64,000 nt of DNA from Natronosalvus caseinilyticus. GTDB taxonomy: Archaea > Halobacteriota > Halobacteria > Halobacteriales > Natrialbaceae. The notes under the pieces are model-generated. The model had not been told where the DNA came from. It searched no databases and was given only the letters and a program-made list of their open reading frames with translations. The translations under genes and the position numbers were made by a program. The stretch lies in assembly GCF_017357105.1 (NCBI RefSeq), contig NZ_CP071596.1, forward strand, positions 992,001 to 1,056,000, written 5' to 3'. How positions within the stretch are numbered: the stretch's first letter is position 1; every line of letters starts with the position of its first letter. This document shows, piece after piece, positions 1 through 64,000 of this stretch.

Positions 1-177
1 CGATACCCCTTCTTCGCGTGGAACCGGCGTTCGCTCCCGAGGTGTCCTGGTGAGCCGTTCGACCGGGGCGCGTCTCGAGCGGCATCGCTCGGGCGAACGA
101 CGTTCAGTACCCTCGGGACGTCAGCTCGTGCGCCGACAGTCGGACCGTTTTTCTCGTCGCCGCCTGTCGGGGATTCC
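1..177. other. Window edge without a supported gene
   Basis: I see no convincing coding region here. Short open frames exist on both strands but have basic, arginine-rich translations typical of out-of-frame haloarchaeal DNA. The last 30 bases hold a T-run (about 148-155) ahead of the hydrolase start and may carry its promoter. Confidence 0.5.
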
Positions 178-975
178 ATGGACCTTCCGGACGGCTGGTC
201 GACGGGAACCGTTCGAACGAACGGTGTCGACCTCCAGTACTATCGAACCGGCGAGGGCGAGCCGATAGTGCTGGCGCACGGCTTCTACGACACCGGCCGC
301 TGCTGGGAACGGCTCGCGGCGGGGCTCGCCGCGGATGGCTACGAGGTGATCACGTACGACGCGCGCGGCCACGGCCGATCCGACGCGCCCGAAACCGGGT
401 ACGGGATCGAGGACCGGGTGGCCGACCTTCGCGGCCTCGTCGACGAACTCGGCCTCGAGCGCCCGCTCTTGCTCGGCCACTCCATGGGCGGCTCGACCGT
501 CGCGTGGGCGGCCGCGACCCACCCCGACCTGGCGCGAGCGATCGTCCTCGAGGACCCCGCCGGGATGTACGGCGATCCCGATCTCGGCCCCGACGAACGG
601 GTCGCCGTCGTCGAGGAGCGGTGTGCCGAGTGGATGAGTCAGTCCCTCGAGGAACGAATGGCGGCGTTCGACGATCTCGACAAACCCCTCGCCCGGCGCC
701 TCGCCGTCGCTCGCGAGGAGTTTCACCCTCACAGCGCCGAAATCGCCCGTACCGGGTACCCGCTCCTCGAGGACGCGTTCGCGGGGACCACCTGTCCGAC
801 GCTGGTGCTGAAGGCCGACGCCGGGACTCCCCGTCGAGTGCGAGACCTCGAGGCGGCCGCGGCGCTGTCGAACGGGCGACTGGTCCACGTTCCCGGCGCC
901 GGCCACTGCGTCTTTCGCGACGAGTACGAAGCGGCCTTCGCGGAGCTACAGGCGTTTCTCTCTCGGCACGGGTAA
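178..975 (+). CDS. Alpha/beta hydrolase fold protein
   Basis: A predicted cytosolic serine hydrolase of 265 residues, the usual size for the family. The nucleophile elbow GHSMGG lies at residues 100-105 (Ser102), the oxyanion HG at about 35, the probable acid Asp214 in LKADAG and the catalytic His243 in GAGH. These complete a Ser-Asp-His triad. The cap region (about 130-195) is charged and helical. Family members include esterases, lactonases, haloperoxidase-like enzymes and C-C hydrolases, and the sequence does not tell me the substrate. The gene stands alone. The fold is certain and the reaction is open. Confidence 0.93.
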   Translation: MDLPDGWSTGTVRTNGVDLQYYRTGEGEPIVLAHGFYDTGRCWERLAAGLAADGYEVITYDARGHGRSDAPETGYGIEDRVADLRGLVDELGLERPLLLGHSMGGSTVAWAAATHPDLARAIVLEDPAGMYGDPDLGPDERVAVVEERCAEWMSQSLEERMAAFDDLDKPLARRLAVAREEFHPHSAEIARTGYPLLEDAFAGTTCPTLVLKADAGTPRRVRDLEAAAALSNGRLVHVPGAGHCVFRDEYEAAFAELQAFLSRHG

Positions 976-1068
976 TTGAGCGATCGTCGTCCTGTTTCGC
1001 CGTTCTATCTCGCTACCCTGCCTCGCTGTCTTCCCTCGCCACCCTGTCTCGTCGTCCGACCCACACAT

Positions 1069-1623
1069 CTACGACCGGTCCCGGCCCCGGTCCAGGGCCG
1101 CCCGCGCACTGTCCACCCACCACCGCAGGTCCCGGTACTCGGTCGGCCAGCTGGTGAGGAGTTCGTCTCGAGCGGCCTCGAGTTCGGCCGGCGTCCAGAA
1201 CCGGGCGGCGGCCACCTCGTCGTCGGCTCGCGGCGTACCGTGGACGTCCGCGACGTCGACCGCGTAGACGAGGTACGTCTTGTGGACCGTCTCGAACTTC
1301 GCGAACGTTCGAACGTCGAACAACACGAGGTCGTCCGGATCGACGGTGAGCGTCGTCTCCTCCGCCAGTTCTCGAGCGCCCGCTTCGTCCGGATCCTCGC
1401 CCGCCTCGACCATGCCACCCGGCGTCCCCCACATGTCGCGCTCCGGGAGGTCGACCTTCACGAGCAGGATCGATTCACCGTCGACGACCGCGACCCGCGA
1501 ACAGGGGCTGGGGTTGTAGAAAACGTGCTCCCCGCAGGCGGCACAACGATGGACCGTCGGCGGGTCGACTGGCGTCAGTTCTTCACCGCAGTAGTGACAG
1601 AACGTCGGCGGTTCGTTGCCCAT
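1069..1623 (-). CDS. Nudix hydrolase with N-terminal zinc ribbon
   Basis: A 184-residue Nudix hydrolase. An N-terminal zinc ribbon has Cys9, Cys12, Cys27 and Cys30, followed by a Nudix domain with the metal-binding box at about 70-92: Gly70, Glu76, Arg84-Glu85, Glu88-Glu89. The Gly near the end of the consensus is replaced by Thr. The ribbon plus Nudix layout is shared with NADH pyrophosphatase-like and ADP-ribose-type enzymes, so cleavage of a nucleoside diphosphate derivative is likely. The SQPW signature of NudC is absent, so I do not name it. I chose the start at MGNEPP because upstream codons give an unconserved basic tail. Confidence 0.92.
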   Translation of the reverse strand: MGNEPPTFCHYCGEELTPVDPPTVHRCAACGEHVFYNPSPCSRVAVVDGESILLVKVDLPERDMWGTPGGMVEAGEDPDEAGARELAEETTLTVDPDDLVLFDVRTFAKFETVHKTYLVYAVDVADVHGTPRADDEVAAARFWTPAELEAARDELLTSWPTEYRDLRWWVDSARAALDRGRDRS

Positions 1624-1790
1624 ACGAACGCGAATGAGGGGGTGGCGACAAGAGTGTTTGCCGGACGACGAGCACTTCACCGAAAGCGATCGTCTCGAGT
1701 GCCGTACACGGGCAAGAGCAACGCGTGGAACGTGAGCGCCCTCGTCTCACCAGTGCATCTGTGGTGCCCGATCACGCGACACGGTGGATC

Positions 1791-2333
1791 TCACTGGTCG
1801 GTGGTGTGCCCACCGTCGACGTCGGTCGCCTCCGTGTACCGCTCCACGTTCGCGGCCGTCTGCCGCTGGGCGCCGTCGTAGGACGCCCCGAGCGCGATGA
1901 GGAAGCCGATGATCGCAGTCACGAGTGCGATCCCACCGAGGGCGACGACGGCGATCGAGAGCACCGGTCCCGAGAGGGCCTGCGCCGAGGTCAGCAAAGA
2001 GACGGCCGTCACCACCGCGATCAGTCCGAGCAGCCGTCCGAATCGGCCGGTGTCGAATCCCTGGTCGGCGTCGCCGTCGCCGACGTCGAAAAACTCGTTC
2101 AGGATGCCGTTGTACTCGTCGCCGGCCGCAACGTTGCCGAGCGAGTGAATCGAGTGTGCGACCCACAACCCGGCGGTGACGTTGAGGAGCGCGACGAACG
2201 AGACGAGCCCCACCTGTCCCTCGACGAACAGGCCGGCCAGGATCGCGTTGACGAACGCGACGACCATGAGCCCGTGAATCGTGACCGAACGGGTGCCGAA
2301 GTCCTCGAAGAGCGTGACGTGTGCGAGCTTCAT
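1791..2333 (-). CDS. Four-helix integral membrane protein, unknown function
   Basis: A 180-residue protein with about four hydrophobic helices (roughly 16-38, 42-62, 95-115 and 120-145) and a short acidic, hydrophilic C-terminus. An acidic loop (about 72-92) separates the two helix pairs. No catalytic motif is visible. It resembles conserved haloarchaeal membrane proteins without an assigned role. Its start is about 260 bases from that of the divergent membrane protein gene at 2597, so the two may share a control region. Confidence 0.85.
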   Translation of the reverse strand: MKLAHVTLFEDFGTRSVTIHGLMVVAFVNAILAGLFVEGQVGLVSFVALLNVTAGLWVAHSIHSLGNVAAGDEYNGILNEFFDVGDGDADQGFDTGRFGRLLGLIAVVTAVSLLTSAQALSGPVLSIAVVALGGIALVTAIIGFLIALGASYDGAQRQTAANVERYTEATDVDGGHTTDQ

Positions 2334-2596
2334 GCTCCCTATTGGGGCTCGAGACGTATGGCGGGAGACCCTTACAGTGACAATTTTACTTCAATCGAGG
2401 CGATCCACCGACGGTGTCCCTCGAGTGGTCGCACGCCCACTCCCTGCACTCAGAAGAACGACGACGCCAGTGCGCTCGGCGATGTCGGTACACCGAACTG
2501 ACCCGGTACAACCAGCGTAGGCGTACCGAGTCGCCAGACAGGCACGCATACTATTCCGGATGCGACGTTTTGTCGGTCGATCACGTACGGAGTGCT

Positions 2597-3943
2597 ATGC
2601 AGGAGACTCGCTCCGACGACCCCTTCGACCCTTCTCGTCGAAACGCGGCGCTCGGCTGGCTCGTCGTCGGCCTCCTCGCCGTGCTCGCCACCGTTCACGC
2701 CCTCGAGTCGTCGTACCGGTGGTTCGTCTTCACGGGACTCGCAATCGTGATCGTCCTCCTGCCCGCCGCAGCGCGCCGGAACCCGTTCGCGATGCCGTCC
2801 TGGGAACTGCTGGTGCTCGTCGCGATTCCCGTCGTCGACGCGACGGTTCTCGACGAGACGTTCCTGACGTCGATCGCTACTTACGTCGCCGTCGCCGCTG
2901 TCGCGCTCGTGGCCGTCGCCGAAATCGACCGATTCACGGCCGTTCGGATGACTCGCACGTTCTCGATTGCCCTGGTCGTCCTCACGACGCTCGCGGTCGC
3001 CGCGACCTGGAACGTCGTGCTCTGGCTCTCCGACGTGACGCTCGAGACGTCCTACATTCTCACGGGCCGTTCCGAGGACGCGGCCAACCACGCGATGATG
3101 ATGGACTTTGTCTACGCCGCAGTCGCCGGATTGCTCGCCGGAATCCTCTTCAATCGATACCCGGTGCAGGCGTCGCCGCTGTCGGGCGACGGGGACTCCT
3201 CCGGAGCGCCTGACGACCGCTCGAGCGCCGATCACGGCGAGGAATCCTCCGGAGCGCCTGACGACCGCTCGAGTCCGGACCGTGGCGAGGAACCCGACAG
3301 CACGCCGTCGCTGATTCGAGGGCGATTCGACGTCCCCGAACGAACGGTCAGGCGCGTGGCCTGGCTCCTCCAGGCGGCCCTGGTCGCCGTCCTCCTCTAC
3401 GGCCTCTTCGCGCGCGACGTGACGACCATCGCCAATGCGGGCATCGCGCTCGCGATCACCACCCTCCCGGCGATCCTCGAGCGAAACTACCGCACGCCAC
3501 TCGAGCCGGAACTCGTGGTCTGGATCACGGGAGCGGTCTTGCTCCACGCGCTCGGATCGGCGGGGCTCTACGGGCTCCTCGGGCAGTGGGACAGCCTGAC
3601 GCACGCTCTCTCGGCGTCTATCGTCGCCGGCACGGGTTACGCCGTCGTTCGAGCGATCGACCTCCACACGGACTCGGTCTACCTGCCCAACCGGATGCTG
3701 TTCGTCTTCATCCTCATCTTCGTCCTGGCGTTCGGCGTCGTCTGGGAACTCATGGAGTTCGCCCTCGGGCTGATCGGTCGGTGGTCGGGGTACACGATGG
3801 TGCTCGCCCAGCACGGAATCACCGACACGGTCGGGGACCTGTTATACGACCTCGTCGGCGCCGTCCTCGTCGCCGTCTGGGGATGGGTGTACCTCACCGA
3901 CGTCTCCTACCGACTCGCCGACCGCCTCGAGGCTCGAGAGTGA
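2597..3943 (+). CDS. Large multi-pass membrane protein (C-terminus resembles DUF2238/YjdF)
   Basis: A 448-residue integral membrane protein in two halves. The first half holds about six hydrophobic helices. A hydrophilic acidic linker (about 200-240) contains a perfect 16-residue tandem duplication beginning SSGAPDDRSS. The second half is again helical and ends in the pattern VVWELMEF, then a conserved Asp in a DTVGDLLYDLVGA-like segment. That layout reminds me of DUF2238/YjdF membrane proteins, whose biochemical role is unknown. The start at MQETRSDD is preferred because the longer open frame upstream is basic and low in Asp/Glu. An alternative is a simple uncharacterised haloarchaeal membrane protein. 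Confidence 0.85.
   Translation: MQETRSDDPFDPSRRNAALGWLVVGLLAVLATVHALESSYRWFVFTGLAIVIVLLPAAARRNPFAMPSWELLVLVAIPVVDATVLDETFLTSIATYVAVAAVALVAVAEIDRFTAVRMTRTFSIALVVLTTLAVAATWNVVLWLSDVTLETSYILTGRSEDAANHAMMMDFVYAAVAGLLAGILFNRYPVQASPLSGDGDSSGAPDDRSSADHGEESSGAPDDRSSPDRGEEPDSTPSLIRGRFDVPERTVRRVAWLLQAALVAVLLYGLFARDVTTIANAGIALAITTLPAILERNYRTPLEPELVVWITGAVLLHALGSAGLYGLLGQWDSLTHALSASIVAGTGYAVVRAIDLHTDSVYLPNRMLFVFILIFVLAFGVVWELMEFALGLIGRWSGYTMVLAQHGITDTVGDLLYDLVGAVLVAVWGWVYLTDVSYRLADRLEARE
3197..3292 (+). repeat. 48-bp tandem duplication inside a membrane-protein gene
   Basis: Two head-to-tail copies with a 48-bp period start at 3197 and 3245. The first 29 bases of each copy are identical and the remainders diverge. 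The period is a multiple of three, so the frame is kept and a 16-residue unit in the cytosolic or exterior linker is doubled. It looks like a recent slippage or unequal crossover event. Confidence 0.85.
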
Positions 3944-3963
3944 GCGATAGACCGACGGACGAC

Positions 3964-5307
3964 TCACTCCACCAGCTCCCGTGACGTCACACGCGGTGTG
4001 TCCGTGGTCGTTGTCGTCTGTTGTTTGGCGACGCGTTTCGTGACTGGCATCTCGAGGAACGTGATTAGTGTGTACAGCGCCGAGACGTTATTCTCGCCCA
4101 ACAGGTGCGCCTCGTAACACTCGTTGACCTTCTCCCAGCTCAGGAACGGGAGAGCGCGAATGAGCGGCTCGTGTTCGTCGATTGTCTCCCGCACGAACGG
4201 ATGCGATCGGATGAGTTCGGCGTGGTTCGGCCATGGGCCGTGTGTCGATCGAGCACTGGGCGTCGACGACGGCAGCTGGTTGCGCTTGAACGAGGTCGCG
4301 AGACTTCCCAGCCAGTGCACCTCGAACGGGTGTTTGAGCGCGACGCCGGTCTCCCCGTGTGGAATCGCGGCGAGCTCCGGCGAGAGGCGATCGATCGCTC
4401 GGTTGATGAGGTTGCCACGGACGAGCGACTCGATCGGAATCTCGAGGAAGAGGTCGATGAGGCGATTGTCCAGAAACAGCGTTCCGGAGGGTAGCAGCTG
4501 CTCGGTTCCGTAGTAGAAGAAGTGAGAGGTACCGTTCGTGAGCGGACAGCGGCTGCAGAGCACCGCCTCCCTGAGGGACTCGAACTCGACGCCGTGATCG
4601 ACGATTCGGTCGCCACGCTGGGTCACGTTCGACCGGTAAAGGTCGTGAATCGACCGATCGAGCGCGTCGTCGAGGTACGCCGGTGCCTCGTCGGTACGAT
4701 GCTCGACGAACTCCTCGACGGTCTCGCACGCCGATTCCATCGGGAGTTCGAACGAGCCCAGCGGTCCGAGGTCGACGGGCGGCTTCGGGAGGTGGTTTCC
4801 CTTGAACAGCATGTCCCCATAGTGCCCGGTGAACAACACGTCCACGTCGGATCTGAGTCGCTCCTCGAAGCCGACGGCGTGGCTCTGATTGAAGTAGCCG
4901 CCGAACGTCGACACGGACGGCGTCGACGCCAGTGACCGCGCCTGATACCCTTCGTCGCGCTGGAGGAACGTGAACTCGGCGTCGACGGCTTGGGCCGCCC
5001 GTTTCGCCACTTCCGCCTCGTCGTTCACCCAGTCGTTTATGTGATACGTATTCGCCGAGCAGCCGACGCTCTCGAGCGCGGCGAGCGTGAGCCGCGAGTC
5101 GCTCCCGCCGCTCAACAGCAGACCGTACTCGGTCGTCTCGTCCGTGCGCTCCGCGGCCGCTCGCTCGATCAGTGCCGCGAGCCGGTCGGCGTAGTACGAG
5201 TGCGATCGATCCGATGGTCGGTGGACCGGCCGCCAGTACCGATTGACGGTGCGGTCGTCATCGCCGTCGTCCGTTGAAACGGTCGTCAGCGAGCCCGGTT
5301 GTAGCAT
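3964..5307 (-). CDS. Asparagine synthase-like C-terminal (PP-loop) part
   Basis: The 447-residue open frame encodes the ATP-pyrophosphatase half of an asparagine-synthetase-like protein. The PP-loop motif SGGSDS lies at about 66-71 and binds the pyrophosphate of ATP. A helical domain with FTGHYGD at about 160 follows. The natural N-terminal partner is encoded immediately upstream in the same frame, separated by one TAG codon and 12 further sense codons. The ATG used here falls inside the conserved interdomain stretch, so this is probably not a native start. In intact relatives the AMP-forming domain amidates or condenses a carboxylate. The substrate of this protein is unknown. Confidence 0.8.
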   Translation of the reverse strand: MLQPGSLTTVSTDDGDDDRTVNRYWRPVHRPSDRSHSYYADRLAALIERAAAERTDETTEYGLLLSGGSDSRLTLAALESVGCSANTYHINDWVNDEAEVAKRAAQAVDAEFTFLQRDEGYQARSLASTPSVSTFGGYFNQSHAVGFEERLRSDVDVLFTGHYGDMLFKGNHLPKPPVDLGPLGSFELPMESACETVEEFVEHRTDEAPAYLDDALDRSIHDLYRSNVTQRGDRIVDHGVEFESLREAVLCSRCPLTNGTSHFFYYGTEQLLPSGTLFLDNRLIDLFLEIPIESLVRGNLINRAIDRLSPELAAIPHGETGVALKHPFEVHWLGSLATSFKRNQLPSSTPSARSTHGPWPNHAELIRSHPFVRETIDEHEPLIRALPFLSWEKVNECYEAHLLGENNVSALYTLITFLEMPVTKRVAKQQTTTTTDTPRVTSRELVE

Positions 5308-5346
5308 CTCGACGCCTCGAAGAGGCGTTTTGACGACGAACGATCG

Positions 5347-5865
5347 CTACAGGCTAAAGTATTCCGCGAGGTACTCGAGGTCGAACTCGACGTCGACCGC
5401 CGGGTGCGTTTCGAGTTGCTGAATGTCCGAGGAGAAGACGATCCCGTCGTCCACCTTGATCACGTAGAGCGGATGCGTTCCGAGCCGATCGGTAAAGAAC
5501 GTGACCTCGTCGGCGCGCTGGTCGTAGACCAGCCCGGCGAAATTTCCGTTCAGCCCCGACACGAACGTCAGTCCGAACTCCTCGTACAGCGTCGAACAGT
5601 ACGCAGCAGCCGTATCGTCCGGGAGCCGGTACTCGCCACCCGGTGTCTCGAATCCCCACACCGGCCCCCACAGCCAGATGGCGACGTTGCCGCCGTCGGT
5701 CCACGCCGGTTGTGGCTCCGCCTCGAGCGGGTGGGAGACGGCGGTAACCGAGACCCGCCCGTCGGTGTACGAAGTCGTTGCTTCGTCTCCCCTCCACTCG
5801 AGTACGTCCTCGGGTTCCGTCGTTTCCCTCGAGAGACGCCCAACCGTGCCGAGTAATCCGACCAT
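5347..5865 (-). CDS. Asparagine synthase-like N-terminal (class II amidotransferase-like) part
   Basis: 172 residues of the N-terminal domain of an asparagine-synthetase-like protein, ending at a TAG. The class II glutaminase fold is recognisable from the segments GNFAGLVYD and DRLGTHPLY. The nucleophile Cys that normally follows the initiator Met is Val, so the domain should not hydrolyse glutamine. The frame continues without a shift past the TAG into the PP-loop half. TAG could have come from CAG (Gln) by one transition. Two copies of a 13-base near-repeat lie just upstream of the start (5885-5897 and 5924-5936). Confidence 0.75.
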   Translation of the reverse strand: MVGLLGTVGRLSRETTEPEDVLEWRGDEATTSYTDGRVSVTAVSHPLEAEPQPAWTDGGNVAIWLWGPVWGFETPGGEYRLPDDTAAAYCSTLYEEFGLTFVSGLNGNFAGLVYDQRADEVTFFTDRLGTHPLYVIKVDDGIVFSSDIQQLETHPAVDVEFDLEYLAEYFSL

Positions 5866-6270
5866 TGAGACGAGTCCTCAATGGACCCGTACATAGTGGT
5901 TTCGTCGGTTTCGAGACTTATGAACCGGTACATACTGTCTCGGTAACGGCAACTATCCGAGACGGTGTCTCGAAGTCGCGTCACGCCACGGACGGCGTTC
6001 GCTCTTCGGTCCCACGATTCTGTCGTGGTAGACGAGCGTCTGCCGGTCGTCGAATCGTGTTCGATGACTCGTCACGTTCGGCCGGCTCTGGCTCGAGTCG
6101 AGAATTTCTGACCGATCTAACGCTCCCAGGAGAGACGACGATAGGCGGACTGGACGCGCCGCTCGCCGTCGCGTTCCCGACCGACACCGATCGGCGCTCG
6201 TCGCCTCGAGCCACGCCCGAACCCTCTCGCGGCGGTCGACCACGTCTCGAATCGCGCGCGTACCGACACC
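5866..6270. other. 405-base intergenic stretch, no supported gene
   Basis: It lies upstream of the asparagine-synthase-like gene and downstream of the DUF457 gene, both on the minus strand. The 80 bases nearest the former are relatively AT-rich and hold a direct near-repeat (5885-5897, 5924-5936) and short inverted CGAGAC/GTCTCG pairs (around 5910-5975), which could be a promoter and operator. The rest shows only basic, unconserved open frames. Confidence 0.5.
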
Positions 6271-6789
6271 TCAGTCGGGTGGCGTCTCCGACTCTGAAGC
6301 GGCACTGTCGCGGCGCCGACGAACCGCCCACAGGAGCGTAGCACACGACCCGGATGCGAGGACCGGCCACCGGTCGGTACTCTGATAGAGATCCCCAGAC
6401 GGAATCCGATACTCGAGGATCGGCCAGAAGACGGCGTAGGACTGGCCCGTCGGGGTGATCAGCAGGATGTCGAGAAGGTGGTGAGAGACGACGCCGACGG
6501 CCACCAGCGCGAGGACTCGTTTGCGATGATCCGGCGCCACCAGCAGAACGAGAAGACCGGTCACGAGCGCGGATCCGACGAGAGTGTGCAACGGCTCCCA
6601 CGAAAACGGGAGTCCGAACACGCCCGCGACAAACCCGTCCGAAGCGACCAGTTCGATCCGGTTCAGATCCGGACTCGCGGCGCCAACCATGACGAGCGAG
6701 ACGTGTGCCGGACGGAGCCGCTCGTATCGAAGCGAGAGGAGCGTGCCGATGCTGTACCCGACCAGCAGGTGCGTGAGCAGATCAGCCAC
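6271..6789 (-). CDS. DUF457-type membrane-bound metal-dependent hydrolase-like protein
   Basis: 172 residues from the GTG that opens MADLLTHLLVGY. That start overlaps the stop of the upstream gene by a few bases, the typical arrangement for coupled translation. An ATG at 6846 is also possible but would need a 65-base overlap. The family (YdjM/DUF457, inner-membrane, presumed metal-dependent) is recognised from the early Asp-His pair, ASPDL after the second helix, HTLVG in the middle and the SHHLLD motif near 115. About four hydrophobic helices are visible. Function is not established for haloarchaeal members. Confidence 0.82.
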   Translation of the reverse strand: MADLLTHLLVGYSIGTLLSLRYERLRPAHVSLVMVGAASPDLNRIELVASDGFVAGVFGLPFSWEPLHTLVGSALVTGLLVLLVAPDHRKRVLALVAVGVVSHHLLDILLITPTGQSYAVFWPILEYRIPSGDLYQSTDRWPVLASGSCATLLWAVRRRRDSAASESETPPD

Positions 6790-7363
6790 GGTGATCACCG
6801 TCGTCCCCAGTGTTATGGGCGTGATGGATGTCTGACGGGCGGCCATCAGACGGACGGCTGTCGGACGCGCTCCCTCGCGGTACGAACGCGAACGCCGTCC
6901 GGTCGAAACGCCACTGCCGAACGAGTCGGCCGATGATCCAGAGCCCGCCCACCACCGAAACGCCGTACAGGTAGCCGCTATCGGACGATTCGCGCGTCAC
7001 CGCCCGTTCGACCACGAGGGTCGACTCGTCCTCGAGGGTTCCGAACGCGTTCACGCGATCGTTTACCTCGAGCGGTTCGTCGGTGTCCAGCAACCGGTCG
7101 TCGACGTCCACGAACGTGAAGCGGCCGTGACCGCTGGCGAGCGTCGCGACGACGACGGGGTCGGTTTCGACGACGAAGCCGCCGATGACGACCTGCTCGC
7201 CGACGTAGGCCGCCCGGTCTTGGCGCACGTCCATCTGGTCTGGACGCTCGCTTTCCAGGAGTTCGTCGGACGTCGCACCTGCTAGGAGCAAACAGCCGAC
7301 CAGGAGGGCGAGGAGAACGAGCCCGGCGAGAACGCGACCGAGCTGGCCGTGTAGCTCTGCCAT
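6782..7363 (-). CDS. Membrane-anchored protein with an OB-like domain
   Basis: 193 residues. An N-terminal hydrophobic helix (about 10-30) is followed by an extracytoplasmic beta-rich stretch (about 50-120), with the pattern VGEQVVIGGFV then FTFVDVDD then VNAFGTLED. This looks like an OB fold of the kind seen in nucleic-acid-binding and CcmE-like proteins. A second helix (about 145-160) leads to a basic C-terminal tail. The gene is first in a two-gene unit with the DUF457 gene. I inferred the fold from strand pattern and cannot assign a ligand. Confidence 0.7.
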   Translation of the reverse strand: MAELHGQLGRVLAGLVLLALLVGCLLLAGATSDELLESERPDQMDVRQDRAAYVGEQVVIGGFVVETDPVVVATLASGHGRFTFVDVDDRLLDTDEPLEVNDRVNAFGTLEDESTLVVERAVTRESSDSGYLYGVSVVGGLWIIGRLVRQWRFDRTAFAFVPRGSASDSRPSDGRPSDIHHAHNTGDDGDHRG

Positions 7364-7466
7364 GGTACCCGTTTCGCTCGGGCGTCGATACGTGTTTTCT
7401 TCCCTGGCCACTCTCGTCGCTTTCGACGTGATTCAAGACGAGAGATGACAGTGAAACGACGCGCCC

Positions 7467-7484
7467 GCGCCGGGGATTCGAACC
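7467..7484 (-). repeat. Orphan tRNA-tail-like sequence
   Basis: On the minus strand this 18-base piece reads like the T-arm and 3' acceptor half of a tRNA (GGTTCGAATCCCCGGCGC). No 5' half of a tRNA is present nearby. It may be an attachment-site remnant or a relative of the tail repeats beside the three tRNA genes. The match is short and could be chance. Confidence 0.35.
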
Positions 7485-7560
7485 GACCTGGCCGGTTCAG
7501 CGGCGACGGTGCGCTTTCTTCGGTTACCGTCCGATCTTCGTCCGCTCGGGTCGTGCTGGA

Positions 7561-8487
<927 letters not shown>

Positions 8488-8824
8488 GGTTAGTGGTGAA
8501 GGTGTGGAATCGTCTTCGAATCTGTCTCCGTCGACACGCTTCGTCCCCATCCCCTTGCGGGGAGGTGCCTACGGATTCTGGCGCTCGAGTGTTTACTATC
8601 GGACGATTAAGCAATTCACGTACTGTTTCACTTCTATAATTTCACGAATTCCCACTCGTTTGCCGATCTGTCAACTTACAAAATTCGCCACAGAGAGGAA
8701 CTCTCCGTACCGTCTCGAACGGTTGTCTCTCACGAAACGATTCATTCTCGAAACTGTCCGTCTCTCCGACTCGAGAGACGAGGGCGCTCGCCGACAGGCC
8801 ACCCGCCAGTACTCATTGGGACGC
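8488..8824. other. 337-base intergenic region with AT-rich centre
   Basis: It separates the 3' end of the aldo/keto reductase gene from the start of the surface-protein gene. A markedly AT-rich patch at about 8595-8695, unusual in this window, probably contains the promoter of the surface-protein gene with a long leader. No coding potential was seen. Confidence 0.45.
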
Positions 8825-9685
8825 CTAATTGGCCGCCTCGGTCAGCCGCCGTACGTCGTCGTCCGCGAGCGAGAGCTGCGAAGCTGCGACGTTCGACTCG
8901 ACGTGATCCGGATTCGACGTGCCGGGGATCGGAAGGATGACGTCGGCTCGCTCGAGCAACCACGCCAGCGCGACCTGACGCCGCGTGGCGTCGTGCTCCG
9001 CCGCGATTTCGTCGAGGAGGTCGTCGTGAGCCTCGAGATCGTCGCCGTCGATCGGTGCCCACGGGATGAACCCGATGTCGTTCTCGGCACAGACCTCGAG
9101 GACGTCCGCCGACGAGCGGTCGTTCACGTTGTATCGGTTCTGGACGGTGGCGACCTCGACCTGTTCGCGCGCCTGGTCGAGCTGTTCCGTGGAGACGTTA
9201 CTGAGGCCGACCTCGCGAACGAGCCCCTCGTCTTTGAGTTCGGCGAAGGCCGCCACGGAGTCTTCGAACGGCGTGTCGTCGTCCGGTCGGTGGAACTGAT
9301 AGAGGTCGATGGTGTCGGTCCCGAGCCGATCGAGCGACGTGAGCACCTGGTTGCGAATGTAATCCGGATCACCGTGGGCGATCCAGTCACCCTCGCGGTT
9401 GCGGAGCAGCCCCGCCTTGGTCGCGACGAGTACGTCGTCGCGGTCGCCGAGTACCTCACCGACGAGTCGCTCGCTAACGCCGGGGCCGTAAGAGTCCGCC
9501 GTGTCGACGAAGTCGACGCCGCAGTCGACGGCGCGCTGGACGACCTCGCGGGCGGCCTCCTCGTCCACCGGCGGGCCCACGATGTCGTCGCCGCAGAGAC
9601 GCATCGCGCCGAACCCGAGACGGTGGACGGTCGAATTGCCGATCTCGAACGTATCGCTCTCGTTTGCGATCGAGTTACTACTCAC
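8825..9685 (-). CDS. Aldo/keto reductase
   Basis: A 286-residue NAD(P)H-dependent oxidoreductase of the AKR TIM-barrel family. The catalytic tetrad is complete: Asp61 and Tyr66 (DTADSYG), Lys90 (VATKAG) and His132 (YQFHRPD). The cofactor-binding GLSNVS segment lies near 177 and the phosphate-binding region (IPGTSN) near 250. It should reduce a carbonyl or oxidise a sugar or alcohol in the cytosol, but the substrate cannot be read from the sequence. It is a single gene. Confidence 0.95.
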   Translation of the reverse strand: MSSNSIANESDTFEIGNSTVHRLGFGAMRLCGDDIVGPPVDEEAAREVVQRAVDCGVDFVDTADSYGPGVSERLVGEVLGDRDDVLVATKAGLLRNREGDWIAHGDPDYIRNQVLTSLDRLGTDTIDLYQFHRPDDDTPFEDSVAAFAELKDEGLVREVGLSNVSTEQLDQAREQVEVATVQNRYNVNDRSSADVLEVCAENDIGFIPWAPIDGDDLEAHDDLLDEIAAEHDATRRQVALAWLLERADVILPIPGTSNPDHVESNVAASQLSLADDDVRRLTEAAN

Positions 9686-9825
9686 GTCGACGTCTCTGGT
9701 CCACGGTGGGATAACCGTTGGGCGGTCATTTGCCGTGTTCTCGGCGCCGGGATTGTGTCATGACCTGTCGAACGTGGGAGCTGCTCGAGTGAGAACCGCT
9801 TCTGATACGAGTGGAAAAGGAACGT

Positions 9826-9923
9826 CGCCTCCCGGATTTGAACCACGGTCGGAGCAAAGCTCCTCCCTGATTCAAATCCGATCGGATGGATTTCTCTCGC
9901 TCACGGGTTGTTCGCGAGAGAAG
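9826..9923 (-). repeat. tRNA-Phe tail repeat unit
   Basis: 9826-9844 repeats 19 bases of the tRNA-Phe 3' end (true copy at 9927-9945). An inverted T-arm copy lies at 9869-9879 (GATTCAAATCC), forming a long stem with 9834-9844. A second perfect 9-bp stem (9892-9900 with 9914-9922) stops directly at the mature tRNA end. Bases 9862-9879 are identical to 52888-52905 in the tRNA-Ser array. Confidence 0.85.
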
Positions 9924-9997
9924 TGCCGCCTCCCGGATTTGAACCGGGGACAGCTCGATCTTCAGTCGAGTGCTCTCCCAGTCTGAGCTAAGGCGGC
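9924..9997 (-). tRNA. tRNA-Phe (GAA)
   Basis: A full cloverleaf of 74 bases. The 7-bp acceptor stem pairs GCCGCCU with AGGCGGC. The D-arm contains GGGAG, the anticodon stem is CUCGA/UCGAG with loop CUGAAGA (anticodon GAA), and the T-arm reads CCCCGGUUCAAAUCCGGGA. The discriminator is A. No CCA is encoded and no intron was seen. Confidence 0.96.
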
Positions 9998-10120
9998 TCA
10001 CTCATACCTCCGGCGATGATATAAAAAAGGATTTCGAATGCCGCTCGAGCGACGACGGAGGAGCGGTGGATAGCGCCACGAACGACAACCTCTTTCACCG
10101 AGGTATCCTTTCGAAACGCA

Positions 10121-10993
10121 ATGGCGATTCCAGACTCGCCCGATGGGGCACCGGCCTCTCCCAGAGAAGCTGGCAAGTCTCTCTACGAAGGAACGCTCGA
10201 CGTGTTGATGACCGGTATCGCGATCATCGTTCCGCTCGTCATTACCCTCTACGTTTTACAGATCGTCCTCGAGTTCATCACCAACGCGTTAGTGCCGTTC
10301 ATCGAACTCCTGCAGTGGTTCGGGATCATCGACTGGTTCCGACGCACGGAACTCGTCGGTGCGCTCGTCCAGATGGGGCTCTACCCCTACATTATCGGCT
10401 TTCTCACGGAACTCATCACTCTCGCGCTCCTGTTAGGGATCGTCATCGTCGTCGGATCGATCGGTCGCCACCGCTACGGCGAACGGGCTATCGAGATGGT
10501 CGACCTCGCTATCGCCGCTATTCCCGGGTTCGGAACCGTCTACAAGAGCTTTCGTCGCATGGGCGACGTCATGCTCGACAACGAGGCGGAGAACTTCCAG
10601 GAGATCAAACTCGTCCAGTGTTTCGACGACGACATCTACGTGATCGGCTTCGAGACGAGCACGTCGCCGGAGACGATCGCGGACGTCACCGGCCACGACG
10701 AGATGGTCACGCTGTTCATCCCGCTCGCGCCGAATCCAGTAACTGGTGGCTTCCTGACGCACGTCCCGCGAAGCCGCGTTATGGACGTCGACATGACGAT
10801 CGAGGAGGGCGTCCGGAGCATCCTCACGAGCGGCGTCGCCACCGGCGAATCCGCCAGCGATCCGACCCCGGTCACCATGGGAGATCTCGAGAAGGTCACG
10901 GACATCGACCGACTTCAAGACGCGATTACCGCCGACGATGGCACCGTCGCTGACGACGGCTCCGTCGACGACGACGGCGAATCCGGTAACTGA
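10121..10993 (+). CDS. DUF502 family membrane protein
   Basis: 290 residues. Two strong transmembrane segments (about 28-52 and 80-112) are joined by an amphipathic stretch. A cytosolic domain then carries the DUF502 hallmarks AAIPGFGTVYKSF (about 132) and PLAPNPVTGGFLTHVP (about 203). The last 45 residues are acidic and low-complexity. The family is widespread in archaea and bacteria without a settled function. The start is supported by the basic/acidic N-terminus that precedes the first helix. Transcription probably starts close to the ATG. Confidence 0.93.
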   Translation: MAIPDSPDGAPASPREAGKSLYEGTLDVLMTGIAIIVPLVITLYVLQIVLEFITNALVPFIELLQWFGIIDWFRRTELVGALVQMGLYPYIIGFLTELITLALLLGIVIVVGSIGRHRYGERAIEMVDLAIAAIPGFGTVYKSFRRMGDVMLDNEAENFQEIKLVQCFDDDIYVIGFETSTSPETIADVTGHDEMVTLFIPLAPNPVTGGFLTHVPRSRVMDVDMTIEEGVRSILTSGVATGESASDPTPVTMGDLEKVTDIDRLQDAITADDGTVADDGSVDDDGESGN

Positions 10994-11187
10994 CGGCAAA
11001 ATCGGTGCCACTGTGCCGGTGGTCATCCCGGCATTCGACGACGACGACGGCAATTGACCGTCGACGTTCGCCCCCAGAGAATCGACGACGTGAGGACGTC
11101 GACGACGTGAGGACGCCGGAGGGACCTGAACACCTTGCACACACAACCCCCGTTCGTAGGTCGAGGGCCGTGGTACGCACAGTAGCA

Positions 11188-11283
11188 ATGCTTGGCACCC
11201 TTCGCTCGTTCGTCCGGGAAGCGATTAGCCTCGTCATCGCGATCATCACGTTTCCGCTGCGGTTACTCCGGTCACTCGTGTAG
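11188..11283 (+). CDS. Possible 31-residue amphipathic membrane peptide
   Basis: A short open frame encodes a hydrophobic peptide with Arg on both flanks (RSFVRE, then a 12-residue hydrophobic core, then PLRLLRSL). The composition suits a single membrane-spanning or surface-lying helix. There is no clear TATA box at the expected distance, so it may be read from the DUF502 transcript, whose stop is 195 bases upstream. The rest of the 10994-11458 gap shows nothing codable. Confidence 0.35.
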   Translation: MLGTLRSFVREAISLVIAIITFPLRLLRSLV

Positions 11284-11458
11284 CGACCGGATCGCTGCTG
11301 GGCGACCCGGCCAATTTCGTCACCCCCACCGCTCGATCCCTCGACCCCTCGAGCGTCGGTAGACTCATCGATTCCGATAGTCGACCATTACGCCGGCGTA
11401 TGTTGGAATTTCGGATATTCAAGACACCCTTTTCAGCGCCGCTCACCTATGATCTGGT

Positions 11459-11896
11459 ATGGAAGCGCTTCCCTCGAGTGAGGCAGACGAGCAACTCACG
11501 GCGGACGTAATTCTGGAGTTGCTCGCCAACCGCCGTCGTCGGTACCTCCTCTACGCGCTTCGCGGCCGCACGGTGCCCATCGAGTTATCGAAACTGGCCG
11601 AAGAAGTCGCTGGCTGGGAGCACGACGTGCACCCCGACGAGGTCGCGAAAAACGAGTACAAGAGCGTGTACGTGTCCTCGGTTCAGTGTCACGTTCCGAA
11701 GCTCGCCGACGCCGGCGTGGTCGACCACGACGAGGACAACCACACGGTCATCCTCGCCGAGAACTTCGAACAGCTCGAGCCGTATCTCAGGGTGGTGATC
11801 AAGGACGAACCCGAGAACTCACGGCTCCACGACGCCCTCGAGGTCGAACGCGGCGACGGGTTGCTCGGGTCGCTTCGTCAGCGCCTCAAGTCCTGA
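11459..11896 (+). CDS. Haloarchaeal winged-helix regulator (DUF7344-like)
   Basis: 145 residues. The core LANRRRRYLLYALRG (about 25-40), followed by a helix-turn-helix and SVQCHVPKLADAGVVDHDEDN (about 75-95, the recognition helix and wing), is the pattern of haloarchaeal ArsR-like DUF7344 proteins. Such proteins bind DNA as dimers and usually control few genes. The C-terminal third is acidic. The gene is monocistronic, and its target is unknown. Confidence 0.85.
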   Translation: MEALPSSEADEQLTADVILELLANRRRRYLLYALRGRTVPIELSKLAEEVAGWEHDVHPDEVAKNEYKSVYVSSVQCHVPKLADAGVVDHDEDNHTVILAENFEQLEPYLRVVIKDEPENSRLHDALEVERGDGLLGSLRQRLKS

Positions 11897-12141
11897 CTGC
11901 ACGGGTTCCAGCGTTCGGTGCGTCGTCTCGGGGGGAGTTTTCGTGTGTCCGGTGATCCGTTTTTCTTCTCACATCGTTTCGACGATTTTCCTGGGTCTCG
12001 AGTCGTAACCGGTTGAGGTCAAGTTCTTCGAGTCCGCTCGTCGCCTCTCTCGTGCGTGGTCTCGATGTCGCGCCCGCCGCTCGAAGGTCGGTCTGTAGTG
12101 GGCAGCAACTCGAGCTATTGGGATGGGCTCGAGCCATTGAG
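11897..12141. other. Intergenic region before the tRNA-Val tail repeats
   Basis: No gene is supported. Near 12121-12140 there is a short extra ATGGGCTCG piece that matches the outermost bases of the tRNA-Val tail. This suggests a degenerate further copy next to the complete tail copy at 12142. Confidence 0.4.
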
Positions 12142-12267
12142 ATGGGCTCGGGCGGGTTCGAACAACGCGAAGACGGTCGCTCTCGCGTTCGCTCGAGCGC
12201 TGCGACTTCTCTCGTTCGAACCGCCCTCGCGTACAGTTCTGTGACTCACTGTCGTTCGTTCCAGAAA
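12142..12267 (-). repeat. tRNA-Val tail repeat unit
   Basis: 12142-12163 is an exact 22-base copy of the tRNA-Val 3' end (true copy 12267-12288). An inverted T-arm copy follows at 12214-12226 (GTTCGAACCGCCC), giving a large stem-loop. The spacer between them carries AGACGGTC and CGACTTCTC words that recur in the tRNA-Ser array. The second stem next to the tRNA is weak here (about 5 bp). Confidence 0.8.
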
Positions 12268-12341
12268 TGGGCTCGGGCGGGTTCGAACCACCGACCTCGG
12301 CCTTGTAAAGGCCGCGTCATAACCAGCTAGACCACGAGCCC
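12268..12341 (-). tRNA. tRNA-Val (UAC)
   Basis: A 74-base cloverleaf with a GGGCUCG/CGAGCCC acceptor, a D-arm with GGUUAUGAC, an anticodon stem CGGCC/GGCCG enclosing UUUACAA (anticodon UAC, valine), and a T-arm GGUGGUUCGAACCCGCC. The discriminator is A. CCA is not encoded. Confidence 0.95.
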
Positions 12342-12404
12342 GTATCCGACCAGAGCGGGCCCGTGCGAATAACCTTTACTTTCTCGAGTCGAAGACGAAT
12401 CCGG

Positions 12405-12905
12405 ATGCGACAGTCCTACAGGCGCGTCTGGTCTGCGCTCGTCGTCGTGGTCGTCGTGCTCGCGGTCGGCTACGGACTCGTCCAGCTCTCGATCCTCCCC
12501 GCGCCGTGGACTCACGATAGCGGCGACGTGCGTGTCGTGGACGGGGACGGGACCACCAAACTCGCCGTCGACGTCGAGGTGGCCGACACCTACGAACAGC
12601 GCTACACCGGTCTCAGCGACCACGACTCCCTCGAGAACGGCACGGGAATGCTGTTCGTCTACAGCGACGAGGACGACCGAACGTACGTCATGCGTGAGAT
12701 GGACTTCGACATCGACATCATCTTCATCGGGGCCGACCGCGAAATCACCGAAATCCACCACGCACGAGCGCCAGAGGCCGGCGAGGACGGCGAGGACCTC
12801 CGATACTCCGGCGAGGCGAAGTGGGTCCTCGAAGTGCCACGCGGCACGGCCAACGAGTCGAATCTCGAGGTCGGTGACGAGGTCGAGATTGACCTCGAAG
12901 ACTGA
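12405..12905 (+). CDS. Membrane-anchored DUF192 protein
   Basis: 166 residues. A single N-terminal hydrophobic helix (about 8-28) anchors an extracytoplasmic DUF192 domain. The family pattern is visible as VEVADTYEQRYTGLSD (about 50-65), GMLFVY (about 75), MREMDFDIDIIFI (about 90) and a VLEVPRGTA stretch near 145. The family is widespread and the bacterial relatives are exported, but its function is not known. The gene begins just beyond the divergent tRNA-Val gene. Confidence 0.92.
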   Translation: MRQSYRRVWSALVVVVVVLAVGYGLVQLSILPAPWTHDSGDVRVVDGDGTTKLAVDVEVADTYEQRYTGLSDHDSLENGTGMLFVYSDEDDRTYVMREMDFDIDIIFIGADREITEIHHARAPEAGEDGEDLRYSGEAKWVLEVPRGTANESNLEVGDEVEIDLED

Positions 12906-13035
12906 CGCGCTTCCGTTTTCGACGACGGTGAATCGGCGGTAACGAACGATTGTCGCGAGTGCGAACGGTGACTTCCGGCAACACGTTCCGGAGCTAACGG
13001 GTTGCGATCTGGATATATTTCGATTCGTAGGCAAC

Positions 13036-13042
13036 GTTTATT
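13036..13042 (+). promoter_or_regulatory. TATA-like box of the ABC transporter gene
   Basis: The short AT run (GTTTATT) sits 26-32 bases before the ATG at 13068. This is the spacing expected for a leaderless archaeal transcript, and it supports that start over the longer upstream frame. A second AT-rich word at 13011-13020 could be an alternative. Confidence 0.5.
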
Positions 13043-13067
13043 GCTGACCGTCCACTCAGCCAGTGCA

Positions 13068-14996
13068 ATGAGTAGTGTTGACTGGGACGAGGACGACCCA
13101 TTCCAAGAGCAACGGGAGAAGATCGAGAATCCCATGCAACGGCTGGTGTTCGAGTACGGCCGGCCGTACTGGGTCTCGGTCACGTCCGGGATTACCGCGA
13201 GCGTTTTCGCCCGTTTGCTCGATCTGATTCCACCGATTTTGCTCGGACTGGCGATCGACGCGATATTTCTGCAGGACCGCCCCTTCGACCTACGGTTCGT
13301 TCCGAACGAGTGGTTGCCGACTGAGCAAGCCGATCAGTTCACCCTGACGGTCGTCATCATCGCCCTCTCGTTTACGATCGGCGCGGCGTTTCACTGGCTT
13401 CGCAACTGGGGGTTCAACGCGTTCGCACAGGACATCCAGCACGACGTGCGGACGGACACCTACGACAAGATGCAGCGCCTCGACATGGAGTTCTTCGCCG
13501 ACAAGCAGACCGGGGAGATGATGTCGATTCTCTCGAACGACGTCAACCAGCTCGAGCGATTTCTCAACGACGGACTCAACTCGGCGTTCCGACTCGGGGT
13601 TATGGTCCTCGGGATCGCTGCGGTGCTGCTGACGATCAATCCACAACTGGCCCTCGTCTCGATGGCTCCCGTGCCCCTGATCGCGGTCTTCACCTACATC
13701 TTCGTCAAGAAGATCCAGCCGAAGTACGCCGCGGTGCGCTCGAGCGTCGGAGAAGTCAACTCCCGCCTCGAGAACAACCTCGGGGGCATCCAGGTGATCA
13801 AGGCCGACAACACCGAGAACTACGAATCTGGGCGCGTCGAGGACGTCTCCCGGAAGTACTACGACACGAACTGGGGGGCGATTACCATCCGGATCAAGTT
13901 CTTCCCCGGGCTCCAGATCATCTCGGGCATCGGCTTCGTCCTGACGTTCCTCGTCGGCGGTTACTGGGTGTTCAATGGCGCGCCGGGCCCCTTCTCCGGA
14001 GACCTTGGCGTCGGCGAGTTCGCGACGTTCATCCTGCTCACCCAGCAACTCGTCTGGCCGATGGCCCAGTTCGGACAGATCATCAATATGTACCAGCGAG
14101 CGGAGGCGTCCGCCGAACGCATCTTCGGGCTGATGGACGAACAGGGGCGCATCGAGACCGACGTCGACGCGCCCGACCTCGAGATCGACGAGGGCCGCGT
14201 TGAGTACGACGACGTGACGTTCAGCTACGACGAGGAGGAGATCATCGTTGACGACATCTCCTTCGACGTCCCTGGCGGCGAGACGATCGCTCTCGTCGGT
14301 CCGACTGGGGCCGGGAAGTCGACCGTCCTCAAGCTCCTGTTGCGCCTCCACGACGTCGACGACGGAGCCATCCGAATCGACGACCAGGACATCCGCGAGG
14401 TCTCCCTTCCGAGTCTGCGCCAGTCGATGGGGTACGTCGGTCAGCAGTCGTACCTCTTCTACGGAACCGTCAAGGAGAACGTCACTTACGGGACCTTCGA
14501 CGCCAGCGAGGAGGAGCTCGTCGAGGCCGCCAAAGCCGCCGAGGCACACGACTTCATCCAGAACCTGCCCGACGGCTACGACACGATGGTCGGCGAGCGC
14601 GGCGTCAAACTCTCGGGCGGCCAGCGCCAGCGGCTGTGTATCGCGCGGGCGATCCTCAAGGACCCCGAGATCCTCATCCTGGACGAGGCGACGAGCGACG
14701 TCGACACCGAGACCGAGATGCTCATTCAGCGATCGATCGACCACCTCACAGAAGAGCGAACGACGTTCGCCATCGCGCACCGCCTCTCGACGATCAAGGA
14801 CGCCGACCAGATCGTCGTCCTCGAGGGTGGCGAAATCGTCGAACGTGGCACTCACGACGAGTTGATCGAGAGCGACGGACTGTACGCCCACCTCTGGGGC
14901 GTGCAGGCGGGCGAAATCGACGAACTCCCCCAGGAGTTCATCGAGCGCGCTCAGAAGCGAACGGCGCGGACACAGGCGCGTCGCGGCGGCGATTGA
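13068..14996 (+). CDS. ABC transporter, fused permease and ATPase (exporter type)
   Basis: 642 residues, a half-transporter of the MsbA/MDR type. The N-terminal permease has about six helices (30-340). The ATPase domain has Walker A GPTGAGKST at 411-419, a Q-loop around 460, signature LSGGQRQRL at about 515 and Walker B ILILDEATSD at about 535-545. The switch His lies in AIAHRLST near 570. It should work as a homodimer, pumping lipids, drugs or peptides out of the cell. No substrate is evident. The N-terminal 25 residues are acidic. The gene is monocistronic. Confidence 0.96.
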   Translation: MSSVDWDEDDPFQEQREKIENPMQRLVFEYGRPYWVSVTSGITASVFARLLDLIPPILLGLAIDAIFLQDRPFDLRFVPNEWLPTEQADQFTLTVVIIALSFTIGAAFHWLRNWGFNAFAQDIQHDVRTDTYDKMQRLDMEFFADKQTGEMMSILSNDVNQLERFLNDGLNSAFRLGVMVLGIAAVLLTINPQLALVSMAPVPLIAVFTYIFVKKIQPKYAAVRSSVGEVNSRLENNLGGIQVIKADNTENYESGRVEDVSRKYYDTNWGAITIRIKFFPGLQIISGIGFVLTFLVGGYWVFNGAPGPFSGDLGVGEFATFILLTQQLVWPMAQFGQIINMYQRAEASAERIFGLMDEQGRIETDVDAPDLEIDEGRVEYDDVTFSYDEEEIIVDDISFDVPGGETIALVGPTGAGKSTVLKLLLRLHDVDDGAIRIDDQDIREVSLPSLRQSMGYVGQQSYLFYGTVKENVTYGTFDASEEELVEAAKAAEAHDFIQNLPDGYDTMVGERGVKLSGGQRQRLCIARAILKDPEILILDEATSDVDTETEMLIQRSIDHLTEERTTFAIAHRLSTIKDADQIVVLEGGEIVERGTHDELIESDGLYAHLWGVQAGEIDELPQEFIERAQKRTARTQARRGGD

Positions 14997-15011
14997 ACGG
15001 TAGCGGTAGCC

Positions 15012-15356
15012 TTAGAAGGATTCGTCTTCGGACTGGACGTCCTCGCCCGAGGGGTTGTCCTTCTGTCGCTCCTCGCCGGGTGCAGGCGGCGTCCGATCGC
15101 TGTAATTTTTCCGGCCGATCGCCTCGTCGCCGACCATGTTCATGACGGCCTGTTCGACCTCCTCGTAGGACCCGTACTCGTCCTCGTTCAGCGGCCCGAT
15201 GAGTTCCTCGAGCGTCGCGGTCTCCTCGCCCATCTCGAGTTCGATGTCGCCGTGATTCTCGAGCAGTTCGTCCTGTGAGACGGGGTAGTCGTGGTCCTTG
15301 AGTTCGTCCTGGAGCGCCCCCAATTCGATGCCGAGTTCGCGGGAATCTTCGCTCAT
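15012..15356 (-). CDS. DUF5789 family acidic protein
   Basis: 114 residues, soluble, strongly acidic. It matches haloarchaeal DUF5789/DUF2795-like proteins, which have a helical core around HDYPVSQDELLENHGDIELEM and an EEVEQAVMNMVGDEAIGR segment. Function is unknown. The last 25 residues are polar and probably disordered. The start at MSEDSRE is preferred to an upstream ATG that adds a basic stretch. Confidence 0.85.
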   Translation of the reverse strand: MSEDSRELGIELGALQDELKDHDYPVSQDELLENHGDIELEMGEETATLEELIGPLNEDEYGSYEEVEQAVMNMVGDEAIGRKNYSDRTPPAPGEERQKDNPSGEDVQSEDESF

Positions 15357-15483
15357 GGGTGCCCGTCCATCACCGCGCGGGAAACCAGTTTTCCCTGCCA
15401 TCGCGTGCTCCACTGGGGGCCAACAAAATCTCTGGAGCGTGCGTTGCGGTGGCTACAAGGCCCGACCGCTCCTCGTGGCGACC

Positions 15484-16221
15484 ATGCACCTCGAGGAGGC
15501 TACCTGGACCGACGTCGCCGACTGCGAGACCGACCTCGCCGTGCTCCCGGTGGGGAGTACCGAACAGCACGGCCCGCACGCGCCGCTCGGGACGGACGTC
15601 TTCACTGCCGAGGCCGTCGCGGACGCCGCCCTCGAGCGGATCGACCGTGAAGTGATCCGCGCCCCAGCGGTTCCGGTCGGCATCGCGGAGGAACACCGCC
15701 ACTTTCCGGGGACGATGTGGGTCTCGCCCGACACCTTCCGGGCGTACGTTCGTGAATCGGTCGACAGCCTCGCCCACCACGGGTTCGACCGCGTCGTGAT
15801 CGTCAACGGCCACGGCGGGAACGTCGACGCGCTGCGGGAGGTCGCGGCGACGATCACCCGCCACGACGACGCGTACGCGGTCCCGTTCACCTGGTTCGAG
15901 GCCGTGGGCGAGCACGCGAGCGAGATGGGCCACGGTGGACCACTCGAGACGGCGCTCTTGCGCCAGTGCTGTCCCGATCTCGTCAGGGAGGACCGGGTCG
16001 AGGACGCGAAGGCTGGCGCCGCCGAGCGCTGGGGCGAGTGGGTCAGCTACGCGAACCTGGCGGTTGATTCGGCGGAGTTCACCGAAAACGGGGTCGTCGG
16101 CGATCCGACGGCGGGCGACGAGAAACTGGGCGCGGAACTACTCGAGGTAGCTGCAGCGGCCCTCGAGCGGTTGCTCGAGGCGGTTGCGGAGCGGGACGTA
16201 TCGGGTCCCGAGCGACGGTAG
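15484..16221 (+). CDS. Creatininase-family amidohydrolase
   Basis: 245 residues with the full metal-site pattern of the creatininase family: Glu27, His29 and Asp38 in STEQHGPHAPLGTD, His109 in NGHGGN, and Glu154 in GHGGPLETAL. These ligate two divalent metals. Family members hydrolyse cyclic amides: creatinine, the formamide in archaeal riboflavin/F420 biosynthesis (ArfB) and the mycofactocin peptide (MftE). ArfB-like deformylation would fit an F420-making archaeon, but I cannot separate these by motif. The start is placed at the MHLEEATW motif typical of the family. Confidence 0.9.
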   Translation: MHLEEATWTDVADCETDLAVLPVGSTEQHGPHAPLGTDVFTAEAVADAALERIDREVIRAPAVPVGIAEEHRHFPGTMWVSPDTFRAYVRESVDSLAHHGFDRVVIVNGHGGNVDALREVAATITRHDDAYAVPFTWFEAVGEHASEMGHGGPLETALLRQCCPDLVREDRVEDAKAGAAERWGEWVSYANLAVDSAEFTENGVVGDPTAGDEKLGAELLEVAAAALERLLEAVAERDVSGPERR

Positions 16222-16279
16222 CGTCGGCGGTGGCTGTCGAGTGTCGAGGTTCGGGTTTCGGACGTGAACTGGTGTCGGG

Positions 16280-16732
16280 TTATTCGTCGTCTTCTTCCGC
16301 TTCTGCTTCGTCCTCGTCCTCGTCTTCGTCGTCAGCCTCCTCGCTCCCCGCATCCTCGAGCGTCCCTCGAAGCGCCGGAATCGTCGCCGTGAGCTCGCCG
16401 ACCTGCTCGCCCGCGTCGGTGATGTTCTCGAGGGCCTCCTCCAGGTCGGCGATCTCTTCCTCGAGGTCGTCGGCGTCCTCGAACGCGTCGGCCCGTTCGC
16501 CCATCGTGTACCACTTCTTGGCGTCGCGGAGGTGGTCTTCGGCGTCGCCTACGTCGAGGGCGGACTTGAGGCCGTTGAGCACGCCGAGGACGTTCTCGGC
16601 GTCGGTCTCCCAGATGTCGTCGGGGTCGGGGAGGGCGTCCCAGGCGTCTGCGAGCGAGGACTCGACGTCCGAGCGCATCTCGGAGGCGGCTTCCCCGAAC
16701 AGTTCGTCGTCGTCCAGTGAGGCTTGGCTCAT
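16280..16732 (-). CDS. DUF5790 family acidic helical protein
   Basis: 150 residues, largely helical, very acidic, ending in an Asp/Glu/Ala run. The pattern DDDELFGEAASEMRSDVE near the N-terminus and WYTMGERADAFEDADDLEEEI in the middle matches haloarchaeal DUF5790 proteins of unknown role. The central part suggests coiled coil. A TTAAAAG box lies about 26-33 bases upstream of the ATG, and a GAAAGTGAAAGTGAA motif lies just beyond it (16772-16786). Confidence 0.85.
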   Translation of the reverse strand: MSQASLDDDELFGEAASEMRSDVESSLADAWDALPDPDDIWETDAENVLGVLNGLKSALDVGDAEDHLRDAKKWYTMGERADAFEDADDLEEEIADLEEALENITDAGEQVGELTATIPALRGTLEDAGSEEADDEDEDEDEAEAEEDDE

Positions 16733-16910
16733 GACGCCCACTTCACGGGCACCGGGGTTAAAAGATAGCCCGAAAGTGAAAGTGAAGATGCGGTGAACGA
16801 GGGCTCTCGAGGGAAAATGGCGTCCCGGATTCGAAACGGTTGATACCGGTGTTGACGCCGGGGGTGGTCCGTGCGGTTGACCGGGGTGATTTGTGCGATC
16901 AGCCGTGGTC

Positions 16911-16998
16911 GCTCGTGCGGTTGGCCGGGATGGCTCGTGCGGTTGGCCGGGATGGCTCGTGCGGTTGGCCGGGATGGCTCGTGCGGTTGGTCGGTATG
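16911..16998. repeat. Four tandem copies of a 22-bp repeat
   Basis: Units start at 16911, 16933, 16955 and 16977. The first three are identical and the last carries two changes. Degenerate further copies flank both sides (about 16870-16910 and 16999-17013). The array lies between DUF5790 and a membrane protein gene and is not in a supported reading frame. Confidence 0.9.
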
Positions 16999-17042
16999 GC
17001 TCTGCGGTCGGCCGTTCTGGTAGTGGAAATCGGCTCGAGATG

Positions 17043-17573
17043 CTACGATGATTCGAGGCCCGACTGCTCGTCGCGCGAACCAACCAGCTTCGTCGCGAAG
17101 AGGTCGGTGGTCGGCTCAAGGGAGCCGTAGAGGACGACCGCGAGGGCGACGAGCAGCGGCAGCGCCAGGAGGAGGAAGACTACGTCGTACAACCATCCGA
17201 ACCCACCCAGCAGCGGCGTGATCGCCGCTGCTAGTCCTCGATGGGCGACGAGGACGGCCGCGAGGACGGTCGCGACCCGGGTCACGGACGCGACGCGCTC
17301 GGCGACCTCGGGAGCGTCTCGCAGTCCCGTCTTCACGAGGTCGGCCAGCGCCGGGGCGAGCAACAGGAGGAGGCCGACGACGGCGAGCGTCGCGACGGCG
17401 CTCAGGAGGGCGGCGACGGTGAGCGAAGTCCCGGGGACGAGCCAGCCCGCACCTGGCAACAGCGTCGCCACCCACAGCACGACGACCACCGCGGCCGAGG
17501 CGAGCCCCAGCTTCGTCACTCGTTGCACCATTCGCGGGTCGAGCGTCGAACGACCGGATTCGTCTGAGTACAT
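17043..17573 (-). CDS. Four-helix membrane protein, unknown function
   Basis: 176 residues. After about 20 polar residues there are four hydrophobic helices (about 22-40, 48-75, 100-122 and 130-155), followed by a polar C-terminus. Between helices two and three lies a short KTGLRDAPEVAERV segment. The pattern resembles conserved haloarchaeal membrane proteins, and no catalytic motif is visible. I chose the start at MYSDESGRS because the upstream frame is basic and unconserved. Confidence 0.82.
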   Translation of the reverse strand: MYSDESGRSTLDPRMVQRVTKLGLASAAVVVVLWVATLLPGAGWLVPGTSLTVAALLSAVATLAVVGLLLLLAPALADLVKTGLRDAPEVAERVASVTRVATVLAAVLVAHRGLAAAITPLLGGFGWLYDVVFLLLALPLLVALAVVLYGSLEPTTDLFATKLVGSRDEQSGLESS

Positions 17574-17751
17574 GGCTGCAGTCGATGGCGACCACAGAAA
17601 AGGTAAAAAACGCCGACCATCGTCCGCGGGGTTCGCGACCGTTCGCCTCCGTTTGGGACCGTTCACGGGATTTAACGGGTCTATAGCGATCGCACGCGAT
17701 ATCGGTTCATCGACTCGAGGCGCGTCCGCTCGAAATGCGCCGATTCGAGGC

Positions 17752-18138
17752 TCACCGACGCACCGACTCGAGGCGCATTAGCGGGTAGCCGTCCTCCATC
17801 GCCATCCTGGTGACGACCTCGACGCCCTCGTAGGCGACGTCGATTTCGACTTCGAGGAATCGGCCGGTCAGTTCGGTGTACTCGGCGGCTCCCCCCTCGA
17901 GCGCGGCCTCGAGGACGTCCGTCCGGACATTGACGGTCACGTCGGTGCAGTGGGGCTGGTTCTCGATCGCTTCCTCCATCGCTCGCGCGAGGCTGTCGGC
18001 GCTCTCGAGGCTGATGGGAGTGCCGGCGAACTGGTGGTAGAGCGAGCCGAACTTGATGCCGGCCTCGAAGCAGGCCTGCTGGGCGTCCGTGGGAGCGGCG
18101 CTCGAGTCGCCGGCGTCGTCGGCGTCGTCGGTAGGCAT
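17752..18138 (-). CDS. mptD: Archaeal dihydroneopterin aldolase, MptD type
   Basis: 128 residues, the size of archaeal MptD (formerly DUF372). The enzyme cleaves 7,8-dihydroneopterin to 6-hydroxymethyl-dihydropterin and glycolaldehyde in the pterin branch leading to folate or methanopterin. Recognisable segments are CFEAGIKFGSLYHQFAGTP (about 23-41), SLARAMEEAIENQP and YTELTGRFLEVEIDVAYEGVEV. These match the family well. The N-terminal 18 residues are an acidic extension. The first bases upstream hold a TTCACTTTCG word. It is divergent from pspA, sharing about 150 bases of control region. Confidence 0.88.
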   Translation of the reverse strand: MPTDDADDAGDSSAAPTDAQQACFEAGIKFGSLYHQFAGTPISLESADSLARAMEEAIENQPHCTDVTVNVRTDVLEAALEGGAAEYTELTGRFLEVEIDVAYEGVEVVTRMAMEDGYPLMRLESVRR

Positions 18139-18250
18139 ACGTTCACTTTCGCATCCGGGCCTGTGGTCGTTGCGGTCCGCGGTGACGACGAGGAGCGAAT
18201 CGCCCGAACGATCGACTGCTCTCGGGCTCGCACGAAGAGTAGGTGATGTG

Positions 18251-18260
18251 AAGTTTTTAA
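18251..18260 (+). promoter_or_regulatory. TATA-like box of pspA
   Basis: AAGTTTTTAA lies 26-35 bases before the ATG of the PspA gene, giving a leaderless or nearly leaderless transcript. Confidence 0.6.
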
Positions 18261-18285
18261 GAGTCGGGAGCGACACGTAGTACGT

Positions 18286-19128
18286 ATGGGTATCCTCTCT
18301 CGGACGTCGTACATCATCCGGTCGAAGCTCAACGCGATCCTCGACCGCTCGGAGGATCCGACGCAGACGCTCGATTACTCCTACGAACAGATGCGCGACC
18401 AGCTCCAGCAGGTCAAACGCGGTATCGCCGACCTGACGACGCAGAAAAAGCGCCTCGAGATGCAGAAACGCCGCCTCGAGGAGAACGTCGAGAAGCACAA
18501 CGGGCAGGCCCGAACGGCGGTCCAGCAGGGACGGGAAGACCTCGCCCGGAAGGCCCTCGAGAAGAAGAAGGCCAAGATGAACCAGATCGAGGAACTCGAG
18601 CGCCAGATCTCGGACCTGCAGAACCAGCAGGATCGGCTGATCGAGCAGAAAGACGAGCTCCAGGGCCGCATCGAGGAGTTCCGCACGAAGAAGGAGACGA
18701 TGAAGGCCCGGTACGAGGCCGCCGAGGCAAGTTCCACGGTCTCGGAGGCGATGACCGCCACGGGAGAGGAGTTCGAGGACGTCGGCCGAGCGATCGAGCG
18801 CGCCGAGGAGAAGACCGAGGACATGGAGGCTCGCGCCGCCGCGATGGACGAACTCCACGAGTCGGGCGCGTTCGAGGACGTCCTCTCCGATAAGGACAGA
18901 ATCGACCGCGAACTCGAGGCGCTCTCGACCGACAGCGGTGTCGACGCCGAACTCGAGACGCTCAAAGCCGAGATGGGCGGCGAGGAGGCGACGGAGGGTG
19001 AGGCGGAGGCGTCAGCGGAGCTCGAGGCCGAGGGTGAGACGGAGGCCGAAACCGGAGCCGAGACCGATGTGAGCGACGCCGAGGTCGAGTCTGAACTCGC
19101 GGAGTTGAAAGAAGAAGAGGAGAACTAG
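18286..19128 (+). CDS. pspA: PspA/IM30 (ESCRT-III-like) membrane-stress protein
   Basis: 280 residues. The N-terminal 220 residues form the long coiled coils of the PspA/Vipp1 family: SYEQMRDQLQQV near 30, then heptads rich in Lys, Glu and Gln, and a helical segment around 180-220. A low-complexity Glu/Ala tail occupies the last 50. PspA proteins form ESCRT-III-like polymers on the cytosolic side of the membrane and are induced by membrane and salt stress. A TATA-like box is correctly placed. It is a stand-alone gene without other psp partners nearby. Confidence 0.93.
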   Translation: MGILSRTSYIIRSKLNAILDRSEDPTQTLDYSYEQMRDQLQQVKRGIADLTTQKKRLEMQKRRLEENVEKHNGQARTAVQQGREDLARKALEKKKAKMNQIEELERQISDLQNQQDRLIEQKDELQGRIEEFRTKKETMKARYEAAEASSTVSEAMTATGEEFEDVGRAIERAEEKTEDMEARAAAMDELHESGAFEDVLSDKDRIDRELEALSTDSGVDAELETLKAEMGGEEATEGEAEASAELEAEGETEAETGAETDVSDAEVESELAELKEEEEN

Positions 19129-19223
19129 TGCGGTTTCGAGCCTGACGTGAGGAGACGAACCGATTCCTTGCATCTGGTTCGTCTCTCCGATCGATGCTCG
19201 ATGGCGCACTGATTCGTCACAGC

Positions 19224-19345
19224 AGGTCTCGAGTGTGAGTGTCGGGTCTTGAATGTCGGCTGTCGGGTCTCTAGTGTCGAGTGTTGGCTTTCGAGTCTTG
19301 AATGTCGACTGTCAAGTCTCGAGCGTCCAGTGGCAGGTCCCTGAC
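19224..19345. repeat. Degenerate 20-25 bp repeats in an intergenic region
   Basis: Five or six imperfect copies of a word like GTCGGGTCTCGAGTGTCGA run in series downstream of pspA. A short related piece lies near 16230-16255. No open frame covers it. It appears to be a decayed minisatellite. Confidence 0.7.
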
Positions 19346-19380
19346 GTCGTCGGCCATCGGGTAGCGAACGTGCTGTACGT

Positions 19381-20028
19381 TCACGTCGGCGTCCCGAGTG
19401 CGGCAATGTCGTACGCTGCGATGTCGGCCGGCGACTCGAGGACGTACACGGTAAACGCCCACGTGCTACCGCTGTCGAGGTCGTTCGTGTGTCTGAAGTA
19501 GGCGCCGAGCAGGTCGTCAGCGTCGTCGTAGACGCGGACGCGGATTTCGACGAGCGCCAATCGATCGTTGCCCGCGTTCTCGAGGGTTCCCTGGACGGTC
19601 GAGCCCTGGTAACCGTCTTCCAGGACGAACTCGTGATCGATGAGGGTGATCGCGTCGAGCGGCGAGACGCCGTCGGCGGGGCCGTCGTCGGCGAGTGCCG
19701 CGGCGGCGGTCATCTCTTCGGCGGTTCGACCCTCGCCGTCGACGTCGACGGGGACGCGCTCCGTGTCCGCTCCCTCCTCGTCGTCCGTCCCGCCGTAGGA
19801 CGGGCTCGTCCCCGTTCCGAGGCACCCGGCGATCGCCATCCCGGCGATCGACCCGACGGCAGCGAGGGCGCCGCGCCGGGACGTCGAGGAGCCGGGCCAC
19901 TCGCTTCTCCCGGTCGGTGGGTCCCGCCAGTCCGGGTGCTGTCGGTGCGATCGCTCGTCGTTTGTGTTGTACGTGCTACGCTTGCTCCTCGCCGACCTCG
20001 AGTTCGTTCGCTCGCCGTCCTGATCCAT
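19381..20028 (-). CDS. Tat-exported lipoprotein with FxLYD-like domain
   Basis: 215 residues. After an unusually long polar N-terminus (about 50 residues) comes a twin Arg (51-52), a hydrophobic stretch and a lipobox AIAGC with Cys69 as the lipidation site. The C-terminal 100 residues form a beta domain with GSTVQGTLENAGNDRLALVEIRV-type strands, the FxLYD pattern of haloarchaeal surface lipoproteins. The true start may lie closer to the twin Arg, and an in-frame ATG at 20037 is also possible. Function unknown. Confidence 0.82.
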   Translation of the reverse strand: MDQDGERTNSRSARSKRSTYNTNDERSHRQHPDWRDPPTGRSEWPGSSTSRRGALAAVGSIAGMAIAGCLGTGTSPSYGGTDDEEGADTERVPVDVDGEGRTAEEMTAAAALADDGPADGVSPLDAITLIDHEFVLEDGYQGSTVQGTLENAGNDRLALVEIRVRVYDDADDLLGAYFRHTNDLDSGSTWAFTVYVLESPADIAAYDIAALGTPT

Positions 20029-20260
20029 GGTCGCCATCGCTGGTTTCACGTCGACGCCGATGGGGTTTAGTCTGTGGCATGCACCTGAACGGGCGTGTCC
20101 ACGGGGCGACCTCGACTGGCGCTCGAGGCGGTTCCCAGATTGGTGTGCAGTTCCCCGAGGGCGCAACTTCGGGCGCTGATCGACCGTGACGGTCCGCCGA
20201 GCGACCACGACAGCCGTTTGCAACGACGACGCTTTTGCTCGTGGCCGGTGAACGCCGACT

Positions 20261-21325
20261 ATGGTCGGTGACGAGACGAGTAGAGCCACAGCCGACGAGG
20301 CATCGGCCTCGAGACGACCAACCATTTTCGCCCGCTTTCAGCGGTGGGTGCTCGTGGACGGCGATCGGCTGTTCGTCGCCGCGTGCATTTCGGTCGGCAC
20401 GTTCGTGTTCTTTCTGGGACTGGACTGGCTCGGCGTCATCTCGTTCGCCAACGCCAACTCGATCACCCGACTGGCCAGTGGGATGGTCGCCGGGACGTTC
20501 TCGCTGGTCACGCTCGTCGTCTCGATCAACCAGCTCATCCTCTCACAGGAGTTCACGTCCGCCGGAGCGGCGGAGGATAGACTCGAGGGCGTCGAATCCT
20601 TCAGGTCCGAGGTCGCGAAGACGATCGGTGATCCGGTCGCCCCGGCGTCGCCGGCTCGCGTTCTCGAGGAACTGTTCGCGTCCATTCACGGGAGAGCGAC
20701 CACCCTCGAGGACGAGGCGGACACCCTCGAGGGCGACGCCCGGGAGGACGTTCGGCGGTACGTCCGCGCCGTCGAGTCGAGCACGGAACGCGCCCAGACG
20801 CTCCTCTCGGAATCGAACGCCGAAAAATCGAACACCGAAACGTTCGATGCGGTGTCGGTCGCCGTCGAGTACGACGTCTCGAGACACCTTTACACCGCCA
20901 AGCGACTCAGTCGCCATCACGAGGGGGCGCTCTCGCGGCCGGCTCGCGAGGCCCTCGACCGGATCGTCGCGGACCTCGAGTTGTTCACGGTCGCCCGCGA
21001 ACACATCAAAACGACGTACCTCCAGCGAGAGCTGACCCGCTTTTCCCAGCTCACGATCCTGACCGGGGTTCCGGCGATCACGTCGGCGTTGCTGATCGGG
21101 TTTCTGTACGCCGGTCGGACGGGGGCGGTCATCGCGTTGCCGGCGCTTCCGTGGGTCGTGAGCGGCCTCCTCGCGGTGGTCTTCGTCCCACTCGCGCTGC
21201 TCACGGCGTACATTCTGCGGACGGCGACGATCACGCGGCGGACGGTCTCGATCGGGCCGCTGGTTCTCGAGTCCGAGTCGGGATCGACGTCGGATCGGTG
21301 TACACCCGAACTGGACTCCAGATGA
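20261..21325 (+). CDS. Four-helix membrane protein with large cytosolic loop
   Basis: 354 residues. Two N-terminal hydrophobic helices (about 38-58 and 68-92), a soluble acidic helical loop of about 150 residues, then two helices (about 253-275 and 282-308). The segments RLASGMVAGTFSLVTLVVSINQLILSQEF and YDVSRHLYTAKRLS look conserved for the family. The layout with two helix pairs flanking a cytosolic domain is reminiscent of small channel or sensor proteins, but I recognise no named family. The start precedes a polar leader of about 30 residues. Confidence 0.82.
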   Translation: MVGDETSRATADEASASRRPTIFARFQRWVLVDGDRLFVAACISVGTFVFFLGLDWLGVISFANANSITRLASGMVAGTFSLVTLVVSINQLILSQEFTSAGAAEDRLEGVESFRSEVAKTIGDPVAPASPARVLEELFASIHGRATTLEDEADTLEGDAREDVRRYVRAVESSTERAQTLLSESNAEKSNTETFDAVSVAVEYDVSRHLYTAKRLSRHHEGALSRPAREALDRIVADLELFTVAREHIKTTYLQRELTRFSQLTILTGVPAITSALLIGFLYAGRTGAVIALPALPWVVSGLLAVVFVPLALLTAYILRTATITRRTVSIGPLVLESESGSTSDRCTPELDSR

Positions 21326-21330
21326 GGCCG

Positions 21331-21747
21331 TTATCGGTCGACTGGAGCGCGTTCGTACTGGAGCGGATCACTCTTTCCGTGTCCGTCCCCGCTCGCGGCG
21401 AGCTGCTCGGGGAAGGTGGGAGCAGCCGTCTCGATCGCCTCGAGTACGGCCGCGAGTTCGTCGAAGTTGTCGCCGCGGCTCGCACAGAACGGCTCGCGAC
21501 TCCAGTCGACGTAGTTCCCGTCGGCGAGTAGCGGCAAGTCCCGGTGGTGAAGCCGGATCGTGACGGCGCGCTGGTCGTCTCCATCCTCGTGACGCTGGGC
21601 GGCCTCCGGAAGGGCCACGGACTCGGTCGGCCCAACCTCGAGCAGCGACGCCACGAGGCGACGCCTCGACGACGCCGAGAGTGCCTCGAATACTCGATTC
21701 CACCGCTCGACGACCCGTGTTTCGGTGTGAGGCCGCTCGAATGCCAT
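21331..21747 (-). CDS. Haloarchaeal HTH regulator (ArsR/DUF7344-like)
   Basis: 138 residues. The segment RVFEALSASSRRRLVASLLE (about 18-37) followed by HRDLPLLADGNYVDW (about 73-87) is the winged-helix pattern of haloarchaeal ArsR-like regulators. The remainder is a helical dimerisation region. The start at MAFERPH is supported by a TATA box (CTATTTATGC on the coding strand, 21771-21780) 24-33 bases upstream. The longer frame starting at 21798 would begin upstream of that box. Confidence 0.85.
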   Translation of the reverse strand: MAFERPHTETRVVERWNRVFEALSASSRRRLVASLLEVGPTESVALPEAAQRHEDGDDQRAVTIRLHHRDLPLLADGNYVDWSREPFCASRGDNFDELAAVLEAIETAAPTFPEQLAASGDGHGKSDPLQYERAPVDR

Positions 21748-21770
21748 GGTCTCGTTGTTTCGAGCTGCTG

Positions 21771-21780
21771 GCATAAATAG
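21771..21780 (-). promoter_or_regulatory. TATA-like box deciding the start of the HTH gene
   Basis: CTATTTATGC on the minus strand lies 24-33 bases upstream of the ATG at 21747 and overlaps the longer alternative coding frame. It argues for a leaderless transcript starting at that ATG. Confidence 0.6.
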
Positions 21781-21857
21781 TTTGTGGATTGTTGACATAC
21801 AACGTGGTGTGTCGACTTGTCTTGCTCCCGTGCGAGGAATCCCACCGGTAGCGGACT

Positions 21858-22898
21858 TCACGATCGAACGACGCCGGTCCCGACCCGCTCGAGACCCTCG
21901 AGGTCGATGCGACCGCCTGGTATCGACACGCCATCGTAGGGGTCGTCCGCGAGCAACAGCGACCCGTCCAGGTCGGCGTAGTCGAGCAGCGGCGCGAGGT
22001 GACAGGCTGCAGCGATCGAGGCGTTGGACTCGGTCATGCAGCCACACATCACCTGGAGGCCGTGTGCGCGCGCGGTGTGCACGATCCGGCGCGCCTCGCG
22101 AAGGCTCCCGCACTTCATCAGTTTCAGGTTGGCCACGTCACACCGCTCGGCGATCTGGGGCACGTCGCTCGCGGTGAGGCAGGACTCGTCGGCGGCGATC
22201 GGCAGCGCCGCTCGCTCGTAGACGTACCGAAGGCCTTCGGGGTCGTCCGCCGAGACGGGTTGCTCGACGAACTCGAGGTCGTACTCGGCCAGCGCCTCGA
22301 TCCGCGAGACCGCTTCTCGTGGCGTCCAGGCCTCGTTCGCGTCGACGTAGAGGCGAACGTCGGGGGCGACGTCGCGAATCGCCTCGACGATCTCGAGGTC
22401 GCGGTCGGTGCCGAGTTTGACCTTCAACGTCCCGAAGCCGCGCTCGAGGGCGGTCTCGGTTTTCTCGCGCATTCGTTCGGTGCTGTCGATGCCGATTGTG
22501 TAGGAACTCTCGACCGTCTCGGCGGGGTCGAGTCCCCAGTACCGATAGAGCGGGACGTCGAGGCGCTTCGCCACGAGGTCGTGGAGGGCGATGCTGACGG
22601 CACACCGGGCGGCGGGATTGCGTTCGATCGTCTCGCGCAGCCGGCGCTCGATTCGCTCGAGCTGGTGGGGCTCGCCGACGTCCTCGACGACCGCCAGCAG
22701 GTCCGGCAGGACCGCCTCGACCGTCGCCGCCGTCTCGCCGTAGTGCGACGAAGGCGCTGCCCCACCGACGCCGACGGTTCCGTCCTCGTCCTCGATCCTG
22801 ACGATTACGTTTTCGGCGGTCGTCTGCGTCCCGCGGGCGATCGTGAACGGGAACTCGAGCGGCATCGTCACCCGCTCGAACCCGGTCTCGAGGCTCAC
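21858..22898 (-). CDS. Dipeptide epimerase-like enolase superfamily enzyme
   Basis: 346 residues starting at a GTG that overlaps the stop of the upstream DUF1611 gene. It has the full catalytic set of the muconate-lactonising/L-Ala-D/L-Glu epimerase group: Lys159 and Lys161 (KVKLG), metal ligands Asp186 (DANEAW), Glu212 (EQPV) and Asp237 (ADES), and Lys262. It should racemise the alpha carbon of a dipeptide or N-acyl amino acid. Which substrate is used cannot be read from the motifs. Haloarchaea lack murein, so peptide scavenging is more plausible than cell-wall recycling. Confidence 0.9.
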   Translation of the reverse strand: MSLETGFERVTMPLEFPFTIARGTQTTAENVIVRIEDEDGTVGVGGAAPSSHYGETAATVEAVLPDLLAVVEDVGEPHQLERIERRLRETIERNPAARCAVSIALHDLVAKRLDVPLYRYWGLDPAETVESSYTIGIDSTERMREKTETALERGFGTLKVKLGTDRDLEIVEAIRDVAPDVRLYVDANEAWTPREAVSRIEALAEYDLEFVEQPVSADDPEGLRYVYERAALPIAADESCLTASDVPQIAERCDVANLKLMKCGSLREARRIVHTARAHGLQVMCGCMTESNASIAAACHLAPLLDYADLDGSLLLADDPYDGVSIPGGRIDLEGLERVGTGVVRS

Positions 22899-23911
22899 AG
22901 CAACACCTCCAGCAAGTCGTCGGTCCCGTACCGGATGACGTCCGTGGCGGGTTTCCCCAGGTCGGCCTCGAAGGCGTCGACGGCCTCGCGGGCGTCGTCG
23001 TCCTCGAGCCCGTAGGTGTTGAGTGCGCCGGCGACGACCGAGGTTGGATAGACTGGCTCGGCGAGACTCTCGTAGAGATCGACGTAGGTTTGCATGGACG
23101 GGACCGTCACGTCGTAGTCGTACGCGAGCATCTCCCGTTCGGCCGCGTGACAGAGGACCAGTTTGTCGGCCATCGCCCCGTGGAGGATGCCGCAGGTCAC
23201 GGCGGAGTAGGCGGGGTGGATGATGCTCCCCTGTCCCTCGACGAACAGGTAGTCGTGGTCGTCGCCCTTCTCGAGGATCATCTCTTCGACCGATCCGGCC
23301 GTGAAGTCGCTGACGACCCGGTCGACGGGGTTGCCCCATCCCTCGATCATGATCCCCGTCTGGCCGGTTGGAATTATCGCGGCGTCGTGGCCCGCCTCGC
23401 GGGCGTCGCGGGCGAGTTCCATCGTCGACGTCATCTTCCCGACCGAACAGTCGGTGCCGACCGTCAGAATCACTTCCGCGTCGACCTCGTCGGCGACGCC
23501 TTCGGCGACCGTCAACTCGTCGTGTGGTTTCCTGACGTCCCAGACGTCGGCGCCGTACTCGTCGGCGAGGGTGGCGAACTCCTCGTCGTCCTCGAGGAAG
23601 TAGTGCAGCCCCGAGATGAGGTCGCAGCCGTACTCGAGGGCCGTGCGCACGTCCTCGCGCCAGCTGGAGTCGAACCCGCCGCCGACTGGCGCGATGCCGA
23701 TGAGCAAGGCGTCGACGCTCCCGGCCTCGAGGTCTGCCATGCTCGAGACGATGGGTGCGTCCTGGACGTCCGGGACAAAGTCGGCGACGCGGTCGCCGGC
23801 CGTCTCGCGGTCGAGGACGCCGACGACGTCGTAGTCCGCGTAGCGGAGCACGCCGAGGGCCGTCTTGGCGTGGTCGGGGAACTTTTCGTGAGCGAGGATA
23901 GCGACGCGCAT
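22895..23911 (-). CDS. DUF1611 P-loop protein
   Basis: 338 residues. The N-terminal half is a Rossmann-like domain. The C-terminal half has a P-loop, GTDCSVGK at 152-159, and a VEGQGSIIHP segment near 227, both typical of DUF1611. It is co-transcribed with the dipeptide epimerase, with GTGA overlap. The pairing with an epimerase is a recurring context known for DUF1611, and suggests ATP-dependent modification of a D-amino acid or dipeptide. The exact reaction is an inference. Confidence 0.9.
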   Translation of the reverse strand: MRVAILAHEKFPDHAKTALGVLRYADYDVVGVLDRETAGDRVADFVPDVQDAPIVSSMADLEAGSVDALLIGIAPVGGGFDSSWREDVRTALEYGCDLISGLHYFLEDDEEFATLADEYGADVWDVRKPHDELTVAEGVADEVDAEVILTVGTDCSVGKMTSTMELARDAREAGHDAAIIPTGQTGIMIEGWGNPVDRVVSDFTAGSVEEMILEKGDDHDYLFVEGQGSIIHPAYSAVTCGILHGAMADKLVLCHAAEREMLAYDYDVTVPSMQTYVDLYESLAEPVYPTSVVAGALNTYGLEDDDAREAVDAFEADLGKPATDVIRYGTDDLLEVLL

Positions 23912-24167
23912 GCGCGGATAGACGGCGAGGGGGAACCTTATTCTGTCGTCACCGGCGACCTGGCCAGCGCCGGTACGCGCCCGCTGGATTGAGGGTTTGG
24001 ACGCACGTCTTCTCGAGGCAACCCGAACGAGCGCCCGCTAGAGGCGGCACCCGAACACGCAGACGTTCGGTCCGGGAGGAGACACGACCTCGAGTTCGCT
24101 ACCGATTTCGCGTCCCGAAACCGTTCTACCCGTCCGGTAATTTCGCTTTTCACCCCCGCAATCAATA

Positions 24168-24182
24168 CTATACAAGTTATAG
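24168..24182. repeat. 15-bp palindromic element, copy 1
   Basis: CTATACAAGTTATAG, an inverted CTATA/TATAG pair around five bases, lies 7 bases past the VLRF1-gene stop in an unusually AT-rich patch. A near-identical copy (13 of 15) is at 46039-46053. Confidence 0.6.
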
Positions 24183-24188
24183 CTATGG

Positions 24189-25157
24189 TTATAGAACGAT
24201 CAGTTCCGTCGTGAAGAACGACCGGAACGCGTCCTCGAGCGCCGCCTTCGGTTTCCCCGTCGCGTCGACGGTGGCCGTCGCCGTTGGTTCGACGCCGTGC
24301 TCGATCAGCCGCGAGACGGCCTCGTCCTGGCCGACGAGGTACAGCGGGCCGTCCCGTCGGTCGGCGATTTCGCTCCGACAGCGCTCGAGGTGGTCGGCGA
24401 TCTGGCCGTCGCGGATGCGCTCGAAGCGTCCCTGTGAGAAGCCGCCCTTCGAGTGCCTTCCTTTGACGTCGCTCTCGAACCCGCGATAGTCGAGGCGGTC
24501 GCCGCCGTCGTAGACGCCGAGGGCGAACAGGTCCGCGCGAACGAGCGAAAGCGTGAACCGTCCGTGCGGGAGAAACCACGAGCGCTCGAGTCGGAACCGA
24601 TCGTCCCACTCGAGGTGTGGCCCAGCGGCGCCGTCGCTCGAGCGTCTCGCGTCGCGTTCCGCGGCGCGGGGATCGACGGGTGGCGAGAGGGCGACCGCGA
24701 CCAGTTCGGCGTCGTCGACGCACACGACGGCGGGGTCGAGGGTCTCGAGCAGGGCCATCCGCTCGCCGAGCACCTCCGTCAGGACATCGGGCGCGGAATC
24801 GGGACCGTCGTCCGTCGGTACCACCGCCGTCAGCGCTCCCTCCGGCCCCGTTCGAAACGACTCGAGGCGCTCGAGGACCGACGATAGTTCCGCGCCACGG
24901 ATGCGGTCGCGTCGGCGCGGGTCTATTTCCAGGTCGGCGTCCGTCCGGTCAGCCCGAAGCCGCTCGAGTTCGCCCTCGAGTTGGGCGATCCGATCCTCGA
25001 GCCGGTTCTGCTCGCGCTCGGCCGTCTGTCGTGCCGTGACGGCTTCCGACCGGCGATCGGATTCGGCCTCGTACCGTCGACGTAGTCGCTCGTTTTCCTC
25101 CTCGAGGTCGGCGATGCGGTCCTTGAGCGTCGCCCGCCCGAGCAACTCGTCGATCAT
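24189..25157 (-). CDS. VLRF1 (Vms1/Ankzf1-like) release-factor homologue
   Basis: 322 residues. An N-terminal coiled coil (about 10-75) precedes a domain (about 90-322) carrying SKGGFSQGRFERIR at about 236-249. This matches the GxxQ-type catalytic loop of the VLRF1 domain, an eRF1-like fold. In eukaryotes Vms1/Ankzf1 releases nascent chains from tRNA on stalled 60S subunits, so a ribosome-rescue peptidyl-tRNA hydrolase role is likely. A conserved Gln (242) is retained. The C-terminal domain LYLVGQDEAVSRLIEHG is also eRF1-like. The start is placed at MIDELLGRAT. Confidence 0.82.
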   Translation of the reverse strand: MIDELLGRATLKDRIADLEEENERLRRRYEAESDRRSEAVTARQTAEREQNRLEDRIAQLEGELERLRADRTDADLEIDPRRRDRIRGAELSSVLERLESFRTGPEGALTAVVPTDDGPDSAPDVLTEVLGERMALLETLDPAVVCVDDAELVAVALSPPVDPRAAERDARRSSDGAAGPHLEWDDRFRLERSWFLPHGRFTLSLVRADLFALGVYDGGDRLDYRGFESDVKGRHSKGGFSQGRFERIRDGQIADHLERCRSEIADRRDGPLYLVGQDEAVSRLIEHGVEPTATATVDATGKPKAALEDAFRSFFTTELIVL

Positions 25158-25185
25158 CGACCGGATACGTGTATGGAGAGTACTT

Positions 25186-25644
25186 CTAGGTCCCGGTTCC
25201 TGGTCCCGACCCGTGCCCCGGACCCGGTCCGCGTCCAGTATCGGACCCATCGGTGTCGTCGGTGCCATCGACGCCCTCGCCCATCGACGGGTAGCGATCC
25301 TGGTAGCCCCCCAGGCCGAGTCCGAGCAACTGTTCGGCCCGGTCGCGTCGCGCCAGGAACACCTCCCGGAGGCTCGGCGGGTTTCGAATCTGGGATCCCT
25401 CGAGCATCGACTCGGGAACCGCGAGGGTGTTCGTCGGGACCGAATCGTCGCCGTGGACGGCGAAGTGTCCCGACTCGAGTTTCATCACGAGCGGGGCGTC
25501 GAGCGGTTCGACTCCCTCGCCGGTCGTGTAGACGGCCTCGTTGATCCGTTCGTGTTGCGTTCGTTCCATGATGGCCTGATCGCCGTTCGCGGGCGTCACG
25601 TAGAGCCGACCGAGGTAGTAGCTTCGAGAGAAGATTTCGAACAT
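25186..25644 (-). CDS. DUF5802 family protein
   Basis: 152 residues. The first 110 match a conserved haloarchaeal family: MFEIFSRSYYLGRLYV, then HERINEAVYTTGEG and PLVMKLESGHFAVHG. The last 40 residues are Gly/Pro/Thr-rich and probably disordered. No catalytic residues are evident. It lies just upstream of the VLRF1 gene in the same direction (28-base gap), so the two may be co-transcribed. Confidence 0.85.
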   Translation of the reverse strand: MFEIFSRSYYLGRLYVTPANGDQAIMERTQHERINEAVYTTGEGVEPLDAPLVMKLESGHFAVHGDDSVPTNTLAVPESMLEGSQIRNPPSLREVFLARRDRAEQLLGLGLGGYQDRYPSMGEGVDGTDDTDGSDTGRGPGPGHGSGPGTGT

Positions 25645-25914
25645 GCTACCTGATACCACGGCACGATATCGTATAACTATTGTGCGAATACCTTATCAGT
25701 GAGTGCTTTCAGCGTCCTTTCGAATGGCTCGAGGCCGCTCGAGCACGCGAACACAGGCGACTGGTCTGGTAACGACGCCCGAATTGCCAGTCGACGGACG
25801 GCGGCGCCCACGGGTGATTTGAACGCTCAAAACGGTTCGAACGGTTCTGGTGAACGCAAAAACGGTCCGAACGAAACTCCGTCTTTTTAGTCGTGTTTGG
25901 GGAAGCTTCGAGTA

Positions 25915-26796
25915 ATGACTGCGACCCGTACCGTGGTGTGTCTCGTCGCTGTGGCCGTCGTCGGCCTCCTCGTCGCCCCAGCCGTGGCCGCCACCGGGGG
26001 GTTCGGTTCGTTCACCAGCCAGAGCGAGTCGACCACGGCCGAGAATAGCTCGACGATGGGGGAGGAAGTGTCGACGTTCATGCAAACCAGCTCGGTGAGT
26101 ACCACTCACGCCGTCGACGATGGCATGTTCGAGGCAGCCTTCCAGGACGCCAGCGAGGAGCGACGAGCCGAACTGATCGCCGAACGAACCGAGAAGCACA
26201 ACTCGACGATCGCTGATCTGAAGGAGGAGTACCGGGCCCTCCAGGAGCAGAAAGACGACCTCCATCCGGGCGAGTACAACGTCCGAATGGCGCGCCTGAC
26301 CGTCGAACTCGCGAGTGTCGACGACTCGATCAACCGCACCGAGCAGCGAGCGGCGGATGCCGGCGTCAATACGACGGCTATTCAGACGTTGCGGGCGAAC
26401 GCGTCCGAACTGGCCGGTCCCGAAGTCGCCGAGCGAGCGAAGCAGATCGCCGGTATCGACCCGCCGCGGGGTCCACCCGACCACGCTGGCGGACAGAACG
26501 GTTCGCCGGGAAACGGTCAGGAGAAGGGGAGTGACGCCGGTCAAGGAGCTGGGCCGGGTGGAGACGAGAACGAAGGCAACGGCGAGGAGAGGGGACAGGG
26601 TAACAGCGAAGACAAAGGACAGGATACTAATGGACAGGGTACCGGCGCCTCAGACGATCCAGGCGCTGGCTCCGGTGACGAGTCACCGCCCGATACACCC
26701 GACAAACGCGCCGACGACGAGGAATCGGCGTCCGACGAGGGCGTGGCGACCGACGACTCCGACGAGGACCAGGACGCCAACGACACCGACGACTGA
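25915..26796 (+). CDS. Secreted coiled-coil protein with acidic tail
   Basis: 293 residues. A signal peptide (about 1-25, cleavage near AVAA), a helical stretch with a likely coiled coil (about 75-140), then a long Gly/Asn/Glu/Asp-rich tail of low complexity. The middle segment RAELIAERTEKHNSTIADLKEEY and the NRTEQRAADAGVN stretch occur in a haloarchaeal family of unknown role (DUF7096-like). The tail might be cell-wall spanning. The start ATG at 25915 is close to an AT-rich TTTTTAG box (25883-25889). Confidence 0.8.
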   Translation: MTATRTVVCLVAVAVVGLLVAPAVAATGGFGSFTSQSESTTAENSSTMGEEVSTFMQTSSVSTTHAVDDGMFEAAFQDASEERRAELIAERTEKHNSTIADLKEEYRALQEQKDDLHPGEYNVRMARLTVELASVDDSINRTEQRAADAGVNTTAIQTLRANASELAGPEVAERAKQIAGIDPPRGPPDHAGGQNGSPGNGQEKGSDAGQGAGPGGDENEGNGEERGQGNSEDKGQDTNGQGTGASDDPGAGSGDESPPDTPDKRADDEESASDEGVATDDSDEDQDANDTDD

Positions 26797-26952
26797 TCGA
26801 CCGGCTCGCCATCGGTTCCGTGTCACACACTACTCACTGTCTCGAGTTCCCGTCGCTCGAGTGAAGCCGCTCTCGGGCCTTGCTTCGAACCACTCGAAAA
26901 CGCTGCAAAACGAGAGACACGCTTTTCAGTACCCATCGCCAACACCGGATAG

Positions 26953-27612
26953 ATGGACTCTGCTGCGTTGCTGGATCTGCTCGGGAACGAGAACCGGCGA
27001 CGGATTCTGCGGCTCCTCTCGCGAAAACCCTGCTACGTAACCGAGATTTCCGAGTACCTCGGCGTCAGTCCGAAGGCCGTCATCGACCACCTCAGAAAGC
27101 TCGAGGAGGCCGGCCTCGTCGAGAGCCGCGTTGACGACCAGCGACGGAAGTACTTCCACATCGCCCGCAACGTCCGCCTCGAGGTGAACGTCTCGCCGTA
27201 CGGCTTCGCCAGCAAGAGCGCCTACCCCGAGAACAACACCTTCGACATCACGACCTGTCGGCACCTTTCTCTCGATGTCTCCGGGGCGTCGTCGGACGGC
27301 CTCGACGGCCTCCTCTCGACGCTCGAGGACCTCGAGCACCTGGAGAACGAACTCTCGCTCGCCCAGCGGTGGGTGCAGGGACGACTCAGCGAGACGCTCG
27401 ACCGCCTCTCGGAGGAAGTCGGCGTCGGCCAGGACAGTCGCATCCACGCCGACGTCCTCTCGAGCGTTCGCCAGGAACCCAAAGGGATCGACGAACTCGG
27501 TCACGAGGTTGGCGCGCCGCGGGAGGTTATCGCCGAGTTACTCGAGCGGTTGGCCGACGAGGGCGTCGTCCAGCGAACCGAGCGCGGGTGGGAACTCAAG
27601 ACGGAGTCGTGA
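26953..27612 (+). CDS. ArsR-type winged-helix regulator, two HTH segments
   Basis: 219 residues. The N-terminal winged helix (about 1-75) is typical of archaeal ArsR-type regulators: LLGNENRRRILRLLSRKPCYVTEI, ISEYLGVSPKAVIDHLRKLEEAGLVES. A middle domain follows, then a second predicted HTH at about 165-215 (PKGIDELGHEVGAPREVIAELLERLADEGVV). A similar architecture occurs in archaeal regulators related to SurR/Phr. Two HTH parts in one chain are unusual. The CITTCRH-like region (about 97-103) has one Cys only, so a redox switch is not supported. Confidence 0.88.
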   Translation: MDSAALLDLLGNENRRRILRLLSRKPCYVTEISEYLGVSPKAVIDHLRKLEEAGLVESRVDDQRRKYFHIARNVRLEVNVSPYGFASKSAYPENNTFDITTCRHLSLDVSGASSDGLDGLLSTLEDLEHLENELSLAQRWVQGRLSETLDRLSEEVGVGQDSRIHADVLSSVRQEPKGIDELGHEVGAPREVIAELLERLADEGVVQRTERGWELKTES

Positions 27613-27863
27613 GCGGGAGCGGGACCTAGACTGAGAGGAGGAACGGGAACCGACGTCGAACCGGATATTCACTTTCACTCGTCGTCGACTCGAGTACTGG
27701 CCCCACATCTATCGGTAGACTGCGCGACGAACCATCTCCGCGGCGTTTTACTCGCGGTAATCCACTTTTACTTTCACCGTGGGGCCAAGGCGACGATACT
27801 TTTCGCGTCGTCCGGTAGCTGAGAGTGCGTCCGTTCGGCGAGCACCGGCGGGCGCTCCACCCC
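27613..27863. other. Intergenic region with CACTTTC-type motifs
   Basis: Contains two copies of the recurrent intergenic word (27669-27678 and around 27762-27776) and no supported gene. It may hold the promoter of the small gene at 27864. Confidence 0.4.
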
Positions 27864-27992
27864 ATGACTCGAGACCCCCCATCCCCCCGTCTGCAGCGGT
27901 ATCGTTTCTACCAGTACCTGCTACTGGTCGAACTGGTGTTGACGATTGTCGTCCTCACGGTGTCGATCGCTGCCGCGTTCGGCCTCATCTGA
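27864..27992 (+). CDS. Small 42-residue single-helix membrane protein
   Basis: The frame encodes a short basic and aromatic N-terminus (RYRFYQY) followed by one strongly hydrophobic helix of about 24 residues ending at the stop. Codon use fits the neighbours, and the composition (positive-inside start, hydrophobic core, no charged residue except one Glu) looks selected. The convergent gene ends 57 bases downstream. It is below the usual length cut-off, so it may be unannotated. Function unknown. Confidence 0.55.
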   Translation: MTRDPPSPRLQRYRFYQYLLLVELVLTIVVLTVSIAAAFGLI

Positions 27993-28048
27993 GGCTCGTT
28001 CACGAGATGAGCGGGCAATCGAATGGGAGGTCGACGCGAGGCCGAGCG

Positions 28049-28402
28049 CTAGGTCGACGCTGCATCGGTCCGCGCCCCGCGCCGCCCCATCAGGGCGAGA
28101 TAGCCCCCCGACAGGACGAGCAACGCCAGACCGGCTCCGACCTCGACGGCGCTCGAACCGAGCAAGACGGCTCCCCAGCCGAAGGCGCCGCCGGCGTGAC
28201 CCAGCGCGAAGCCGTACTGGCCGATCCAGGCGTGAACGATCGAACTGACGGCGAACGTTCCGGCCAGGACCCACATCGCGGCCGTCGTCGCGTCGAGTCC
28301 CAGAATCGTTTCGGAGACGACCGCGCCGTAGCCGAGCACGAGCACCGCCAGGAGGAGGCCGAGCCCGATGATCGTCCGCTGGACCTCGAGCGACTCGCTC
28401 AT
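28049..28402 (-). CDS. Four-helix membrane protein, coupled to the DUF5817 gene
   Basis: 117 residues with about four hydrophobic helices and a basic tail. Gly-rich segments such as GHAGGAFGWG (about 68-77) lie in the third helix. The start overlaps the stop of the upstream gene by four bases (ATGA), so the two proteins are probably translated together. No named family was recognised. Confidence 0.8.
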   Translation of the reverse strand: MSESLEVQRTIIGLGLLLAVLVLGYGAVVSETILGLDATTAAMWVLAGTFAVSSIVHAWIGQYGFALGHAGGAFGWGAVLLGSSAVEVGAGLALLVLSGGYLALMGRRGARTDAAST

Positions 28403-28923
28403 AGCGACCGATATCGCCCGCGGCTCTCGCTGACCTCGCCGGCGCGAACGAGTTTCTCGAGGGCCTTTCGGGCGTATCCCGCGTCGACCCCCCGGTCGCC
28501 CGCGTAGGCGATCACCTCGTCTTCGGTCGGCTCCTCGAGGTCCGCCAGCGCCTGCTCGACGACGTCCTTCTTGCTCCCGCTTCTCGTCGGCTGGCGCGGG
28601 TCGCGTTCACCCGCGGCGGCGACCTCCTCGACGTCGAGACCCGATTCCTCGAGATAGTCCTCGTCGCTGACGACGCCGTCTGCGACCTTGCTCTCGAGGT
28701 CGGCGAAGGAGTCGACGCGGGCGAAGGCCTCGCCCTGGCCCTGTCGGTTGGCGAGCATCGAGGCGCGCACCTCGCGAGCGTGGTCGGGGTCGTCGGTCTC
28801 GACGAACTTCTTGCGGCGCTCGTAGGGCTTGCGAGAGCCACAGCGGGGGCACTGCGTGGTCTCGGATCGCCCCTCGAGCAGCCAGAGATAAGAACACTCG
28901 CTGCACCCGACGACGGCGTACAT
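28399..28923 (-). CDS. DUF5817 zinc-ribbon and winged-helix protein
   Basis: 174 residues. An N-terminal zinc ribbon has Cys7, Cys10, Cys25 and Cys28 (CSEC, CPRC). A basic segment (KPYERRKK) and an acidic linker follow, then a C-terminal winged helix (about 120-174) with KKDVVEQALADLEEPTEDEVIAYA. The layout fits a nucleic-acid-binding protein. Haloarchaeal members carry DUF5817. It forms a two-gene unit with the downstream membrane protein and is divergent from the cupin gene. Confidence 0.87.
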   Translation of the reverse strand: MYAVVGCSECSYLWLLEGRSETTQCPRCGSRKPYERRKKFVETDDPDHAREVRASMLANRQGQGEAFARVDSFADLESKVADGVVSDEDYLEESGLDVEEVAAAGERDPRQPTRSGSKKDVVEQALADLEEPTEDEVIAYAGDRGVDAGYARKALEKLVRAGEVSESRGRYRSL

Positions 28924-29030
28924 GCGCTCTCGTCCGGGGCGTGGCCAGTTGAACGTTCGGGAACCGTGGCGAAAGTGAACGCCCCTGCCGCGGCGCAAAT
29001 CGTTACGGTGGTGGCCGTCCATTCGGACGC

Positions 29031-29369
29031 ATGGATCACGTATCGCTATCCGACCTCGAGACGACGGAAGCCGCCGATGGCGTCCACCTCGCGATCATGG
29101 CCGGGACCGACTCGATGAACGTCCAGCACTTCGAAATCGAACCCGGCGCGGCCGTCGAGGAGCACAGCCACCCCCACGAGCAGACGGGGTTCATCTACGA
29201 GGGCGAGTTGACGCTCCTGACCGACGGCGAGGAGGTCGTCTGCGGGCCGGGCGACGCCTACGGTCTCCCCGGAGGCCAGCCCCACGCTGCCGAGAATCGC
29301 GGCGAGGAGACGGTTCGCGGCGTGGACATCTTCGACCCGCCGCGAGAGAATCCGACCTGGCAGGAGTAG
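29031..29369 (+). CDS. Single-domain cupin
   Basis: 112 residues forming one cupin barrel. Metal ligands are likely His45, His47 and perhaps Gln51 (EEHSHPHEQT), and His85 (QPHAAEN). GELTLLTDGEEVVCGPGDAYGLP is the usual middle. Such proteins can be small dioxygenases, isomerases or metal-binding sensors. The ligand is unknown. The ATG lies 107 bases from the divergent DUF5817 start, with a CGAAAGTGAA motif in between (28970-28979). Confidence 0.9.
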   Translation: MDHVSLSDLETTEAADGVHLAIMAGTDSMNVQHFEIEPGAAVEEHSHPHEQTGFIYEGELTLLTDGEEVVCGPGDAYGLPGGQPHAAENRGEETVRGVDIFDPPRENPTWQE

Positions 29370-29476
29370 CGACTCAGCCGCTACTCGAGTCGCGGCCGCG
29401 GCGCTCTCGTTCCGTCGCTCGAGCGTCACCTCCGTCCCGGCGGAGTGTGGATCGCCGTCGCGAACGCCGACGAACG

Positions 29477-30028
29477 TCACTCGAGATTCGAAAGCGACCC
29501 AGCTGCTTCCCGGGCGATGACGTTCCCGACGAACTCCTTCGTTCGAAAGGCGAGTTCGTCCGCGTCCTCGTAGTCGTAGACCGTCGCGTCCCAGCGACGG
29601 GTGACCCCGCCGAGCATGGCGCTTCGGACGCCCGCCTCGTGAACGACCAGCGTTCGCTCCGCTCGCTCCGGGTCCGCCGACTGGTAGACGTCCTCGAGTA
29701 CCGAGCCGACCTCGATGCCGACCCCGAGGTTCTCCCCGGAGAACGGGAGGACGAAGACGACCGCGTTGCTCGCCCGGGCGAACGCGATGCTCTGGGTCGC
29801 CGCGTCGACCTCCTCGAGCGGAATCTCGGGGTCGACAGCCAGAAACGCGTTCACGCCGGACTCGGTTCGAAGCCGGTCGCGAAGCGTGACGAGCAGGTCG
29901 AAGAGGTCGTCGTCGCCGTCGGCTTCGGCTTTGGAACCGGAATCGATCGACTTGTACGGTCCCATCAGATAGACGAGAAAGCGTTCGCGGGGAACCGGAT
30001 CGAGAGCGTCGCGGAGGCGGTCGCGCAT
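29477..30028 (-). CDS. Haloarchaeal nucleotide-binding-like protein (DUF7509-like)
   Basis: 183 residues. The alpha/beta pattern LVYLMGPYKSID, then VNAFLAVDPEIPLEEVDAATQ, then ASNAVVFVLPFSGENLGVGIEVGSVL resembles nucleoside 2-deoxyribosyltransferase-like folds, in which a GPY motif and a late Glu contact the substrate. Overall length is in the right range. Whether it cleaves nucleosides or only binds them is unknown. A stand-alone gene. Confidence 0.75.
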   Translation of the reverse strand: MRDRLRDALDPVPRERFLVYLMGPYKSIDSGSKAEADGDDDLFDLLVTLRDRLRTESGVNAFLAVDPEIPLEEVDAATQSIAFARASNAVVFVLPFSGENLGVGIEVGSVLEDVYQSADPERAERTLVVHEAGVRSAMLGGVTRRWDATVYDYEDADELAFRTKEFVGNVIAREAAGSLSNLE

Positions 30029-30125
30029 CGGGTCGGTCGACGAACGGACACTATTTAAATATGCGCGATATCAGCATCTTTCGACTCGAGAACTGTTAAG
30101 ACGGTGGCGGAACTACGTTCCGGTA

Positions 30126-30527
30126 ATGGCAGGTGCATCCCACGGCGACGTCGGACGATCGGGCGACGAGGGGCTCCTCCCCGAGCACAGCGTCCTCCCG
30201 CTCGAGGCGTATCTCGACATGCAGCGGGCGATCGGGAACGAGTACCGATTTCGCATCCTCAACACCCTCGTCGAGGCTGGTGCCATGAGCGCGACCGAGC
30301 TCCGGGAGGCCCTCGACCTGCGCGGGAACACCTTGCACTACCACCTCGACGAACTGGTCGACGTAGGGCTGGTCGAAAACCGGAAGCGGAAGACGCCCGA
30401 CAGCCGTGGCCTCCACTCGTACTACCGGGCGAGTGGGATGGGCGAGGCAATTCTCGAACACGGCATCCGCGAACTGCTTCGCCTGGAGTGGGAATCGCTC
30501 GAGACGTACGGCGCCGCCGATTCCTGA
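30126..30527 (+). CDS. ArsR-type winged-helix regulator
   Basis: 133 residues. A 30-residue acidic lead is followed by the winged helix AIGNEYRFRILNTLVEAGAMSATEL (about 35-60), LRGNTLHYHLDELVDVGLVENR (about 68-90) and a short helical tail. It is close in pattern to haloarchaeal GvpE-unrelated, ArsR-like repressors. The upstream 70 bases contain an AT-rich TATTTAAATATG region at 30052-30063, which may be a TATA element for either direction (this gene or the divergent one at 30028). Confidence 0.87.
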   Translation: MAGASHGDVGRSGDEGLLPEHSVLPLEAYLDMQRAIGNEYRFRILNTLVEAGAMSATELREALDLRGNTLHYHLDELVDVGLVENRKRKTPDSRGLHSYYRASGMGEAILEHGIRELLRLEWESLETYGAADS

Positions 30528-30756
30528 GCACCGCGCTCGAGACGTAGCAACGATTCGCGTCGGTGAGAACGAAGGTTTCGCTACGGGGACTCGCTGGGCC
30601 GTATCGAGAGCGAGTATCCGTTCGAGCGATTGTCGCCGAGATTCGAACGTGCTACTCGAGTTCGGCTATAAAATCGATAGATAGTGCCGGGTTCCGCGTC
30701 GAGAGGATGTTTACGACAGTTTTCGATGTCGTCAGATGCTGACGGAATCTGACTGC

Positions 30757-30785
30757 TCGAAAAACTGCCTACGACAGTTTTTCGA
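30757..30785 (-). terminator. Hairpin terminator overlapping the icd stop codon
   Basis: A perfect 11-bp inverted repeat (30757-30767 with 30775-30785, loop of 7) covers the last codons and the stop of icd, and its arm ends in a run of five T in the transcript. A partial duplicate of the gene's last 19 bases is found at 30711-30729 further downstream. Confidence 0.6.
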
Positions 30786-32031
30786 TGTTCTCGACGACGG
30801 CGTCGGCGAACTCGCTCGTGGCGACCTTCTCGCCACCGTCGATCTGGCGGTGGAGGTCGTAGGTCACGGTTCCCGAGGAGATGGTCTCCTCGACGGCGTC
30901 GCGCACGAGGTCGGCGGCGTCTTTCCAGCCGAGGTAGTCGAGCATCTCCCGTCCCGAGAGGATCATCGCGGTCGGGTTGACCTTGTCCTGACCGGCGTAC
31001 TTCGGCGCGGAGCCGTGGACGGGTTCGGCGAGACAGCGGCCGTGCCCGAAGTTGGCGCCGGGGGCGATGCCGAGGCCGCCGATCTGGGCGCCGGCGGCGT
31101 CGGACATGTAGTCGCCGTTGAGGTTCATCGTCGCGATGACCGAGTAGTCGTCCGTGCGGGTCAGCAGCTGCTGGAGCATGTTGTCGGCGATGCGGTCCTT
31201 GACGACCACGGTGCCCTCGGGCTGGTCGCCGTCGTGCTCGTCCCAGAGTTCGTCCTCGGTGATGACGTCGTCGCCGTACTCCTCCTCGGCGAGTTCGTAG
31301 CCCCAGTCACGGAAGGCCCCTTCGGTGAACTTCATGATGTTGCCCTTGTGGACGAGGGTGACCGAGTCTCGCTCGTTCGCGATGGCGTAGTCGATGGCCT
31401 CGCGGATCAGGCGCTTCGAACCGAACTCCGAGATGGGCTTGACGCCGATACCGACCGGGCCGTCGTGGATGACGTCCGCGATTTCCATGTCCTCCTCGAG
31501 GAACGTGCGAACCTGCTCGACCTCGTCGGTGCCGGCTTCCCACTCGACGCCGGCGTAGACGTCTTCGGTGTTTTCCCGGAAGGTAATCATGTCCATCTTC
31601 TCGGGCTCTTTGACCGGCGAGGGGACGCCGTCGATGTGGTAGGTCGGGCGGACGTTCGCGTACATGTCGAGCGTCTGTCGCAGGGCGACGTTGAGCGAGC
31701 GGAAGCCGGCCCCTACGGGGGTCGTCAGCGGGCCCTTGATCGCGACGCGGTGTTCGCGAATCGCGCTGACGGTGTCCTCGGGGAGGTTCTCGTCGTAGCG
31801 CTCGCGGGCGCTCTCGCCGGCGTAGACGCGCATCCAGGAAATCGACCGGCCGGTCGCTTCCGCGGCGGCGTCGAGTACTTTCTGGGCGGCGGGACCGACG
31901 TCGGTGCCGATACCGTCGCCGTGAATAATCGGGATAATCGGGTTTGCCGGTACGTCGAGTTCGCCGGTCTCCTCGTCGGCGAGCGTAATTTTCTCCCCGT
32001 CCGCGGGGACCTCGACTTGCTCGTAGCTCAT
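30769..32031 (-). CDS. icd: Isocitrate dehydrogenase (NADP type)
   Basis: 420 residues, the usual length of the homodimeric bacterial-like enzyme found in haloarchaea. It oxidatively decarboxylates isocitrate to 2-oxoglutarate in the TCA cycle. The family segments are clear: HGDGIGTDV near 45, PVGAGFRSLNVALRQ (with the phosphorylatable Ser of the E. coli enzyme at the RSLN position), FRENTEDVYAGVE near 165, and the NADP-binding HGSAPKYAGQDKVNPTA near 345. The start at MSYEQV is the only sensible one. The longer frame is basic. A hairpin terminator overlaps the stop. Confidence 0.97.
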   Translation of the reverse strand: MSYEQVEVPADGEKITLADEETGELDVPANPIIPIIHGDGIGTDVGPAAQKVLDAAAEATGRSISWMRVYAGESARERYDENLPEDTVSAIREHRVAIKGPLTTPVGAGFRSLNVALRQTLDMYANVRPTYHIDGVPSPVKEPEKMDMITFRENTEDVYAGVEWEAGTDEVEQVRTFLEEDMEIADVIHDGPVGIGVKPISEFGSKRLIREAIDYAIANERDSVTLVHKGNIMKFTEGAFRDWGYELAEEEYGDDVITEDELWDEHDGDQPEGTVVVKDRIADNMLQQLLTRTDDYSVIATMNLNGDYMSDAAGAQIGGLGIAPGANFGHGRCLAEPVHGSAPKYAGQDKVNPTAMILSGREMLDYLGWKDAADLVRDAVEETISSGTVTYDLHRQIDGGEKVATSEFADAVVENIEKLS

Positions 32032-32090
32032 GATCGTTCGTAGGTGGTTTGCTCGGGGGTAAAAGACCTCCCATTTGGGCTGGCTAGCGC

Positions 32091-32390
32091 TCACTTCTCG
32101 AGCGCGTTCGCGTCCTGGGCGTCGTCCGCGTTCGAGTCGCCGGCCAGTACGACCAGACCCAGGACGACGGCGACCGCCCCGAGGAGTGCGAGCGCGAGCG
32201 AGAGCCACCGCGAGGAGAGCCACCCCTCCGCGAGGCCGAACCAGCGGATGGCGAGGATCATAAACCCGAGGACGACGCCGGTCGTTCCCTCCGGTTCGCC
32301 GAACTCGTCGCTGGCGGTCCAGTCGACACGACTGGCAGCAATCGCGGTCATCGTCGCACAGAAGATGACCAGAAACGCGACCGGGCTCAT
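32091..32390 (-). CDS. Two- or three-helix membrane protein
   Basis: 99 residues. Hydrophobic helices at about 3-20, 40-58 and 64-85 are separated by an acidic loop (SDEFGEPEG). The C-terminus is acidic. An ATG 15 bases upstream (32405) could also be used. The gene is followed 60 bases later by icd on the same strand and may be read through into it. No family was recognised. Confidence 0.7.
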   Translation of the reverse strand: MSPVAFLVIFCATMTAIAASRVDWTASDEFGEPEGTTGVVLGFMILAIRWFGLAEGWLSSRWLSLALALLGAVAVVLGLVVLAGDSNADDAQDANALEK

Positions 32391-32512
32391 CGCCGGTCCG
32401 TACAAGCGGTGCCCTCCTAAGTGTGTGGGATTGTCTCAGGTAGGCGGTTCGTCGCCACTGGGCTGCCGGCGGGATGGCAAGAATAATCTGGGTTCCGAAA
32501 CCGCCTCACAGT

Positions 32513-33424
32513 ATGTCCTCACGGTCACAGCTGCAGGTCATCGTCCACGGCGGTGCCGGAACCGCTCCCGAAGCGCCCGAATCCAGGCAAACTGTCCTCG
32601 AGACGGCCGCGAACAAGGGCGCCGAGAGCGAGACGCCGATCGACGCCGTCGAGAACGCGATTCACGTCCTCGAGTCCTCGCCCCGGTTCAACGCGGGCGT
32701 CGGCGGCGCCATACAGAGCGACGGCGTCGTCCGAACCGACGCGGGGATCATGACTGACGACCGACGCGTGGGCGCGGCTTGCTCGATGCCCGGCGTCGAA
32801 CACGCCGTCAGCGTCGCCCGCCTGGTCATGGACGAGACGCCCCACGGGTTCGTCTCGGGCGAGCACGCGGTCGCGCTCGCCGCGGAATATGGAATCGAGA
32901 CGGGCGTGGACCTCCGCTCGGAACGTACCCGGGAGAAGTGGGCCAGTCTAGAGGCGCCCGACGGCGGCCCGAAAGCCCAGCTCGAGTGGATTCGCGACCA
33001 GTACGGGCAATCCGACCCCGACGGCCGGGACGACCCGAAGGATCACGACACCGTTGGTGCGGTCGCCTTCGATGGCAAGCGGATCGCGGCCGCCACCTCC
33101 ACGGGCGGGCGCTGGCTCGCTCTCGCGGGCCGCGTTGGCGACGTTCCCCAGGTCGGCTCGGGCTTTTACGCCTGCCCCGCCGCCGGCGTGAGCGCGACGG
33201 GTGCCGGTGAGGACATCGCCCGGGCCACCCTCTCGCGGCGCGTCGCCCGCCACGTCGAGCGTGGGCAGGACGCCCAGGCGGCCACGGACCTCGCCATCGA
33301 GGAGTTCGGCGAGTTGACTGGCTCGAGCGCCGGCGTGATCGCCATCGACTCCCGCGGGGGGATCGGCGCGGCGTTCAACAGCGACGCGATGCAGACGGCC
33401 CGTGTGAGCGCCTCGAGCCGTTAG
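32513..33424 (+). CDS. Isoaspartyl peptidase/L-asparaginase (Ntn type)
   Basis: 303 residues. This is the plant-type asparaginase family, made as a precursor that cleaves itself before the nucleophile Thr180 (HDTVGAVA). Other family marks are VHGGAGTAPE at the N-terminus and TSTGG near 196 after the nucleophile. It hydrolyses beta-aspartyl peptides and L-asparagine. The loop before Thr180 is rich in Asp, Pro and Gly, as expected for the cleavable linker. The start at MSSRSQ is the first that gives the canonical N-terminus. Confidence 0.94.
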   Translation: MSSRSQLQVIVHGGAGTAPEAPESRQTVLETAANKGAESETPIDAVENAIHVLESSPRFNAGVGGAIQSDGVVRTDAGIMTDDRRVGAACSMPGVEHAVSVARLVMDETPHGFVSGEHAVALAAEYGIETGVDLRSERTREKWASLEAPDGGPKAQLEWIRDQYGQSDPDGRDDPKDHDTVGAVAFDGKRIAAATSTGGRWLALAGRVGDVPQVGSGFYACPAAGVSATGAGEDIARATLSRRVARHVERGQDAQAATDLAIEEFGELTGSSAGVIAIDSRGGIGAAFNSDAMQTARVSASSR

Positions 33425-33446
33425 GCTCGCGTTGCGGGCGTCTTCG

Positions 33447-33478
33447 CTCGAGCGAGCGTCTCGCATCGCTCGCTCGAG
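33447..33478. terminator. Shared hairpin between convergent genes
   Basis: A perfect 12-bp inverted repeat (33447-33458 with 33467-33478, loop of 8) lies between the stop codons of the asparaginase and trpS genes, which face each other. It is likely a bidirectional transcription stop or an RNA-end stabiliser. No T-run follows. Confidence 0.5.
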
Positions 33479-33485
33479 GAGTAGG

Positions 33486-34739
33486 TTAGTCCAGCCGTGG
33501 CACGCCCGCCGCCTCGAGCGCCGCCCGCCGCTCCGCCTCCGTCAATCGATATGGCTCGAGTTCGTCCTCGAGGTCGCCGAGGGCTGCCCGGCGACGCTGG
33601 TGGTCGGTCAGGAATTCCGAAATTCGTTCGGCGGCGAGTTCCTTGAGTTCGCCGCTGAGGAGGTGCCCGTCGCGGTAGTCGGCTGCGACGTCAGCGAGGC
33701 GGTCGTCGTCCGGTTCGAATCCGTAGCGCAGGTACTGGAAGGCCACGTCGACCGTCGGATCGCCGCCGTGTTCGCGATGGGCTGCGAGGCTCGAGCGGCC
33801 GCCGCTGTAGGCGTGTTCACGAATCGTGTCGGCGACGGCTTCCGGGCCATCGGTCAGCTCGATCGACGGTGCCGCGCCCGAGGAACTCATCTTTCTGGGC
33901 CCCTCGAGGCCGGGGAGGAATCGACCCAGCAGGGCGCCCGGCTTCTCGACCGGGAGCGCCTCTCTGGCAGCGACGTCTCGGCAAACGCGAACGTGAGGAT
34001 CCTGGTCGACGGCGATGGGGACGAGGGTCGGCTGGCGACCCGAGACGAGCTGCGGGAGCAGGAGGTGGGTCGCCTGGACGGCGGGGTAGAACTGCAGGCC
34101 GACGGTGTCCTGCTCGCCGTAGACGGCCTCGACGGTCGCCGGAGTGAGGTGTTTCGACAGGCGAACGGCGACCGGGTAGATCACGTCCGCGTCGGCCGTG
34201 TCGATCACGATTCGGGTCCGCTCGGGATCGAAGCCGACGGCTAGTAGATCCCGGAGGTTCTCGCGCGTGGCCTCGCCGATGGACGCGAAGGACTGGTCCT
34301 TCGCGAGGAACTTCTCGTCGTCAGAGACCGGCAGGTACACGGTGGCGCCGGTCTCGCGCTGGATCGTCCGCGCGAGGTAAAAGGGGAGGACGTGGCCCAG
34401 GTGCATCGGCCCCGACGGGCCGCGTCCGGTGACGATCGCGTGCGGGTTGCCCGCCTCGGCGGCCTCGAGGAAGGCGTCGACGTCACGGCCGGCGTAGAAC
34501 GTTCCTCGCCGGACCGTCGGGTGATCGGGGAATCGCTCCCGCTGGGTGTCGGTGAGGCGGTCGGCGCCGAATTGCTCGAGCAGTCGGTCGTAATCGATGT
34601 CGCCGCGGACGGCGTAGGGGGTGACGAGAGTGCCGTCGGTTCTGGCCTCACTGTCGGTTTCGTCGCTGGTTTCGTCGTCGGTCGGTGGCTGGCTATTCGT
34701 CGTCGATTCGTCCGTGGGTGGCGATGGTGTCGGTGTCAT
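33486..34739 (-). CDS. trpS: Tryptophanyl-tRNA synthetase
   Basis: 417 residues. A class I synthetase with the HIGH-type motif GPMHLGH at about 110-116 and KMSSS at 283-287, separated by the Rossmann fold. It charges tRNA-Trp. The first 35 residues are a Thr/Pro/Asp-rich, probably disordered extension typical of haloarchaea. Archaeal TrpRS of this length is close to the eukaryotic type, unlike the shorter bacterial form. It stands alone and faces the asparaginase gene. The TrpRS call over TyrRS rests on length, motif spacing and the LPVSDDEKFLAKD segment. Confidence 0.93.
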   Translation of the reverse strand: MTPTPSPPTDESTTNSQPPTDDETSDETDSEARTDGTLVTPYAVRGDIDYDRLLEQFGADRLTDTQRERFPDHPTVRRGTFYAGRDVDAFLEAAEAGNPHAIVTGRGPSGPMHLGHVLPFYLARTIQRETGATVYLPVSDDEKFLAKDQSFASIGEATRENLRDLLAVGFDPERTRIVIDTADADVIYPVAVRLSKHLTPATVEAVYGEQDTVGLQFYPAVQATHLLLPQLVSGRQPTLVPIAVDQDPHVRVCRDVAAREALPVEKPGALLGRFLPGLEGPRKMSSSGAAPSIELTDGPEAVADTIREHAYSGGRSSLAAHREHGGDPTVDVAFQYLRYGFEPDDDRLADVAADYRDGHLLSGELKELAAERISEFLTDHQRRRAALGDLEDELEPYRLTEAERRAALEAAGVPRLD

Positions 34740-35077
34740 CTCGGAACTGAAACGGAACTGCAGTGCTATCGGAAGCGAAACCACGGCGGCCGGAAGCCGC
34801 CAGAAGCGAGGAGCGAAGGGAGCGCCACCGACTGCCGCGCCCGGGGAGTCCGGGGCCGGTTCAATCGATGCGACCGACGACAGCACTGTCCGCTCTCGAG
34901 AACCGCACGCGCCACCGCCACTCGAGAGCGAACGCCATACTTACTCTCCGAACGAATCGACAAAGAGCGTTTCGATGATCTGGTGGCCGACGGCGAAATC
35001 TGAACGGGCCAATAGGGTTTTGACTGTCGCCGAGTGATGAACGTACAATCTAGTTTTACCACGAGCGACAGACCAGT

Positions 35078-37021
35078 ATGGAACGAACGCGACCCCACAT
35101 CGACGTCACCCTCGTGAGCCCGAACGGCTCGCTCGAGGCGCTCGCGAAAATGCTCCGTCGAGACTGTTCCATCATCGACGTGACCGTCGTCGACCGGCCA
35201 GAGGACCTCGCGGGCGCTGACGTGGACGTGGACGCGGACACCGATGGGAGGCACGTAGATACGGATACGGACGCGGACGGGAACACGAACACGGATAGGG
35301 GGCCAGCCGACTGCATCGTCGTCTGCCACGCCAGCGACGTCGACGGCGTCGCCCAGCTCGAGGCGGTACTCGACCGGATCGATGAGTCAACCCCGGTCGT
35401 CGTCTACTCGCTCGTTCACGAACTCGAGCCCGTCACCGCGTCGATTACCGCCGGCGCCGCCGACGTCATCTGCCCCGGCGCCGACAGCCCGCCCCTGCTC
35501 GAGCGACGGCTCCGCGCTGCGGCGGGCGACGGACCGCCGCCCCAATCGCCCGCCCGCCGACTCGAGTCGCTGCTCGAGTATCTCCCTCACCAGGTATTCC
35601 TCAAGGATGACCGCCACCGAATCGTCGACGCGAGTCGTGTCGCCGCCGACGAGTACGGACTCACGCGCGAGCAGATGATCGGCCTGACAGACTTCGAACT
35701 CCTCCAGCCCGAGGTGGCCGAGGAGCTCTTCGCCGAGGAGCGCCGGATCATGGAAACCGGCGAGCCGATCATCAACAAGATCGAACACTACGTCGATCGA
35801 CAGGGTCGCGACCGCTGGGTGAGCACGAGCAAAGCCGCCAGGTACGACGACGGCGAGACCATCGGCGTCCTGGGGAGCACCCGGGACGTCACCGAACAAC
35901 AGCGACAGGAACAGCTGCTCGACGTCCTCCACGAGGCGAGTCGCGACCTCGTTTCGGCCACGAACTTCGCCGACGTCGCCCACGTCGCCGCCGCCATCGC
36001 CGAGGACATTCCCGATTTACCGCGGATCTGTATCGCGCTCTTCGAGGACGGCCGCCTCGAACCGGCCCACGACGATCGAGCTGTTTTCGACCGCTACGGC
36101 GACGCGTTCGATCGATCCGTGCTCGAGGACGGGGCGCGGTATCTCGACGCCGACGGGGTCGAAACCACCCTCAAGGACGGTGCCGTCGTCGCGGTACTCC
36201 CGCTCGGTTCTCACGGCGTGCTGGGTTTCGAAACGACAAGCGGAACGCTCGAGCCGTTCAGCGTCGACCTCGCGCAGATCCTCGCAGCAAACGTCGAGGT
36301 CGCGCTCGATCGAGCCGAACGCGAGGCCCGACTGCAGTCCCAGAACGAACGACTCGAGCAGTTCGCGAGCATCGTCAGCCACGACCTCCGAAACCCGATG
36401 AGCACCGCGCGAGGCTACCTCGAGGCCTATCGCGACAGCGGCGACCCCAATCACGCCGACGAGATCGAACACGCCCTCGACCGAATGGGACGGCTCACCG
36501 GCGAGATGCTCGAACTCGCCCGTCACGGTCGGATAGTCGACTCCGTCGAACCGGTCGAGCTCGCCACCGTCGTGGATCGAGCCTGGCGAAACGTCCCGAC
36601 TGACGATGCCGTCCTGGAGAACGAGCTCAAGGGGGTGACGTACGGCGATTCGGAGCGCGTCCAGGAAGCCCTCGAGAATCTGTTTCGAAATTCCGTGGAA
36701 CACGGCTCCACGAACCATTCGCTCGCTAACGCTCACGAAAACGCCGTGGAGCACGGTCTCGAGCGAACGGCAGGAGGCGGTCGAATCAGGGTCGAGCGAA
36801 TCCCCCAGGGCTTCGCCGTCGAGGACAATGGTCCGGGGATTCCCGACAGCCGAAAGGACGAGGTGTTCGACCTCGGGTACACCGGATCGGTCGACGGCAC
36901 CGGATACGGCCTCTACATCGTCGAACAGATCGTCACCGGCCACGACTGGTCGATCCGGGTTGCCGACGGCGAGGACGGCGGTGCCCGGTTCGAAATCACG
37001 GGACTCGAGTTCGACTCGTAG
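35078..37021 (+). CDS. Receiver-like/PAS/GAF sensor histidine kinase
   Basis: 647 residues, no transmembrane segments, so cytosolic. Order: receiver-like domain (about 8-145) interrupted by an Asp/Thr low-complexity stretch at about 48-74; PAS (about 165-280); GAF (about 285-400); dimerisation helix with the phospho-acceptor His435 in IVSHDLRNP; ATPase domain with N-box NSVEHG near 538, DNGPGIP near 584 and a G2 box GTGYGL near 607. The N-box contains a second NAVEHG repeat. It senses a soluble signal or redox state and passes phosphate to an unlinked regulator. No response regulator lies beside it. Confidence 0.93.
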   Translation: MERTRPHIDVTLVSPNGSLEALAKMLRRDCSIIDVTVVDRPEDLAGADVDVDADTDGRHVDTDTDADGNTNTDRGPADCIVVCHASDVDGVAQLEAVLDRIDESTPVVVYSLVHELEPVTASITAGAADVICPGADSPPLLERRLRAAAGDGPPPQSPARRLESLLEYLPHQVFLKDDRHRIVDASRVAADEYGLTREQMIGLTDFELLQPEVAEELFAEERRIMETGEPIINKIEHYVDRQGRDRWVSTSKAARYDDGETIGVLGSTRDVTEQQRQEQLLDVLHEASRDLVSATNFADVAHVAAAIAEDIPDLPRICIALFEDGRLEPAHDDRAVFDRYGDAFDRSVLEDGARYLDADGVETTLKDGAVVAVLPLGSHGVLGFETTSGTLEPFSVDLAQILAANVEVALDRAEREARLQSQNERLEQFASIVSHDLRNPMSTARGYLEAYRDSGDPNHADEIEHALDRMGRLTGEMLELARHGRIVDSVEPVELATVVDRAWRNVPTDDAVLENELKGVTYGDSERVQEALENLFRNSVEHGSTNHSLANAHENAVEHGLERTAGGGRIRVERIPQGFAVEDNGPGIPDSRKDEVFDLGYTGSVDGTGYGLYIVEQIVTGHDWSIRVADGEDGGARFEITGLEFDS

Positions 37022-37060
37022 CGGTACCGGCCGCTGTCGTTGCCTCTCTAACTGTCGGTT

Positions 37061-37459
37061 TCACCCGAGTCTCGAGAGCACGCGCTCGAGTAGTGACTCC
37101 GTCTCCGTTACCGCCTTCGTCTCCGTTTCAGACTCCCGGACCGCTCGCTCGCCGCCCGCTTCCCGCTCCTCGAGTACCCGCTCGTAGTGGTCGATCACGG
37201 CCTGGTTTCGCCGTCGTTCGGCGCGCACCAGGCGCTCGAGAACTGCGACCTGCTGTCGGAGGGTGCGTTCGTCGAGTTCCTCCCGGTCGGTGGCCTGATC
37301 GGCCGACGCGCCGCCGTCGATACACTGGCGCATGTACGCCGCGTCGATGTCGAGGCTGGTTTCGGTTTCAGTTTCAGTTCTGGTCTCGGTCCCTCTCGCC
37401 GGCTCATCGTCACCTGCTTTCGACCCGTCCGCTTCGAGCTCACGGAACGTGACAGCCAT
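37061..37459 (-). CDS. Coiled-coil protein, unknown function
   Basis: 132 residues, hydrophilic. The middle (about 60-105) is a Glu/Arg/Gln-rich predicted coiled coil, flanked by Thr/Glu repeats (TETETET near 30, SETETKAVTETES near 115). The pattern YMRQCIDGGAS (about 42-52) occurs in haloarchaeal proteins of unknown function. No enzymatic residues are visible. I prefer MAVTFRELEA as the start, since the upstream codons add an unconserved lead. Confidence 0.75.
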   Translation of the reverse strand: MAVTFRELEADGSKAGDDEPARGTETRTETETETSLDIDAAYMRQCIDGGASADQATDREELDERTLRQQVAVLERLVRAERRRNQAVIDHYERVLEEREAGGERAVRESETETKAVTETESLLERVLSRLG

Positions 37460-37622
37460 TGGGTCTCCTGCTACCACACACCCCGTCAAAAAGGTCAGTC
37501 AGTCGCCCGTCAGACGCGTCCGACGAGTGGCGGTCGCTCGGCCTTCGGTAGCGCATCGGCCCCGATCGGTACGCGAGAGAAACGATCGGTGGCGATCTCT
37601 GGGCACGGACGATGATCGTCCA

Positions 37623-38315
37623 TTACCCCCTCGAGGCCAGGAGTCGAATCACGAGCTGGAGCACGTGGACGAAGACCCCGGCCACGGCGATGTAGACGCC
37701 GATGGTCTGGAGAGCGACCGAGGCGTTGCGTTTGTCCCGGACCTGCCAGATCTCGTAGCCGAGTCGGAGCAAGAAGCCGAGGAAGATCAGGACGAAGCCG
37801 GCCAGTAAGACGGGTTCGACGAACGTCCCGATCAGGATGGCCACCACGCCGCCGATGAAGGCGTACGTGGCGAAGCGACCCCAGGACTCGAACGTCTTCG
37901 AGCGGGCGTAGACGTAGGTGGCGATCACGGCGGTCACGACGGCGACGACGACCGCCGTGACGGCGAGGATCTGCGGTTGCTGGGCTCGAGGCACGAATCC
38001 CAGCACGCCGGCGCCGAAGACGCCGAAGGCGAGTTGCAAGATCACCATGCCGACGAAGGCGATGCCGAGGTTCCCTCCCGTGACGCCGCGCTCGGCGACG
38101 ATTTCGCCGCCCGTGATCGCGGCCCCGTAGACGAGGACGCCGACGATGGGGAACTGGAAGAGGTACGCGTTGGCCGCCTGGAGCGGGGTGAGGACGACGG
38201 CGTACATCAGCGCGACGTTGATCGCCATCAGAATCGAGGCTCCACCGATGACCTGCAGTTCTCTGCTCGAGAAGCCGGTTCCGGTGTCGGTTTCGTACGG
38301 CGAATCGACGCTCAT
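37623..38315 (-). CDS. Seven-helix membrane protein (Bax-inhibitor-1/YccA-like)
   Basis: 230 residues with about seven evenly spaced hydrophobic helices and a short N-terminal polar lead. Helix spacing and the pattern in which helices 4-6 are followed by a GYEIWQVRDKRNASVA loop resemble the BI-1/YccA/TMBIM family, which conducts calcium or protons in other organisms. The terminal Asp cluster expected in the BI-1 pore is not clear, so the name is tentative. Monocistronic. Confidence 0.75.
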   Translation of the reverse strand: MSVDSPYETDTGTGFSSRELQVIGGASILMAINVALMYAVVLTPLQAANAYLFQFPIVGVLVYGAAITGGEIVAERGVTGGNLGIAFVGMVILQLAFGVFGAGVLGFVPRAQQPQILAVTAVVVAVVTAVIATYVYARSKTFESWGRFATYAFIGGVVAILIGTFVEPVLLAGFVLIFLGFLLRLGYEIWQVRDKRNASVALQTIGVYIAVAGVFVHVLQLVIRLLASRG

Positions 38316-38424
38316 GGGTGCGCCTACGTCGGCCGGACGGAAAACGTTGCGTCCGCCTCTTCGAGTCGAGGTGTCGGTAGATTCGAGTACCTGTGCTCGT
38401 TCTGACGGCGAGTCATGCCCCGCC

Positions 38425-38856
38425 TCAGTCCTGGACCGCCCAGCGGTCGGAGTACGCCGTCCCGCACGTACACTGGGCGTAGGCGTGGACGACGTCGCCC
38501 TCGGCGTAGATGCCGCCGACTTCCTCGTTCTGTTCTTCGGCGAACGCGAAGACGAACTGGGCGTCGTGGTCGCCCTCCTTACCCTCGGGTTCGTCCGGGC
38601 AGGTCCCACCAGCGAGATCGTCGTCGATGATTCCCTCGTGTTCCATCGCCAGCCTGGCGAACTCCATCGCCCCGGTGCCGGTCGCCGCTTTGAACGCGTT
38701 TCGACCGCGTTCGCCGTCGACCACGATCAGGACGCCACCCTCGACGGGATCACCGTACTCGGCGAGTCGGTCGTCGGAGACGTACGAATCGGCGAGAAAG
38801 AGCGCCACGTCCTCCGGTCGTTCGCCGGCGAGAAACGCCTCGCGTGTCTCGGTCAT
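38425..38856 (-). CDS. DUF5807 family protein
   Basis: 143 residues. It matches a conserved haloarchaeal family (EAFLAGERPEDVALFLADSYV, GGVLIVVDGERGRNAF, then AMEHEGII). Three Cys in total, two of them in CTCG near the C-terminus, hint at metal or redox binding. The role is unknown. The gene lies about 105 bases downstream of the small membrane-protein gene that follows. Confidence 0.85.
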   Translation of the reverse strand: MTETREAFLAGERPEDVALFLADSYVSDDRLAEYGDPVEGGVLIVVDGERGRNAFKAATGTGAMEFARLAMEHEGIIDDDLAGGTCPDEPEGKEGDHDAQFVFAFAEEQNEEVGGIYAEGDVVHAYAQCTCGTAYSDRWAVQD

Positions 38857-38961
38857 ACCACGAGCGAGGGGGTCACGAGTGAAAAGTGACGCGCACTCGA
38901 GCGAGAGTTGGTGAACTCGAGCCGAGTGCGGTAATAACGAAAAACGGTCGTTCGTCGTCGA

Positions 38962-39150
38962 TCAGTCGCCGTGTTGCGGTTCGTGTTCGAACGAACCCGC
39001 GTTCGAGCCGGCGTCGAGTCGCTCGGCCCACGTCGGGGAGATGGTCGGGGCCAGCGCGAAGAACGTGACGATGGACACGAGCAAGACGAGGGCGATGCTC
39101 GCGACGATGGCGATTGCGGTCGTCGGATCGGCGGACAGGAAGGCCAACAT
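38962..39150 (-). CDS. Small single-helix membrane protein
   Basis: 62 residues. A hydrophobic helix at about 12-35 is followed by a polar tail ending in His and Asp. It looks like a conserved small membrane protein in haloarchaea but has no assigned role. It is likely co-transcribed with the DUF5807 gene on the same strand. An AT-rich TTAATAATTG stretch about 65-80 bases upstream (39217-39230) might hold the promoter. Confidence 0.75.
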   Translation of the reverse strand: MLAFLSADPTTAIAIVASIALVLLVSIVTFFALAPTISPTWAERLDAGSNAGSFEHEPQHGD

Positions 39151-39380
39151 GGTGATAGGTATCGATCGATCGTACGGAATCGACCCATATGAGCGTTACT
39201 TTGTCCGGAAATCTTCGTTAATAATTGTGATTGTGGGGTGGTGTCAAAGAGCGTGGGAGATCGACTCGAGGGCCCCTCCAGTCCGATTGGGGCCTCCGAC
39301 TGCTGGACAGCGCTGGTTCGGCCTACGCTACTGGAGGGCGTCGAGCGCGGTCCTACAGCCGTTAGAAGCCTCAACCAGGT

Positions 39381-40400
39381 CTACAGCCGCTGGACGGCCC
39401 CGATCGCCGCCGACAGCGACGGCGCTTCGAAGATTTCGCGGCCGACGTAGGCGTTCGTCCCGGCGCAGTAGATCGCTCGAGCGATGTCGATCACGTCCTC
39501 GTCGAGCGGCTGGGGCTCCCGTTCACAGAGGGACTTCCAGTCCGCGACGTCTTCGGCCCTGGCACGTTCTTTCGCGTCGGTGACGGCGTCGACCCAGTCG
39601 GGCTGGGTTCGCTTGTGGTGCTGGCGGATGACTTCCTTCGAGAGCTGGACGCCCTCGTAGCTGAAGCGGTTCTCGTCGAACGTGCCGACGACGTCCGCGA
39701 CGCGAATCTCGCCCCGGTAGTAGAGACACTCGATCTTGCCGTCCTGGTGGACGAGCCCGGCCTGCTCGGCCTGTTCGGTGATGGCGTGATTGACTTCGCG
39801 GGCGACCGCCTCGAGGGCCTCGATGTCCGCTTTCCCGGCGATGGCGTCGGCCTCCTCCCGGGAGAGGTAGCGGTCGCCCTCCTCGTACTTCGTGGAGAAC
39901 TCGACGATCGGCGTCTCGAGGTCGACCGCGCCCTCGGGCCAGGCGTCGAACTCGAGGCCGTGGTCCTCGGGATCGGTTCGTCGGCGAAGACTCGAGCCGA
40001 TCGGCACCTCGTTTCGGAAGACGATCTCGAGGGGGATCAGGTAGTTCTCACCGGCCGTGGCGTGGTAGGCGTCGTAGTCGTAGGTACGGCCCTCGTGAGG
40101 CAGGTCGGGGACCTGGGTGAGGTCGATCGCCATCTCGAACGGCGGACGAGTGGCCGTCTCGAGTGGGACCACCGACCCATCCTCGACGACGCCCTGGTAG
40201 TGCGTCGGGACGCCGGCGTCCTGCAGCAGTTCGAAGTTGTACGCGCCCATCGTACAGAGGCTCGCGCCCTTGTCGGGGATCTGATCGGGCATCTTCCCCC
40301 AGTCGAAAACGGAGTAGTCGTCGGTGAAGACGAACGCGCCCGACCCCAGTTCGTCGGCGGTCGCTTCCTCGTCGATGCGGAACTCCTTGACGCTCGTCAC
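39381..40400 (-). CDS. purC: Phosphoribosylaminoimidazole-succinocarboxamide synthase
   Basis: 339 residues starting at GTG (TSVKEFRIDEEA). This start gives the N-terminus typical of haloarchaeal PurC, and another GTG lies 9 bases upstream. The enzyme joins CAIR and aspartate with ATP to SAICAR in de novo purine synthesis. Family marks are GAFVFTDDYSVFDWGKMPDQIPDKGASL near 22-50, VFRNEVPIGSS (about 126-137), VEFSTKYEEGDR, and the DGKIECLYY segment of the nucleotide site. The length exceeds the short bacterial type. Confidence 0.95.
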   Translation of the reverse strand: MTSVKEFRIDEEATADELGSGAFVFTDDYSVFDWGKMPDQIPDKGASLCTMGAYNFELLQDAGVPTHYQGVVEDGSVVPLETATRPPFEMAIDLTQVPDLPHEGRTYDYDAYHATAGENYLIPLEIVFRNEVPIGSSLRRRTDPEDHGLEFDAWPEGAVDLETPIVEFSTKYEEGDRYLSREEADAIAGKADIEALEAVAREVNHAITEQAEQAGLVHQDGKIECLYYRGEIRVADVVGTFDENRFSYEGVQLSKEVIRQHHKRTQPDWVDAVTDAKERARAEDVADWKSLCEREPQPLDEDVIDIARAIYCAGTNAYVGREIFEAPSLSAAIGAVQRL

Positions 40401-40611
40401 GCGAGCCACCCCCGAACCGTGGGCCGGTTCGTCGGGTTGGATTCCCGGGTGCTCGTCGGTGCCGTCGTCGCGAATGCGTGCGTGGGTCCGGAGGGAGCCA
40501 CTGGGCCGCCGTGCATACTCGAGATGCCAGTACGGGCGCCTAAAAGGTTTCAGTATCGGTTCGAGTTTCGGCTTCCATATCGGTTTTCGTCGTCGATGTG
40601 GGCCGCCTCGG

Positions 40612-42255
40612 CTACTCTCGACTCCCTTGCGTTCCTGGCTCTCCCGATCTCGCCGACTTCCTGGCGACCGACTTCCCGTCGAGGGCGTCGCGTTCGCGCG
40701 CACTCGAGTCGCGCTCGCTCGGGTCGCCGTACCCGCCACCGCCGGGCGTCTCGACGGTGACGGTGGTGCCCGCCTCGACGTCGACCGTCGTCTTCGCGGG
40801 AACGACCGTCCCGTCGATCCGGTTCTCGCCGGTTGCGCCGTCCGCGCCGCCGCTCGTGCCCCGGGGGGCGAACCGCCGTCGCTCTGTGAGCAGGGAGACC
40901 GTCGCGTCAGCCTCGACGGAAATCGAGCGCTCGAGGCCGAGGCCGCCACGATATCGCCCGTCGCCGCCGCTCCCCGCCCGGAAGGCGTAGCGCTCGACGC
41001 GCATCGGGTAGGCCGCCTCGAGGGCTTCGATCGGCGTGTTCAGGGTGTTCGTCATGCCGACCTGGACGCCGTCGACGCCGTCGCGGTCGGGGCGGGCACC
41101 GAACCCGCCGCCAATGGTCTCGTAGTAGGTGAAGCCGTCGGCACCCCGGCTTCCGATAATCAGGTTGTTCATCGTGCCCTGGCTCTGGGCGGGCACGCGC
41201 TCGGGGACGGCCTCGGCGAACGCCGAGAGTACCACGTCCGTCACCCGCTGGCTCGTCTCGACGTTGCCGCCGACGACGGCCGCTGGCCGGTTGGGGTTCA
41301 GAACGGATCCCGCTGGCGCACGCACGGTCACCGGCTGGTAGCAGCCGTCGTTCGGCGGAATGTCCGGATCCGTCACGGCCCTGAGGACGAAGTACACCGC
41401 ACTCCTGGCGACCGCCAGCGGCGCGTTCATGTTGCCGGCCACCTGGGCGGCCGTCCCCGCGAAGTCGACGTCCACCGTCGTCCCGTCGACCGTGACCGCA
41501 ACCTCGAGCGGAATCGTCGACTCCTCGACGCCGTCGCCCTCGAGCCAGTCGCGTCCCCGGTAGGTGCCGTCGGGAATCGCCTCGAGTTCGGCCTCGATGC
41601 GGTCTCGCGAATACTCGATGACGCCGTCGAAGGCCGCCTGAAGGCTTGCCCGCCCGCGTTCGGCGACGAGTTCGCGCACCCGATCGCGGGCCCGGTCGGT
41701 CGCAGCGAGCTGGGCACGGAGGTCCGCCCGACGTTCGGCGGGGTTGCGGACGTTCGCGAGCACGAGTTCCAGCACGTTTGAATCGATCTCGCCGTCGACG
41801 ACGAGCCGCGTCGGCGGCAATCGCAGCCCCTCCTGGTAGATCTCGGTCGCCCCCGCGGGCATGCTTCCCGGGCTCATCCCGCCGACGTCGCCGTGGTGGG
41901 CTCGCGTGACCCCGTAGCCCAGGACTTCCCCGTCGACGTCGATCGGGGCGACGATCGTCACGTCCGGGAGGTGGGTTCCCCCGGTGAACGGATCGTTCAG
42001 GACGTACGCCTCGCCGGGTTCGGGGTCACGCTTTCGAACCGCCTGCACCGCCTCCGGCATCGCCCCGAGGTGGACCGGGATGTGCTCGGCCTGGGCGACC
42101 ATCTTCCCCTCGGCGTCGAACAGCGCCGTCGAGCAGTCCCGCCGCTCCTTGATGTTCGGGGAGTAGGCCCCGTGGATCAACACGTGGCCCATCTCCTCGG
42201 CGATGCCCTCGAGACGGTTCCGGAGCACCTCGAGGGAGACGGCGTCGAGGGTCAC
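40612..42255 (-). CDS. hyuB: Hydantoinase B/oxoprolinase subunit
   Basis: 547 residues, beginning with GTG in a GTGA overlap with the stop of hyuA. It is the beta-type subunit of ATP-dependent 5-oxoprolinase, N-methylhydantoinase or acetone carboxylase-like enzymes. Family segments: [32 protein letters not shown]-like N-terminus, [13 protein letters not shown] near 55, and [18 protein letters not shown] near 125. Last part is Gly-rich. Together with HyuA it should open a cyclic imide or oxoproline ring at the cost of ATP. The 3' end is followed by the purC gene. Confidence 0.92.
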
Positions 42256-44384
42256 GGGCGCTCACCTCCGTTGGTCCCGGTTTTCTGGCCGCGCTCGTTC
42301 ATCCGTCTGGATTTCTGGCCGGGGGCGTTCGTCCGCCCACGCTCCAGGACGAGTTCGCCGTCGTCGCCCATCGAACCGGACCACCCCGGGGGAACGACCG
42401 TCGTGCTCTCTTCGTCCTTGAGGATGGCTGGCCCCTCGACGGTCGTTCCGGGTGCGACGGCGTCTCTGGCTAGAACCGCCGCCCCGCGGCGCTCACCGTC
42501 GAAGAAGACTGTTCGGGATCCGAGTGCGTCCTCGTCGTCTCTCTCGTCCCGTCCTTTTCCCCGCCCATCGCCCCTAGCCTCGTACCGTATCGACGGCGCC
42601 TCGCGTGGTTCGCGGACCGTCACCCCGAGCGTGACCAGCTCGATCGGTTCGTCCATCCGGTAACCGTAGGCGCGTTCGTGGGCCGCGTCGAAGCGCTCGC
42701 GGACGGTCGCGATGTCGACCGGGTCGTCGACGCGCACCTCGAGTTCGAAGCTCTGGCCGGCGTATCGGAGGTCGGCGCGTCGTTCGACGACGGGGTCGCT
42801 ACCGGACTCGACGTTCGTGAGCGCGTCGGCCGTCAGTTCGGCGTAGATTCCCTCCAGGACATCGCGCTCGGCCGTCTCGAGCGGCGTCCGGTGGGTTCGT
42901 ACCCGGTCGTGTTTCTCGTCGGCGTCGAGCAGTCCGTACGCCGAGAGCACCCCGCCGGCGAGGGGGATCACGACGCGATCCATTCCGAGTCGGTCTGCCA
43001 CGGCGGCGGCGTGCATCGGTCCGGCGCCGCCGAAGGCCACGAGGCCGAACTCGCGGGGGTCGTGGCCGCGCTCGACGGTCACCGATCGGATGGCGCGAGT
43101 CATCGTCGCGTTCGCGACGCGGTAGACCCCGGCGGCGGCTTCGCGGGCGGACTCGAGGCCCGCCTTCTTCGCCAATTCCTCGAGCGCGTTCTGGGCGGCA
43201 TCGACGTCGAGGGTGACTTCGCCGCCGAGGGTTGCGTCTTGGCCGAGGTAGCCGAGGACGACGGCCGCGTCGGTGACGGTCGGGTCGGTCCCCCCGCGAC
43301 CGTAACACGCCGGACCGGGGTCGGCGCCCGCCGACTTGGGACCCACCCGAAGGGCGCCGCCGGCGTCGATCCACGCGATCGAGCCGCCGCCGGAGCCGAC
43401 GGTCGTCACGTCGACCATCGGCGTCGCGATGGGGTGGCCGGCGATCTCGGCTGACGTGGTTCGGGAGACCTCGCCATCGCGGACGAGGCTCACGTCGCTC
43501 GAGGTGCCGCCCATGTCGAAGGTGACGAGTCCCTCGAGGCCCGCGTCCGCGACGGCGGCCTCGGCGGTCGCGGCCGCCCCGACGACGCCCGCGGCCGGCC
43601 CCGAGAGTACCGTCGTCACCGCCCGTTCGCGGACGGCGTCGAGGTCCGCGATGCCGCCGTTGGACTGCATCACGCGCGGTTCCGGGAGTCCAGCGTCTCG
43701 AGCGCGTTCGACGAGCCGTCCGAGGTAGGCGTCGATCGCCGGGCGGACGTAGGCGTTCGCGACCGTCGTCGAGGTCCGTTCGTACTCCCGGAAGGCGGGG
43801 AGCACCTCGTGGGAGGCCGAGACGGGCACCTCGAGTCGCTCCTGCAGTCGGTCCGCGACGACGGCCTCGTTCGCGGGATCCGCGTACGCGTGGAGGAACG
43901 AAACGGCCACGCTCTCGACCTCGCTCTCGGCCGCCCCGGCGAGGCGGTCGACCAGATCGTCCACGTCCTCGAGGGCGACCGAATCGACGATACCCTCGGT
44001 CGTCGCCCGTTCCTCGAGTTCGAACCGCCGACGGCGGGGGACGAGCGGGTCGACCCGCTCGACCGAGAGGTCATACAGCGACGGGCGGTCCTGGCGACCG
44101 ATCTCGAGGACGTCGCGAAAGCCCTCCGTCGTGATCAGTGCGGTCGTCGCGCCGTCGCCCTCGAGGAGCGCGTTCACCGAAACTGTCATCGCGTGGGTGA
44201 ACGTCTCGACGGACTCGGGCGGAAGCGCCGCCTTCTCACAGGCCTTCTCAATTCCCTCGAGGACGCCTTCGCTCTGGTCGGCCGTCGAGGGGACCTTCGC
44301 GGTCGTTAGGCCGTCCTCGGTCGCCAGGACGACGTCGGTGAACGTGCCGCCGACGTCGACGCCGACGTGCGTCGTCGCGTCCAT
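42252..44384 (-). CDS. hyuA: Hydantoinase A/oxoprolinase subunit
   Basis: 710 residues. The N-terminal ATP-binding domain begins with GVDVGGTFTDVVL (about 8-20) of the actin-like sugar-kinase fold. GGTSSDVSLV near 291 and GGAGPMHA near 455 mark the rest. It hydrolyses ATP to drive ring opening by the partner HyuB, to which it is translationally coupled. The pair is widespread in haloarchaea. The exact ring, such as hydantoin or 5-oxoproline, is not decidable from the sequence. An extra GTG directly precedes the chosen ATG. Confidence 0.93.
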   Translation of the reverse strand: MDATTHVGVDVGGTFTDVVLATEDGLTTAKVPSTADQSEGVLEGIEKACEKAALPPESVETFTHAMTVSVNALLEGDGATTALITTEGFRDVLEIGRQDRPSLYDLSVERVDPLVPRRRRFELEERATTEGIVDSVALEDVDDLVDRLAGAAESEVESVAVSFLHAYADPANEAVVADRLQERLEVPVSASHEVLPAFREYERTSTTVANAYVRPAIDAYLGRLVERARDAGLPEPRVMQSNGGIADLDAVRERAVTTVLSGPAAGVVGAAATAEAAVADAGLEGLVTFDMGGTSSDVSLVRDGEVSRTTSAEIAGHPIATPMVDVTTVGSGGGSIAWIDAGGALRVGPKSAGADPGPACYGRGGTDPTVTDAAVVLGYLGQDATLGGEVTLDVDAAQNALEELAKKAGLESAREAAAGVYRVANATMTRAIRSVTVERGHDPREFGLVAFGGAGPMHAAAVADRLGMDRVVIPLAGGVLSAYGLLDADEKHDRVRTHRTPLETAERDVLEGIYAELTADALTNVESGSDPVVERRADLRYAGQSFELEVRVDDPVDIATVRERFDAAHERAYGYRMDEPIELVTLGVTVREPREAPSIRYEARGDGRGKGRDERDDEDALGSRTVFFDGERRGAAVLARDAVAPGTTVEGPAILKDEESTTVVPPGWSGSMGDDGELVLERGRTNAPGQKSRRMNERGQKTGTNGGERP

Positions 44385-44580
44385 CACCGGGCCTCCGCCG
44401 TCTCCGCTGGTCTCGCGAGGGGCTCGTTCGGATTCACATCCAGTCTATACGTGACGGTCCCAAAAAGCGTTGGCAGGCCTCTCGAGTCGTGTCGACGGGG
44501 CAGCCGAAGTGAAAGCCAGTGGACAGCGGAATCGGCCACTTTCACCACGTTTTTCCTGCTCTGCGTCCATCGTACCGACA

Positions 44581-45966
44581 ATGGAACCCCCCGTCACCGA
44601 CGCCGACCTCGCCTTCGAGCACGTTCCCGAGACCGACCAGTCGTTCGAGAACGCCCTCGAGAAGGCACGGAACGGGACGCGGCTCTCGGTCGACGACGCC
44701 GTCGAGTTGCTCACGACGGGGACCGACCGCGAGGGGATCGACCGCCAGCGCAAGGAGCGGGTGCTCGAGGCGGCCGACCACCGTCGCCAGGACGTCATCG
44801 GTGACGAGGTCACGTTCGTCGCCAACCTAAACAACAACGTCACGACCGCGTGCAACGTCGGCTGTCTCTTCTGTAACTTCAAGGACGCCGCCCACACGTT
44901 CGAGCGCGACTACGACGGCCCCGAGACGGCCGGGTTCACCAAGACACCCGCCGAATCGCGCGAGATCGTCGCCGACGCCGTCGAGCGCGGAATCTATGAG
45001 GTGACCTCGGTCTCGGGACTCCACCCCGCGTTCGCCCTCGACGACGAGCACCTCGAAATCCTCGAGGCCCACCCGGACCCGAAGGCGGTCAACTACAAAC
45101 CGCCCACCGCGTATGAAACCGATCCTGGCACCTACGCCGACCAGCTCGAGGCGATGAGCGTCGACGGCGTTCACGTCCACTCGATGACCCCCGAGGAGGG
45201 ATACCACGCCCGGCGGGGAACCGACTGGTCCTACGAGGAGGTGTACGGCCGACTGCAGGACGCCGGGCTGGATACGGTGCCGGGAACCGCTGCCGAGATC
45301 CTCGTCGACGAAGTGCGGGACGTCATTTGCCCCGGAAAGATTCGGACCGACGACTGGCTCGAGGCTATGGAAGCCGCCGCGAACGTCGGTCTCGGTCTGA
45401 CGGCGACGATCATGTACGGCCACGTCGAGAACGAGGCCCACCGCGCGATGCACCTGAAGGAAGTTCGCGACCTCCAGGAGCGCGTCGACGGGGCCATCAC
45501 CGAGTTCGTCCCCCTCTCGTTCGTCCACCAGAATACGCCGCTGTACGAACACGGCGTCGTCTCGGGCGGGGCCAGCCAGGACGAGGACGAACTGCTGATC
45601 GCCGTCTCGCGGCTCTTTCTCGACAACATCGACCACGTTCAGTCCTCGTGGGTCAAGTACGGCGACGAGGGCGGCCTGAAGATGCTCGCCTGCGGCGCCG
45701 ACGACTTCATGGGGACGATCCTCTCCGAGGAGATCACGACCCGCGCTGGGGGCGAACATGGCGAGTTCCGATCCTTCGAGGATTACGTCGACCTCGTCAC
45801 CTCGATCGGTCGCGTGCCGGTCGAGCGCTCGACTGACTACGAAACGCGGCGCGTGATCGACCCCAACGATCCGCCCTTCGGGCCGCGACTGGGACCGAAG
45901 GCCGACGGAACGCCGCTGCTCGAGGACGAGCGGGCCGCCGCTGGCGTGGAATCGGTCCCGGAGTAA
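44581..45966 (+). CDS. cofH: FO synthase subunit 2 (CofH)
   Basis: 461 residues. A radical-SAM enzyme with the iron-sulfur motif Cys91-x3-Cys95-x2-Cys98 (CNVGCLFC). It couples the ring part derived from tyrosine to the diaminouracil, making FO for cofactor F420, together with CofG. CofH identity rather than CofG or MqnE is inferred from the length, the YKPPTAYETDPGTYADQLEAM segment and LSFVHQNTPLY. CofG is not next to it. In the upstream region are two GAAAG/CTTTC words (44508-44515, 44536-44546) and a T-run TTTTTCC. No cofG lies in this window. Confidence 0.9.
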   Translation: MEPPVTDADLAFEHVPETDQSFENALEKARNGTRLSVDDAVELLTTGTDREGIDRQRKERVLEAADHRRQDVIGDEVTFVANLNNNVTTACNVGCLFCNFKDAAHTFERDYDGPETAGFTKTPAESREIVADAVERGIYEVTSVSGLHPAFALDDEHLEILEAHPDPKAVNYKPPTAYETDPGTYADQLEAMSVDGVHVHSMTPEEGYHARRGTDWSYEEVYGRLQDAGLDTVPGTAAEILVDEVRDVICPGKIRTDDWLEAMEAAANVGLGLTATIMYGHVENEAHRAMHLKEVRDLQERVDGAITEFVPLSFVHQNTPLYEHGVVSGGASQDEDELLIAVSRLFLDNIDHVQSSWVKYGDEGGLKMLACGADDFMGTILSEEITTRAGGEHGEFRSFEDYVDLVTSIGRVPVERSTDYETRRVIDPNDPPFGPRLGPKADGTPLLEDERAAAGVESVPE

Positions 45967-46038
45967 TCGAGGTGGCGTCGGCAAAGCGATCGAGAGCTAG
46001 GTGCGACGCCCGTACAGAATACTACTCTCTCGATCACA

Positions 46039-46053
46039 CTATACAAACTATAG
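46039..46053. repeat. 15-bp palindromic element, copy 2
   Basis: CTATACAAACTATAG, an inverted CTATA/TATAG pair, lies between cofH and the next small gene, 120 bases before its ATG. It matches 13 of 15 bases of the copy at 24168-24182. Confidence 0.6.
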
Positions 46054-46172
46054 TAGGCCTGGTTCGACGCTCAAGCGCCGATCGACCGCGAGCGGACACT
46101 CGGGTTCGTGCTCGAGTCCCACGTCGAGCGGACGTCGGGAAGTCTATCACTGGCGAGCGAAAAGTGACGCGT

Positions 46173-46457
46173 ATGAACCACCTCGCTCCCGCCAGCGGCG
46201 CCGAGAACCGCTGGCACCTGCCGAACCACGCCCACCTCGTCGTCTACGAGCGGGGCTCCGGCGAACGCGGCTTGCTCACGATTTACGACTGCGGGGCGGC
46301 ACAGAAACCACCCTCGGCCCAGTTGCTCGGAACGCTCGGGGCCGTCGACGTGCGCGCCGAACTCGAGACAACGCCGACTGGTCGAGTCGTCAGTCTGCGA
46401 GAGCCTGGCGTGCTCGAGGCTCTGGACGGTGACCGGTTTCGCATTCGGCGGCGATGA
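46173..46457 (+). CDS. Small conserved-looking haloarchaeal protein
   Basis: 94 residues. The sequence has alternating hydrophobic strands (HLVVYERGSGERGLLTIYDC, then VRAELETTPTGRVVSL), suggesting a small beta fold. It has one Cys (about 45) and no motif I recognise. A GAAAAGTGACGCG word stands immediately before the ATG. I cannot assign a function, and it is a plausible but unnamed gene. Confidence 0.6.
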   Translation: MNHLAPASGAENRWHLPNHAHLVVYERGSGERGLLTIYDCGAAQKPPSAQLLGTLGAVDVRAELETTPTGRVVSLREPGVLEALDGDRFRIRRR

Positions 46458-46530
46458 GTGAGCGCTCTCGGGGTTGGCCTCGAGCCGGCCGCGAGGGTAG
46501 CCAGAAATAACGAATCTCGAACCACGAACC

Positions 46531-46554
46531 GGAATCGGAATCGGAATCGGAATC
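46531..46554. repeat. Four tandem copies of GGAATC
   Basis: A 6-bp microsatellite with four perfect copies lies in the short gap before the next gene, with related CGAATCACGA words on both sides. It does not lie in a coding frame that I support. Confidence 0.8.
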
Positions 46555-46612
46555 ACGACCCCGAATCACGAACCGCACGTTTCTTATCACCCCTGCCCTA
46601 CCACCCGAACGA

Positions 46613-47362
46613 ATGGAACAGTCAGTCCTGCTCACGGGGGCTGGAGGCCGCGTCGGGACCGCGATCCTCGACCGCCTCGCCGACGACTACTACTGGCGGC
46701 TGCTCGACCGCGAGCCACTGACCGGCGAGTACGCGGCGGACCACGAGTGCGTCGTCGCCGACATCGTCGACGAGACGGCCGTCCGCGAGGCCATGGAGGA
46801 CGTCGACGTCGTCATCCACCTCGCGGGCGACCCGCGTCCGGAGGCCCCGTGGGACAGCGTGTTGCGAAACAACATCGACGGTACCCAGACGGTCCTCGAG
46901 GCCGCCGTCGGCGCCGGCGTCGAGAAGGTCGTCTTCGCCTCCTCGAACCACGCCGTCGGTGCCTTCGAGACCGACGAGCGAACCCCGGACCTCTACCGCG
47001 TCCACGACGAGTTCCGCCTCGACGGGACGGAACTCCCCCGCCCCGGCAACCTCTACGGCGTCTCGAAGGCCGCCGGGGAGACCCTTGGCCGGTACTACCA
47101 CGACGAGTACGGCCTCTCGGTGTGTTGCGTCCGAATCGGGAACCTCACGAAGGACCACCCGCCCGTCGATTACGAGCGCGGGCAGGCGATGTGGCTCTCC
47201 TACCGGGACTGCGCCCACCTCTTCGACCGGACGATCGAGGCCGACTACGGTTACGAGATCGTCTACGGCATCTCCGACAACGACCGTAAGTACTACTCGC
47301 TCGAGCGCGCTCGCGAGGTGCTGGGGTACGAGCCGCGGGACAACTCGGCGGCCCACGAGTAA
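46613..47362 (+). CDS. NAD-dependent glucose-6-phosphate dehydrogenase/uronate dehydrogenase-like (Azf type)
   Basis: 249 residues of the extended SDR family. The NAD motif TGAGGRVG is at 8-15, the catalytic Tyr148 and Lys152 in LYGVSKA, with a Ser at about 110. Haloferax Azf is an NAD-dependent glucose-6-phosphate dehydrogenase and is very close to uronate dehydrogenases in this family. Length and the DPRPEAPWDSV and SSNHAVG segments match. The reaction is oxidation of a sugar at C1. I prefer not to commit to Azf rather than uronate dehydrogenase. Confidence 0.85.
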   Translation: MEQSVLLTGAGGRVGTAILDRLADDYYWRLLDREPLTGEYAADHECVVADIVDETAVREAMEDVDVVIHLAGDPRPEAPWDSVLRNNIDGTQTVLEAAVGAGVEKVVFASSNHAVGAFETDERTPDLYRVHDEFRLDGTELPRPGNLYGVSKAAGETLGRYYHDEYGLSVCCVRIGNLTKDHPPVDYERGQAMWLSYRDCAHLFDRTIEADYGYEIVYGISDNDRKYYSLERAREVLGYEPRDNSAAHE

Positions 47363-47418
47363 GGCGGCGGTTGCGAGATGTTAGCTTCTGTAGCGCTCAC
47401 ATCCACCTTCTGCAGTAC

Positions 47419-47925
47419 TTACATCCGCAAGAACTGCGCGTGGCGCGTCCCCTCGAGCTCGAGGACGTGCTCGGCCTCGACGAACCCGGCGTCGATCGCC
47501 ACCGACACGGTTTCCTCACCGACCAGGTTGGCGACGCTCGCCCGCGAGAGGCTGTCGACGACCGCCTCCTCGTCGACCGCGTCGGCCCCCTCGCCGTAGA
47601 AGTCCTCGGTGACGGTGATGGAGGCGCGACCGTCCGCGGCCTCGAAGGATTCGCCGAGGACGTTCCGATCACAGACCGAGACGAGCAGGCCTTTGGGCGT
47701 CTGGCGCTCGACGAGTAACATCGGGCCATCGTCGGTGTCCTCACCAACCCCAGCGCCGGTATCCGTGTCCACCTCGTCGTCGTTCTCGCCAGCCGAAGCA
47801 TTGGCGTCCGCGTTCACTTCGCCGACGTCCTCACTGGCCTCAATCTCGGCGTCCACGTTCGAGTCGACGCTCCTCTCGAGCGCGTCTTCGTCCGATACGA
47901 GGTCGTCGTCCGCTTCTGAGTTCAT
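47419..47925 (-). CDS. DUF424 protein with long acidic N-terminal extension
   Basis: 168 residues from ATG 47925. The DUF424 domain, about 100 residues (LLVERQTPKGLLVSVCDRNVLGE, ITVTEDFYG, EAVVDSLSRASVANLVG), starts around residue 69. An ATG at 47721 (residue 69) would give a protein of normal DUF424 size. The extension is Asp/Glu/Ala-rich and could be translated, because no stop interrupts it and the start of the open frame overlaps the TPR-gene stop. DUF424 proteins are conserved in archaea and have no firmly assigned function. Confidence 0.75.
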   Translation of the reverse strand: MNSEADDDLVSDEDALERSVDSNVDAEIEASEDVGEVNADANASAGENDDEVDTDTGAGVGEDTDDGPMLLVERQTPKGLLVSVCDRNVLGESFEAADGRASITVTEDFYGEGADAVDEEAVVDSLSRASVANLVGEETVSVAIDAGFVEAEHVLELEGTRHAQFLRM

Positions 47926-47936
47926 CGACGTCACGA

Positions 47937-48734
47937 TCACTCACGCATCTGCTCGCGCTCTTCGACCAGTTGCTGTTCGGCCTGCTCGCGCAGCTCGTTC
48001 GCCTCCTCGGCGAGCGCCTCGGCCTGCTCGTCCTCGCCTAGCTCCTCGAGAATCCGGGCTTTCTCCTCGAGAACCGGTGCGTTCCGGAGCCCCAGCCTGA
48101 TCGCGTTGTCGATGGAGTGGAGCGCGTCCTCGGTGAGGCCCCGGTCGGCCAGGAAGAACGCCCGGTTGTACCAGCCCTCGGCGAAGCGGTCGTCGACCTC
48201 GACGGCCCGCTCGGCGTGGTCGAGTGCTTCGGCCGTCTCGCCGAACTCCCATAGGGCGTAGGCGAGATTGGTGTGGGCGGTCGCGGTGTGTTCGGGCGAG
48301 GAGCGATCGTACTCGCCGGCCTCCTCCTCCGCTTCGCGGGCGATGCGGAGCGCCTCGCGGTGGGCGCCGATGGCCTCGTCGTACTCCTCGAGTTCGGCGT
48401 GGGCGACTCCCTTGTTGACCCAGGCCTCCTGTTCCGTGGCGGGGTCGTCGGTGAACCGGGCGGCGCGCTCGAAGGCTTCGGTGGCCTGCTCGTAGCGGTT
48501 GATCTGCGTATAACTGAGGCCGACGTCGATCAGTTCCTGGGCGTCGACGTCCTCGGCCCCGATCTGGCGCTCGTCGAGCATGTCGGCGAGCGCCCGCGAG
48601 TCGATCGGGTCGACCCGCGAGGGATCGACGTCGAGTTCGGGCGGATCGAGGTCGAACTCCTCGTAGGATTCGTCGAAGCCGGCACCCTCCGAAAATCGGT
48701 GCCTGCGATCTGACTCCTCCTCTCGGTCGGTCAT
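47937..48734 (-). CDS. Tetratricopeptide-repeat protein
   Basis: 265 residues. About five TPR-like helical pairs occupy residues 65-245: ELIDVGLSYTQINRYEQATEAFERA, EAWVNKGVAHAELEEYDEAI, NLAYALWEFGETAEALDHAERAV, and EGWYNRAFFLADRGLTEDALHSI. The first 60 residues are acidic and without repeats, and the last 25 are Glu/Gln-rich. Such proteins scaffold protein complexes. Its stop overlaps the GTG that opens the DUF424 frame, so the two are probably one operon. Confidence 0.88.
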   Translation of the reverse strand: MTDREEESDRRHRFSEGAGFDESYEEFDLDPPELDVDPSRVDPIDSRALADMLDERQIGAEDVDAQELIDVGLSYTQINRYEQATEAFERAARFTDDPATEQEAWVNKGVAHAELEEYDEAIGAHREALRIAREAEEEAGEYDRSSPEHTATAHTNLAYALWEFGETAEALDHAERAVEVDDRFAEGWYNRAFFLADRGLTEDALHSIDNAIRLGLRNAPVLEEKARILEELGEDEQAEALAEEANELREQAEQQLVEEREQMRE

Positions 48735-48900
48735 GTACCTGGGTTGGATTGCTGGCGGGTTAAGGCCTGCGTTCGGGTCGCTGTCGAGTCGAGGACTGCG
48801 ACCTCGAGTGGAGGCCAAGAGACGAGGCGACGAAGAGACGAGGCGACGAAGACACGAGGAATTCTCATGTATTAAGTACGGGCCCGCAAAATTCGCGGGT

Positions 48901-49893
48901 ATGCAAACGCTCCTGCTGGACAGCGAGGACGTCGACGAGAACGCGATGATGGCGGACGTCATCGGTGCGGTCGAGGACGCCTTCGCCGCCTACGAGCGCG
49001 GGGACGCACAGATGCCGGCGAAGTCCTACATCGACCTCCCGCAGTACAACGGGGACTTCCGGTCGATGCCCGCCTACCTCGACGCTGGGGACTGGGACGC
49101 CGCCGGGCTGAAGTGGGTCAACGTCCACCCCGACAATCCCGGCGACCACGACCTGCCGACCGTGATGGGGACGATGATCTACTCCGACCCCGAAACCGCG
49201 TTCCCGCTCGCGGTGATGGACGGCACCGAACTCACGATGAAACGCACCGGCGCGGCGGCCGCCGTCGCGACGGACTACCTGGCCGTCGAGGACGCCACGA
49301 GCCTTGGCATCGTCGGCGCCGGCGTCCAGTCGTACACCCAGCTCGACGCCATTGCCCAGATTCGCCCCATCGAGGAGGTCGTCGTCAGCGACCTGGACGA
49401 CGAGCGCGTCCGGCGATTTATCGACACCTACGGCGACGAGTTCGACGTGCGCGAGGGATCGATCAGCGAGGCCGGCCACTGCGACGTGCTCTCGACGGTG
49501 ACGCCCGTCGAGACGCCCATCGTCGGTCCCGACGACGTCGGCGAGCATACCCACATCAACGCGATGGGGGCCGACGCCGAAGGCAAGCACGAACTGGCCG
49601 ACGATCTCCTCCGGGGCGCCCGTATCGTCATCGACGACCACAAGCAGTGCACCCACTCCGGCGAGATCAACGTCCCCTACAACGAGGGCGTCCTCACCGA
49701 CGACGACATCTACGGCGAGATCGGCCAGATCGTCGTCGGCGAGAAGACCGGCCGCGACGCCGACACCGGCGTCACCGTCTTCGACTCGACCGGCCTCGCG
49801 ATCCAGGACGTCGCGGCCGCTCACGTCGTCTACGAACAGGCCGCGAACAACGAGAACGGCTCGCCGTTCGACCTCGTTGGCGTCCAGAAGTAG
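48901..49893 (+). CDS. Alanine dehydrogenase/ornithine cyclodeaminase-family enzyme
   Basis: 330 residues of the mu-crystallin/ornithine cyclodeaminase fold. Lys71 (LKWVNVHP) is the expected substrate-binding residue. The NAD(P) fold starts at GIVGAGVQS (136-144). It most resembles the archaeal alanine dehydrogenase branch, which reductively aminates pyruvate. The NAMGAD segment near 220 is the usual loop. A role in alanine or another amino-acid interconversion is likely. The start ATG at 48901 is close to a promoter-like TATTAAG word at 48871-48877. Confidence 0.88.
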   Translation: MQTLLLDSEDVDENAMMADVIGAVEDAFAAYERGDAQMPAKSYIDLPQYNGDFRSMPAYLDAGDWDAAGLKWVNVHPDNPGDHDLPTVMGTMIYSDPETAFPLAVMDGTELTMKRTGAAAAVATDYLAVEDATSLGIVGAGVQSYTQLDAIAQIRPIEEVVVSDLDDERVRRFIDTYGDEFDVREGSISEAGHCDVLSTVTPVETPIVGPDDVGEHTHINAMGADAEGKHELADDLLRGARIVIDDHKQCTHSGEINVPYNEGVLTDDDIYGEIGQIVVGEKTGRDADTGVTVFDSTGLAIQDVAAAHVVYEQAANNENGSPFDLVGVQK

Positions 49894-49942
49894 GCTCGAG
49901 ACGGCCATCGAGACTTCCACCGGACGATAGAGTCGGGGGACG

Positions 49943-50428
49943 TCACCGTGATCGAATCCGATCGACCACTACGTTGCCGTCTTCGGTAATTCTGACAACC
50001 CACTGCTCACCGGCCGTTTCTACGTACCTCTCCTCGAGCGATTCGACGTACTCATCGTTCGCTTCAGAATCGACGGTTCCTCGAATCGTGTATTCACCAG
50101 GTGACTGTATCACGTCCTCCAAAACGTGACGAGTAGGGTGATCGGAAGAAGCGGCGATCGAAATATTCTCAGAGTAGATCACGCTCGAGTTCTTGACGAC
50201 CTGGACGGTCACGTCGTGTGCGCGATCGTGTCGATTTTCGACCAACAGGTCCGGCGGTTTATCATCAATCCGGCAATACGTCGGCGTTGGATCTCCTTTC
50301 GTAGTATCCGTATAGCAAACTTCGTCCGACGGATCGGATTCGCCTCCGCCGTTCGACGGTGAAATACCGCCAAGGCATCCCGAAACCGCAACCAGAATTA
50401 CGACAAATAGAAGCACGGATCGACCCAT
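49943..50428 (-). CDS. Small exported lipoprotein
   Basis: 161 residues. A short hydrophobic signal of 15 residues ends in the lipobox VSGC (Cys18), without a twin Arg, so it probably uses the Sec route. The mature part has a beta-strand pattern with DLLVENRHDRAHDVTVQVV, VIYSENISIA and GEYTIRGTVDSEAN, like cell-surface Ig-type domains. Codon usage is more AT-rich than in neighbouring genes, which may mean recent transfer or weak selection. An unidentified function. Confidence 0.75.
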   Translation of the reverse strand: MGRSVLLFVVILVAVSGCLGGISPSNGGGESDPSDEVCYTDTTKGDPTPTYCRIDDKPPDLLVENRHDRAHDVTVQVVKNSSVIYSENISIAASSDHPTRHVLEDVIQSPGEYTIRGTVDSEANDEYVESLEERYVETAGEQWVVRITEDGNVVVDRIRSR

Positions 50429-50505
50429 AATACTGGTTAAATTACCGTTAGTAAATAGCTTCGGCACGGTAGCAACGCTATTTTCTCGGATGCGGTAAAA
50501 GAGGT

Positions 50506-51285
50506 CTACTCGAGCAGTTCGGCAAACCCAAAGTTCGGCTTCACGTCCTCGACGCGAACCCGGACGGTCTCTCCCTCCTCGGTCCCGGCGACGAACAGCC
50601 GATAGCCCTCCACCGACGCGATACCGTCGCCCTCCGAGCCCGTGTCGATAATCTCGACCTCGAGTTCCTCGCCTACCTCCACGGGGGCGGTCAGGCGTCC
50701 CTTGGCGAGGAGGTAAATCTCGGAGGAAGACTGTCGGGAGGCGTCGGGACTGGTCGCCCTGACGTACTGGAACTCGTCCTCGATATCCGCCCGGAGGGCG
50801 TCGACGTCCGGTCCCTCGAACACCTTCACCGCGAAGTTGCTGCCCGTGTCGAGCAACTCGAGGGCCGTCTCGAAGGCCATCCGGGCGAGGTAGAGCGAGC
50901 GCGCCTGATCTAGGGAGTACTCCCCGGACATGTTCGGCGCCATGTCCGAGACGACGCAGTCGACGGGGCCGTCCGCGGCGTCGAGGACTCGCTTCAGGGT
51001 CTTCTCCTGGGTCATGTCCCCCCGGAGCGTCTCCGTGCGGTCGGCGAGTTCGGGATCCTCGAGATCCTTGATTCGCTGGAGGTCGACGCCGATGACTCGC
51101 CCGCGGGGGCCGACTTTCTCGGCGGCGACCTGGAGCCAGCCGCCGGGGGCCGCCCCGAGGTCGACCACGGTGTCGCCGCCCTCGATCAGCGACTCGAGGT
51201 CGTCGAGCTGTTTGAGCTTGTACGCGGCTCTCGAGCGGTAGCCCTGCTGTTTCGCGCGGTTGTAGTAGTCGTCGCGTCGTGTCAT
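50506..51285 (-). CDS. rlmE: 23S rRNA 2'-O-methyltransferase RlmE (FtsJ) with TRAM domain
   Basis: 259 residues. The SAM fold has VDLGAAPGGW (41-50) and the catalytic tetrad Lys23, Asp114 (SDMAPN), Lys154 (FAVKVF) and Glu189 (SSEIYLL). In bacteria it methylates U2552 in the A-loop of 23S rRNA. The C-terminal 55 residues form a TRAM domain for RNA binding, a fusion known in haloarchaeal RlmE. Basic N-terminus (RRDDYYNRAKQQGYRSRAAYK) binds RNA. Its only close same-strand neighbour is the lipoprotein gene downstream. Confidence 0.95.
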   Translation of the reverse strand: MTRRDDYYNRAKQQGYRSRAAYKLKQLDDLESLIEGGDTVVDLGAAPGGWLQVAAEKVGPRGRVIGVDLQRIKDLEDPELADRTETLRGDMTQEKTLKRVLDAADGPVDCVVSDMAPNMSGEYSLDQARSLYLARMAFETALELLDTGSNFAVKVFEGPDVDALRADIEDEFQYVRATSPDASRQSSSEIYLLAKGRLTAPVEVGEELEVEIIDTGSEGDGIASVEGYRLFVAGTEEGETVRVRVEDVKPNFGFAELLE

Positions 51286-51663
51286 AGGTGCGTCACTGAA
51301 ATTCGTGTCACGTTCCGTGTCGGAACGGTCGGCGGATTTGCGTTCATACGAAATGAGACGCCCCCGACTCGGAAAGGTACATCGGATAGTATCGATCCGG
51401 TCGTCGGGCTCTCACAAGCGTCTTATCACTGAGCATGAACAAGGCGCCTGCGAACGTAGCGAGCGTTCCGCACTCGCCCAGTCACGAAACCGACGAGTTC
51501 GAATGATCTTGAGACATCTAACTCGTTCTGCCCGTCGATTTTCGCCTCGAGGGTCTCACCTAATGCGTTCATTTTTCGGGACTGACGGAGAATCCCCGAG
51601 GCTCGACCTCGAAACAATTCAGTACTCGAAGCAGGAGACCGCTCGCCGTTACATCTATTGCGT
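51286..51663. other. 378-base stretch without a convincing gene
   Basis: Between RlmE and the toxin-antitoxin genes. Short frames are out-of-phase in composition. A minus-strand piece (about 51515-51570) would read MNALGETLEAKIDGQNELDV, which looks protein-like for 20 residues but has no clear continuation and may be a remnant. GC content is lower than around it, fitting an old insertion boundary. Confidence 0.4.
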
Positions 51664-51687
51664 ATCGTAACGTGGTTAATCGTAACG
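51664..51687 (+). promoter_or_regulatory. Direct-repeat operator before the toxin-antitoxin operon
   Basis: ATCGTAACG occurs twice, at 51664-51672 and 51679-51687, with a 15-base spacing, and the second copy ends directly at the antitoxin ATG (51688). Such a pair could be the autoregulatory site of a ribbon-helix-helix antitoxin. Confidence 0.5.
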
Positions 51688-51981
51688 ATGAAAACGGTCA
51701 CTACGCGCATCCCGGAGGACGACGAGGAGGCCCTCGCCGAACTCGAGACGGAGCTGAGTGCTGATCGGTCGGAGGTGCTTCGCCGGCTGATTCGACAGGG
51801 CCTCGAAGACTGGCGCAAAGAGCGGGCACTCGACCGGCTCCGTGACCACCGCATTACGCTGCGGAAGGCAGCAGAGCTGGCAGACGTCTCGTACGTCGAG
51901 ATGTTGACCCTCGCTTCTGAAGAGGGGATCGACGTCGGGTACACGACGGACGACCTCGAACGGGACCTCGATCGCATCTAA
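51688..51981 (+). CDS. Antitoxin: ribbon-helix-helix plus UPF0175-like
   Basis: 97 residues. The first 45 residues have a ribbon-helix-helix pattern (TRIPEDDEEALAELETELSADRSEVLRRLI). The remainder (HRITLRKAAELADVSYVEMLTLASEEGIDVGYTTDDLERDL) matches UPF0175-type antitoxins. It should bind DNA and neutralise the partner. Its stop overlaps the toxin ATG by one base. The operon start carries a direct-repeat element. Confidence 0.85.
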   Translation: MKTVTTRIPEDDEEALAELETELSADRSEVLRRLIRQGLEDWRKERALDRLRDHRITLRKAAELADVSYVEMLTLASEEGIDVGYTTDDLERDLDRI

Positions 51982-52469
51982 TGGTCGTCGTCGATTCCTC
52001 CGCACTGATTCCGCTCGCATGGGTCGGACGACTCGACCTCGTCTCGACCGCATTCGATGATATTCGAACGACGGAAGCGGTTCGGGCGGAAGTCCTCACC
52101 GAAGGGAAGCGGGGTACTGCGACGCTCGACGAGTTTCTGGCGGACGTCGCCGTTCACGGAACGCCAGACGCAGCCGACGACGTGGCGTCGATGGAAGGAA
52201 TTGCAGTGGCCGACGCGTCAGTGATCTTGCTGGCAGCGGCTGATGAGGAGGTCCTTCTCGCTAACGACAAAGGGCTGCTCGAGGTTGCCCGAAGCCACGG
52301 CGTCGAGTGCTGGTGGGTGACGACGCTATTGCTCAGCTGTACAAGCGACGGAGATTTGACGGCGGAGGAGGCAACCGACGTCCTGTACGACCTCGTGAAC
52401 GAGGGAATGAACCTGCACCCGAAAGTCTACACGCAGGTGCAAAAGAAGCTCCGAGAGCTGGGGGACTGA
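51981..52469 (+). CDS. PIN-like toxin (DUF3368 type)
   Basis: 162 residues. A PIN-family pattern: VVVDSSALIPLAWVGRLDL at the start with Asp5 as likely metal ligand, TTEAVRAEV (conserved Glu near 37), ADASVILLAAADEEVLLANDKGLLEVA with Asp77 and Asp95 completing the acidic site. In UPF0175/DUF3368 pairs the protein is presumed to be a ribonuclease toxin. It is translated with its antitoxin through a one-base overlap. It is encoded about 500 bases from the tRNA-Ser tail repeats, a site favoured by mobile DNA. Confidence 0.8.
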   Translation: MVVVDSSALIPLAWVGRLDLVSTAFDDIRTTEAVRAEVLTEGKRGTATLDEFLADVAVHGTPDAADDVASMEGIAVADASVILLAAADEEVLLANDKGLLEVARSHGVECWWVTTLLLSCTSDGDLTAEEATDVLYDLVNEGMNLHPKVYTQVQKKLRELGD

Positions 52470-52662
52470 GTCAGTCGTCTCTCTCCCTCTCTTTCGTTCC
52501 ATCAGACCCCACCTCGAGTCTCGACTCCTCGGTTCGCCGTGCGTTCGAACGCTAGATGGTGGGCGCGATAGCCGGTCATGCTCGAGTGGACGCGCTCGAA
52601 GGGTAAGCGGTAAGGCTCGACGCAATCGATCCCGCCACTCGCGAGTTGCTCGCGACAATAGA

Positions 52663-52976
52663 CGCCGGGACAGGGATTTGAACCACGCGTAGACGGTCCT
52701 GCTCGCTCGCTTCGCTCGCTGTGCGGGCTCCGACTTCTCACGTTCAAACTCTGATTACGTCGTTTCGTGATTTCGGATTGCTCACGTCGCTACGCGCCGT
52801 TCACAGGACGTGGAATCACGAAAACGCCAAGACAGGGATTTGAACCGCGGTCGGACGTGCTCGCTCGCTTCGCTCGCTGTGCGCGACCTCCCTGATTCAA
52901 ATCCCTTCGTTCGCGTTTCTCGCGTCACGGTCGCTCGCGTCGCTACGTGCCGCTCGCGGGGGTTGTACGCGAGAAA
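52663..52976 (-). repeat. tRNA-Ser tail repeat array (two units)
   Basis: Two extra copies of the 16-base tRNA-Ser tail lie at 52669-52684 and 52832-52847 (true copy 52983-52998). Both are followed by one identical 25-base block (52701-52725 and 52860-52884). In unit two an inverted T-arm copy is at 52895-52906 and a perfect 13-bp stem (52914-52926 with 52967-52979) overlaps the mature tRNA end. Each unit is about 150-165 bases. Confidence 0.88.
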
Positions 52977-53058
52977 CGCCAGGACAGGGATTTGAACCCT
53001 GAATCCCGAAAGGGAACACGCTTTCCAGGCGTGCGCCTTACCGTTCGGCCATCCTGGC
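52977..53058 (-). tRNA. tRNA-Ser (GGA)
   Basis: An 82-base type II tRNA with a GCCAGGA/UCCUGGC acceptor, a long variable arm (UUCCCUUUCGGGAUU region) and an anticodon stem CACGC/GCGUG enclosing CUGGAAA (anticodon GGA). The T-arm is CAGGGUUCAAAUCCCUG. The discriminator is G, as usual for serine tRNAs. CCA is not encoded. Confidence 0.96.
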
Positions 53059-53114
53059 TCACTCGAGCATAGCCGGGTGGGTCGTTTAACTGTTACGTAA
53101 GGAGACGACGGGCG

Positions 53115-53372
53115 TCACTTCCGCTTCCCGTCCGCGCCGTCGTCAACGACCCGCTCCGCCGCCCACCGCGCTACCCGGGACTCGAGGCGGTACGCCACCG
53201 CCGCAGTCCCGACGCCGACCACCAGTGCGACCAGTCCCGCTCGAGGCAGCGACACCAGCGGCTCGACGGCGAGGGCGTACCCCTGGACGAGCACGAGGAA
53301 CGTCATCGTGCCGACGGCACCCCAGAGGACGGCGGATTTCAGGCGAGCGTCCACGTTTACGGTTCCGACCAC
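53115..53372 (-). CDS. Small two-helix membrane protein
   Basis: 85 residues. Two hydrophobic helices (about 12-33 and 40-58) followed by a basic and acidic tail (ESRVARWAAERVVDDG). The N-terminus is short and polar. It resembles conserved haloarchaeal small membrane proteins without an assigned role. It begins 7 bases past the stop of ridA, so the two are probably co-transcribed. Confidence 0.8.
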   Translation of the reverse strand: MVGTVNVDARLKSAVLWGAVGTMTFLVLVQGYALAVEPLVSLPRAGLVALVVGVGTAAVAYRLESRVARWAAERVVDDGADGKRK

Positions 53373-53379
53373 AGGTCGA

Positions 53380-53760
53380 CTACTCGAGGCTGGCGATCGC
53401 TTCGATCTCGATCCCGACGCCCTTCGGCAGGTTCGCGACCTCGAAGGCGCTACGGGCCGGTGGCTCGTCGTCGAAGTAGCCCGCGTAGACCTCGTTCATC
53501 GCCTCGAACTCCTCGATGTCGTCGAGGAGGACGGTCATCTTGAGCACGTCGTACATGGTCGCACCCGCTTCCTCGAGGACGGCCTCGACGTTGTCGAGGG
53601 CCTGTTCGGTCTGGACGTCGATCGGCTCGTCGTCGAGCAGGTCGCCGTCGGGCGTGAGCGGGATCTGGCCCGCAGTGAAGACGATCGAGTCGTCGGTCGT
53701 TCCCTGGCTGTAGGCGCCGACGGCCGCCGGCGCGTCGTCCGTGCTGATGATGCGCTTCAT
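53380..53760 (-). CDS. ridA: RidA family enamine/imine deaminase
   Basis: 126 residues. The enzyme hydrolyses reactive 2-aminoacrylate and related imines made by PLP enzymes. The signature Arg103 in PPARSAFEVANLPKG and the trimer pocket residues YSQG (17-20) and GQIP (31-34) are present. Its usual size. It is followed by the small membrane-protein gene on the same strand. Confidence 0.95.
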   Translation of the reverse strand: MKRIISTDDAPAAVGAYSQGTTDDSIVFTAGQIPLTPDGDLLDDEPIDVQTEQALDNVEAVLEEAGATMYDVLKMTVLLDDIEEFEAMNEVYAGYFDDEPPARSAFEVANLPKGVGIEIEAIASLE

Positions 53761-53865
53761 GTCCGAGGCAACTCGACAGGGTGACTTAAAAACCGGCGAA
53801 ACGGCCGGGCGGGTGCCGCGAGGGAGGCCGACAGTATAAGCCGCCCGCGACCCGATGGCTCACCG

Positions 53866-54792
53866 ATGGGACCCTCGAGGTGGCGTCTTGGCGGTGCTCG
53901 CTCACGCTCACGCTCACGCTCGCGATCACGGTCACGGCCGCGCTGGCTCCTCGTCGCCGTCGCGCTCGTCGGCTGCTGGCGTGCCGTTCGAACCCGTTTC
54001 GTCGCCGACCGGCCGTTCTCGCCGCTATTCGGCGGCCGCTACGTCGGCCCCGACTGGGCAGCCAGGAACGGACTCGAGGCCGACCCAGTCGCGGGCGAAC
54101 TCGAGGACTTCGACGTCTACGAACGCCAGGAAATCGACCTCGAGTCCGGTCCGGTCGATGCGTTCGACCCCGGTGGCGTCCACCCCGTAGTCCGCCGCTT
54201 TTACGAACGGACGAGCGACTACGACCTCACATACAAAACGCGCTGGCACCGCGGCTTTCGCCTCGGCGCGTGGCTCGCCTCGTTCGCGACCGCTCGCCTC
54301 GAGCAACTCAACCTCCCCGGACGGAACGACGGGCGGACTCGTCGCCTCGAGAGCCGGCTGGCACGGGTTCCGACGTCGGCAGACCCGCGCGGTGGTCGCG
54401 TCTGGACGCGCACCGATCCCGACTCCGGCGAGGCGGTGTTCGTCGCGATTTACGCGACCCACGAGCGAGCGGGCGTCACGTACGCGAACGTCGCCGTTCC
54501 CCTGCCGGCAAGCAACCTCTCGACTGTGCTTCGGCCGGAGCAGTGTTCGCTCGGGTCCGCTGTGGGTGGGCCCGGGGTGACCTTCACCACGCGGGGGCCG
54601 GGCGACGGCGGTCTCTATCTCGTGACGCCGCTGGGGGCGATTCGCCTGCCGATGGAGCAGCGGTTTCGCGTCTGGCCGGTCGCGAGCGACGGCCAGGACC
54701 GGCTGCGCGCCAGCCACGAGATGTGGCTCTTCGGTCGACAGTTTCTGACGATCAAGTACGCGATCGAGGCGCGAGAGCGCGACTCGCGATAG
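53866..54792 (+). CDS. Haloarchaeal protein with basic Arg-Ser N-terminus, unknown function
   Basis: 308 residues. The N-terminus carries a run of alternating Ser-Arg coded by six or seven TCACGC-like hexamers (53898-53936), then one hydrophobic helix (about 28-42). The soluble rest has alternating strands and helices (WTRTDPDSGEAVFVAIYATHERAGVTYANVAVP, PGDGGLYLVTPLGAIRLPMEQRFRVWP). No family was recognised. A Ser-Arg run is unusual in a haloarchaeal protein, and the start could lie later if the repeat is not translated. Confidence 0.65.
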   Translation: MGPSRWRLGGARSRSRSRSRSRSRPRWLLVAVALVGCWRAVRTRFVADRPFSPLFGGRYVGPDWAARNGLEADPVAGELEDFDVYERQEIDLESGPVDAFDPGGVHPVVRRFYERTSDYDLTYKTRWHRGFRLGAWLASFATARLEQLNLPGRNDGRTRRLESRLARVPTSADPRGGRVWTRTDPDSGEAVFVAIYATHERAGVTYANVAVPLPASNLSTVLRPEQCSLGSAVGGPGVTFTTRGPGDGGLYLVTPLGAIRLPMEQRFRVWPVASDGQDRLRASHEMWLFGRQFLTIKYAIEARERDSR

Positions 54793-54799
54793 CGTCTCG

Positions 54800-55258
54800 T
54801 TACTCCTCGATCTCGAGTTCGAACTGCTCGTTCTCGGAGACGGCGTTGAGGACGACGCTCGTGTTCGACTCCTTGATGTCGGGGTCGGTGAGGAGGGCTT
54901 TGATCTGGTCGTTCATCCCGTCGGTGTCGGTGAACTTGCCGACGGCGATGACGTCGTAGTCGCCGGTGACCTCGTAGACGGAGATCATCTGCTTGTGCTC
55001 TTTGAGCGTCTCGGTAATGTCCGGGAGGGCGTTCCCCTCGACTTTCAGCTGGATGACGGCCGTAACGTCGTAGTCGAGGGCGTCGTAGTCGATCTTCGGG
55101 GTGTAGCCGTGGATCACGCCCTCGTCCTCGAGGGCAGAGAGGTGGTTCGAGATGGTGGTCACGGAGACGTCGAGATCCTCGGCGAGGCTCCGGAGGCTCG
55201 CCCGGCCGTCGCCCAGAAGTGCATTCACTAACTTTGCGTCGAGATTTTCGTACGTCAT
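54800..55258 (-). CDS. lrp: Lrp/AsnC family regulator
   Basis: 152 residues. An N-terminal HTH (about 1-55, [43 protein letters not shown]) and a RAM (ligand-binding) domain (about 65-150). It likely senses an amino acid such as glutamine. Its start is divergent to glnA, 125 bases apart, as seen in other haloarchaea where the Lrp next to glnA takes part in nitrogen control. The intergenic region contains ACTTTACGAATATCC and TCCACTTTCG words that may be its binding sites. Confidence 0.93.
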
Positions 55259-55365
55259 CACGTCTACCAACTCACTCCCACCATTAGAACTTTACGAATA
55301 TCCACTTTCGATCGAGAGACGGGAGATTTGCTCACAACAGCAGGATTTTAGTAGTGGACATCGTT

Positions 55366-55372
55366 GAGGAGG
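55366..55372 (+). promoter_or_regulatory. Ribosome-binding site of glnA
   Basis: GAGGAGG lies 11 bases before the ATG at 55384 and fits the haloarchaeal anti-Shine-Dalgarno CCUCC. It argues for that ATG rather than the GTG 30 bases upstream, and the leader indicates a leadered transcript. TTTTAG at 55346-55351 could be the TATA box. Confidence 0.5.
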
Positions 55373-55383
55373 ACGACGAGAAG

Positions 55384-56739
55384 ATGACAAGCGGAAACAT
55401 CACCCCGACCGAACAGGCGGTGCTGGACGAAATCGAGGAGAAGGGCGTCGATTTCCTCCGGCTCCAGTTTACCGACATCCTCGGCGTCGTCAAGAACGTC
55501 GCCGTTCCGGCCCGCCAGGCCGAGAAGGCGTTCACCGAGGGAATCTACTTCGACGGCTCCTCGATCGAAGGCTTCGTGCGGATCCAGGAATCGGACATGC
55601 GCCTCGTGCCCGACCCGGACACGTTCGCCATCCTCCCGTGGAGACAGAGTGGCGAGAGCGCCTCGGCCCGGATGATCTGTGACGTCTACAACACCTCTAC
55701 CGGCGATCCCTTCGAGGGCGACCCGCGCTACATTCTGAAGCGGGCGATCGACCGCGCCCAGGACCTCGGCTACTCGATCAACGCCGCGCCTGAACCCGAG
55801 TTCTTCCTGTTCGAGGAGGACGAGGAGGGCGGCGCGACGACCGAGACGAACGACGCCGGCGGGTACTTCGACCTCGCGCCGAAGGACCTCGCGAGCGACG
55901 TCCGCCGGGACATCATCTACGGCCTCGAGAGCATGGGCTTCGAGGTCGAGGCGAGCCACCACGAGGTCGCCGAGGGCCAGCACGAGATCAACTTCGAGTA
56001 CGACGACGCGCTCACCACGGCCGACAACGTCGGCACCTTCCGGACGGTCGTGCGCGCCATCGCGGCCCAGCACGGCTATCACGCGACGTTCATGCCGAAG
56101 CCGATCCCGCGGATCAACGGCTCCGGGATGCACACCCACATCTCGCTGTTCACCGAGGGCGGCGAGAACGCGTTCCACGACGGCGACGACGAGTTCAACC
56201 TCTCGAGTACGGCGAAGTCGTTCCTCGCGGGCGTCCTCGAGCACGCCCCGGCGATCACGGCCATCGCGAACCCGATCGTCAACAGCTACAAGCGACTGGT
56301 GCCCGGCTACGAGGCGCCGGTCTACGTGGCGTGGTCCGATCGCAACCGCTCGGCGCTCATCCGCAGGCCGGCCGCTCGCGTGCCGGCGGCCTCTCGCATC
56401 GAACTGCGCTCGCCCGATCCCTCGTGTAACCCCTACCTCGCGCTGGCGGTCATGATCCACGCGGGTCTCGACGGCATCGAGAACGACCTCGAGGCGCCCG
56501 ACCCAGTCCGGGAGAACATCTACGAGTTCGACGGGAAGAAACGCGAGGAGTACGGCATCGAGACCCTGCCGACGAACCTCGGCGAGGCGGTCGACGCCCT
56601 CGAAGCGGACGAGGTCATCTACGACGCCCTCGGCGACCACGTCGGACCGAAGTTCGTCGAGGCGAAGCGCCAGGAGTTCGAGGAGTATCTGGTCGACGTC
56701 TCTCAGTGGGAACTCGACCGGTACCTCGAGACGTTCTAG
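55384..56739 (+). CDS. glnA: Glutamine synthetase type I
   Basis: 451 residues, the dodecameric bacterial-type enzyme that makes glutamine from glutamate, ammonia and ATP. The segments [17 protein letters not shown] (substrate site, about 58-75), PEPEFFLF (metal site Glu, about 135), [12 protein letters not shown] (about 197-210), [11 protein letters not shown] (about 240) and NRSALIRRP (about 335) are all present. The adenylylation loop Tyr is not in the expected NxxxLYDLPPE form, so control by covalent adenylylation is unlikely. It is divergent from lrp. Confidence 0.97.
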
Positions 56740-56856
56740 CGCTTCACTGGATCACCGCCCGCGTCGCTCGCTATTTTCGTTCTTCTTCGTCTGTCGGATG
56801 GTGCCGACGAGAGGAGTGCACGGTCGTCCATCGGTTCCTCCTCGAGCCGTCTTCGT

Positions 56857-58170
56857 TCAGGAGCGCCACTCCGAGATTCGGTTGCGGAGCCGTCCCGGAA
56901 GACCGAGCGCGGAAATGCCGGCGCCAAACAGCACCATCAGCACGTAGACGCCGAGCGTCGACGTCCAGACGACGAGCATCGCCAGCACGGCCCATGGGCC
57001 CTCGAGGAAGTAGAACGCACCCAGAGTCATCGCGGTGCCGTACAGCAAGACGAGGTACGGCCCCCAGCCGTGGGCGTGGCCCCGGCGAACGCGGCGACGG
57101 ACGTACCGCTTGAGGTCGGCCTCGAGGGACTGGCGCCTGACAGTCCGGTCCTCGACCGACGTTTCGAAGGACTCGAGCCGGTCCTCGAGCTGGCGGAGTT
57201 CCTCGCGGAGAGCGGCGGGATCGTCCGCTCGGTCGCGGGTTCTGGATCCCTCGCGCTGTCGTGAACGTGATCGTGACTGCGGCTCGCTCGCCCCCCGTGC
57301 TGGCCCGTCTCGCTCGTCGGCTCCAGTGGCGTCCTCGGACATCGCTTCTGTGGATACCTGTCGTGGCCCGTGACTTTGTAGCTGCCGATCCACGTCAATT
57401 CCGGCGAGGACGGCGTTGACCACGACGCCGAAGACGACGATCGCGGCGCCGAGGTAGAGCCAGATGAGCACGAGCAAGACGGCGCCGAGGACGCCGTAGA
57501 CGCTGAATCCGCCCACGAACGCGGTGTAGAGTGAGAACACCTGCCCGAGCGCGAACCAGCCGATCGTGGCGATGATCGCCCCCGGTGCGGCTTCCCGGAG
57601 GCTCACCGGGACGTCCGGGAAGACGACGTACATCGGGAAGAACGCGGCGAGGAGGCTAATCAGGACGAACACCGGGCCGAGGAGGCCGACAGAGAACCCG
57701 GGAACGAACTCGACGGCGACCTCGAGGACGGTGACCGCGCTGAAGCCGAGCGTGGCGGCCACCAGGACGATCATCGAGTCCCAGAGGGTGTCCAGCAGTG
57801 AGGACGACCGCACGGTACCGTAGACGGCCGAGAACATCTGGTCGAGGCCGTGCAGGACGCGACTGGCGCCCCAGATGAGGCCGACGGCCCCGATGGCCGT
57901 CGCCCCCTGTCGGCCGGTTTCGTCGAGGAGCGTCTCCGCGAGGATCTGTCGGGCCGTGGGCGTCAGTACGTCTTCGGAGACTGCGGCCACCCGGGCTGCC
58001 AGCGGCTCGCCGCCGATCGACGCCGCCACCCCGAGTGACAGCAGCGACAGCGGCACGAGGGAGAGGAAGGCGTAGAACGCGACGGCGGCCGACAGCAGCG
58101 TCAGTTGTTCGGCCCGTGCGAGCGAGAGGATGCGATAGGTGAGCTGAATCGTGCGGCGACGGTCGATCAC
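56857..58170 (-). CDS. YihY/BrkB-family membrane protein with a C-terminal two-helix extension
   Basis: 437 residues. The first 270 residues form the YihY/BrkB domain with about six helices (LSAAVAFYAFLSLVPLSLLSLG near 25-46 is the typical opening, GASRVLHGLDQMFSAVY near 113). A long polar, Arg/Ser/Glu-rich linker (about 275-350), which includes a coiled coil, leads to two further helices (about 360-425). The family was once called ribonuclease BN but is not a nuclease. The extension seems haloarchaea-specific. Role unknown. Confidence 0.88.
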   Translation of the reverse strand: MIDRRRTIQLTYRILSLARAEQLTLLSAAVAFYAFLSLVPLSLLSLGVAASIGGEPLAARVAAVSEDVLTPTARQILAETLLDETGRQGATAIGAVGLIWGASRVLHGLDQMFSAVYGTVRSSSLLDTLWDSMIVLVAATLGFSAVTVLEVAVEFVPGFSVGLLGPVFVLISLLAAFFPMYVVFPDVPVSLREAAPGAIIATIGWFALGQVFSLYTAFVGGFSVYGVLGAVLLVLIWLYLGAAIVVFGVVVNAVLAGIDVDRQLQSHGPRQVSTEAMSEDATGADERDGPARGASEPQSRSRSRQREGSRTRDRADDPAALREELRQLEDRLESFETSVEDRTVRRQSLEADLKRYVRRRVRRGHAHGWGPYLVLLYGTAMTLGAFYFLEGPWAVLAMLVVWTSTLGVYVLMVLFGAGISALGLPGRLRNRISEWRS

Positions 58171-58299
58171 GGGTGGGTCTTCCTCGGCGAGGGTAATAGC
58201 CCTGCGGCCATCGCGTCCCGTGACTCGCCATCCTGCCGAGCGGTCGATTCACCGTTGGTATCCACCAGACCTATTGTCCGAACGCCAAATGAACGCGAC

Positions 58300-58515
58300 A
58301 TGAACCAGCGTCGATGCCCCGACTGTGCCGTGACGATGGCGGAGACGACGGTCCGGACCGGTAACGGCTACGGGCTCCGGATCGACGGCGGCAAGCGCGA
58401 TGGCGTGCTCGGGAAACTCGGCCTCGAGTCGACGACGAAACTCGAGGCGGTGTGCTGTCCGGAGTGTGGACTCGTTCGGCTGTACGCGGACGGAGACGTC
58501 GAGCACGAAACCTGA
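58300..58515 (+). CDS. Small zinc-ribbon protein
   Basis: 71 residues. Two Cys pairs (Cys6 and Cys9; Cys53 and Cys56, with an extra Cys52) enclose a stretch with GNGYGLRIDGGKRDGVLGKLG. This is a typical small nucleic-acid-binding zinc ribbon with unknown target. It lies 9 bases from the convergent trm1 stop at 58525. The ATG at 58300 gives Cys6 at the start of the ribbon. Confidence 0.8.
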   Translation: MNQRRCPDCAVTMAETTVRTGNGYGLRIDGGKRDGVLGKLGLESTTKLEAVCCPECGLVRLYADGDVEHET

Positions 58516-58524
58516 CCCGAACGC

Positions 58525-59661
58525 TCACTCCAGATTCGCCCTCGTCGCCTCGAGAATCTCGCCCACGCCGGCGTTCGTCTTGAACGTCGTCCCGCCGTAG
58601 TGGGTCTTCGATGTCGCGTACCCCGCCGCCTCGAGATCGGCCAGGAAGTCGGCCATCGTGTTAGCGGGCAGGCCCCAGTTCTTGCAGAGCTTGTGCTGGT
58701 CGTAGTAGGTCGGTTCGTCGAGTTCGGCCGCGAGCGTCTCGAGGAGCGCGCGTCCCGTCTCGGCGGTCCCGAACTCGTCCGGGATTCGGTCGCGAACGTC
58801 GGCGACGAACGCGCGATCCCGCATCGGACCTAGCCAGAGCGGGCCAGCGGCGAGCATTCGCTCTCCCGCGCAGTTGGGGCACGTCTCGAGCGGCAGGTCG
58901 GCCGAGGGCGCCAGCCCGAACGCGTACTCGCGGTACAGGCAGTCCTCACAGTGAACCAGGAAGCCCAGCTCCTCGAGACTGGCGTCGGCGGCGGTCGGCT
59001 TCCGGTCGAGTTCGAGGAACGTGCGGACGTAGTGGCTGGTCGCGTGCGTGAGGAGCGGGGTGACGCCGACGTCGAACCGGGCGGCGCTCCGGGTGAGCCC
59101 CGAGAGCAGGGTCCGGACGCCCATCTCGGTGTGGTACTCGGTATTTCGAGGGATGGCGCCGTAGGAGCGAATCCCGCTCCTGAAGTGTGCGCCACACAGC
59201 GGCGCGGTGTCGGTCGCGGTGACGCAGACGAGGTGGCGACACCGGGCGAATGCCGCGTCGGCGAACGGCATCGGCGTGCCGTAGGGGTCGAGGTCGATCA
59301 CGTCGAAGACGGCGTCGTGCATCAGGGCGTTGACGTTCCGGTGGACGACTTCGGCGTCGACTCCGAGTTCGAACCCGGCGCGCTCGAGGTTCTCGCTGGC
59401 GAGGTCTACAGCTTCCGGCTCGCGGTCACAGCAGGTGACGTCCCAGCCGTCGACCGCGGCCCGGAGGCCGCGGACGCCGCTGGCGGTCATCGCGTCGAGG
59501 TAGCGCCGTGTCCGCGGTTGGCGCTCGCGAAACGCTCGCAGGACGGCGATCGTCAGATCCCGATTCAGCTCCTGGCGGGGGTTGTAGAACACCGACTCCT
59601 CGACGCCTTCGGTCTGTTCGCCGGGAACCTCGAACTCGACGCCACCCTCCGTCACGCGCAT
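58525..59661 (-). CDS. trm1: tRNA (guanine-26-N2)-dimethyltransferase Trm1
   Basis: 378 residues. The SAM domain carries VFYNP (24-28), DAMTASGVRGLRA (56-68), and the DLDPYGTP catalytic motif (123-130). A C-terminal domain has two Cys pairs (CEDC, CPNC) that bind zinc and NWGLPANTM, a tRNA-contact segment. It dimethylates G26 of many tRNAs. Start at MRVTEGG, because the longer frame continues into arginine-rich sequence. Confidence 0.95.
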   Translation of the reverse strand: MRVTEGGVEFEVPGEQTEGVEESVFYNPRQELNRDLTIAVLRAFRERQPRTRRYLDAMTASGVRGLRAAVDGWDVTCCDREPEAVDLASENLERAGFELGVDAEVVHRNVNALMHDAVFDVIDLDPYGTPMPFADAAFARCRHLVCVTATDTAPLCGAHFRSGIRSYGAIPRNTEYHTEMGVRTLLSGLTRSAARFDVGVTPLLTHATSHYVRTFLELDRKPTAADASLEELGFLVHCEDCLYREYAFGLAPSADLPLETCPNCAGERMLAAGPLWLGPMRDRAFVADVRDRIPDEFGTAETGRALLETLAAELDEPTYYDQHKLCKNWGLPANTMADFLADLEAAGYATSKTHYGGTTFKTNAGVGEILEATRANLE

Positions 59662-59731
59662 ACCTGTTCTCGACGGCGGGGGGCGAAAAGCGGTGTGATT
59701 TCCACGCTCCCGTCCGGACACCCAAACCGAT

Positions 59732-60121
59732 ATGACGGTCCGACAGAGAGTACCGGACGTGCCCGAGTCGAACGCCGATCCCGTCGAGCGCTGGCAGGCC
59801 GACCTCGAGGAGGCCGGCGAACTCTCCCCCTCGATCGTCGAGCGCATCTCCCGCCTGCACGGCGATCGCGGGGTGCGCGCCATCGAGGCCGTCGCAGAGG
59901 GCCGGGTCAAGGTCTACCGGGATTTCACCGTCGTCGTGGGTTACGAGGACGAGTACGTCGTCGAGGACGGCGGGTGTACCTGCAAGGACAGCGAGTTCAA
60001 CCTCGATCCCGAGGACCCCACGGCACTGTGCTGGCACGTCCTCGCGGTGTCGATCGGGCGTCGCGTCGGTCACGTCGACTACCACGACATGTGGTACTCC
60101 GACGTGCGCGAGTTTCTGTAG
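59732..60121 (+). CDS. Small SWIM zinc-finger protein
   Basis: 129 residues. A SWIM-type finger is seen as Cys82-x-Cys84-x15-Cys100-x-His102. The preceding half holds a helical segment (SPSIVERISRLHGDRGVRAIEAVAEG) and strands. SWIM proteins bind DNA or protein, for example in recombination factors. The gene ends at TAG directly next to (0 bases apart from) the stop of the opposite-strand gene at 60122. Confidence 0.85.
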   Translation: MTVRQRVPDVPESNADPVERWQADLEEAGELSPSIVERISRLHGDRGVRAIEAVAEGRVKVYRDFTVVVGYEDEYVVEDGGCTCKDSEFNLDPEDPTALCWHVLAVSIGRRVGHVDYHDMWYSDVREFL

Positions 60122-60781
60122 TTAGTCCCTCTCCTCCGGTGCCGTCATCGCGATCGTGTGCTCGATCAACGACTCGTAGCCACGTCGCAACCGATTCGAG
60201 AGCGCCTGTGGCGTGATGTCCAACTCCGCAGCGACGTCCTCGAGCGTGACCTCCGGCGAGGAGAAGTACCCGCGCTTCCACGCGGTCAACAGCGCCTCGT
60301 GTTGCTTGGCCGTGACGCCGAACTTCGCCCTGGACTGGGGGTTGGCCCGGTCGTACAGTCGCGTGAGTTCGAACGGAATCCCGCGGTCCTCACAGTAGGC
60401 ACTGAACTGCGAGAGGGCGTCGCCGTCGGGAAATCGCATCCGAAGCTCCCAGCGGTCGTGCTGGGCCGACGCCTCGAGGATCGTCGCGTCCGTCGACGTG
60501 TACGCGTAGACGATCGCGTCGACGTCTCGGACCAGATCGGCCCGGTACAGCGTCGCCTCCCTGAACCGATCGATTCGCGTGAGTCCCCGGACCGACGGGT
60601 CGTCCGCGGCGGCGGCCTCGAAGGCGTCAAGATCGACGCCGCTGACCCGGAAGTACGGCGTGATGAGTTCCTCGGTGGCGGCGACGCGCTCGATTTCGAC
60701 GACGGCGCCAGGCTCGGCCTCGAGCGTTTCGTGGAGGGCAAACGCCTCGGTTGGAACGGAAAACTCCGCGAATAGCGCCAT
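60122..60781 (-). CDS. Bacterio-opsin-activator-type HTH regulator
   Basis: 219 residues. The N-terminal BAT/GAF-like domain (about 1-150) ends in FELTRLYDRANPQSRAKFGVTAKQHEALLTAWKRGYFSSPEVTLEDVAAELDITPQALSNRLRRGYESL, the HTH-10 domain (about 140-205) of the haloarchaeal bacterio-opsin activator family. It likely controls a small regulon in response to light or redox. The last stop is adjacent to the SWIM gene. Its target is unknown. Confidence 0.9.
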   Translation of the reverse strand: MALFAEFSVPTEAFALHETLEAEPGAVVEIERVAATEELITPYFRVSGVDLDAFEAAAADDPSVRGLTRIDRFREATLYRADLVRDVDAIVYAYTSTDATILEASAQHDRWELRMRFPDGDALSQFSAYCEDRGIPFELTRLYDRANPQSRAKFGVTAKQHEALLTAWKRGYFSSPEVTLEDVAAELDITPQALSNRLRRGYESLIEHTIAMTAPEERD

Positions 60782-60880
60782 CGTCGTCGGTCATGGGACG
60801 AGCGGTGGTAAAAAACCCTGGCCTCCCACGGGTACTGGTGTTGCCGTCGGTCGAGTGAGTCCCGTGACGGCGAGCGCGTC

Positions 60881-63652
60881 TCAGGCGTCCAGTACCTGCC
60901 GGAGCACGTCGGGCGCGTCCTCGAGCGCCTCGTCGAGGGCGTCGACGTTCGGCCCGCCACCCTGGGCGAAGTCGGCTGGACCGCCGCCGCCGCCGCCGAC
61001 TCGCGAGGCGAGTTCGCCGACGACCTCGCCGGCGTTGACGTCGGCGCCGTCGGGAACAGCGACGACGAACTGCGCGCCGCTCTCACCGGAGCCGATGACG
61101 GCGAGCTTGCCCTCCGCAGCGAGAGCGTTGGCCGTCGCCCGGAGCTCGTCCATGTCGGCGTCGATTCGCTGGACGACGGCGGTCGTTTCGCCGACCTCCA
61201 CCTCCTCGCCGCCGCCACCGCCGCTGGCGCGGGCGGTCGCGAGCTGTTCTTTCAGGTCCTCGATTTCCTTGCCGCGAGCCTTCCACTCCTCGAAGAAGCG
61301 CTCGGCGGTCTCCGGGACGTTCTCGGGGGAGACGTCGAGGGCCTCGGCGGCCCCGTAGAGGGCGTCCTCGGTACGCTGGGTGGACTCGATGGCCGCGTCG
61401 CCGGCGGCGAAGACGAGTCGCTCGACGCCGTCCTGGACGCGCTCGGTGGTCAGAATCTTGATCGCGCCGATGTCGCCAGTGCGGGCGACGTGGGTGCCAC
61501 CGCAGGCCTGGACGTCCTCGGCGACGTGGATGAGTCGGATGTTCGTTCCCGGCGGGATCCCGCCCTGGTAGAGGTCGAAGCCGTGTTCGGCCTCGGCCTC
61601 GTGTCGGTGGGGCCACTCCTGGTCGACGGAGACGTTGTCCATCACCATGCCGTTGGCGACGCGCTCGATTTGCTTGACGGCCTCCCGGGAGATCCGGTTG
61701 TAGTGACGGACGTCGACCCGCGAGGACTCGACGCCCTTCTGGGCGCCCGCCTGGCGGACGTGGTCGCCGAGCACCTGCCGGGCGGCGTGCATGACGATGT
61801 GGGTTGCCGTGTGGTGGCGCATCAATTGCCGGCGACGGGGGGCGTCGAGCTGTCCCTTGACGAACTCGCCCTTCCCCGGATCCTCGTCGGTCCGGTGGGT
61901 GACGACGCCGTCCTCGATCTGGACGTCGAGCACGTCGACGGTCTTCTCCTCGCTCGAGAGCGTGCCCCGGTCCGCTGGCTGGCCGCCACCCTCGGGGTAG
62001 AACATCGTCTGGTCGAGCACGACGTCGTAGCCCTCCTCGCGGTCGAATACGTCGAGGACGACCGCCTCGAACTGGGTTCGCTGCTGGTCGTCGTAGTACA
62101 GTTTCTCCGTCTCGGGGAGGTCGGCGAATCGCTCGTCGCCCTCCTCGGTGGCTTCCTCGACCGTCGTCGTGTCGTGGCGGTCGGCGACGAGACTGTAGAA
62201 GTCGTCGGGCACGTCCACCTCGGCGCCGGCCTCGGTGGCGATCTCCTCGACCATGTCGGGCTGGATGCCGTGGCTGTCGTAGAGTTCGATCAGTTCCTCG
62301 AGGGGGATCGACTCGCCTTTCTTCGCGTACTCCGCAGCGAGGGCTTCGACCCGTCGGCCGCCGCGCTCGAGCGTCTCGCGGTACTTCTCGACCTCGGTGC
62401 GGACGATGTCCCGGACGGTGTCGCGGTTCTCGTAGCCCAGGCGCTCGGCCTGCATGTCGACGAGTTCGTCGAGCGGCGCGTCGACGCCGACGGTGTCACA
62501 GAGGCGTTTCGTCCGGCGGAGCACCATCCGCGCGAGGTAGCCCGTGCCGACGTTCGAGGGGACGATGCCGTCGCCGAACATGTACGCGAGGGTCCGGCAG
62601 TGGTCGGCGATGGCGTAGATTCGCTCGAGTGGCTCCACCAGGTCGCGGAGGTCACCGACGTCGACGCCGAGTTCGTCCGCGATGTCGCCGCGGGCGGCCT
62701 CGACGTCGTCGACGTCGTCGATGTCGAGCTGGCCCGAGAGCCGCGCCGCCCGGGCGACGAGGTCGGCTTCTTCGTCAGTGTACTCCAGCCCCGCGTTGTC
62801 TTTGAGGAAGTCGATCATCTCGGGGTAGATCGCCTCGTAGACCGTCGCCGTCCCCTGGCTCATCCAGGTCCAGCGCTCGAGGCCGTAGCCCGTGTCGACG
62901 ATGTAGGTGTCCATGAACGAGTAGGTGTTCCCGTCTTTGAGTTCGTACTCGCCGTCGGGGTCCTGCTCCATGCACATGAAGACCAGCGTGGCCAGCTCGA
63001 GGCCCTTGTAGATGACCTCGATGGCGGGCCCGGCGTTGCCGCCGCCGACCCACGGATCCTCGATGTAGGTGACGTCGGTGATGTCCGCGCCCAGGGAGTC
63101 GAGCAGTTCGTCACAGAGTTCGACGGTGCGGTCCTTCCAGTAGACCTCGCCCTCGTAGGCGTACTCCTCCTCGGCGTCCTCGCGGACGTTGAACGCGTGG
63201 TGGGCCATCATCTCGAAGGCCATCGTGTGCCGGCCCGTCTTGCCCACGTTGTCGATGTCCTGCATCCGGATGCAGGGCTGACTGACGGTCAGCGGGTTCG
63301 CCGGCGGCGGCGTCTTCCCCGAGGTGACCAGCGGCTGGAAGTCGTAGATCGACGCCTGCGTCAGGAGAACGTCGTCGCGCCAGCGGTTGGCCGCCACCGG
63401 GTACGGGTCGATGCGCTCGTGGCCGTGGTCCTCGAAGAACGAGAGGAACGCCTCGCGCATCTCCTCTAAGGTGTACTCCTCGGCGAAGCCCGGCTCGTCG
63501 ATGAAGTCGTACTGCTCGCAGGGCGGTTCCCCGCAGGTCTCGCGACTGTGATCGCGCGTCCAGAAGTGTGCCCCACAGGAGGGACACTCCTTGCGCTCGA
63601 ACCCCTCCTCCTCGAAATACTCGAGTCGGTACTCCTCCTCCAGTTCACTCAT
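60881..63652 (-). CDS. alaS: Alanyl-tRNA synthetase
   Basis: 923 residues, the archaeal form with an N-terminal zinc-ribbon-like extension (CPSCGAHF and CGEPPCEQ, about 23-45) before the class II core. The core has [23 protein letters not shown], then motif-2-like [12 protein letters not shown] near 146. The editing domain has [10 protein letters not shown] (about 621) and CGGTH (about 718), and the C-terminal region is Gly-rich with a DHH-like fold (about 840-923). It charges tRNA-Ala and removes mischarged Ser/Gly. The start at MSELEEEY puts the ribbon at the right place. Confidence 0.97.
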
Positions 63653-63790
63653 TCGTACCTCGTACTGGCCCTGCAGGCGGTAAAACAGTTGCGCAACGGG
63701 TGTCACGGCCAGGTTGCTGAACGCCTGGCATTTCCGTCCCCACGACCCGCGTGTCGTTCGAACCGACTATTACGAGATACGTTAAACACG

Positions 63791-63805
63791 AAATTAATAA
63801 ATACC
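63791..63805 (+). promoter_or_regulatory. Strong TATA-like element
   Basis: AAATTAATAAATACC is one of the most AT-rich words in the window, centred about 30 bases before the ATG at 63828. It is the expected position for a leaderless transcript to the right. Confidence 0.5.
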
Positions 63806-63827
63806 CCTGGTTGGAATTTCCGATATA

Positions 63828-63998
63828 ATGTTAGCGAACGAACGTGTGTCTCGAACCGGACGACGTCCGTCTCGAGGCCGCGACGGGCCGACCCTCCACC
63901 GTCCGCCAACGACGGTCGCAGCCACGGCTGTGGCGACGGCCCCAGTCTCAGTCACGGCTACGGCTGCAATAGTAAATGAGGTCGAGTGCCGACGATGA
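63828..63998 (+). CDS. Possible small basic/Ala-Thr-rich protein (56 residues)
   Basis: A short frame begins with MLANERVS and has a basic first half and Ala/Thr/Val-rich second half. It lacks the acidic composition of the neighbours. The only support is the well-placed TATA-like box. It may instead be the leader of a longer transcript beyond the window edge. Confidence 0.2.
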   Translation: MLANERVSRTGRRPSRGRDGPTLHRPPTTVAATAVATAPVSVTATAAIVNEVECRR

Positions 63999-64000
63999 CG

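Follow-up and report, generated by a model that had tools for sequence, protein, structure and literature searches.

Many tRNA genes of the haloarchaeon Natronosalvus caseinilyticus, and of the class Halobacteria at large, are followed by a short unit that contains two hairpins and an inverted T-arm and closes with a copy of the tRNA gene's own 3′ end (the tail). The unit has a defined anatomy and border, is linked to tRNA genes in one fixed orientation, and combines a tail that follows the locus with a spacer that follows the element. In the explanation proposed here, it is a small, non-autonomous mobile repeat whose insertion at a tRNA 3′ end duplicates the tail of that tRNA; on present evidence this could as well prove wrong as right.

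The window (the whole stretch of DNA analysed, 64,000 nucleotides) contains tRNA genes for Phe, Val and Ser, with units behind all three. That of tRNA-Val is composed as follows.

12268..12341, minus strand: tRNA-Val, anticodon TAC, the anchor of the unit
12268..12287, minus strand: tRNA-Val's own tail, from T-loop TTC to the discriminator, the duplicated piece
12236..12267, minus strand: hairpin A, weak, its first base right after the discriminator
12214..12226, minus strand: inverted T-arm, antisense to the T-loop and the 3′ T-stem strand
12154..12223, minus strand: hairpin B, made of the inverted T-loop, the inner module (12163-12213) and the T-loop of the tail copy
12143..12162, minus strand: tail copy, 20/20 identity with the tRNA-Val tail
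12122..12135, minus strand: decayed short extra acceptor-end copy (GGCTCGAGCCCATC) past the tail copy

On the minus strand hairpin A directly adjoins the end of the tRNA; the inverted T-arm, hairpin B and the tail copy come after it in that order. Positions 12142-12163 and 12267-12288 are identical over 22 bases at an offset of 125 (the 20-base tail and one flanking base per side), and this 22-mer occurs twice on the plus strand of the window and never on the minus strand. The copy is not due to chance: a control stretch of the same length upstream of the tRNA holds a comparable copy for none of 42 tRNAs of the same genome. The inverted T-arm at 12214-12226 (GTTCGAACCGCCC) is one base short of the tRNA's own. 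Two spacer words, AGACGGTC at 12171 and CGACTTCTC at 12203, are found again in the Ser array (52691 and 52731); AGACGGTC has one more plus-strand occurrence in the window, at 46887. The inner module has the form GAGAGAAGTCGC..GACCGTCTTCGCGTTG, unlike the commoner CAGGGAG..GACCG class, and a similar form is present at tRNA-Leu(TAG) of the same genome. Past the tail copy, at 12099-12142, we observed shorter decayed acceptor-end repeats with a period of ~19 bases.

A preliminary description, made from sequence alone, had claimed the 22-base exact tail copy at a 125-base offset, the inverted T-arm at 12214-12226, the spacer words common to the Ser array (with the single outside occurrence of AGACGGTC noted above) and the same arrangement at all three tRNAs of the window, and all four claims held. 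It had also called the second stem weak and had inferred decay or a variant class. Weakness was confirmed for hairpin A (RNA z -0.89) and failed for hairpin B, which folds well as RNA (z -2.94 and -3.72) and has no good fold as DNA (z -0.84). The Val unit is a variant class and not simply decayed; the label of decay suits hairpin A and the short extra copies past the tail, and nothing else.

The arrangement at the other two tRNA genes, with two units in tandem behind tRNA-Ser, is as follows.

9923..9997, minus strand: tRNA-Phe with a unit of the CAGGGAG class
9892..9923, minus strand: hairpin A of the Phe unit
9833..9880, minus strand: hairpin B of the Phe unit
9823..9842, minus strand: tail copy of the Phe unit, 2 mismatches in 20
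52977..53058, minus strand: tRNA-Ser (GGA) with the two-unit array
52916..52976, minus strand: hairpin A of Ser unit 1
52836..52904, minus strand: hairpin B of Ser unit 1
52825..52844, minus strand: tail copy of Ser unit 1, 1 mismatch in 20
52763..52824, minus strand: hairpin A of Ser unit 2
52674..52751, minus strand: hairpin B of Ser unit 2
52663..52682, minus strand: tail copy of Ser unit 2, 1 mismatch in 20

The borders of the duplicated tail were profiled in 74 first units, the rows being selected for no more than 4 mismatches inside the tail. Identity between copy and tRNA was 0.91 at the base before the T-loop, stayed at 0.88-0.99 as far as the base next to the discriminator, was 0.80 at the discriminator itself and fell to 0.50 and 0.42 just beyond it; upstream of the border it was 0.59 at position -2 and then 0.39. 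Given this sharp profile, the duplicated piece therefore runs from the T-loop through the discriminator, ~20 nt. CCA follows the tail copy in 0 of the 74 first units, and the tail was therefore copied from DNA and not from mature tRNA, which rules out a retro-copy of the mature tRNA. The spacers of these first units measure 64-181 nt.

In hairpin B the T-loop of the tail copy pairs with its inverted counterpart. These two arms enclose two G-C pairs, in many cases a tandem G-A mismatch, then a stem of variable sequence and a small loop. In an alignment of 29 of the available sequences (A1; inner length 5-13 only, with the shortest and some others omitted), 98.9% of cells were paired versus 92.6% in shuffles, and 33 cells had changed on both sides versus 9.4 in shuffles. 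The double changes fall in three of the inner pairs, in one T-loop pair and in the outermost pair. The covariation check proposed in the preliminary description is thus positive; as evidence it counts at the outermost pair and within the inner stem. The second inner pair illustrates the variation: it is C-G in 58 of 134 distinct inner sequences, T-A in 45, G-C in 22 and something else in 9. CGNNG makes up the five bases before the copy in 43 of 74 first units, most of them found without the pattern, and probably represents one unpaired G on the 3′ side of hairpin B. The inverted arm matches its own locus somewhat past the T-loop, with mean runs of 1.95 and 2.14 bases versus 0.67 and 0.98 for other tails. 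Triloops and G-A pairs are a hint that the structure is read as DNA. Val hairpin B, however, beats shuffles only as RNA, and we leave the form of the structure undecided.

Tail copies were counted with a criterion of no more than 4 mismatches in 20, 45-220 nt downstream of the tRNA. In the N. caseinilyticus genome, 19 of 43 Rfam tRNA loci carry one, compared with 0 of 42 tRNAs in the upstream control. A covariance model of hairpin B adds a unit at tRNA-Trp, an intron-containing gene that Rfam did not detect, and a displaced unit behind a tRNA-Pro tail. The preliminary description would have been refuted had the remaining tRNA genes lacked tails, and on this count it stands. Among the 19, Leu-GAG apparently has another kind of tail, and another locus, where an integrated element of 6.4 kb has its far end, is a 5′-truncated tRNA-Ser; Leu-TAG, which is not among them, has a unit whose tail has decayed. 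In four sister genomes, tails were found at 8/19, 9/18, 10/18 and 8/18 of the fetched tRNAs. The figure for tRNA-Leu(CAA), 20/34, includes four loci picked for having a unit and is 16/30 without them.

Two loci of the N. caseinilyticus genome combine units with integrases. The displaced unit lies at the end of an apparent 21-kb insertion with a tyrosine integrase, and it was probably this integrated element that pushed the tRNA-Pro unit off its tRNA. There (L367, 1-1550, with L033) the integrase gene ends directly on the tRNA-Pro tail, the unit comes next, and tRNA-Pro(TGG) is ~21 kb away. The 6.4-kb element (L297, G000:C1:1795900-1803600) has two tyrosine-integrase-family genes between an intact tRNA-Ser(TGA) and the truncated copy, and the hairpin unit is placed past that copy. 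The two tRNA-Lys genes (L012 and L014) have units in common but in exchanged order, as though shuffling had taken place between isoacceptors of identical tail. Behind tRNA-Leu(CAA) and tRNA-Leu(GAG) (L039, L107, L328-L357; L045, L122) a different short hairpin is present in distant families, and it ends with an acceptor-end copy (CTTCCCTCGCAA, CACCCACGCATAAT).

Within the class, a strict pattern that represents the commonest sub-class matched 221 of 391 genomes, in 69 of 86 genera, and the reversed pattern had no match in the genomes listed. In a sample of the phylum, 10 of 19 genomes of the class were matched, and none of the 101 genomes outside it. A scan of 84,980 species returned at least 120 stretches with the pattern; the 80 listed have haloarchaeal names, one of them merely 'Euryarchaeota archaeon'. 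Because CAGGGAG, GACCG and the T-loop words are written into the strict pattern, their conservation within the matches is no evidence. Out of 113 matches at 110 loci, 108 lie behind a tRNA on the same strand (94 at less than 150 nt and 14 at 150-892 nt), and hairpin B is inverted in none of these 108. The five matches without a tRNA include two at the edge of the locus (L121 and L167) and two (L070 and L137) behind a tail or tRNA remnant, beside what by eye seems to be an integrase gene's beginning. The fifth, in Haloferax marinum (L175, minus strand, near position 6672 of 8000 counted that way), is a complete hairpin B that closes in a tail-like sequence; it has no tRNA or tRNA remnant nearby and remains an unexplained orphan. 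At another locus (L068) the unit sits right behind the apparent end of a transposase gene (by eye); tRNA-Lys is 892 nt away, and the unit's tail does not match it.

The strict pattern had 0 matches in IMG/VR, and no match to the unit was found in phages; on these searches a virus-borne cargo is rejected. Plasmids gave no match for the Phe unit and two for the Val unit, behind a tRNA-Gly and behind an apparent decayed tRNA-Glu. The latter is on the 987-kb plasmid CP031304.1 of Natrinema thermotolerans (L376), where ARAGORN sees no tRNA.

The tail goes with the locus and the spacer with the element. Among 208 distinct spacers, 1444 blastn pairs, several near full length, link units behind tRNAs with clearly different tails. 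The Ser-GGA and Ser-TGA units of the N. caseinilyticus genome are 87% identical over 93 nt and each closes with its own tail; a Val-GAC and a Met spacer (L141 and L147) are 81% identical over 95 nt. Among units whose T-loop sequences differ between tRNA, inverted arm and copy, 27 have a copy that matches the tRNA, 9 have an inverted arm that matches it, and in 4 neither does; all agree in 149 of the 208 and 19 are unclear. These data favour local duplication of the tail over a tail carried in by the element, with the reservation that gene conversion could mimic such a result. CRISPR-like capture of random DNA is excluded, since the spacers are mutually related.

The units could alternatively be attachment-site fossils or miniature tyrosine-integrase elements, whose tail is an attL/attR sequence brought by the element, with crossover in the T-loop. 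In favour of this, haloarchaeal elements that have tyrosine integrases are known users of the site: a 22-nt tRNA duplication flanks a Haloquadratum walsbyi prophage (PMC3119063), an integrase gene abuts the tail ahead of the displaced tRNA-Pro unit, and the 6.4-kb integrase element lies within tRNA-Ser(TGA). Against it, related spacers bear different tails, each fitting its own tRNA; the two integrated elements of the N. caseinilyticus genome are located upstream of the unit, and the parts of their ends that were read show no A or B modules; and viral sequences did not match (IMG/VR with the strict pattern, and phages). We regard this explanation as unlikely.

The units turn over. At tRNA-Leu(CAA), precise occupied and empty sites with the same downstream flank exist within genera (L331-L334 versus L335 and L336; L356 versus L357; L349 versus L350). 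Tandem arrays of two to four near-identical units occur. Five sister species have four different inner modules at Val-TAC and three at Arg-CCT, the swapped modules sometimes lying beneath a conserved hairpin A. Changes numbered 46 of 660 positions in tail copies versus 376 of 3212 in spacers (the pairs are non-independent and the copies pre-filtered), and the tail copies are only mildly conserved, a point against the mobile-repeat proposal.

Two further explanations, both of which we consider improbable, bear on these observations. In the first, no recombinase is involved, and template switching where replication stalls next to tRNA genes, palindrome correction and repeat recombination build and keep the order tail, inverted tail, tail. 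The locus-specific inverted arm supports it, and the arrays and losses resemble plain repeat recombination. However, conserved modules are common to tRNAs that are otherwise dissimilar, and mismatches are kept that palindrome correction would erase. In the second, the unit is a structured RNA or DNA that serves the host in the tRNA trailer (a terminator, processing signal or decoy), spread through vertical descent and gene conversion. The class-wide spread, covariation, fixed orientation to the tRNA, and the kept G-A mismatches and one-sided unpaired G are in its favour. Against it, about half of the tRNAs have no unit; presence, module and copy number vary among sister species; tail copies diverge at over half of the spacer rate; and no Rfam family lies on the unit in four scanned loci, where an E-value scan returned tRNA and four matches far under gathering scores. 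The Rfam scan of the window gave tRNA families only.

According to the mobile-repeat proposal, insertion would put hairpin A, the inverted T-arm and hairpin B immediately after the discriminator. It would also duplicate the local tail (T-loop to discriminator, ~20 nt), and this duplication would keep the tRNA whole. The tail repeats would then permit tandem multiplication, clean loss and module exchange. We infer that a recombinase acting in trans, as yet unidentified, would read the T-loop and the folded hairpin B and make the duplication, and that the structure would be read as DNA, not RNA. Across 106 genomes, Cas1 showed no association with the units (Fisher p 0.84), and two genomes with units (G045 and G046) have no Cas1 match; a Y1 transposase (IS200-type) was present in 44/59 pattern-positive versus 29/47 pattern-negative genomes (p 0.21). 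In both comparisons the pattern-negative genomes may still contain other sub-classes.

The proposal has weaknesses. Plain target duplication does not explain an inverted arm that tracks the locus past the 8-base T-loop. A new unit at a previously unoccupied tRNA was not observed, and the occupied and empty pairs could reflect either gain or loss. Clean loss and tandem gain can arise by ordinary recombination between 20-base repeats, and it is possible that gene conversion maintains the identity of the tails. A bolder reading, which we think unlikely, is that of an unrecognised class-wide recombination system in Halobacteria, in which the 20-base tail would be the repeat, the structured gene-less units the cassettes, and the tRNA gene an anchor comparable to the leader of a CRISPR array or the attI site of an integron; a trans-acting recombinase would read the T-loop and a folded single strand, inserting and removing units.

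No description of these hairpin and tail units was found by title or abstract in the open-access literature searched; an earlier account in subscription papers is not excluded. With a tail copy at nearly half of the tRNA loci of one genome and a family that spans a whole archaeal class, the units may mislead annotation of tRNAs and attachment sites. They illustrate how an element can sit at essential genes harmlessly, and offer many natural sites for studying the interplay of T-loop-reading recombinases, Cas1-type integrases and tRNA genes.

Among known systems, tyrosine-integrase elements at archaeal tRNA 3′ ends resemble the units in leaving the tRNA whole and having a direct repeat of the tRNA end of ~20-22 nt (PMC3119063, PMC8371274). 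The units, in contrast, have no genes or integrase, for which their spacers (64-181 nt) are too short, and contain two hairpins and an inverted T-arm; moreover, related units differ in tail, unlike what an element-borne tail would give. Casposons also target a tRNA 3′ end with a long target duplication. The Aciduliprofundum boonei (A. boonei) casposase reads TCAAATC near the end of a tRNA-Pro gene, and the duplication of 14-15 bp begins 8 bp after it (PMC6614799); TCAAATC is, in our own reading, probably T-loop sequence. The duplication of the units, however, includes TTCAAATC itself and does not meet the 14-15 bp/8 bp geometry, the units hold no cas1, and two carriers are without a Cas1 match. 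Terminal inverted repeats, a casposon trait, were not noticed in the units by eye, the only inspection made. With its geometry differing and Cas1 unassociated in the 106 genomes, a casposase or Cas1 is rejected as the mover. For the inferred T-loop-reading enzyme both a casposase kind and a prophage-integrase kind are conceivable, because the casposase reads TCAAATC and haloarchaeal prophages leave 22-nt tRNA duplications.

CRISPR arrays have unrelated spacers between near-identical repeats, a definition that the units, with their related spacers, fail. The PATEs and MITEs of haloarchaea (PMC3119063) are, like the units, small, gene-less, palindromic and non-autonomous. PATEs, however, make no target duplication, whereas the units duplicate the tail; MITEs carry the terminal inverted repeats of a parent transposon; and neither is tied to tRNA genes in the relevant sections of that paper. 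Integrons differ in that the units have no gene cassettes (first-unit spacers being 64-181 nt) and are anchored in tRNA genes, and the relevant sections of a study of archaeal integrons (PMC9668308) do not mention Halobacteria. With integron attC sites (PMC2727003) the units nevertheless have in common a folded hairpin, inverted end boxes, a variable tip, unpaired bases on one side, a fixed orientation and an organisation in arrays.

Follow-up and report, generated by a model that had tools for sequence, protein, structure and literature searches.

The tRNA-Ser(GGA) gene of Natronosalvus caseinilyticus is followed by further copies of its own 3' end, and the question raised by this locus is what kind of entity these copies belong to. 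A preliminary description of the 64,000-nucleotide stretch of DNA in which the gene lies (the window) had likened them to the terminal repeats of Escherichia coli tyrT and proposed a mobile or regulatory RNA unit.

The array behind tRNA-Ser(GGA)

Leftward of the tRNA 3' end, the gene being on the minus strand, we find two tandem units of the order A L1 A' L2 A, in which a palindrome (L1) separates the tail (A) from its inverted copy (A') and a second palindrome (L2) separates A' from a direct copy of A. All three tRNA genes of the window, Ser(GGA), Phe and Val(TAC), carry units. The features are:

52977..53058, minus strand: tRNA-Ser(GGA); every copy is templated by its 3' part from T54 onward (arm A)
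52913..52979, minus strand: hairpin 1 of unit 1 (L1 cassette), with perfect 13-bp arms (52913-52925 and 52967-52979) and a 3-nt overlap with the tRNA 3' end
52896..52925, minus strand: A' of unit 1, inverted copy of the tRNA tail plus about 10 nt of flank (52967-52996)
52845..52895, minus strand: L2 cassette of unit 1, type A, TCAGGGAGGTCGC...GTCCGACCGCGG; the same type stands at many tRNAs in other genera
52823..52844, minus strand: direct tail copy of unit 1 (T54 to 3' end)
52761..52822, minus strand: hairpin 1 of unit 2 (L1 cassette), 70% identical to its unit 1 counterpart (repeat D4)
52741..52752, minus strand: A' of unit 2, decayed (GAGTTTGAACG)
52683..52740, minus strand: L2 cassette of unit 2, of a type differing from unit 1 (GAGAAGTCGG...GGACCGTCTACGCGTGG)
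52661..52682, minus strand: direct tail copy of unit 2 (repeat family D2)
12143..12267, minus strand: unit behind tRNA-Val(TAC) (12268-12341, minus), of the same kind
9824..9922, minus strand: unit behind tRNA-Phe(GAA) (9923-9997, minus), with hairpin 1, A', type A L2 and tail copy

What had been read from the letters alone was right to within 1-2 bases in its coordinates. The two extra tRNA-Ser tails are real and belong to repeat family D2 (52660-52684, 52822-52846 and 52974-52998), and the 25-base block at 52701-52725 that had been assigned to both units does occur exactly twice in the window, starting at 52701 and 52859. The 13-bp stem is perfect and shares three bases with the tRNA 3' end, although it had been placed one base off the coordinates given above. 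The inverted T-arm copy is likewise present, starting at 52896, but had been drawn too short: the full copy (repeat I1, 30 nt, 83% complementary to 52967-52996) extends from the T-loop through a decayed acceptor part into about 10 nt of flank. Within the window, TTCAAATCCC is confined to the tRNA-Ser(GGA) array, with one occurrence on the plus strand and three on the minus strand. A search of the window with Rfam 15, above gathering score, gave no match except the three tRNAs. Two neighbouring small ORFs ahead of the array (51658-52469) resemble an antitoxin/PIN-toxin pair.

In E. coli tyrT, terminal repeats stand in tandem behind the tRNA gene, each with about 19 nt of the tRNA 3' end. The resemblance that had been pointed out holds, since each unit at tRNA-Ser(GGA) includes the tRNA tail and the two stand in tandem; it is a likeness of architecture alone. 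The tyrT repeats are known to us from a single locus, and we know of no inverted arm or T-arm-wide family in their case.

Units in the genome, across haloarchaea and at a protein gene

When the flanks of the tRNA genes of the N. caseinilyticus genome were scanned, a copy of the gene's own tail scoring at least 11 was found downstream of 22 of the 43 genes and upstream of none (0/43). The best score in shuffled flanks was 10, below the cut-off, and chance is therefore excluded. In these 22 tRNAs the copy starts nearly always at T54 or one to two bases earlier, and 21 of the 43 genes scanned also have an inverted tail copy. Unit counts vary with the threshold chosen; at an alternative one, units are counted at 20/44 tRNAs in this genome and at 17 and 14 tRNAs in two sister genomes. 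Exact inverted T-loop pairs number five in the genome, all of them behind tRNAs or a partial tRNA. The units measure about 100-170 bp and have no gene inside, and their hairpin 1 stems, which begin at the tRNA end, exceed the length expected by chance (7.2 versus 4.6 nt). A variant class is seen at tRNA-Ala(CGC) of the same genome and at tRNA-Pro(GGG) of genomes G007 and G003, in which the inverted arm covers the acceptor end rather than the T-arm, L2 is GAACATCGCAAAC..GTTTGCTCAATC, and just the last 13-16 nt are copied.

An L2 core query (GAATCAGGGAG..CCGACCGTGGTTC), picked without any tRNA tail and searched in 84,980 species with one genome each, identified 57 loci, exclusively in haloarchaea. 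Of 59 L2 matches, 51 lie behind a tRNA gene as located by ARAGORN, all on the same strand as the tRNA, mostly 45-90 nt off and at 11 isotypes. The other eight comprise two cut by the locus edge, three behind a protein gene and three behind tRNA-Thr tails that resemble distal attachment sites, an integrated element having displaced the tRNA. L2 hardly changes from one isotype or genus to the next; it is the arms, direct tail copy and inverted T-stem, that follow the local tRNA. The tail copy agrees with the local tRNA at 9.1/11 positions (permuted 5.4, maximum 6.3) and the inverted T-stem at 3.2/5 (permuted 2.25, maximum 2.65; 2000 permutations each). The orientation of L2 relative to the tRNA is constant (51/51), hence A' is not a freely inverting site, and the idea that L2 might flip freely between A' and A was rejected on this ground. 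Viral contigs searched for exact L2 gave no match.

The genome-wide scan and the search across species together bear out a haloarchaeal family linked to tRNA 3' ends, as had been suspected; the blocks are neither scattered at random in the genome nor absent from relatives. The 25-base GCTCGCTTCGCTCGC block was rejected as a family marker, similar GC palindromes being found elsewhere (L268-L270, L273, L274 and L276), and the diagnostic parts of the family are the L2 ends and the T-arm copies. In some units, at no fewer than four isotypes (at least 4), the copied T-loop has a one-base C insertion (TTCACAATC). The inserted-C form (TTCACAATC or TTCGACATC) is seen at L102, L112, L113, L115, L116, L117, L123, L124, L127 and tRNA-Lys(TTT) of the N. 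caseinilyticus genome, and these units look as if they form a subfamily with a bulged C in the hairpin.

In Natronorubrum texcoconense, units, at one site in tandem, are found after a protein gene that ends TAT CGG TTC GAA CCG GTC TGA, which is a T-arm-type palindrome. We compared 30 orthologues of this gene, taken from within the family, which end in ...YRFEPV-stop on TAYCGGTTCGARCCG: three of the 30 have a unit at the motif (L277 in G011, L280 in G118 and, in tandem, L302 in G023), one has a remnant (L298), and almost all of the rest are empty. The three belong to three genera, and the copy at L302 repeats the local codon variant GAG. With units also placed after a protein gene whose 3' end reads CGGTTCGARCCG, what is targeted is a DNA motif rather than tRNA function. 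These comparisons show the target to be the palindromic T-arm motif GGTTCRAAYCC, which tRNA genes contain and a single protein gene imitates, and a tRNA-specific RNA role cannot account for the protein-gene units.

Gain, loss and exchange, and the arms of larger elements

Comparison of sister species reveals units that come and go as wholes. At tRNA-Arg(CCT) the site is empty in G003, where CGCCCG runs directly into TCAACG..., and filled in G000 and G007, where CGCCCG is followed by the unit, a second CGCCCG and TCAAC.... Such precise empty and filled sites, with the target restored, are seen both here and at the protein gene. A unit at Pro(TGG) is found in G007 alone and one at Ala(GGC) in G003 alone. 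In other cases part of a unit is replaced. Hairpin 1 and A' are kept and L2 is replaced at Arg(CCT) and Val(TAC) (identity 0.94 versus 0.54 for L2 at both), at Leu(TAA) (0.90 versus 0.62) and at Ser(TGA) (0.88 versus 0.53), and the opposite swap, with hairpin 1 and A' replaced and L2 kept, is found at Gly(TCC) (0.58 versus 0.95) and Met (0.53 versus 0.93). Leu(TAA) has two units in the N. caseinilyticus genome and one in a sister, and the lone unit could derive from a two-unit state via deletion between A' copies. These comparisons show that gain and loss at the tRNA end involve whole repeats and that L1 or L2 can be replaced with the rest unchanged; the mobility of the units and their target are well supported.

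Hairpins of the L2 kind are also found in larger elements. A 17.5-kb element at tRNA-Arg(TCG) of the N. caseinilyticus genome has an end that adjoins a tyrosine integrase gene (PF00589; C1:3514154-3515203) and reads as a hairpin (GAGGTTCTG..CAGGTTCTC), a T-loop-like GGTTCCAAATCC and then the tRNA tail. This element (L076, C1:3511601-3531600) has an apparent type I restriction-modification set beside the integrase, its ORFs of 990, 399 and 520 aa resembling HsdR, HsdS and HsdM (putative). Relatives of its integrase are present in 113/121 genomes of the family. This element and eight relatives share an attachment-site design. The nine loci (L229-L232, L257, L307, L308, L313 and L331), two of them with copies of one element in sister species, represent four families within the order; beside the integrase start the design usually consists of a GGGTGAGCG palindrome, an L2-like hairpin and GTTCRAAYCC or a close variant. 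The arm ends of L257 (GAATCAGGGA..GACCGTGG) match unit L2 type A and those of L331 (GAATCAAGGAGAGGTTCTG..CAGGTTCT) match type C. When arms were aligned to unit L2, shuffles did as well in 2/300 cases for L229, 0/300 for L231 and 7/300 for L232; L257, aligned over its whole arm, falls short of significance (39/300), its match being limited to the two ends. Among the L2 types, only A and C are resembled by integrase-element arms, with no partner for types B, D and others.

Most other relatives of the integrase have a short acceptor-end core without L2, as in SNJ2. In a tree of 47 integrases, with attachment-site labels assigned by eye and regular expression before the tree was built, the two designs are split by one change, compared with 8.4 for shuffled labels (0/500); the branch in question has moderate support (75/96) and the tree has long branches. 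These data establish the likeness of L2 to integrase arms: in larger integrated elements that encode one distinct subfamily of tyrosine integrases, an L2-like hairpin beside a T-loop core forms the attachment arm on the integrase side. The SNJ2 site is a 13-14-nt stem-free core (PMC8371274; also L259), and L2 was absent from the attachment sites of SNJ2 and of the integrase-bearing plasmids and viruses searched. As the short-core class lacks L2, SNJ2 itself is not the units' partner and was rejected as the partner integrase system.

At Pro(GGG) and Ser(TGA), as well as at Arg(TCG) in G002, an integrated element separates the tRNA from the units. The one at tRNA-Pro(GGG) of the N. caseinilyticus genome (L090, C1:2053851-2073850) is 19.6 kb long, with an integrase attachment core formed by the last ~12 nt of the tRNA and ORFs that look provirus-like (ATPase-like and large secreted ORFs; putative). 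In four genera (L021, L022, L023 and L025), TnpB-like genes of the IS1341 type follow tRNA-Ser(GGA) at a distance of a few hundred bases, at L023 after a truncated unit. An autonomous IS605/TnpB version of the unit was considered and rejected, as there is no second L2 half or tail copy past the TnpB-like genes in the stretch examined in the four relatives.

Nature of the units and their relation to known elements

On the sequence evidence above, the array is probably two tandem copies of a non-autonomous haloarchaeal miniature integrative element aimed at the T-arm. The units would be stripped attachment sites recognised in trans by T-loop integrases, with strand exchange across the 7-nt T-loop, which is near-identical in all tRNAs and would serve as the overlap. 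An overlap across the T-loop has been considered for other tRNA-loop integrases (PMC8371274). A unit would enter or leave at the T-loop, the tRNA being restored and the displaced tail becoming the distal copy, and a cassette swap would amount to addition of a unit and then deletion between A' copies. On reaching a different tRNA, the unit may have its A' matched later by hairpin (quasi-palindrome) correction, and its tail may be supplied by gene conversion from intact chromosome copies, haloarchaea being polyploid. The matching of A' to each new tRNA goes beyond standard integration and is the least understood step. A broader reading, which we advance tentatively, is of a gene-less minimal mobile DNA in which exchangeable palindromic cassettes lie between alternating copies of a recombinase core and the arms re-match themselves at any T-arm-like site, so that one family could occupy all isotypes with the tRNAs unharmed.

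A serious rival, if an unlikely one, dispenses with a dedicated enzyme: spread and swaps would come from microhomology-driven template switching or gene conversion at replication, with the 8-nt T-loop common to all tRNAs as the jump point, the L1 and L2 hairpins stalling the polymerase and quasi-palindrome correction maintaining the A' match. It accounts for copying exactly from T54 onward, for the match of A' to the local tRNA, for swap boundaries in the T-loop and for the long hairpin 1 stems that start at the tRNA end. It does not lead one to expect that the ends of L2 turn up again in the integrase-side attachment arms of larger elements or that L2 types are common to different genera and families, and the same protein gene being hit in three genera suggests sequence-specific targeting. 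That the units are instead passive relics, large tRNA-targeted elements repeatedly integrated, deleted down to solo-attachment scars and now immobile, we regard as improbable. Large elements at the same tRNAs do have L1-like and L2-like arms, and the integrated elements that set the units apart from the tRNA at Pro(GGG) and Ser(TGA) fit this history; independent deletions would hardly yield a standard size and order at about 20 tRNAs, tandem near-identical copies (L092 and L144) or whole-unit gains between sister species.

Of the mobile or regulatory RNA proposed in the preliminary description, the mobile half fared better. A functional trailer RNA made with the tRNA, acting in stability, processing, termination or in trans and with its hairpins under selection, could draw on a strong fold (mean z -3.7 over 20 hairpin-2 regions), on G-U wobbles that preserve pairing at Val tRNAs and on a sense that is always that of the tRNA. 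About half of the tRNAs nevertheless lack a unit, presence varies among sister species, and the T-arm-like motif is the sole feature common to tRNA genes and the protein gene with the same unit, which is thus not confined to tRNA transcripts; L2-like hairpins recur at integrase attachment sites, and there is no Rfam family. We consider such an RNA very improbable, and the regulatory trailer is unsupported.

Among known systems, the preferred reading of a miniature integrative element brings the units closest to the haloarchaeal tRNA-targeted tyrosine-integrase elements (SNJ2 or betapleolipovirus type and relatives), which also target the 3' part of a tRNA and leave a direct tail copy, one related integrase subfamily having the L2-like arm beside a T-loop core. 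Unlike SNJ2-type elements, the units are gene-less and small, with an inverted arm that corresponds to the tRNA beside it; as they encode no integrase, they are not autonomous members of the tRNA-site-specific integrative elements. CIMEs are cis-mobilizable elements that keep attL and attR, have lost the integrase and undergo tandem accretion (PMC5704250). The units are similarly without their own integrase, are bounded by putative attachment sites and accrete as tandem copies where a target gene ends, but CIMEs are decayed larger elements with a site each, whereas the units form a uniform two-palindrome family with exchangeable cassettes at about 20 tRNAs per genome. The MITEs, PATEs and SMRs of Haloquadratum are short, mostly gene-less mobile repeats with inverted-repeat or palindromic structure, of which PATEs and SMRs do not duplicate their target, nor does their description present them as tRNA-directed (PMC3119063); in contrast to these two and to IS605-derived repeats, the units carry a direct target copy of about 20 nt (22 tRNAs). 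No description of such units was found in the open-access papers searched, and they appear to be unreported.

The element stands at almost half of the tRNA genes in the N. caseinilyticus genome. If the preferred reading is true, it would explain the tail-repeat arrays at tRNA genes, the T-loop as overlap would let one site-specific system serve all tRNA isotypes, and the units would provide a natural model for cassette exchange mediated by recombinases. It makes two questions testable, namely by what means integrases change from one tRNA target to another and in what way short inverted arms keep their match to the adjacent gene.
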